Origin: a virus
Virus record (IMG/VR): IMGVR_UViG_3300037507_002403
Location: 1 to 21,690 of that record
DNA: 21,690 nt
Strand: one strand, 5' to 3'
In this document: positions 1 to 21,690 of the stretch, piece after piece
How positions within the stretch are numbered: the stretch's first letter is position 1
Layout: each line of letters opens with the position of its first letter
Translations under genes and position numbers: made by a program
The notes under the pieces: model-generated
Databases searched by the model: none
The model's input: the letters and a program-made list of their open reading frames with translations, nothing else
What the model was told of the DNA's origin: nothing

Positions 1-684
1 CGGCTTTTCATCGGGCTCGTCGTCCATGTCCTCGTCCTCGTAGCGATCGGGGTAAGCCTTGCGCAGTGCCTTGTCGGCCTTCTCCAGCGCGTCTGCGAAC
101 GGGATGCCGCTATCGACATAGTCCAGCATGACCCGCATCGCGTCCGGGTCGGCGTCGTCGTCCAAGATCCAGGCATGGCCTTCGCTGTAGAAGCGCTTCT
201 GGACTTGGGGATATGACGGGGTGAAAGCCTCGACCCACTCGTCCTCGTCAGCTTCGGGCTCGTCGTCCGCGTCCTCGACGTCCTCGGCTTGGGCAACCTT
301 GGCGTCACGCTCCTTGATGAGCTTCTTCTCGGTCGCCTCGTCGCCTTCCTTGATCGCCTTGCGGATGTACCAGTCGTACTCGCTGTGAAGCTCGGCGATC
401 TCCTTCTCGCGCTGCTTGGTGGATTGCTCCTCCATGCGCTTGATGCGCTTCTCGGTGTCGTTGCGGAGCTTCTTCAGCTCCTTCTCGACGTTCTTTGCCC
501 GTGTGCGCTGGGAGCGGATGAACTCTGCCGCAGAGGCAAAGCCACCCTCGGGAGGATCGCCCTTCCACTCGGTTTCGGGCTTCCAGCCTAGCTCACGCGC
601 GACTGTTTCAAGGTCGTCAGCCTTGGCCTCGGGAGCGTCAGCAACCGGCGCCGGGGCTTCCTGCTCCAGAACGTCGTCGCTCAT
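1..684 (-). CDS. Scaffold-like capsid assembly protein, C-terminus cut by window edge
   Basis: The reading frame is open from an ATG at 684 to the left edge, giving 228 visible residues without a stop. The N-terminus has an acidic leader, then a LGWKPETEWKGDPP segment followed by an AAEFIRSQR-type stretch. That arrangement is typical of internal scaffold/capsid-assembly proteins of podovirus-like phages. A long charged helical stretch (about residues 60-135, rich in K, E and R) looks like a coiled coil, and acidic D/E tracts follow. Its start overlaps the stop of the GroES-like gene by 4 nt (ATGA), so the two are probably translationally coupled. Scaffolds usually precede the major capsid gene, which would lie just beyond the left edge. 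The scaffold role is inferred from composition, motif style and position. Confidence 0.7.
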   Translation of the reverse strand, partial: MSDDVLEQEAPAPVADAPEAKADDLETVARELGWKPETEWKGDPPEGGFASAAEFIRSQRTRAKNVEKELKKLRNDTEKRIKRMEEQSTKQREKEIAELHSEYDWYIRKAIKEGDEATEKKLIKERDAKVAQAEDVEDADDEPEADEDEWVEAFTPSYPQVQKRFYSEGHAWILDDDADPDAMRVMLDYVDSGIPFADALEKADKALRKAYPDRYEDEDMDDEPDEKP

Positions 685-1076
685 GCCGCCACCTTGGCGC
701 TCTCAGCGTCAGCCGTGCGAATGCCGACGATCTCCTTGTCCTTCATCACGCGATAGACACGGCCATCAGCTCCGACGAAGGACTTGCCGGCATAGCGTGC
801 AAACATCACGCGTTCGCCGATCTTCGGGATTGCGTCAGGGTTCGGGAAGTCGTCCTCGTTGAATGCCAGCGGTGAGATGGCGACTAACAGCCCCTCATCC
901 CCGCCCTCGTCTTCACGCTGGGCGCTGGTTTCGGGAACGAAGATACCCGAGGCCCGTTGCCGTTGGACGACACGCGGGAGCACGAGGCAGTTGAACTCAA
1001 GGGGTTTCATCCCCGGATTGGTTTCCTCAACCTTCGGAAGTTTCTCGAAGGTCAGGGTAGAGTGATGCAAGGACAT
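681..1076 (-). CDS. GroES-like co-chaperonin (phage-encoded)
   Basis: This 131-aa protein has the layout of a GroES/Cpn10 fold. A short beta start (FNCLVLPRVV, residues 29-37) is followed by a mobile-loop-like segment, RASGIFVPET (41-50), comparable to the GGI-V/I-x-P loop of GroES that docks on GroEL. Then come a GLLVAISP strand (62-69), IGERVMFARYAGKSF (86-100) and a final RVYRVMKDKEIVGI (106-119), which parallels the closing 'tolerance of YLIMREDDILGI' pattern of GroES. It has an N-terminal extension of about 25 residues and an Ala-rich tail. A purine-rich ribosome site (AAGGGAACAG) precedes the ATG, so this start is kept although it overlaps the upstream gene by 50 nt. Its place beside the scaffold gene suggests a role in capsid protein folding with host GroEL, as T4 gp31 does. 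Confidence 0.75.
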   Translation of the reverse strand: MSLHHSTLTFEKLPKVEETNPGMKPLEFNCLVLPRVVQRQRASGIFVPETSAQREDEGGDEGLLVAISPLAFNEDDFPNPDAIPKIGERVMFARYAGKSFVGADGRVYRVMKDKEIVGIRTADAESAKVAA

Positions 1077-1302
1077 CTGTTCCCTTTCGATTGATCACGT
1101 CATCAAGCGTTCTTGCCTGAATCCTCAGTTGCCGGAGCTGGTCAGGTGGCGGGTCTGCTTCTGATTCCCATACCGCCCGCGTCCAGTCCGATTGCAGTTC
1201 CTTCTGTTCGCTCTGGAGCGATGCAAAAAATGCCTCCGTCATCGGAAGCGTTCGCCATGCCTGGAACTCTTCCAGCCAGTCTGCGCGCTGTTGTGGGGTC
1301 AT
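1027..1302 (-). CDS. Hypothetical 91-aa protein in virion operon
   Basis: I do not recognise this family. The protein is 91 aa, charged, Trp- and Gln-rich near the N-terminus (MTPQQRADWLEEFQAWRTL) and predicted mostly helical, with no membrane segment or signal peptide. The ATG overlaps the preceding stop by 4 nt (ATGA), and its 3' end overlaps the start of the GroES-like gene by 50 nt. Its position between structural genes suggests a small virion or assembly role, but nothing in the sequence shows one. Confidence 0.7.
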   Translation of the reverse strand: MTPQQRADWLEEFQAWRTLPMTEAFFASLQSEQKELQSDWTRAVWESEADPPPDQLRQLRIQARTLDDVINRKGTDVLASLYPDLRETSEG

Positions 1303-1748
1303 GCCGCTAACAGCAGGATCATGATGTCTATTTCATCCTCATCTGTGCCGTTGCTCAGGTTGGCCGAGAACGATGACGAGCCCCGGAAACTTCCCGAGAT
1401 TGACCCAGTTTCGAAGCGCTCTCGCGCTTCACGGTCGAGGCGCTCCTGCCGATCGCGCTGCCACCACGAGGCAACAGCCGAAATGGGCCAAGTCCGACGA
1501 ACCCCATCCAGTACGTTGCGGAAATCCTGAGACGCCCCGGAACTGAGCGCCGTTAGCCTTCCTGTAAATGTCGAGGTTCCAGCGAACGAGCCGGAGATTG
1601 ACCCCTCTGGCTGCTCAAGCGTTCCCGTCCATGATGACGAGCCCGCAAAGCTGCCGGACATGGCGTTGGGATCAACAGCAGTTTCCTGCCCGCCCATCGC
1701 CTTGAAGTAGAGTGCTTTCCAATAGTCGGCTGAGAAGAAGTTAGCCAT
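1299..1748 (-). CDS. Virion-associated protein with SGSFxG repeats
   Basis: This 149-aa protein carries three copies of a Ser/Gly/Phe motif: SGSFAGSSSWTG (residues 31-42), SGSFAGTSTFTG (52-63) and SGSFRGSSSFSA (118-129). The same motif is present in the upstream neighbour, so the two proteins share a repeat module. Between repeats 2 and 3 lies a charged helical stretch (about 75-115), and the C-terminus is acidic then hydrophobic. The start codon overlaps the preceding stop by 1 nt (TGATG). The repeats suggest a beta-rich fibre or decoration module. This is inference from the pattern and from the position in the structural operon. Confidence 0.7.
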   Translation of the reverse strand: MANFFSADYWKALYFKAMGGQETAVDPNAMSGSFAGSSSWTGTLEQPEGSISGSFAGTSTFTGRLTALSSGASQDFRNVLDGVRRTWPISAVASWWQRDRQERLDREARERFETGSISGSFRGSSSFSANLSNGTDEDEIDIMILLLAA

Positions 1749-2536
1749 CAGTCGAGGTCGTAAGTTATGGCGGTTCGATTGCCGTCCGTGTCCACGCTAG
1801 CCACGATGCGGTCCACACCGTCAGCCACCGCATTGCGAATGGTGATGGTCGCGGTCCCGCCGCCGCTGATCTTGCCCGCCGTCGCCGCTGTCACCAGACG
1901 CAACGCCTGCCTCAGCGTCAGGCCCGTCTCAACGTCTTCCTGATCCAGAAGGTAGGACGAGAAGCCTTGCGCCTCCAGTGTAATGGCCGGCGCAAATGAG
2001 CCTGACACAGACCCGGTCGCATACCGGATCGCCTCAAAGCTTGCGACACCTGCAAAGGCCCCAAGCATGTGTCCGGTCGCCACCACAGCGCCGGAAAACG
2101 TCGCAGCGCCCGTGAATGCGCCCGATGCAGCCAGAGCCGCGATGATGTTTCCCTCAAACGCCGCAACGCCTGAGAAAGTACCCGAACCGCTGACGACAAG
2201 CTGGCCCGTTCCCGTGAACGTCGCAGCGCCGTCAAACGTGCCGAAGATGTTCCGGCCCGCAGCAATCCCGCCAGACCAGCTCGCTACGCCGATGCTCTCT
2301 GAGTGGCTGGACAGACCGCCAGGCTTCTGCGGCAGCATCCAGCTTGAGGGATGCAGGTGGCCGCTCGCGATACCCGACTTGGCCGAATAGCCTTGAGCCG
2401 TGAAGATGTTACGACGCGGTCCCGCCTTGTTGTTATTGCCCTGAAGCGCGGACGGGTAAGCGTTATTGCTTACCGTTGCCCCGAAGATACGAACGCCAGC
2501 CGACGCGTCGCGGAAGCCGTTCTGTAGCAGCGCCAT
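1748..2536 (-). CDS. Virion fibre-like protein with five exact 20-residue repeats
   Basis: This is a 262-aa protein. The ATG at 2536 is chosen because it overlaps the upstream TAA by 1 nt (TAATG); the frame stays open further upstream, but that part is a shadow of the neighbouring gene. Residues 1-95 are a Ser/Asn/Gly-rich head. Residues 99-190 hold five repeats of G-x-F-x-G-x-x-x-F-x-G, whose phenylalanines fall at 101, 121, 141, 161 and 181, an exact 20-residue period. The last unit (GSVSGSFAP) is nearly the same as units in the downstream 149-aa protein. Residues 197-262 form a separate C-terminal domain with LTLRQALRLV and a GNRTAITYDLD ending, which I recall as a recurring ending of phage structural proteins. 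Function is probably a virion fibre or tail appendage. Confidence 0.75.
   Translation of the reverse strand: MALLQNGFRDASAGVRIFGATVSNNAYPSALQGNNNKAGPRRNIFTAQGYSAKSGIASGHLHPSSWMLPQKPGGLSSHSESIGVASWSGGIAAGRNIFGTFDGAATFTGTGQLVVSGSGTFSGVAAFEGNIIAALAASGAFTGAATFSGAVVATGHMLGAFAGVASFEAIRYATGSVSGSFAPAITLEAQGFSSYLLDQEDVETGLTLRQALRLVTAATAGKISGGGTATITIRNAVADGVDRIVASVDTDGNRTAITYDLD
1967..2242 (-). repeat. Tandem 60-bp coding repeat, five units
   Basis: Five units of 60 nt encode the 20-residue G-x-F-x-G-x-x-x-F-x-G repeat of the 262-aa protein. At the DNA level, stretches such as ACGTCGCAGCGCC recur at the same phase (about 2096 and 2218), while other units have drifted. The constant period with diverged DNA indicates selection on the protein repeat rather than recent DNA duplication. 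Confidence 0.8.
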
Positions 2537-3432
2537 TAGCCGCCATATCCCCAATCGAAGTCGGCCATAATCGTGCCGCCCGATGTCGTGGCGCCGGTCT
2601 GGAACAGCAGGAACTGAATGTTCGCCCCGTCCCTGATCCGCGGGAGCGACGGGAAGGCGTTCACGAAGTCCAGCTTGGTATAGAGGCCAGTCGCCGGCAC
2701 AGGGATCGTCCACAGCGGCTTGCACAAGCCGATGATGACCGTACCCGAGGCGTGAGCCGTACCCGCCCAGACCAGCGAGACAATGTCGCTGATGCCCGTG
2801 TCACCTGTCGCTTTGGGCAGGAATGGATTGTACTTGTTCGCCGCAGTCCCCGAGTTCAGGAGCTGACCTACGCCAAGCGATGCCGTGCTCGTGAATGTCG
2901 TCGTCGCACCTGCGCCGCCGCCCGTATCGAGATAGTTGACGATGCACGTCGGGGCGTTGGCGCCCAGCGCCGTGTCAGCCGCAACAAACATCTCAAGGCC
3001 AGCGCCGTTCGGATAGCGATCGCCCGTGCCGCCGCCAGATCCGATGGCCGTCATGGTCACGGTCTTTGTGCCTGTGGTCGATACGTTCGTTCCCGACAGT
3101 GGGACATAGCCCACGAGGTCAATCGCCATCAGGTACCAAGGCGCGCCCGCAGCCGCGACAATCGATGCACCCGCCGTCAGGAAGTGCTTGGTCGCCGTCG
3201 AGACGTTGCCGCCATGATACGGGGCGCCCTCGCCCCATGTGTCGTCAGTCGCAACGTAGGTGAGGTCAGCGCCCGCAAACGTCGCAGCCGGAGGCGAGCC
3301 CGCATGGCCTGACAACAGCGTCCAGTGTCCAGCCGTTCCGGCGCTGCTCAGCGTCTTGTTACAAAAGACGTTGCCGTATTTGCCGTTCGTGGTCAGCTGG
3401 TTGATCAGGTCGTCTTGGCTGCTAAATCCCAT
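2536..3432 (-). CDS. Virion structural protein, paralogue of its upstream neighbour
   Basis: This 298-aa protein is rich in Thr, Ala, Gly and Ser, with little charge, as in beta-rich virion proteins. Its second half aligns by eye with the adjacent 299-aa protein: IDLVGYVP against ADLLMYYP, NYLDTGGGAGATT against SYTNQDGTAGRTS, YNPFLPKATGDTGISDIVS against YHPYLSLQAGDSGVQSIES, and LPRIRDGANIQFLLF against RPRQIKDGAVLNLFA. The two therefore look like a tandem duplication. The ATG at 3432 lies 3 nt after the previous stop, with a GTGGA ribosome site upstream. A structural role is inferred from composition and position; the exact part of the virion is unknown. Confidence 0.75.
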   Translation of the reverse strand: MGFSSQDDLINQLTTNGKYGNVFCNKTLSSAGTAGHWTLLSGHAGSPPAATFAGADLTYVATDDTWGEGAPYHGGNVSTATKHFLTAGASIVAAAGAPWYLMAIDLVGYVPLSGTNVSTTGTKTVTMTAIGSGGGTGDRYPNGAGLEMFVAADTALGANAPTCIVNYLDTGGGAGATTTFTSTASLGVGQLLNSGTAANKYNPFLPKATGDTGISDIVSLVWAGTAHASGTVIIGLCKPLWTIPVPATGLYTKLDFVNAFPSLPRIRDGANIQFLLFQTGATTSGGTIMADFDWGYGG

Positions 3433-3435
3433 GCG

Positions 3436-4335
3436 TCAATTCCACGTTGTTTCGAGCATACCCGCCAGGATCGATGAGGCGAGCGAACCGGCGTGACCGG
3501 CTGCGAAAAGGTTGAGCACTGCGCCGTCCTTGATCTGGCGCGGCCTGTGATTGATGACCGAGGCAAATTCGTCGCACGCGCCATAAGTCTCAAGGTTGCC
3601 AGTCGTTGTCCTGCGGCTTTCCTGCGTCGTGAAGCACTCAAGGATAGGCTGCACGATGACCAGCGCCATCAGCCCGCCGCCGCCCGCCGTGAATGTCACG
3701 CTCTCAATCGACTGGACGCCACTGTCTCCCGCCTGAAGCGACAGGTACGGGTGATAGCTAGTCGCGCTTGCTACGCTTGAAGCGACAACCTGCCCGCCGC
3801 CAGCAACAGCGAATGTGAAATGGTTCTGGCTCGTCCGCCCTGCCGTGCCGTCCTGATTGGTATAGCTGAACGTGAACTGCCCGTTAGTCGATGAAGCTGA
3901 CTGGCCAACCGCTATGACCCTGCCGCTTGTGTAGCGCGGCAACGATATCGACGTGGTCAGGTCCTGCTGTTCGCCTACCGCGTCCGTATCCACGAACGGG
4001 TAGTACATCAGCAGATCAGCGAGAACGATTTGCTGTCTGCCGTTGGTCGTGCTTGTCGCGCTGCTTGCCGCGCTCATCAGCTTCAGGTTGCGCAGCCATT
4101 GCGTTGCCGGCGTCACGCTCGGAACGAAGATGCCGCGTGAGGTTTCAAGTTCTGCCGCAACCAGCGGCTCCGACGCGTAGAAGTTGGCGACAGGCGAACC
4201 GGGAAAGTAGCTGTAGTCAATCCATGCGTTCGTGGTCGTGGCCGTCGATGACACGGCCTTGCGGAAGCTGGTGAAGTGGCATTGGCCAGCGTTGTCCGCG
4301 TCAGACCATGCGCGAAGATTGCGGAAACCCGCCAC
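3436..4335 (-). CDS. Virion structural protein, first of a paralogous pair
   Basis: This 299-aa Ser/Thr/Ala/Gly-rich protein starts at a GTG. The start is supported by AGGA six bases upstream (inside the previous gene's end) and by lying 2 nt after that gene's TGA. It opens with MAGFRNLRAWSDADNAGQ. From residue about 120 on it aligns by eye with the downstream 298-aa protein, sharing D-L-x-x-Y-x-P, GD-S/T-G followed by I-x-S, and P-R-x-I-x-DGA blocks in the same order. There is no signal peptide or membrane segment. It is likely a capsid- or tail-associated structural protein; I do not know the named family. Confidence 0.75.
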   Translation of the reverse strand: MAGFRNLRAWSDADNAGQCHFTSFRKAVSSTATTTNAWIDYSYFPGSPVANFYASEPLVAAELETSRGIFVPSVTPATQWLRNLKLMSAASSATSTTNGRQQIVLADLLMYYPFVDTDAVGEQQDLTTSISLPRYTSGRVIAVGQSASSTNGQFTFSYTNQDGTAGRTSQNHFTFAVAGGGQVVASSVASATSYHPYLSLQAGDSGVQSIESVTFTAGGGGLMALVIVQPILECFTTQESRRTTTGNLETYGACDEFASVINHRPRQIKDGAVLNLFAAGHAGSLASSILAGMLETTWN

Positions 4336-4337
4336 GC

Positions 4338-4778
4338 TCAGTCCTCGCTGCCGTCAAGTTCACCGGCGCCGAATTGCGGCTGAATACCCGACGAAATCGC
4401 CAGCGAGGCCGACAGCGCGCCTTTGTAGAGAATTTTTCCCGTGCTGCTTGAAGCCGTGCCAATTGCAAAGTGCGTGGCCGTCTCGCTTGAGCCCGTGCAT
4501 TGCGGGAACTGGATCAGCGCCGCGTTGGTTACGGTGTTGCCCGACACCGTCCAGCCAGCGCCAGAGCGCGCCACAGCTACGCGCGCATAGCTTGTGTAAG
4601 CGCATTCGCTTGTCGTCTGGTTGCCAGCTTCGCCAGGGTCGCCCGTGTGAAGCGACACATATAGCGAGCCCGCCGTGGACGAGCCGCGCAAGCCGGTCGC
4701 ATCACCGATCAGTGCTGCATCGGTGTTGTTGAACACAAGCTGAAGCAGCTCGGTTTCCCACGTATTACCTTTGGACAT
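4338..4778 (-). CDS. Virion protein of the LHTGDPGEAG type
   Basis: This is a 146-aa protein. The ATG at 4778 is preferred over a TTG six bases upstream because AGGA lies six bases before the ATG but directly abuts the TTG. The sequence has the run LYVSLHTGDPGEAGNQTT, then YARVAVARS, GWTVSGNTV and THFAIGTASS. I recognise this pattern from many small proteins encoded next to phage portal and head genes, usually annotated only as hypothetical or structural. It lies 8 nt after the portal stop and reads into the paralogous pair. It may be a head-completion or decoration protein; that role is inferred. Confidence 0.75.
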   Translation of the reverse strand: MSKGNTWETELLQLVFNNTDAALIGDATGLRGSSTAGSLYVSLHTGDPGEAGNQTTSECAYTSYARVAVARSGAGWTVSGNTVTNAALIQFPQCTGSSETATHFAIGTASSSTGKILYKGALSASLAISSGIQPQFGAGELDGSED

Positions 4779-4786
4779 GGTCAATC

Positions 4787-7420
4787 CTATTCAATCTTGA
4801 TCTTTGAACCGTCAGGCCGTGTCGCCGTCTTTGGCCGGCCAAGCACTTCGGCAAGGGCCTGAAGCCCCATACCTACCGCGTCCGAACTCTTGTCCGGCTT
4901 CTCGGATTCGGCCTTCTCGCCCTTCTTGGCGTTGGCTTCCCGATCGTAAGCAGCCATCGTCTGTTCGTGATTGAAGCCCTGCTCACGCGCAGCGCTGGCA
5001 TCCGCAAGCCGCGCCATCTCGATATTGGTCTTGGCTTCGATTTCCTGCGCCTTAAGCTCAAGCTCGCGCTCTTTGATCGCAGTCTCGCGTTCCTTCAGCG
5101 CAACTTCCCGCTCCTTGAGGGAAAGCTCCTGCTGCTTGATGTTCAGCTCGCCGCTCTTGAAGCCGATATCCGCTTCAGCCGTGGCCGCCGCCATCGGATC
5201 AGGCTGCTGGACAGCTTCCGGCATCAGCAGCTTCTGCGTCTCGGCACGGATCTTCTCAATCGTTGCAATCTTTTCATCGACATTGAGCTGACCGGCGCCG
5301 CCTTCCGCCATGCCGCGTTCATAGGCAATCAGCGCCGCTTCGTGGAACGCCTTTTCGGCCTCCTTAGCGGTCTTCTTGCCCTGCTGTTCCTTGAGGTCGT
5401 TATCCAGCTTGACGCCGCGCAGTTCTTCTTTCGCGACTTCGGCCTGATGCTGATCAAGCGGGCTCGGGCCTTCGATGAACGCCTTGGGCCAGTCTGCAAT
5501 GTTCGCCGCTTGCAGCTCCTGCTCCTGTATCCAGCGGTTATCGATTCCGGGCTGGCCCTTGAATTGAGCCAAGTACTGCGCACGCATCATCCGCTGCATG
5601 TCCGTCACGGAGCGGGGATCTGCACCCGGCGCAACGTCCATGTTCTTGAGGTCGAAGTCCTTTGCCAGTTCAGCCAGCGCCTCGGGGCTAAGCTCAACAG
5701 GCTGCGGCCTCGGCTTCGGCTGCTGCGGCTGCATCATGGCAGCGCCAGGCATCGGAGGCGGCGGGGCCATCTCAGGCTGTTGCGGCATGTCAGGCGCACC
5801 CGGAGGCATCATGCCGTTCGGGACCATCAGCCCGCTCGGACGCTGCTGCATCCCCGGCATCGGCATAGGTGGCCCGCCCATGCCCATCATCGGCATCTGC
5901 TGCGAGCCCGGAGGCGGCATTCCCATCAGCTCTAGGAACAGCTCCTCATCATCAAGGAACTCGGCATAGACAGCCGGGTCCAGAAAGCGCGCATTGAGGC
6001 GCATCAGGAGGCGGAACTCCTTGCGCATCGCGCGATAGATACGCGTGTAGATCGTCGAGAAGACCTGCATTCCCTGCTCTATCAGGGCAAGGGTCGCTCC
6101 CATCGCCTGACCGCTCGGGGCCTCGCCCGTCATCACGTCCTTGACGCTGGTGATGTCTGCCGCGGCTCCAAGCAGGAACTCGACCAACTGGAACAGCACA
6201 GGGCTTGGGCCTGCAAACTGAAGCTCGTGAATGGCGTCCGAGACACGGCCCGGAACGTTCACATTGAGGAACTCTGCCGGCTTGATGCGGACTTCACCGC
6301 CCCTGAGCCTGAGCCCCTGAGAGATGAACCCGCCGCCCGCGTTCTGCCTGTGCGCTGCGTCGAATATCTGGTTCAGCGCCGTGTTGATCGCAGAGCCCAG
6401 GCTTTCGAGAAGCTGGCCGAAGCCCATGCCGTAGACGCTGCCCTCGATATCCGGCAGGAAGCTGTAATCGATCCACGGGCTTTCCCGCATGATCGTCTCA
6501 ACCTTCCCATCCGTCGAGTTGATGCGGATCGAGTTGGAATAGAACGCAGCCTCAAGCCTCACCAGCTCGCGCTCATCCTTGGAGATGGTCGCGATATAGG
6601 GCTCCATCATCCCGTCGCCGTCGAGGTCGTAATACCTCACTTGCTCCAGGTAGATGCACGGCTTCTGGCTGTCCTCGTCCTTCTGGCCCTCATAGTCCCG
6701 CTTGTGGTTCAGCCACTTGCCCGAGCCTATCAGCCGATCGATCTCGTAAGGGTACATGGTCGTTGGCTGCGTCATGCGCGGCGCACGGTCGAAGCTCGGC
6801 GCGTCGTTGGCGACAACCACATCCTTCGCTGAGGTGAACTCCAGCGTTGGCCGGCCCATGTCCGCGCGCCAGTAGCCCTTGCGGAACCCTGCGCCGATCA
6901 CGGGGAGCATGTGGAGGAGCTTGTCGGTCCCCGAATCCCACTCATCCATCATGTACATGAGCTGGTAGTTGCCAAAGCGGCTAAGACGGTCAGCGCGCTT
7001 GGCCTTCAGCCCTTGCGGGTCTTCACCGACAACCTTGCAGATCATCGGCTGGTCGGAGCGGGTTATCGCGCCATAAGCACGAGCCCCGAATTGGTTCATT
7101 GCTGTGGTGAGCAGCGGGTATTTGATGTTGCTTGCACCCTCGAAAGGGTAATTCTTCTTCTCGGGCTTCTGCCGAGCGTTCTTGATGGCGCGGTCTACGC
7201 CGTTCAGCCACTCTTCGCGGCTCTTCTCGTCGTGCTCGTATTCACGCACGGCTTCCTCAGCCATGCGCTTGCGGTCTTGTTCGTCTAACCGCTCTGCGAG
7301 GTTGCCATCATATTCGGCAATGCTCGCCAGGTTCTGCGCTGTCTTGCGCGAGCCACGGCCCTTGCCAAGCTTGTCGGCGTCCCCGTCGAGGTCGCGGTTA
7401 TAGGCGAGGTTCTTCGCCAT
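4787..7420 (-). CDS. Portal protein (P22-like) with long C-terminal extension
   Basis: This 877-aa protein forms the dodecameric ring through which DNA enters the capsid. Recognisable portal features are KNYPFEGASNIKYPLL (residues 89-104), YDLDGDGMMEPYI (264-276), SPWIDYSFLPDIEGSVYGMGF (split around 314-334), the GQLLESLGSAINTALNQIFD helix (335-354) and an ADITSVKDVMTGEAPSGQ segment (421-438). It is longer than P22 gp1 (about 725 aa). Residues about 499-576 are an unusual Met/Pro/Gln-rich low-complexity stretch. Residues about 755-805 are a heptad coiled coil with LKERE-type repeats, followed by a charged tail. The ATG overlaps the terminase stop by 1 nt (TGATG), giving the usual terminase-portal order. 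Confidence 0.92.
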   Translation of the reverse strand: MAKNLAYNRDLDGDADKLGKGRGSRKTAQNLASIAEYDGNLAERLDEQDRKRMAEEAVREYEHDEKSREEWLNGVDRAIKNARQKPEKKNYPFEGASNIKYPLLTTAMNQFGARAYGAITRSDQPMICKVVGEDPQGLKAKRADRLSRFGNYQLMYMMDEWDSGTDKLLHMLPVIGAGFRKGYWRADMGRPTLEFTSAKDVVVANDAPSFDRAPRMTQPTTMYPYEIDRLIGSGKWLNHKRDYEGQKDEDSQKPCIYLEQVRYYDLDGDGMMEPYIATISKDERELVRLEAAFYSNSIRINSTDGKVETIMRESPWIDYSFLPDIEGSVYGMGFGQLLESLGSAINTALNQIFDAAHRQNAGGGFISQGLRLRGGEVRIKPAEFLNVNVPGRVSDAIHELQFAGPSPVLFQLVEFLLGAAADITSVKDVMTGEAPSGQAMGATLALIEQGMQVFSTIYTRIYRAMRKEFRLLMRLNARFLDPAVYAEFLDDEELFLELMGMPPPGSQQMPMMGMGGPPMPMPGMQQRPSGLMVPNGMMPPGAPDMPQQPEMAPPPPMPGAAMMQPQQPKPRPQPVELSPEALAELAKDFDLKNMDVAPGADPRSVTDMQRMMRAQYLAQFKGQPGIDNRWIQEQELQAANIADWPKAFIEGPSPLDQHQAEVAKEELRGVKLDNDLKEQQGKKTAKEAEKAFHEAALIAYERGMAEGGAGQLNVDEKIATIEKIRAETQKLLMPEAVQQPDPMAAATAEADIGFKSGELNIKQQELSLKEREVALKERETAIKERELELKAQEIEAKTNIEMARLADASAAREQGFNHEQTMAAYDREANAKKGEKAESEKPDKSSDAVGMGLQALAEVLGRPKTATRPDGSKIKIE

Positions 7421-8178
7421 CAGTAGCCCGTCACACTGTCTGCAGAGCGGCGCGCGTTCTGGCGGTTGGCCTCTTCACCAGCCGCTTCGTTGCCAAAGCG
7501 CGCATAGCGGAGGCCCGTCATCATGAGATACCGTGTCGCGTCCATCAGGTGATCGTTCTCTTTCACGATATGCACATGCAGGCCGCGCGCGGTCTGGCTC
7601 TCGACGCGCCGGTAAAGCCTGAACTCTGCAAACCAGTTGCGGCAGGTCGTGAACACCTTCAGGCGCCCACTCTCCAGCCTGCGGGTGATAGCCATGATGC
7701 CCGCCTCAACCGCGTTGTCTGCGGGGTAAAGCTCAAGCCCTAGCTGTCGGTATTCTTCCAGCAGGTTCGAGCCGTCCTTCTGGTTTGAGCCGGCAGAGGC
7801 AGGATCGATCGCGCCTGGAATGTCGCCTGCGCCCTTGATGGCGTCGGCGTGGATCTGAGGCGGGCGCTGGCCCTGATAATATTCGGCGTAGATGTAGACC
7901 GTGTCCGTATCCCGGTCATGCGCGCCCCAGATGGCAGCGGTGCGCTTCCAGCCTACGTCGAAGCCATAGGCGCGCGGCCACCAGTCGGGAATGCGGAACG
8001 GCTCAACTGTGAATATCGCCTCATCAATCGGGTAGATCGCGCCAGCCCCGAGCATGGGGATGCCCTTGGCGCGTGCGTCACGTTGGTGGGCCGGATAGCT
8101 CTGGAGCATCTCCTCCTGATCGGCCTGCGGGATGTGCGGGACATCCGCCCAGCCGATCTGCTGCATGTATTTGCTCAT
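7420..8178 (-). CDS. Large terminase, nuclease domain encoded separately
   Basis: This 252-aa protein is the C-terminal RNase H-like nuclease half of a phage large terminase, which cuts concatemeric DNA during packaging. Metal-binding acids fit the family: D74 in YGFDVGWKRT, D125 in AIDPAS, and D209/D213 in NDHLMDATRY. It begins abruptly at SKYMQQIGWADVPHI, a segment that in intact terminases follows the ATPase domain within the same chain. The ATG shares ATGA with the stop of the ATPase gene, and no Shine-Dalgarno is visible before it. So it is either made by coupled reinitiation or is the back half of one gene broken by a single-base frameshift. Both halves otherwise look intact. Confidence 0.88.
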   Translation of the reverse strand: MSKYMQQIGWADVPHIPQADQEEMLQSYPAHQRDARAKGIPMLGAGAIYPIDEAIFTVEPFRIPDWWPRAYGFDVGWKRTAAIWGAHDRDTDTVYIYAEYYQGQRPPQIHADAIKGAGDIPGAIDPASAGSNQKDGSNLLEEYRQLGLELYPADNAVEAGIMAITRRLESGRLKVFTTCRNWFAEFRLYRRVESQTARGLHVHIVKENDHLMDATRYLMMTGLRYARFGNEAAGEEANRQNARRSADSVTGY

Positions 8179-8903
8179 GAGACAGTCGGCGCGAGATGGG
8201 GCATGAACTGCAACGTAACCTCGGTCATGCCCTCGATGGGCGTAAACGTTGCCATGATCATCCCGCCCGTAGTCAGCGTCCGGGTCAGGCCCTCGACGTA
8301 AATGTCCATCGGCGGCTCCTCATCGAACCACACCACGTCACGCTCTGTGCCTTGCCACGCCTTCCGGCCCTGGTCGTATGAACGGAACTGGATGATCGAG
8401 AACCCGCCCGCCACATGCCGGACGAGCGCGAAGTCCACATGGTTCGGGATACCCATGGCCGGCGCGATACGCCCCAGCCGCTTGCCCGGTATCAGCCCCG
8501 TTCCCCGCGCACTTGGCGGGCCTAGAAGCTTGCCCACGAGAATGTCGCGGGTCGTCGTTCCCGTGTCGCCTCCGCAGAGGATGTTGACCGGCTTCTCAAA
8601 GCGCCTGCCCGGCCACCAGTCGGGATACTCACCTGTCAGATGCAGAGCGACCTCGTAACCGCCTAGGCCCTCGGTCTTGCCCACCCTGTTTGCAGCGATT
8701 GCAGCCCGTTCGCGGTGTTCCTTGCCAGCAGCGAAAAAGGCAAGATGTTTCGCATAGAGTTCGCGGCGTAGCGGTCCATCGTCCGGGTAGTAAGCATCAA
8801 TCTTGCGCTGCGCCTTGGAGTTCTCATGCCTGCGCGCAAGTTCCTTCCTTGCGGCATCTAAAAGGACCGTGCGCGCCCGATCGCGGAGATCAGCCGTCTG
8901 CAT
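8175..8903 (-). CDS. Large terminase, ATPase domain encoded separately
   Basis: This 242-aa protein (ATG at 8903; a TTG at 8912 would add three residues) is the N-terminal packaging ATPase. Walker A is AANRVGKTE (about residues 70-78) and Walker B is DVVWFDEEPP (about 189-198), with the catalytic Glu in place. A motif III-like MATFTP follows at about 217-222. It stops right after FMPHLAPTVS, at the usual boundary to the nuclease domain, which continues in the next gene in the -1 frame. Its 5' end overlaps the small-terminase gene by 14 nt. Neither start has a clear ribosome site, which suggests coupling to the upstream gene. Confidence 0.88.
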   Translation of the reverse strand: MQTADLRDRARTVLLDAARKELARRHENSKAQRKIDAYYPDDGPLRRELYAKHLAFFAAGKEHRERAAIAANRVGKTEGLGGYEVALHLTGEYPDWWPGRRFEKPVNILCGGDTGTTTRDILVGKLLGPPSARGTGLIPGKRLGRIAPAMGIPNHVDFALVRHVAGGFSIIQFRSYDQGRKAWQGTERDVVWFDEEPPMDIYVEGLTRTLTTGGMIMATFTPIEGMTEVTLQFMPHLAPTVS

Positions 8904-9219
8904 CGCCGCCAAGCTGGGCTATCAACTCCTGCACCTGCTCGTCAGTCATGGTCCCAAGCGCGCCCACAATCGCTACAGGCCCGCCATTTGCGCCTGTGAT
9001 GGCCTGGGGGGCCTTTCCATAGCGCCGGTCCATCAGTTCCTTGTAAGCCGCTACACGGGCCGCCTGTGGCGTTTCCACCGAGGCTGCAATGCTGTGCAGG
9101 CCAACGATCAGCTCGCGCGGGTCAACAACCGAGTCGATGATTGCTTGCAGGTCTTTCGTGACCTTGCTTTTGGCTTTCGAGGGTCGCCCCGCACCACTTC
9201 GCTTGCCGCCTCTGGGCAT
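8890..9219 (-). CDS. Small terminase subunit-like DNA-binding protein
   Basis: This 109-aa protein starts with a basic, Gly-rich PRGGKRSGAGRPSK segment, common at the N-terminus of phage small terminases and resembling an AT-hook. A helical region follows, ending in ARVAAYKELMDRRYGKAPQ, a hallmark of this terminase-adjacent family. It would recognise the packaging site and stimulate the ATPase encoded immediately downstream. The assignment rests on these motifs plus position directly before the terminase ATPase gene. The ATG has only a weak AGAGA ribosome site. Confidence 0.75.
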   Translation of the reverse strand: MPRGGKRSGAGRPSKAKSKVTKDLQAIIDSVVDPRELIVGLHSIAASVETPQAARVAAYKELMDRRYGKAPQAITGANGGPVAIVGALGTMTDEQVQELIAQLGGDADG

Positions 9220-9285
9220 TTCTGAATTCTCTGATTTTTATCGATTTCCGTATGACGCAGCGTCAGGCCGTCATCGTTTAGCGGT

Positions 9286-9378
9286 TCAGTTCGGCTCACG
9301 TCCTGCGAACATGGCGCAGACGAGAAATCCGAGGGTGAAGGATAGGGAGGCTGTTGCGTAGAGGGTGAGCCAGTCCAT
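9286..9378 (-). CDS. 30-aa single-pass membrane peptide
   Basis: This short frame encodes MDWLTLYATASLSFTLGFLV and continues with a short hydrophobic stretch, then GREPN. One membrane helix covers about residues 4-24. The ATG overlaps the stop of the upstream esterase gene by 1 nt (TGATG), the same junction type used by real genes in this operon, which supports it being translated. Sixty-six bases without an obvious gene separate it from the small-terminase start. Function is unknown; it may belong to a lysis or membrane-interaction set. Confidence 0.55.
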   Translation of the reverse strand: MDWLTLYATASLSFTLGFLVCAMFAGREPN

Positions 9379-11201
9379 CACGGGACGCCCAATGCTACAG
9401 CCCATGTCTGGATGGTCGCTCGGTTTAGGAATGCGTCCTCGGCTACCAGCCCGTACAGGTTGATGTCGCTAAAGCCGCCAGCGCCGCCCATGCTCACAGA
9501 GTTGGACGCCGTGTTATCCGTCACGCCATCGGTCGAGAAGCTTGTCGTTGAGCCGTCCACGCTGTTGTTGATGTATTGCGTCAGGTTGGAGTTAGTCCAA
9601 TCGAACTCGGCAAGGTGGCAGACGGGGTCAGTCGTGCCGATGCTCGCTGACGATGCCACGTTGACCTGACTGTCTGCGTTCTGACGCCTGCCGCCCGCGC
9701 CGTACTTGTTTGCTGTTGTGCCGCCGAACAGCGCAGCCCTTGCTGACGCCGTAGTTGCGCGCGACCAGTTGACCACGAATTTGGATGTCGCAGGGCTGGA
9801 GCGCCATTTGTAGACCGCTGCGATCTGACCGGAACCGACATTGCGGAAAACGTCGGGGTACAGTGAGGTCATGTTGTTCGATATGTCGTCGGTGCCGTCG
9901 AACTCCAGGTATTTCGTCCCGCCAGAAATCCGCAGGGTCGGCCTGCCCGCGTCCGCTGCGCCGAACTGGATGAAGCCGCCCAGCGTTCCCCAGTTCTTGA
10001 GGGTGCCGACAGGGTCGCCGTCTGCCGTCGCCTCGGTCGTCTGGCTGGTACGCTCCTGATAGCACGAACCAGCCTGCGACACGTCGATGAGAATGGCCGG
10101 ATTGAGTGCGAGCAGATCGCCAAAGGCTGACGCTGCCGGGGTCGCGCTGTCTGTAGACGAATAGCTGCCCTGTCCCGCAGAACTGACCGCCGCAACACGG
10201 TAATAGTAGGTGACACCGTTGGTCCGTCCCGTGTGGAGGTACGTTACCGCTGTCGATGTCCCGTCGCTGACAATCGTCCAGTTTGTCGATCCATCGAGGC
10301 TGAACTCAATCACGTAATCAGTGATTGTCGCGTGGCTGTAAGTTGGCGCCGTCCATTCAAGCAGGACGGCAGAGCTTTGAGCCGTAGCGTTCAGGCCCGT
10401 AACCTGGCCGGGAACCTGCGGGCTAAGCGCAATAGCCGAGAGCAGAGCAGCGTATGCGCGTGTACCCTTTTCGATTGTACCAGCGCGGTCGAAGTGGACG
10501 CCGTCGGTCGTGTCTAGTTCCGTAGGCGTTACCGTGTTGATGAACGCCGTATATGGCAACCGCGTCGGCGTTGCGGCCAGAACGGCTTGCCCAGCCGTCA
10601 GGCTCGCAGATGTCACGTAATCCTGCGCGATGCCGCACACGACCCACGGCAGGTTAGGCGCGCTGACAGAGGCGCGGAAATCAGTGATCAGCTCGTCAGT
10701 TTTTGCCGCCATCGTTGATGGATCGGCAACCGCTGGAGCCTCGCCCGGAACACCGAAGGCGCACAACAGGGTCGCGCCAGGCGATGCAGCCAGCGCGGCG
10801 AGCGTGCGTGATACCGCGTTGACCTTGAGTGTGCCGCCGTCTTCCCAGTTGCTGCCAGTGTAGCCCGTGCCGGATTTGGCGTTACCGACGAAAATCAGCG
10901 TGTCGAGAGGATAGGCGGCCAGCCAAAGCTCTGCAAACGATATCCACGGGCTGACCTTGGTCGGCGCTGGCTCGACGTAATCGATCTGGCTGCGCGCGGC
11001 GAGGCTTTCCAAGGCCCCTGCGTGTGTCCAGTGATAGCAATTGGCCGGGAACAGGTCGCCGGATGCATTGGCAAAGCCGATCTCGTTAGACTGGCCGTTA
11101 ATCGGGATGACGAACGTTCTCGGACCCCCACCCCCCGCCTGCCCCACGATGGCGTTGACAGGCGAGCGAACGATGCTCCGTATGATGCTCGATACGGCCA
11201 A
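9378..11201 (-). CDS. Tail-associated SGNH/CE6-like esterase with FN3 and lectin-like domains
   Basis: This 607-aa protein starts at TTG 11201, the first possible start in the frame, with GAGG five bases upstream. Residues about 28-255 look like an SGNH hydrolase of the sialate O-acetylesterase/CE6 type. The VIPINGQSNEIGFA block holds the presumed nucleophile S38, and TTDGVHFD holds the D233/H236 pair. Residues about 264-355 are a fibronectin type III domain (PGQVTGLNATAQ, then WTAP, then YYYRVAAVSSAG). Residues about 365-607 look like a concanavalin/LamG-like sandwich (YLEFDGTDDI, FVVNWSRA, CHLAEFDWTNSNL). This build suggests a tail protein that binds and deacetylates host surface polysaccharide. 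Placing the protein on the virion is inferred. Confidence 0.8.
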   Translation of the reverse strand: MAVSSIIRSIVRSPVNAIVGQAGGGGPRTFVIPINGQSNEIGFANASGDLFPANCYHWTHAGALESLAARSQIDYVEPAPTKVSPWISFAELWLAAYPLDTLIFVGNAKSGTGYTGSNWEDGGTLKVNAVSRTLAALAASPGATLLCAFGVPGEAPAVADPSTMAAKTDELITDFRASVSAPNLPWVVCGIAQDYVTSASLTAGQAVLAATPTRLPYTAFINTVTPTELDTTDGVHFDRAGTIEKGTRAYAALLSAIALSPQVPGQVTGLNATAQSSAVLLEWTAPTYSHATITDYVIEFSLDGSTNWTIVSDGTSTAVTYLHTGRTNGVTYYYRVAAVSSAGQGSYSSTDSATPAASAFGDLLALNPAILIDVSQAGSCYQERTSQTTEATADGDPVGTLKNWGTLGGFIQFGAADAGRPTLRISGGTKYLEFDGTDDISNNMTSLYPDVFRNVGSGQIAAVYKWRSSPATSKFVVNWSRATTASARAALFGGTTANKYGAGGRRQNADSQVNVASSASIGTTDPVCHLAEFDWTNSNLTQYINNSVDGSTTSFSTDGVTDNTASNSVSMGGAGGFSDINLYGLVAEDAFLNRATIQTWAVALGVP

Positions 11202-11261
11202 GGATACCTCAAACGCGGTATGGGTGCGGGAGCGCTGGTCACAGCCAGCCGCCTCCCTTGG

Positions 11262-11507
11262 TTAGCTTGTCGCCGTCTCGGGCTCGCCGCGGACGGTTGC
11301 CGCCTCTGCGTTGCGAGCGTCCTCGTGCTGGGCCGCGATCCGTGCGTGCTCGCAGGCGAGGTCGTATTCGGCGCGCAGATCCTTCATCGCTTGCGTCAGG
11401 AAGGATTTGCGATGGTCGGGGCGCATCCTGCGGAAGTTGCTGGGGAATTTCACCGCAGCCTTGCCGCCATGATGGAAGCCGATGATCTTCACAACAGTTC
11501 GCAGCAT
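11262..11507 (-). CDS. Hypothetical 81-aa protein
   Basis: The ATG at 11507 is chosen because it overlaps the preceding TGA by 1 nt (TGATG); the frame is open upstream but is then a shadow of the neighbour. The protein begins MLRTVVKIIGFHHGGKAAVK, has a basic middle (RRMRPDHRKSFL) and a helical Ala/Glu-rich C-terminus. No membrane segment is clear. It sits between a membrane-anchored protein and the tail esterase. I do not recognise the family. A spanin-like partner role is possible by position only. Confidence 0.6.
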   Translation of the reverse strand: MLRTVVKIIGFHHGGKAAVKFPSNFRRMRPDHRKSFLTQAMKDLRAEYDLACEHARIAAQHEDARNAEAATVRGEPETATS

Positions 11508-12094
11508 CAGCGCCTCGGGGTCAGCTTTGCTTTGGCTTTGGGAGGCTGGGTTGGCGTCGGTTTGGCCGATGCAGCCGCCACCTTCAGCCGGGGCGCGACG
11601 GGCTCGGACTTGCCGGGCGGGCTGTGGATATCTGCCCAAGCTTCCTTGATCGGGCGCTTGGTTTCCAGCTTCAGCGTCGGCTGGCGGTTTACCTCGACGT
11701 TGATGCTGCGGATGCCCTCTTTATCCCCAACGATCCGGTGTCCGACCCAAGGGCGAATGGCTGCGATATTGCCTGAGATGACGCATTTAGCGTCGGGCCA
11801 ATGGTCTGTGACCTCAACCTTCAGGCCGGGATGGATGTTCGCATATTCGCGGGCGATCGCATGGCGGGCCAGTTCCTCAAGATGCGCCTCGGCATCCTCA
11901 ACCGGCATGGACGCCACATCGACGCCCTTCACGGCTCGGATAACCGCTTGGCGTATCTTCTCGTCGCTGAACTCGTTTGCCCGGACAATGCCGATCGGCT
12001 CGATCCTGGTCTTTGAGAAGAAGTAGGCCCCGAAGGCTATGGCGCCGGCCAAGGCCAGTGAGATCCACGCGAAATCCCAAATGGTTAGGGACAT
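11507..12094 (-). CDS. Membrane-anchored hypothetical protein
   Basis: This is a 195-aa protein. The ATG at 12094 is preferred because it precedes the hydrophobic segment directly and has a purine-rich ribosome site (GAGAAGGGGG) eight bases upstream. Residues about 8-28 form one transmembrane helix. Residues about 35-140 look like a soluble domain, and the tail from about 155 is Pro/Lys/Ala-rich and probably disordered. A 7-bp hairpin covers the ribosome site, so translation may be controlled. It is the first gene after a 196-nt gap and probably opens the late block. Family not recognised; a lysis-related or cell-envelope role is possible. Confidence 0.65.
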   Translation of the reverse strand: MSLTIWDFAWISLALAGAIAFGAYFFSKTRIEPIGIVRANEFSDEKIRQAVIRAVKGVDVASMPVEDAEAHLEELARHAIAREYANIHPGLKVEVTDHWPDAKCVISGNIAAIRPWVGHRIVGDKEGIRSINVEVNRQPTLKLETKRPIKEAWADIHSPPGKSEPVAPRLKVAAASAKPTPTQPPKAKAKLTPRR

Positions 12095-12095
12095 G

Positions 12096-12113
12096 GGAGA
12101 AGCCCCCTTCTCC
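12096..12113 (-). promoter_or_regulatory. Hairpin over the ribosome binding site of the 195-aa gene
   Basis: A perfect inverted repeat, GGAGAAG then GGGG then CTTCTCC when read on the minus strand, ends one base before the ATG at 12094. The stem and loop contain the whole purine-rich ribosome site. In RNA this 7-bp, 4-nt-loop hairpin could mask the site or show it in the loop. Confidence 0.55.
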
Positions 12114-12257
12114 GATTTTAGCGCGGGCGATTTTGGGCGAGATTCGACTGACAGCCGTCTCGCGACCTGCACGGCACGGAACAAAGTCGGCTCCGTTGGG
12201 CTGCTACCCGTCGCATCGCAGAAAGAGGCTTACGCCCCTCAGACAGCCCTTGCTGCA

Positions 12258-12287
12258 ATTAGTGCCTTGCTTTGGCCGCGAATACAA
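12258..12287 (-). promoter_or_regulatory. Candidate late promoter in the gap after the NusG-like gene
   Basis: On the minus strand a TTGTAT (-35-like, 12282-12287) and an ACTAAT (-10-like, 12258-12263) are 18 bases apart, starting directly after the stop codon of the NusG-like gene. The match is modest and sigma-70-like promoters of alphaproteobacteria vary, so this is only a candidate. The rest of the 12114-12290 gap holds a weak GAGG/CCTC hairpin followed by TTTCT (around 12225-12240) and no convincing gene. Confidence 0.3.
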
Positions 12288-12290
12288 CCC

Positions 12291-12836
12291 CTAGGCAGCC
12301 TCGGCAGGAATGCAATCATCAACCGGCACGCGAACTTCCTGTGTGCGACCGAGAAGCTTGATGATGAAAACCGCGTCTCCCTCGTGCACGTCCACCACCC
12401 GGAGCTTGTGATCGGTAAGGACGCCATGGGTCACAATCACGTCCTGCCCGATCTTGAACTCGTGGCCGGTGCGGAAATGCCGGAAATAGCCCGGCAGGCG
12501 CCCGCCTTCATAGCCGAGGAAGTCCACGACCCCGACATGGTCTAGTTGCGCGGGATGGCCCTCGAATGACACGACCGAGTTGACCATGTGCAGGCGGAAG
12601 ATTTGATACCATGGCACAGGCTGGCCGCGCTCGGTGCCGATCAGGCAATATCCAGGCGCTGCGACGAAGGTGCGGAGCTTCCGTTCCTTGTCCCATTTCG
12701 TCCACTTGCGCAGCCGGGTTTCAGTCTTGACCTTGGCGTAAATGCCAAAGCGCATGAGCGCATCCGCGACCATTTCCTCGCGCTGGGGCTTGACCCTCAA
12801 GGCGTGCCAGACGAGTTCCCCTTGTGCCCCGTTCAT
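12291..12836 (-). CDS. NusG-like transcription elongation/antitermination factor
   Basis: This 181-aa protein has the two-domain plan of NusG/RfaH. Residues about 8-106 fit the NGN domain, which binds RNA polymerase: LVWHALRVKPQREEMV at the start, a basic linker, then APGYCLIG (60-67), equivalent to the conserved PGYVFV strand, followed by a V-x-x-FEGHPAQL segment. Residues about 126-176 fit a KOW-type domain (FKIGQDVIVTHG, then VFIIKLLGR). Length is close to bacterial NusG (about 180 aa), but the sequence is not that of a housekeeping NusG. It overlaps the holin-like gene by 4 nt (ATGA) and is the last gene before the late block. The context suggests it lets polymerase read through into the structural genes. 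Confidence 0.85.
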   Translation of the reverse strand: MNGAQGELVWHALRVKPQREEMVADALMRFGIYAKVKTETRLRKWTKWDKERKLRTFVAAPGYCLIGTERGQPVPWYQIFRLHMVNSVVSFEGHPAQLDHVGVVDFLGYEGGRLPGYFRHFRTGHEFKIGQDVIVTHGVLTDHKLRVVDVHEGDAVFIIKLLGRTQEVRVPVDDCIPAEAA

Positions 12837-12985
12837 CGCCTTTTCCTTTCGTGTCCCATTGAACCAATCCCGAGGAAGGCCAGTCCAAGCCCCCCCAGAG
12901 ATGCGCAGACCAGATTGAAATCAGTCGGCTGCTGCCAGACGAGGAATGCCGTCAGGGCGAGTACCGAGATGCCTGCGAGCCTCAT
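12833..12985 (-). CDS. 50-aa two-helix membrane protein, holin-like
   Basis: The frame encodes MRLAGISVLALTAFLVWQQP, a short turn (TDFN), a second hydrophobic stretch from about residue 25 to 43, and a basic tail GHERKRR. Two helices in a hairpin with a positive C-terminus match the build of small class II holins. It overlaps both neighbours by 4 nt (ATGA on each side), which supports translation. No endolysin gene is visible in the window, so the lysis assignment is inferred from shape and position. Confidence 0.6.
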   Translation of the reverse strand: MRLAGISVLALTAFLVWQQPTDFNLVCASLGGLGLAFLGIGSMGHERKRR

Positions 12986-13281
12986 GTGGATTGCTCCGTG
13001 ATTGGAGGGGTGGGTTGCGTTTCCGCCATGCGGACGCGCTTTCCAAAACCGTTTGCAATGAGCCCGTTGCAGACCTTCAACAACGAGACGGGATAAACCA
13101 CATTGCGCATTTCGCGGGTCGCCGGGTCGCGGATCGAAACGACTGCTTCATCGCCGTTCACTTCAACCACTCGGTGTGCAAGCTGGATCGTGACGTAGCT
13201 GCCAGCCTTGACGGGCAGCTCCGGCGCAGGCGCAGGCGTAGGTGGCGGGGTCGGCGTGCGTTTGCGGAACAGGTTCATCAT
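12982..13281 (-). CDS. Hypothetical 99-aa protein with Pro-rich N-terminus
   Basis: The start is the first of two adjacent ATGs (13281; the other is 13278), overlapping the stop of the upstream 35-aa gene. It begins MMNLFRKRTPTPPPTPAPAP, a basic then Pro-rich stretch, followed by a beta-rich domain (SYVTIQLAHRVVEVNGDEAV, VSIRDPATREMRNVVYPVSL). There is no membrane helix. I do not recognise the family. It sits inside a run of membrane mini-proteins, and the compact beta domain could be an SH3-like fold, but that is speculation. Confidence 0.6.
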   Translation of the reverse strand: MMNLFRKRTPTPPPTPAPAPELPVKAGSYVTIQLAHRVVEVNGDEAVVSIRDPATREMRNVVYPVSLLKVCNGLIANGFGKRVRMAETQPTPPITEQST

Positions 13282-13385
13282 GTGTTGCCCCCGCTTCCGT
13301 GCTTGATCGCTTGCCAGATGCACAAGCCGATGATGGGAGAGGCGGCTATTACCCCGATGAGCAGGGCGATTTGTTCGGCGCTCAT
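13278..13385 (-). CDS. 35-aa single-pass membrane peptide
   Basis: The frame encodes MSAEQIALLIGVIAASPIIG followed by LCIWQAIKHGSGGNT. One transmembrane helix covers about residues 6-25. It overlaps the upstream 30-aa gene by 4 nt (ATGA) and the downstream 99-aa gene by 4 nt. This tight nesting is the main evidence that such a short frame is a gene. Function unknown; it is part of the membrane-protein run. Confidence 0.55.
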   Translation of the reverse strand: MSAEQIALLIGVIAASPIIGLCIWQAIKHGSGGNT

Positions 13386-13474
13386 TCCGTGTCTCCCCTA
13401 GGCCAGAGCCATGCGAGGGCGAGGCAGACCACCAGAAGCGCGGCGCTTACGTAGAAGCCCATCTCGATCCACAT
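13382..13474 (-). CDS. 30-aa single-pass membrane peptide
   Basis: The frame encodes MWIEMGFYVSAALLVVCLAL followed by AWLWPRGDTE. A single membrane helix covers about residues 5-24 and the tail is charged. The ATG overlaps the upstream stop by 1 nt (TGATG) and its own stop overlaps the next ATG by 4 nt. In size and style it matches the 30-aa peptide at 9286-9378, though the sequences differ. Function unknown. Confidence 0.55.
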   Translation of the reverse strand: MWIEMGFYVSAALLVVCLALAWLWPRGDTE

Positions 13475-13998
13475 CAGGCGTCCACCTTGGGCTTGCCAGT
13501 GAACAGGTGAGAGAACGGCCAGTCGCGCGGGTCAGGCTTCTGCTCGCTCTGGATGCCGTGCGAGAACATCTTCGCTTCAGGCGTGACGACAGGCGCGTAT
13601 CCCTCGGGCTGGGGCTCGTTCCATTCGGGCTGGGGGATGGGCGCGGCCTGCGTTTCGAACACGTCTTCGAAAGCTTCCCGCATCTCTTCGACGGTGTCGC
13701 CTTGAAGGTCGGTGACCACATCATCCGCGCTTGGCGGTAGGGCGTGGTCTGTTTCGAGTTGTTCGCGTGCGACGGAGGCTTCGAACAATTCCGGGTTCTC
13801 GTCATTCGTCCAAGACACGAAGCCCGGAAGGCTTTCGATGGCGTTGACCGTGTCTTCCGCAGGAATAGGCGTCAAAGCGTCGATAGCGGCGTCAAGGTCG
13901 TCAATGTCAGCGCGCAAATGCGCCACGCTCAGATAAGCAGCCTCCAGCTTTTCAGCCACTGCCTCACGGCGCTCTTTCAGTTCATCGATAAGTGCCAT
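13474..13998 (-). CDS. Hypothetical 174-aa acidic protein with N-terminal coiled coil
   Basis: The ATG has a GAGGGA ribosome site eight bases upstream. Residues 1-42 (ALIDELKERREAVAEKLEAA, then LRADIDDLDAAIDAL) are a likely coiled coil. The remainder is acidic with Pro- and Gln-rich patches and is probably loosely folded. No enzyme motif, membrane helix or metal site is visible, and I do not recognise the family. It lies 27 nt after the zinc protein and leads into the membrane mini-protein run. Confidence 0.65.
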   Translation of the reverse strand: MALIDELKERREAVAEKLEAAYLSVAHLRADIDDLDAAIDALTPIPAEDTVNAIESLPGFVSWTNDENPELFEASVAREQLETDHALPPSADDVVTDLQGDTVEEMREAFEDVFETQAAPIPQPEWNEPQPEGYAPVVTPEAKMFSHGIQSEQKPDPRDWPFSHLFTGKPKVDA

Positions 13999-14025
13999 CT
14001 GTGGTCCCTCTGATTGTGTGAAACG

Positions 14026-14289
14026 CTACGCCCGCTTGCGCGGAAAGATTTGGTCGCTGGCCCAGTGGAATGGCTGCGGCGCCGGTTGGTCTGGCAGCGG
14101 CGAACGGTCTGTGAGTGTCAGCAGCTTGCGAGCGCAGGACGGACAGTAGGTTTTGCCCTCTGTTGGCTCGGAGCACTCGTAAGCGCTGCCGTGCCGGTAG
14201 CTGACCTTCTTGCAGAACTGGTTCGGCTCCTTGGGCTTGCCCGTCCAGCGTTCGGTGCCGCGGGGCTTGGGGTAATAGACGGAACTCAT
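14026..14289 (-). CDS. 87-aa four-cysteine zinc protein, GcrA-tail-like spacing
   Basis: The ATG at 14289 overlaps the rusA stop by 4 nt (ATGA). Four cysteines, C26, C39, C49 and C52, sit in CKKVSYRHG, YECSEP and GKTYCPSCARK and should bind one zinc. The spacing (C-x12-C-x9-C-x2-C, with G-K-x-YC before the last pair) resembles the C-terminal motif of the alphaproteobacterial cell-cycle regulator GcrA, where the last ligand is usually His. Only this short motif is shared, so a GcrA link is a weak inference; a generic zinc ribbon is equally possible. The C-terminus is basic (FPRKRA). Confidence 0.65.
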   Translation of the reverse strand: MSSVYYPKPRGTERWTGKPKEPNQFCKKVSYRHGSAYECSEPTEGKTYCPSCARKLLTLTDRSPLPDQPAPQPFHWASDQIFPRKRA

Positions 14290-14711
14290 GCCGCCCTCCG
14301 GATTTCGACCACGACACGCCCGCTCTCGATGGTGTCCGACCAGCCCGCAGAGACGCGCTCGCACATGCTGTCATCTTCGATCACGTCGCCCTTGAGCAAA
14401 TCCAAGATAGGCTTGATCCGGTTGTCGATATCGCAGCGGCGGTTGACCCTGCCGATGCTGATCAGCGCCGCGAACTTGCCGACAACGCGCCCCGGCTTCT
14501 GGAGCATCAGCTCGTCATAGGCGAGCTTGTGCCAGCGTCGGTATTCAGGGCTGCGGACCCTGCCCTTACCGGGAACGTTCTGCCAGGCCATGTTGACGGA
14601 CGGCGGAAGCGGGACTTCCACACGCACGACATCAGCGGCAGGCTTTACCCCGCCATTGGCGCGGATGGTCAGGCCCTTGCTACGGATGGCGTCTTCTGTC
14701 CACGCGGTCAT
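14286..14711 (-). CDS. rusA: RusA family Holliday junction resolvase
   Basis: This 141-aa protein has the RusA fold signature: VEVPLPPSVNMAWQN near residues 31-45 and the active-site block CDIDNRIKPILDLLKGDVIEDD. By position the catalytic acids are D94, D96 and D114, with K100, matching D70, D72, D90 and K76 of E. coli RusA. The enzyme cuts four-way junctions made during phage replication and recombination, helping to clear DNA for packaging. It is coupled by ATGA overlaps to the DnaA-like gene upstream and the zinc protein downstream. It is encoded far from the RecT-like and NinB genes, on the other strand. Confidence 0.9.
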   Translation of the reverse strand: MTAWTEDAIRSKGLTIRANGGVKPAADVVRVEVPLPPSVNMAWQNVPGKGRVRSPEYRRWHKLAYDELMLQKPGRVVGKFAALISIGRVNRRCDIDNRIKPILDLLKGDVIEDDSMCERVSAGWSDTIESGRVVVEIRRAA

Positions 14712-15100
14712 GCTGCCACCGCGAAGCTTCGTATCTGCGCATCAGCGCGGAACGTGCGAGCGCGACGGCCCCGCTCTGACTTGATCGGATCGGGCTCCAA
14801 TCCGAATTTCTGGCAGGCGAAAATGGCTGTTGAATAATGCAGCCCGCCGAACTGGCGCGCGACGCTCTCGTAGCTCACGCGGCCACGGAAATGCTTGTAG
14901 CACAGCGCCATCGCGAGCTGTCTGCGGTGCGAGATGTTCCACTTCCGCGAGCGTATCAGCAGCGCTCCAGGCTCAAGCTGGAAATGTCGCTCCACATGGC
15001 GGCGGATCTCGGTGCAGCGGTACATGCCCGCCGTCTCTGCGAAGAGGCGGTCGAACTCTGATTGGTCTGTCGTTTCGATTGTTCCCAGCCCGTCAAACAC
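14708..15100 (-). CDS. Stand-alone DnaA domain IV-like DNA-binding protein
   Basis: This 130-aa protein starts at GTG 15100, with GGGAG six bases upstream. Residues about 33-100 match the DnaA C-terminal DNA-binding domain: ALLIRSRKWNISHRRQLAMAL parallels the LL-x-x-SRKR-x-I-x-x-PRQ-x-AM block, and FGGLHYSTAIFACQK parallels the DnaA signature FGGRDHTTVxHAC. There is no AAA+ ATPase domain. The signature residues that read the DnaA box in DnaA (R, D, H) are replaced by L, H and Y, so it may bind another site. Its place between a replication-type gene and rusA suggests origin binding. It may instead resemble HdaB, the small DnaA domain IV relative of Caulobacter that modulates initiation. The C-terminus is basic. 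Confidence 0.8.
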   Translation of the reverse strand: MFDGLGTIETTDQSEFDRLFAETAGMYRCTEIRRHVERHFQLEPGALLIRSRKWNISHRRQLAMALCYKHFRGRVSYESVARQFGGLHYSTAIFACQKFGLEPDPIKSERGRRARTFRADAQIRSFAVAA

Positions 15101-15101
15101 G

Positions 15102-15698
15102 TCATGCTCCCTTTTCTAGTTGTTGGATTTCTGCCTTCACGTTCGCGGTTTCAGCTTCGAGATACCGCTGGATTTCGTCGTAGCCCTTGGCGTGGACGTC
15201 ATAGGGGACCATGCCCATTTCCAGCTCGTACTGGCGGTGGTGCAGGTGGGCGATGCGCTCGCGCGGCGACATGCCCTCTTCGCGCTCTTCGACTTCCAGC
15301 GCGAACTCAAGACGGTCGCGAACCGGCGACTCGATCCGCTCAATGAGCGACAGAAGCTGGCCGGGGCTTGGGCGGAAAGCGTTCGCGCCCTTCCGCCATT
15401 CGACAACGGCAGCACGGAACGCAACCGCGCTCACCTGCCCCATGTCCTCAATCCAGTCCTGCGCAACGGTCATGGTGTTACCGGACTGCGGCGAAGGGTA
15501 ATGGGAGAACAATCTGGCTATCGAAGCCGCGATTTCCTCCGGCGTAGGCGGCATCAGCGCCTCGCGCATCTCCGCTATCGATGACTTCAAGGCGGGGAGG
15601 TCCGCTCGGTGGGCGAGCACCATTGCCGTGATCCGGCTCCCATCCTCCGCCACGCTGAGAGCCACTTGCCTGAGCTGCGGCAACTGCGAAGGCATCAT
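15102..15698 (-). CDS. Probable phage replication accessory protein (198 aa)
   Basis: Start chosen at the ATG-ATG pair (15698/15695). The frame is open further upstream, but there it overlaps the DUF1376 gene deeply. No clear ribosome site precedes either ATG. In the 15478-15698 overlap this frame has the higher third-position GC, so it is truly coding there. A central block (residues about 81-114) reads DWIEDMGQVSAVAF, then EWRKGANAFRPSPGQL, a pattern I have seen in proteins next to phage replication genes of alphaproteobacteria. The C-terminus (from about 128) is charged and helical, likely a coiled coil. It may act with the DUF1376 protein in replication start or helicase loading; that is inference. 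Confidence 0.7.
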   Translation of the reverse strand: MMPSQLPQLRQVALSVAEDGSRITAMVLAHRADLPALKSSIAEMREALMPPTPEEIAASIARLFSHYPSPQSGNTMTVAQDWIEDMGQVSAVAFRAAVVEWRKGANAFRPSPGQLLSLIERIESPVRDRLEFALEVEEREEGMSPRERIAHLHHRQYELEMGMVPYDVHAKGYDEIQRYLEAETANVKAEIQQLEKGA

Positions 15699-16503
15699 GC
15701 TGGCTGATTTGCGGGGCAAGGCGGGTTTGGACACGCGCGCCGGCACGGATGGGGGTTCCGTTGGCTCGTGGTCGAGCCCGTAGGATCGTGGGGGCCGCGC
15801 GGCATAGCCAGGACTGCCATGAGCGTGTGTGTCCGGGTCGCCTGCCTTCCGGGTTTCCGGCGTCCCGCTTGTCCAAGAACCAGCGCTTGCACTGATGGGT
15901 TTCATTTTCCGCTTCCTCGCGCGTGAGCTGGATGCCTTTGGTGTTTGTGGGATCGGTCGCCCAAGCGAAGTCCGCTTCAGAAGGCCACCAATCGTCAGCC
16001 ATGAAGTGAGGCTCAACGAGAGGCTTCGAGCGCTTGCGCTTCACAGGCGTATTTAACTCTGATGCTTTAGCATCAGATGTTTCTGTATGTGTCTCTGTCT
16101 CTGTCTTGCCAGAGCATTGCTCTGCCAATGCTGTAGCATTGCTAGGCGCAGTATCTTTTGATTTCCGTGCCTTAGCCTCACCACCCCGACGACCGGCGTT
16201 TTTGCGGCGCTGGTTTTTCTCCGTTGCCTCATCGAAAAACCGCTTCAGCGCGTCGTTGACATAACGCCCCCTGCGGATGGTGAAGAACTCGGTCAGGATC
16301 GGCTTCACGAACGCGGCGAACGTCTCCGCATCGACGCGCATTTGACGCTGCACCCATGCGTCATCGGCGGGGATGGTGCCGCCAGGTGTGCGCCAGCAGA
16401 GGCGAAGCAGGCGCAGGTAGGCGCCATCCTCGCAAAGCGTCAGGTGCGCTGTGTGCGCCTCATACTTCGACACCCACAAAGGCATGTATGGTAGGTCGCT
16501 CAT
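15478..16503 (-). CDS. DUF1376/YdaU-type phage replication protein
   Basis: This 341-aa protein has an N-terminal DUF1376 domain (residues about 1-95): DLPYMPLWVSKYEAHTAHL, LCEDGAYLRLLRLCWRTPGG and a YVNDALKRFFDEA helix. A basic, low-complexity linker (NQRRKNAGRRGGEAKARKSK) and a second domain ending in SWQSWLCRAA (about 215-235) follow. Family members, such as YdaU of the Rac prophage, lie in replication modules and are thought to act in initiation. The last 74 codons overlap the next gene in another frame, where the other frame looks better used. The true C-terminus may therefore be shorter, or there may be a frameshift near 15700-15790. ATG overlaps the HNH stop by 4 nt. Confidence 0.8.
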   Translation of the reverse strand: MSDLPYMPLWVSKYEAHTAHLTLCEDGAYLRLLRLCWRTPGGTIPADDAWVQRQMRVDAETFAAFVKPILTEFFTIRRGRYVNDALKRFFDEATEKNQRRKNAGRRGGEAKARKSKDTAPSNATALAEQCSGKTETETHTETSDAKASELNTPVKRKRSKPLVEPHFMADDWWPSEADFAWATDPTNTKGIQLTREEAENETHQCKRWFLDKRDAGNPEGRRPGHTRSWQSWLCRAAPTILRARPRANGTPIRAGARVQTRLAPQISQHDAFAVAAAQASGSQRGGGWEPDHGNGARPPSGPPRLEVIDSGDARGADAAYAGGNRGFDSQIVLPLPFAAVR

Positions 16504-17096
16504 GCCCAGCGCTCCCCGTGAAAGCGGCCATCTTCATCGACGATGCCGGGCGCCGGGCTGCGCTGCGTCTCGCGCCCTTTGACGACTTCGCGGTATTCCT
16601 CAAGCGTCAGGTCGCCCTTGTCCGTGCTGCAGCGGGGGCAAGCCATGACGAGATTATGGAAGGCATCTGCACCGCCCCGGCTCAGGGGCGTCTGATGCTC
16701 TACGTGCGGCGTCCCGTGGCATTGGCTCAGGGAGCGCCCGCAGTACCAGCACAGGCCATCCTGAAGGCGGATTAGGCCCTCCCGGATGCGCACAACGGTT
16801 TGCAGGTTGCGCTTGGGCAGTTCGCGCGGCTCAGGCTTGCGATACCAGGGCAGCGCAAGATCCACGCGGTAATCACCAACGGGACCAAGGTTCTGAATCA
16901 GCCCGGCGTCTTCGAGCGCTTCCATTGCCTCAAACAGCGGGGTGAAGCCGCAGCCTGCGAACTTCTCAAGCTCAAGATGATCGAAGGTCTGCCGGCCACT
17001 TTCGCCAATCCCGGTCGCAATTCGCCAGAGCAGCAGCTTCGCGAGGGGTGACGGGCAATCCTGCTGTGTTGCCCACAGTTCCGCTTCGATGCTCAC
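16500..17096 (-). CDS. Winged-helix plus HNH endonuclease protein
   Basis: This 198-aa protein starts at GTG 17096, which overlaps the upstream stop by 4 nt (GTGA). Residues about 15-85 look like a helical/winged-helix DNA-binding region (LLLWRIATGIGESGRQTF, then LFEAMEALEDAGLIQNLG). Residues about 112-172 are an HNH nuclease: CWYCG (C116/C119), HVEHQTPLSRGG (H131, E133, H134), FHNLVMACPRC (N148, C153/C156). HNH proteins of this type cut DNA or act as free-standing phage nucleases. Here it leads the replication block rather than sitting beside the terminase, so a packaging role is less likely. Confidence 0.85.
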   Translation of the reverse strand: MSIEAELWATQQDCPSPLAKLLLWRIATGIGESGRQTFDHLELEKFAGCGFTPLFEAMEALEDAGLIQNLGPVGDYRVDLALPWYRKPEPRELPKRNLQTVVRIREGLIRLQDGLCWYCGRSLSQCHGTPHVEHQTPLSRGGADAFHNLVMACPRCSTDKGDLTLEEYREVVKGRETQRSPAPGIVDEDGRFHGERWA

Positions 17097-17293
17097 GGCA
17101 GGAACTCCCGCAGCTCGCCGGTCACGGCGTCATAGACAGGGATTGCAGCGCGATAGGTGGGTTCCAGGCACTCGCCGGTGAGCGGATCGCGGTCGAGCCA
17201 GAACGTTTCCACAGGACGCGCAGTGCCAGCCTTGGAACTGTCAACTTTCTGAGAGATTATTGTGCTATCGACGGTCACGTTGCGGAGGTCCAT
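17093..17293 (-). CDS. Hypothetical 66-aa protein
   Basis: The ATG at 17293 (MDLRNVTVDSTIISQKVDSS) is preferred to a TTG 42 bases upstream. Only a weak GGA precedes it. The protein has an FWLDRDPLTGECLEPTYRAA stretch and no membrane helix or metal site. The C-terminal end overlaps the HNH gene's GTG start by 4 nt. I do not recognise the family. About 66 bases between it and the 38-aa frame upstream hold nothing clear. Confidence 0.6.
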   Translation of the reverse strand: MDLRNVTVDSTIISQKVDSSKAGTARPVETFWLDRDPLTGECLEPTYRAAIPVYDAVTGELREFLP

Positions 17294-17359
17294 TCCGTAA
17301 AGGCTGCGATGTCTTCGCGAGGGCTCCGGGTGCAATCCGGGGCCTTCGTTCGTTTCAGG

Positions 17360-17476
17360 TCACGTTCGGAAAGGGGTCAGCAGCCGGGCGTTGGGGTCCG
17401 GGGGGGATTGGGACGTCCGGCTGCTGTTCGTGCTCTGGTTGGGGGGTGAGCACGAATTGAAATGGGGGTGGGTCAT
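17360..17476 (-). CDS. Possible 38-aa Pro/Ser-rich peptide
   Basis: A short frame begins at an ATG that overlaps the cro-like stop by 4 nt (ATGA) and encodes MTHPHFNSCSPPNQSTNSSR with a Pro/Asn-rich rest. The junction style argues for a gene. The composition, and a 9-bp hairpin and G-runs within the same stretch, argue that this is instead an RNA or DNA structural element. Listed as a low-confidence gene. Confidence 0.3.
   Translation of the reverse strand: MTHPHFNSCSPPNQSTNSSRTSQSPPDPNARLLTPFRT
17393..17412 (+). other. Possible G-quadruplex motif
   Basis: The plus strand has runs of four, seven and three G (17393-17396, 17400-17406, 17410-17412) with 3-nt gaps. The seven-G run can split into two runs, meeting the G3 x4 pattern with loops of 1-3 nt. 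More G-runs follow at 17441-17446, 17464-17468 and 17470-17472. The G-rich strand would be the template for leftward transcription. Confidence 0.4.
17427..17456. promoter_or_regulatory. Perfect 9-bp inverted repeat after the cro-like gene
   Basis: TTCGTGCTC (17427-17435) and GAGCACGAA (17448-17456) form a perfect 9-bp stem with a 12-nt loop, starting about 17 nt after the cro-like stop in the leftward transcript. No T-tract follows, so it is not a normal intrinsic terminator. It could be an antitermination (nut-like) or processing hairpin, or a protein site, since it contains GTGC/GCAC cores like the operators. Confidence 0.55.
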
Positions 17477-17697
17477 GCGGCTACCCTTCCCTTACGGGAA
17501 GCGCGGGAAGCCTCGGGCGCCCAGCTATCGAGCGTCACAGCGCCGTCGGAGACGTCACGAATTACAAGCATCAGCTCGTAAGACGGTGTAACCTTGCCCC
17601 GGCGCAGCTTCGAAATATGTGCGCGGTCACGGCGAAACATGCGCGCCGCTTTGGCGTCATCAATATGCGAAAGCTCTAACCACTTGGCGAATGTCAT
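17473..17697 (-). CDS. Cro-like helix-turn-helix regulator
   Basis: This 74-aa protein starts at ATG 17697 (MTFAKWLELSHIDDAKAARM); a GTG 15 bases earlier lies in the operator with AGG directly against it. A helix-turn-helix fits KAARMFRRDRAHISKLRRGK (about residues 15-34), a Cro/C1 type reading head with a K-L-R-R-G-K turn. It is the first gene of the leftward block, facing away from the repressor gene with the operator between them. This is the classic place for Cro or an early regulator, and it may compete with the repressor for the same sites. The C-terminus is basic. Confidence 0.75.
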   Translation of the reverse strand: MTFAKWLELSHIDDAKAARMFRRDRAHISKLRRGKVTPSYELMLVIRDVSDGAVTLDSWAPEASRASRKGRVAA

Positions 17698-17706
17698 GAC
17701 CGGAAT

Positions 17707-17721
17707 GTGCACCTAGTGCAC
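17707..17721. promoter_or_regulatory. Operator 1 (GTGCAC-N3-GTGCAC)
   Basis: A 15-bp site GTGCACCTAGTGCAC made of two GTGCAC half-sites around CTA. An identical 15-mer occurs at 18166-18180. The flanks (AAT on one side, GTC on the other) match those of the second copy in inverted orientation, making 21-bp inverted relatives on either side of the repressor gene. Confidence 0.7.
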
Positions 17722-17733
17722 GTCGGTCGTCAA
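17707..17733 (-). promoter_or_regulatory. Leftward early promoter with embedded operator
   Basis: On the minus strand a TTGACG (-35-like, 17728-17733) is followed 12 bases from its first base by GTGCAC-TAG-GTGCAC (17707-17721) and then ATT. The dyad would cover the spacer and -10 region, so a bound repressor would block polymerase. The -10 is poor against the E. coli consensus. The rightward promoter at 18154 has the same layout, which supports both. Confidence 0.6.
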
Positions 17734-17750
17734 TAGGGGGCGAGAGAAAT

Positions 17751-17765
17751 GTGCATCACATGCCA
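17751..17765. promoter_or_regulatory. Imperfect operator-like site 2
   Basis: GTGCATCACATGCCA keeps one half-site with a single change (GTGCAT) but a poor second half. It also contains a small dyad ATGTG-CAT-CACAT (17749-17761). It lies 35 nt before the repressor start and could tune the repressor's own promoter. Confidence 0.4.
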
Positions 17766-17799
17766 TAGACGGGAATGAGCGGGGGCGAACGATGCCGCC

Positions 17800-18123
17800 A
17801 TGATCAAGAAGAAACAGCGGCAGCGCATCTTTCTCAAGGAATGGCGCAAGCACCGTGGCATCACCCAAGAAGGGCTTGCCGACCGGATAGGCATTGACCG
17901 CACGATTGTTTCGAAGATCGAGAATGGCAAACTAGACTATCATCAGTCTTTTCTGGAAGCCGCAGCTTATGCGCTGATGTGCGAACCGGCTGACCTGCTC
18001 GTGCGCGATCCCACAGCCCCAGACGCGATCTGGACGATTTGGGACCGCATCCCGCCAGCCGAACGCCCCAAAGCGCAGGCCGTTCTCCAGGCACTCACTA
18101 ACACATCGAAAAAGTCCGCTTGA
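17800..18123 (+). CDS. Short XRE-family repressor (CI-like)
   Basis: This 107-aa protein has an XRE/HTH_3 domain at about residues 11-66: LKEWRKHRGITQEGLADRIG, IDRTIVSKIENGKL (recognition helix), and a following helix pair. It is a DNA-binding repressor in type. There is no C-terminal S24 peptidase or dimerisation domain as in lambda CI, so RecA-driven self-cleavage is not possible; the short tail (PPAERPKAQAVLQAL) is helical. It is flanked by the four operator copies and diverges from the cro-like gene, which fits the lysogeny repressor. The ribosome site is weak (GGGGGCGAAC). An alternative is an early regulator rather than the immunity repressor. Confidence 0.78.
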   Translation: MIKKKQRQRIFLKEWRKHRGITQEGLADRIGIDRTIVSKIENGKLDYHQSFLEAAAYALMCEPADLLVRDPTAPDAIWTIWDRIPPAERPKAQAVLQALTNTSKKSA

Positions 18124-18129
18124 ATAAAA

Positions 18130-18144
18130 GTGCATCCGGTGCAC
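18130..18144. promoter_or_regulatory. Operator-like site 3
   Basis: GTGCATCCGGTGCAC has one perfect and one one-off GTGCAC half-site with the same 3-nt gap. It sits 7 nt after the repressor stop and 36 nt from operator 4, so the two could bind repressor side by side upstream of the right block. Confidence 0.6.
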
Positions 18145-18153
18145 AAATAAAGC

Positions 18154-18183
18154 TTGCAAGGTGACGTGCACCTAGTGCACATT
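18154..18183 (+). promoter_or_regulatory. Rightward early promoter with embedded operator 4
   Basis: TTGCAA (18154-18159) is followed, 12 bases from its first base, by GTGCAC-CTA-GTGCAC (18166-18180) and ATT. This is the same geometry as the leftward promoter: TTG, nine bases ending in GAC, dyad, ATT. The first gene starts at 18211 with GGGAG seven bases before its ATG. Confidence 0.6.
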
Positions 18184-18210
18184 GCTCTCACACCAGTTGG
18201 GAGCCACCAG

Positions 18211-18570
18211 ATGACCTACTCAGCCGACGAATTAGTCCAGATGGCGCTGACCTTCACGCGCCGCACCAGCGAGGCGCTTGCCGCGCTTGAGCTGCCCTCC
18301 CGCACTGACGGCGAGATGTTCGAGGGGATGCTGGATCAGGTCGCGGACAACCTGATGGTCTGCGAGCACGCTTGGGATCTGTTCGCCTCAACAGCGCGCG
18401 AAGAGTTCTTCGGCTCTGACGCATCCGCAACTGATCGCAAGCGTTGGGCTCGTCTTGGCTCTGACGCACGCGAGCAACTGGACCGCTCATGGGCTGCTGA
18501 GTGCGAGGCGGATCGTGCGGACTACTACAACGATCTGGCCCGTGACGAGCGCATGATGGAGGCGCTGTGA
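18211..18570 (+). CDS. Hypothetical 119-aa early protein
   Basis: The ATG at 18211 is chosen because GGGAG lies seven bases upstream; the frame stays open from 18154, but that part covers the operator. The protein is acidic and helical (ELVQMALTFTRRTSEALAAL, DQVADNLMVCEHAWDLFAST) with no metal site or membrane helix. It is the first gene of the rightward block and overlaps the RecT-like gene by 1 nt. I do not recognise the family. It may help the recombination genes that follow, but nothing in the sequence proves it. Confidence 0.7.
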   Translation: MTYSADELVQMALTFTRRTSEALAALELPSRTDGEMFEGMLDQVADNLMVCEHAWDLFASTAREEFFGSDASATDRKRWARLGSDAREQLDRSWAAECEADRADYYNDLARDERMMEAL

Positions 18571-19409
18571 TGGCCGGCGAAGTCGTTCAGTACACCCCCA
18601 ATCAGCCCGCCGCTCGCCGCTCGTTCGATGAGATCAACGCCATGGCCCAAGCCATCGTTGAGTCGAAGCTTTGGGGCCAGACGACGGTTCCGCAAGTCAT
18701 CGCGCTGATGCTGATGGCAGAGGCGGAAGGCCGTCACGTCGCGTCGGCCATGCAGGATTACGTAGTCATCAGCGGCAAGCCGTCACTCAAAGCCGAGGCG
18801 ATGCTTGGCCGCTTTCAGCGTGCCGGTGGTCATGTCCGCTGGACGCATATGACGGACGAGAAGGTCGCTGCGATCTTTTCCCATCCTCAGTGCGATCCTG
18901 TTGAGATTGAATGGGACATGGCGAGGGCTAGGCAAGCGCTTATCGCCAGCCAGATGTGGAAGAAATACCCGCGTCAGATGCTCCGCGCCCGCGTCATCAG
19001 CGAAGGCGTCAGGACAGCATTCCCCGGCGCCCTTGGCGGCATGTACGCCCCTGAAGAGGTGATTGACTTCGAACCCACGCGCTCACCCCCAAACCCAGCG
19101 CGCGGGCAACTGGCGGCTCCCGAGGAACCTGGACAGGTAGAACAGCCTCGGGGGCCGTCCGCTTCTGAACTTGATGGCGAGGAAGTCGATCAGACCACGC
19201 AGCCGGAATGGCCCGTGATGCTTGAGGAGATGGAAGCTTATTCCACGCGCGACGATCTGAAAGCGTGGTGGACGACGCCGGAAAAGAAAGCGCTCAAGGC
19301 CCGTAAGCCGCACATGATGCGCGCCTTCTACCGCTTCGCCTACACGCCGCGCTGGGAAGATTTGGGCGAGGTTGTCGAATGGACTGACGACGCCGGGGCT
19401 CGGGGCTGA
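18570..19409 (+). CDS. RecT-like single-strand annealing protein
   Basis: This 279-aa protein starts at ATG 18570 (TGATG with the previous stop; a GTG at 18567 would add one residue). The core (about residues 30-165) reads VIALMLMAEAEGRHVASAMQ, DYVVISGKPSLKAEAMLGRF, and then MWKKYPRQMLRARVISEGVR with TAFPGALGGMYAPEEV. This is the order found in phage RecT-related proteins with the W-x-KYP-x-x-ML-x-AR signature. Such proteins anneal single strands in phage recombination. The tail (from about 175) is Pro- and Glu-rich and variable. NinB and HNH genes follow directly, forming a recombination set. No exonuclease partner is seen in the window. Confidence 0.72.
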   Translation: MAGEVVQYTPNQPAARRSFDEINAMAQAIVESKLWGQTTVPQVIALMLMAEAEGRHVASAMQDYVVISGKPSLKAEAMLGRFQRAGGHVRWTHMTDEKVAAIFSHPQCDPVEIEWDMARARQALIASQMWKKYPRQMLRARVISEGVRTAFPGALGGMYAPEEVIDFEPTRSPPNPARGQLAAPEEPGQVEQPRGPSASELDGEEVDQTTQPEWPVMLEEMEAYSTRDDLKAWWTTPEKKALKARKPHMMRAFYRFAYTPRWEDLGEVVEWTDDAGARG

Positions 19410-19801
19410 TGGGTCGCGCTTTGCTCGTCCTGCACAACGACGCCATGCGTTCAAAGGCTATCGACTGGATACGCCGCGCGCCAGCGGAAACCCGTGTCAC
19501 GTTCCAAGGCCCGAAGCGCACGCTGGATCAGAACTCGCGTCTTTGGGCAATGCTCACAGAGCTTTCCACGCAGCTTCTCTGGCACGGACAGCGCCTGTCT
19601 ACGGAAGATTGGAAGCAGGTGATGCTCGCGTCTCTGAAGCAGGAAATGCGAATCGTGCCGAACATTCACGGCGACGGCTTCGTCCAGCTTGGCCGGTCAT
19701 CGTCCGATCTGTCGAAGGACGAGATGGCAGACCTGATGACCATCATTGAAGCGTTCGCGGCTCGCTATGGCGTCAAGATGAAGGAGCCTGCCGATGCTTG
19801 A
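19409..19801 (+). CDS. ninB: NinB family recombination protein
   Basis: This 130-aa protein has the NinB/Orf signature: an early RSKAIDWIRRAP, then FQGPKRTLDQNSRLWAMLTE, ending in LSKDEMADLMTIIEAFAARY. Lambda NinB (Orf) binds single-stranded DNA and SSB and can replace RecFOR in phage recombination. It begins with a 1-nt overlap (TGATG) after the RecT-like gene and overlaps the next HNH gene by 8 nt. RecT-like plus NinB fits a single-strand annealing route. Confidence 0.88.
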   Translation: MGRALLVLHNDAMRSKAIDWIRRAPAETRVTFQGPKRTLDQNSRLWAMLTELSTQLLWHGQRLSTEDWKQVMLASLKQEMRIVPNIHGDGFVQLGRSSSDLSKDEMADLMTIIEAFAARYGVKMKEPADA

Positions 19802-20204
19802 TCTTCCCAAGCCAGAGCGGCGCCGCAGCTTCACAGCCAAGCAACGCGCCTGGATTGTCTGGAACCAAAGCTACAAGTGCGCTCATTGCGAATGCAGCCT
19901 GATCACTCGCGCGTTTCAGATTGACCACATTCACCGCCTCGATGCCCTTGGCGCGCACGAGCCCGATAACTGGCAAGCGCTCTGCGTTCCTTGCCACGCC
20001 ATCAAGACAAAGACGGACAATCGCGAGGCCAAGAAGGGCCGTCGCATTCGAGGCGAGAACAAGCCCCGCGTCACAAAGGCAATCCCCTCTCGCGGCTTCG
20101 GTCGGATGCCGGAAAGCCGCTCGCCAAGCAAATGGCAAAGCGCAGGCTTCAGCAAGACGCTGCGCAAACGGATGAACGGTAAAGTTGAAAGGGTTGAGAC
20201 ATGA
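19794..20204 (+). CDS. HNH endonuclease
   Basis: This 136-aa protein carries an HNH nuclease domain: CAHC (C29/C32), FQIDHIHRLDAL with D44/H45, PDNWQALCVPCH with N59 and C64/C67. These four cysteines would hold the structural zinc, and the D-H-N residues the active site. The C-terminal half is basic (KKGRRIRGENKPR), suited to DNA. It lies in the recombination set and may correspond to a NinG-like or free-standing phage nuclease; NinG (Rap) has a different overall layout, so that name is not used. Confidence 0.85.
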   Translation: MLDLPKPERRRSFTAKQRAWIVWNQSYKCAHCECSLITRAFQIDHIHRLDALGAHEPDNWQALCVPCHAIKTKTDNREAKKGRRIRGENKPRVTKAIPSRGFGRMPESRSPSKWQSAGFSKTLRKRMNGKVERVET

Positions 20205-20413
20205 CCGAACGCAAGATCATCACCGAGTACGTCCACCCGCCGATCCCGATGCGCAACAACGACTGGCGCGCGACCCGTGAAGGCGACGACGAGGACTACA
20301 TTGTCGGCTGGGGCTCCACCGAACAGGACGCGATTGACGACCTGATCGCTGAAGAAGGCGCAGCGCAGGACGAGGCGGAAGCCCGTGCGGCGCGGAAGGC
20401 AGGTGCAGCATGA
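20201..20413 (+). CDS. Hypothetical 70-aa acidic protein
   Basis: The ATG overlaps the HNH stop by 4 nt (ATGA). The sequence TERKIITEYVHPPIPMRNND is followed by an acidic GDDEDYIVGWGSTEQDAIDD block and an Ala/Glu-rich helix. It has the look of a small phage protein that could mimic DNA or bind a host protein. I do not recognise a family. Confidence 0.65.
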   Translation: MTERKIITEYVHPPIPMRNNDWRATREGDDEDYIVGWGSTEQDAIDDLIAEEGAAQDEAEARAARKAGAA

Positions 20414-20574
20414 TCGCGCAGCTTCAATCCCTCACCCGCCCCGCCTTCGCGCTCACGGAGCACCTGGCGCGCTCTGCCGAGGTGTCGGCGTTCGATCTCG
20501 CGGCGTGGGTGAAACCGCGCCAGCCCATCAACGTGGTGCGCTCGACGTGCGCGAAGCTGCGGAGGGTGCTGTGA
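20410..20574 (+). CDS. Hypothetical 54-aa basic protein
   Basis: The frame encodes MIAQLQSLTRPAFALTEHLA, then SAFDLAAWVKPRQPINVVRS, ending TCAKLRRVL. The second half suggests a small winged or helix-turn-helix fold, but this is only by eye. It overlaps the genes on both sides by 4 nt (ATGA in, GTGA out). Confidence 0.55.
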   Translation: MIAQLQSLTRPAFALTEHLARSAEVSAFDLAAWVKPRQPINVVRSTCAKLRRVL

Positions 20575-20765
20575 GCGACCGAACCGCAATCGCGAAAGAA
20601 CGAGCTGATTGGCTTCTGGATGCCATCGCCGGCGCCACTCAGGATCGGCGCTTCCTGCGCGGTGAGCCTGAATATGACGAGGTCGCTGGCAACGCCATTC
20701 TGTTGAATGGGCAGAAAGCCATTGAGGTAGCGATTGATCGCTTTGTCAAAGGGGTGATGGCATGA
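20571..20765 (+). CDS. Hypothetical 64-aa protein
   Basis: The GTG at 20571 is chosen because it overlaps the previous stop by 4 nt (GTGA); the frame stays open farther upstream but that would overlap the previous gene entirely. The protein reads SDRTAIAKERADWLLDAIAG, then DRRFLRGEPEYDEVAGNAIL. It is helical and charged with no obvious motif. Family not recognised. Confidence 0.55.
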   Translation: MSDRTAIAKERADWLLDAIAGATQDRRFLRGEPEYDEVAGNAILLNGQKAIEVAIDRFVKGVMA

Positions 20766-20941
20766 CCGCCACCATTCACCAACTGCGCCCCCACGCGCCC
20801 ATCGCCATCCCCGACGACACCATCCGCGCCGACTGCGAACGCCTGATGCGGAGGCTGGTGCGTGACGGCCGCACGCCAGAGGCCGAATTGCGGCTGCTGG
20901 CTGATCTTCTCGACCACATCATTGTGCGGGTGGAGACGTGA
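20762..20941 (+). CDS. Hypothetical 59-aa protein
   Basis: The ATG overlaps the upstream stop by 4 nt (ATGA). The product reads MTATIHQLRPHAPIAIPDDT, then a charged helix (ADCERLMRRLVRDGRTPEAE, LRLLADLLDHIIVRVET). It is probably a small helical protein. Its GTGA overlap with the next gene supports expression as part of the string. Confidence 0.5.
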   Translation: MTATIHQLRPHAPIAIPDDTIRADCERLMRRLVRDGRTPEAELRLLADLLDHIIVRVET

Positions 20942-21057
20942 CCCCTGACGAAATCGACCGCCTCTATGGCGCCGTCATGCTCGCCGCGCCGATGGCGGCG
21001 TTGGGCGTGGTGATGTTCCTGGCGGTGTGGCTTTGGCCTGTGAGGAGGAAACCGTGA
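20938..21057 (+). CDS. 39-aa single-pass membrane peptide
   Basis: The frame starts at GTG (GTGA overlap) and encodes MTPDEIDRLYGAVMLAAPMA followed by ALGVVMFLAVWLWPVRRKP. One membrane helix (about residues 10-33) is followed by a basic end, so the C-terminus should face the cytoplasm. Function unknown. Confidence 0.5.
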   Translation: MTPDEIDRLYGAVMLAAPMAALGVVMFLAVWLWPVRRKP

Positions 21058-21368
21058 GTGCAAGTGAAGCAATCGCGCGCCTGCGAGAGTTGCGGGCCAA
21101 GGCGACGGCGGGGGAGTGGCACTCCGAGGCTGGGTACGTCATGCACGCAAACGATCCCATAGCGCGATGCATTTGGCTGCTTGGGGACGAGCAAGCAAAG
21201 TCATCCGAAAACGCCGCCGCCATCGTCGCCGCGATGAACTCGCTCCCCGCGCTGCTGGAGTGCGCGGAGGCTTTGGAATACCTGCTTGAAGCGTGCATCG
21301 CAAACCATGACGCCAAGAGCAAAGCCCGCGCCGCACTTCAGGCGCTGGCGGAAGGGGGTGGGGAGTGA
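21054..21368 (+). CDS. Ead/Ea22-like hypothetical protein (104 aa)
   Basis: The GTG at 21054 has a strong GAGGAGG ribosome site six bases away and overlaps the previous stop by 4 nt. The product reads ASEAIARLRELRAKATAGEW, then NAAAIVAAMNSLPALLECAE and a C-terminal helix. The ARLRELRAKATAGEW opening, followed by an N-A-A-x-I-V-A-A-M-N block, is typical of the Ead/Ea22-like proteins found in accessory parts of lambdoid phages. Their function is unclear. Confidence 0.65.
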   Translation: MSASEAIARLRELRAKATAGEWHSEAGYVMHANDPIARCIWLLGDEQAKSSENAAAIVAAMNSLPALLECAEALEYLLEACIANHDAKSKARAALQALAEGGGE

Positions 21369-21556
21369 GCATCCATCGCGAGTTCAACATCTACTGCGAC
21401 CGCTGCGAAGAGATGCAGGGAGATGCGTGCATTCCAGAGCGTGACGGCACCCCTACGGATCTTCGCAAAGTGCTGAAGAAGCACGGATGGGTGCGCGTTG
21501 GGCGAGAGGATTTCTGCGCTGTATGCGCGCCAGTCGAATTGGATGAACGAGCATGA
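21365..21556 (+). CDS. 63-aa zinc-ribbon-like protein
   Basis: GTG start with a 4-nt overlap (GTGA). Two Cys pairs, YCDRC near residue 10-13 and FCAVC near the end, would bind one zinc. A third Cys (DACIPE) lies between. The middle holds a helix (TDLRKVLKKHGWVRVG). It may be a small DNA- or RNA-binding protein or a host-interaction factor. Family not recognised. Confidence 0.6.
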   Translation: MSIHREFNIYCDRCEEMQGDACIPERDGTPTDLRKVLKKHGWVRVGREDFCAVCAPVELDERA

Positions 21557-21690
21557 CCCACCCCCACCCCCGCGCGCTGGAGGCGGCTGCAAGAGCGATT
21601 GTGTCTACCGACAATGGCGACCCTGAGCAGATTATCTATCGACAAGTTGGGCCGGATGATTTTCAGCCGCTCGGAAAAGCGTGGGAGCTT
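21553..21690 (+). CDS. Start of a further small phage gene, cut by window edge
   Basis: The ATG overlaps the previous stop by 4 nt (ATGA) and the frame is open to the right edge, giving 46 residues (MTHPHPRALEAAARAIVSTD, then DPEQIIYRQVGPDDFQPLGK). The opening resembles small accessory phage proteins of unknown role. Nothing more can be said from this part. Confidence 0.5.
   Translation, partial: MTHPHPRALEAAARAIVSTDNGDPEQIIYRQVGPDDFQPLGKAWEL

Follow-up and report, generated by a model that had tools for sequence, protein, structure and literature searches.

The window analysed here is a 21,690-base virus record (IMG/VR IMGVR_UViG_3300037507_002403, positions 1-21,690), in which two small regulatory genes diverge from a 102-bp gap. 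The leftward gene, cro-like (17473-17697, minus strand), encodes a 74-aa protein with helix-3 residues DRAHISKL, and the rightward gene, rep (17800-18123, plus strand), encodes a 107-aa protein with helix-3 residues DRTIVSKI. Both fall within the XRE or Cro/CI helix-turn-helix (HTH) fold with an HTH_3-type domain: Rep matches HTH_3 (PF01381, 1.5e-10), and a profile comparison with the PDB hits P22 c2 and 434 Cro/CI; Cro has zero Pfam matches, but is modelled as a helical HTH (pLDDT 82), and the fold matches listed for it are nearly all XRE-type HTH proteins, all weak (best E 0.85). The structure model of Rep was too poor (pLDDT 54) and was set aside. Rep has HTH matches only, its C-terminus showing neither S24 nor another family domain; the lack of S24 was counted against the reading of the locus as a switch. 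Beyond rep, a rightward operon on the plus strand comprises a 119-aa gene of unknown family (18211-18570), a RecT-like annealing protein (18567-19409; phrog_561, 9.8e-18; PF03837) and a NinB recombination mediator (19409-19801; PF05772, 2e-33). In the leftward direction, that of cro, lies a gene assigned by family matches as DUF1376/primosomal protein (15478-16503, minus strand). The 21.7-kb window, which is a fragment, contains no integrase, and this was also counted against a switch. A GroES-like co-chaperonin gene was observed among the structural genes (681-1076, minus strand; phrog_3188).

Four putative operators, O1 to O4, surround rep. The exact 15-mer GTGCACCTAGTGCAC is found at 17707-17721 (O1) and again at 18166-18180 (O4); GTGCATCCGGTGCAC at 18130-18144 (O3), 36 bp upstream of O4, differs from it by three mismatches, and GTGCATCACATGCCA at 17751-17765 (O2) by more than three. 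O1 and O2 lie within the gap between the divergent cro and rep, and O3 and O4 lie beyond rep, followed by RecT and NinB, forming a second operator region at the recombination operon. A scan for the 15-mer with up to three mismatches gave six strand-matches at three places, against 0.57 ± 0.73 expected, and 0 of 100 shuffles reached six; GTG-N9-CAC occurs three times between 17697 and 18211, against 0.16 expected. A chance repeat as the origin of the 15-mers was ruled out by the shuffles and by conservation. The first-pass annotation had placed the 15-mer at 17707 and 18166, on either side of the repressor gene, with near-copies at 17751 and 18130. The exact copies are present far above chance and both near-copies were borne out, that at 17751 being the more divergent, yet kept in form in all close relatives. 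O2 remains a weak match to the operator consensus, which was counted against the switch.

Among eight close relatives, the window included, the GTGCAC half-sites are kept in 8/8 at O1 with a variable centre, and the form of O2, GTGCA-N5-TGCCA, is likewise kept in all eight while its middle varies; O3 reads GTGCACGCGGTGCAC in one relative (L061). Comparison thus gives the putative operator the form GTGCAC-N3-GTGCAC with its three central bases free, and the least variable part of the unit is GCA. Of the 15-mer proposed as the signal, the half-sites therefore stood and the central CTA did not, since TAG, CTA and TGA all occur among close relatives. A search for the 15-mer in related phages, which the first-pass annotation had suggested, found the exact sequence in 52 IMG/VR stretches: seven are close relatives, recovered independently, six of which carry a pair of copies at a distance of 459 bp; the remaining 45 are single-copy, and none of them appeared among the Cro or Rep relatives. 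The exact 15-mer is thus not the unit of conservation, and its candidacy as a widespread phage signal was rejected.

O1 and O4 are each embedded in a promoter-like sequence. The leftward promoter, ahead of cro, has a -35-like TTGACG (17728-17733, minus strand), where TTGAC also stands in the majority of the distant relatives, and a -10-like CACATT (17704-17709, minus strand), six bases from the ATG of cro. The rightward promoter, ahead of the RecT operon, has a -35-like TTGCAA (18154-18159, plus strand; from the sequence) and a -10-like CACATT (18178-18183, plus strand), with a Shine-Dalgarno-like GGGAG (18199-18203, plus strand) ahead of the ATG at 18211. In both, the spacer is 18 bp and the -10 consists of the last CAC of the operator plus ATT, so that O1 and O4 overlap the -10 of their promoters. 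The leftward order is TTG-ACGACCGAC-dyad-ATT and the rightward order TTG-CAAGGTGAC-dyad-ATT; along the direction of transcription, GAC-GTGCAC-nnn-GTGCAC-ATT is identical at 18 of 21 bases, the differing three being the dyad centre. The arrangement first described, with TTG, nine bases ending in GAC, the dyad and ATT facing both left and right, was therefore correct in order and flanks, but nine bases between TTG and the dyad is not a general rule, as the offset is roughly 7-9 in relatives. Both -10 hexamers are poor (3/6 consensus) and a strict sigma-70 scan finds zero promoters at this region because of the poor CACATT; each result was counted against the switch. The ATG of cro lies only six bases past the -10 and lacks a Shine-Dalgarno sequence, and so the cro mRNA is likely to be leaderless. 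O2 would overlap a possible -10 of rep, CATAGA at 17764-17769.

Inverted repeats such as these could fold as RNA hairpins, and TTTTATT follows the 18130 site in the leftward reading, which would suit hairpins or terminators, or else replication iterons, rather than operators. However, that site is the sole terminator-like match, with an expected number of 1.0, and no T-run is present in the rightward direction; at both promoters transcription is inferred to start beyond the dyad, which would therefore be missing from the RNA. On both strands, the half-sites are moreover conserved together with a TTGAC whose distance hardly varies, and the array consists of a few inverted copies that centre on promoters. 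The hairpin or terminator was rejected as a candidate, and an origin of the repeats as hairpins or iterons is extremely improbable.

The array extends to phages that are more distant. In 22 distant relatives, which are all those whose promoter region could be aligned and whose Cro is about 60-70% identical, the interval from cro to the neighbouring gene contains three 6-3-6 sites at a near-constant spacing of about 33-35 bp, and TTGAC -35s are mostly kept on both sides of the array. Where a homologue of the 119-aa protein is recognisable beside Cro in these relatives, it is directly divergent from cro, as is the case in several phages with Cro only. Rep was found in 5/5 close records searched and in 0/15 distant records searched, suggesting that Cro is the constant reader of the array. 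A tyrosine integrase is present in 5/5 Rep-bearing close records (29.9-39.9 kb) and was found in 0/7 records without Rep, several of which are fragments and one of which, G017, is complete. G017 (loci L126 and L127; IMGVR_UViG_3300043409_000626) is 39.2 kb long, complete by a 127-bp end repeat, and possesses Cro, the operator array and P22-like structural genes (portal and coat), with no integrase, no Rep and nothing that passes the family cut-off for HTH_3. Its virion genes exhibit little similarity to those of the window, and the control region therefore appears mobile between different types of virion.

The persistence of the array in distant phages where Rep was not found would suit a reading in which Cro alone binds the sites and the 107-aa protein is a passenger that acts elsewhere, for instance on host genes. 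Phage-borne XRE regulators broadly of this type are reported to target host genes, and RtrA, CdxA and TgrL of Caulobacter and phage phiCbK to act on genes for host adhesion and the GTA (PMC10688885). Against this stand the integrase in every Rep-bearing record examined, the DNA-facing helix-3 residues common to Rep and its Cro, and the sites around cellular Rep orthologues. The nearest cellular relatives of Rep are in Caulobacteraceae metagenome-assembled genomes (up to 57% identical), and on three contigs (L140, L141 and L142) an orthologue 53-57% identical to Rep stands between 15-bp GTG-N9-CAC dyads, with no divergent Cro detectable beside it. The right-flank dyad follows closely behind TTGAC, and a plausible -10 begins with the CAC at the end of this dyad. 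Rep itself therefore probably reads dyads of the GTG-N9-CAC type, and a passenger role for Rep is unlikely.

These dyads without Cro could equally be taken to mean that Rep alone reads the array and that the 74-aa protein regulates something else. This reading is very improbable, given that the sites persist directly upstream of cro in relatives where Rep was not found, and that they also occur in Sphingomonad prophages that carry a related Cro and a different repressor, CI. These prophages were obtained by searching Sphingomonadales with the Cro alignment, and the CI gene is divergent from cro. In 5/5 of the Sphingomonad loci, three GTGC-N7-GCAC-type sites, some with a mismatch, lie between Cro and CI, and in 4/5 two more sites, 34 bp apart, lie beyond CI and the one to three genes after it. 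In L191 both sides carry an identical 15-mer, GTGCATCTAATGCAC, which is an independent parallel to the window. The helix-3 residues of these Cros follow [DE]R[ST]..[SN][KR]; GTGC-N7-GCAC-type sites were absent from loci where Cro has other helix-3 residues (L183, L188 and L189). The Sphingomonad prophages (L191-L194) thus resemble the window in operator class, in a homologous Cro and in lambda topology, with three plus two sites, but differ in that the repressor is CI and not the 107-aa Rep; an S24 domain is present in the CI of L178/L192 and of L194, and the 152-aa CI of L191 has no S24 match. Between CI and the OL-type operators, three of the prophages have a HIRAN-domain gene (L192, 3070-3462; L193, 7130-7498, minus strand; L194, 3688-4101), which holds the place of rex in lambda.

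The nearest kin of the two proteins differ: Rep leads to Caulobacteraceae, and Cro and the operators lead to Sphingomonadales. No named relative of Cro was found directly in INPHARED, only via the Sphingomonad Cro; none was found in a collection of genome contigs (genome_contigs) or in 398 Caulobacterales genomes, the latter in a search that ran without a positive control.

Other phages combine the same layout with different operators. In Paracoccus phage vB_PthS_Pthi1 and the rhizobial phages PBC5, RHph_I1_23 and ppBjS10J-1, a small Rep-like or CI-like repressor is divergent from a Cro-like gene and one operator is repeated on both repressor flanks, as in the window, whereas the operators themselves are CAGGAATATTCCTG, TTTCAGTCA and CCTACC-N5-GGTAGG, in step with other helix-3 residues. 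In Nostoc phage Nsp-JY21 (L198), the helix-3 residues of repressor and Cro were likewise observed to match (SYISD and SYLSD), and GTTCAC-type repeats flank the repressor on either side.

Matching between the recognition helices was scored in 19 Cro/repressor pairs, with helix 3 aligned by hand to residues 27-34 of 434 repressor on conserved hydrophobic positions and positions 27, 28, 29, 32 and 33 (434 repressor numbering) taken as DNA-facing; the L182 pair, whose CI helix was only partly read, was left out. At these positions Cro and its own repressor are identical at a fraction of 0.64, compared with 0.31 for shuffled partners, and 0 of 50,000 shuffles were as high (P<2e-5). As controls, the eleven residues before helix 3 gave 0.29 in the 19 pairs and 0.29 when shuffled (P 0.58), and the buried helix-3 residues exhibited no within-pair excess (P 0.89). 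A deduplicated set of 11 pairs gave the same outcome. Because relatedness varies among the pairs and the alignment is a manual one, the P values serve as guides. Common ancestry of cro and the repressor would have raised the controls too, and the within-pair match is therefore best explained by selection for reading one shared operator, suggesting that in many such phages both switch proteins have come to share their DNA-reading residues.

Taken as operators, the four sites very probably belong to a lambda-type lysis/lysogeny switch read by both Cro and Rep, and the 74-aa Cro-like protein and the 107-aa Rep are together the most likely readers. The sites, their geometry and conservation, the gene content and the helix-3 matching are observed by sequence and comparison, and from these we infer operator binding, the order of occupancy, the transcription starts and the role of Rep as the lysogeny repressor. 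Cro and Rep would each bind as a dimer to a pair of GTGCAC half-sites separated by three bases. O1 and O4 occupy the spacer between -35 and -10 and run into the start of the -10, and a bound dimer would thereby occlude polymerase and shut the promoter. O2 covers the start region of rep, where binding, probably by Cro, would tune or shut rep, much as Cro in lambda shuts the repressor gene at OR3. O3, about three helical turns from O4, is probably an auxiliary site comparable to the paired OL sites of the Sphingomonad prophages. In a lysogen, Rep would keep the two early promoters silent; during the lytic cycle, Cro would limit rep as well as the recombination operon and the operon to which cro itself belongs. 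The first-pass annotation had proposed one repressor switching PL and PR. A switch with matched operators at two early promoters is backed by the comparison, but it likely has two readers, and the promoter names were exchanged: by analogy with lambda, the leftward, cro-driving promoter would be the PR equivalent and the rightward, RecT/NinB-driving promoter the PL equivalent.

The likeness to phage lambda (OL-rex-cI-OR-cro) is extensive. As in lambda, a divergent repressor and cro, both HTH proteins, have putative operators between them, and a second operator region lies on the far side of the repressor, so that the repressor is flanked by two regions whose operators overlap promoters; recombination genes stand under the operator region beyond the repressor, and a replication-type gene lies downstream of cro. 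The window differs from lambda in its 15-bp GTGCAC-N3-GTGCAC sites, in a 107-aa repressor without an S24 domain, in a cro mRNA that is probably leaderless and in its number of sites, two plus two as opposed to three plus three, which falls short of the three sites per region of a lambda-type immunity region. The telomere phages N15, phiKO2 and PY54, compared from their published description, also pair a small Cro with a prophage repressor (CB/CI) on related palindromic operators at immB; N15 and phiKO2 have three OR and two OL sites, and the PY54 operator is 16 bp (PMC4488713). RtrA, CdxA and TgrL, likened to Rep by family description only, are XRE-family regulators common to Alphaproteobacteria and their phages (PMC10688885), and these Caulobacter and phiCbK proteins may represent the wider family of Rep; in a check of kinship between Rep and CdxA/TgrL, phiCbK was not among the matches listed and Caulobacter was not among the organism tallies listed.

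The switch is hence of a known kind, and its operator class is one for which no description was found: a full-text literature search returned none of a phage operator with GTGCAC, and the literature searched contained none of the Sphingomonad CI/Cro prophages. The original impression that the 15-bp operator was unfamiliar from other phages agrees with this search, but the class is also present in Cro-only phages and in the Sphingomonad CI/Cro prophages. The repressor differs by group, being an S24-type CI in Sphingomonad prophages, the 107-aa Rep in the group of the window, and none in phages of the 39-kb G017 type. Tentatively, and with slightly less than an even chance of being correct, Cro and the operators may form a stable core to which the lysogeny repressor is exchangeable, each incoming repressor converging with the resident Cro at those residues of the recognition helix that face the DNA, with Cro alone running early control in integrase-free phages.

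The phage family with this switch is a little-known one of Alphaproteobacteria. For phages of Alphaproteobacteria, in which few described switches were found, the locus provides a lambda-type switch whose putative operators are defined and whose recognition code can be tested. The matching of Cro and repressor helices, which the control residues do not share, might make it possible to predict an operator from the sequences of the proteins. Worth following are the matched recognition helices, the operator class and the phages that have Cro only. Cro-only, Rep-bearing and S24-CI-bearing phages on one operator class would constitute a natural series for the gain and loss of lysogeny while the operators stay fixed.
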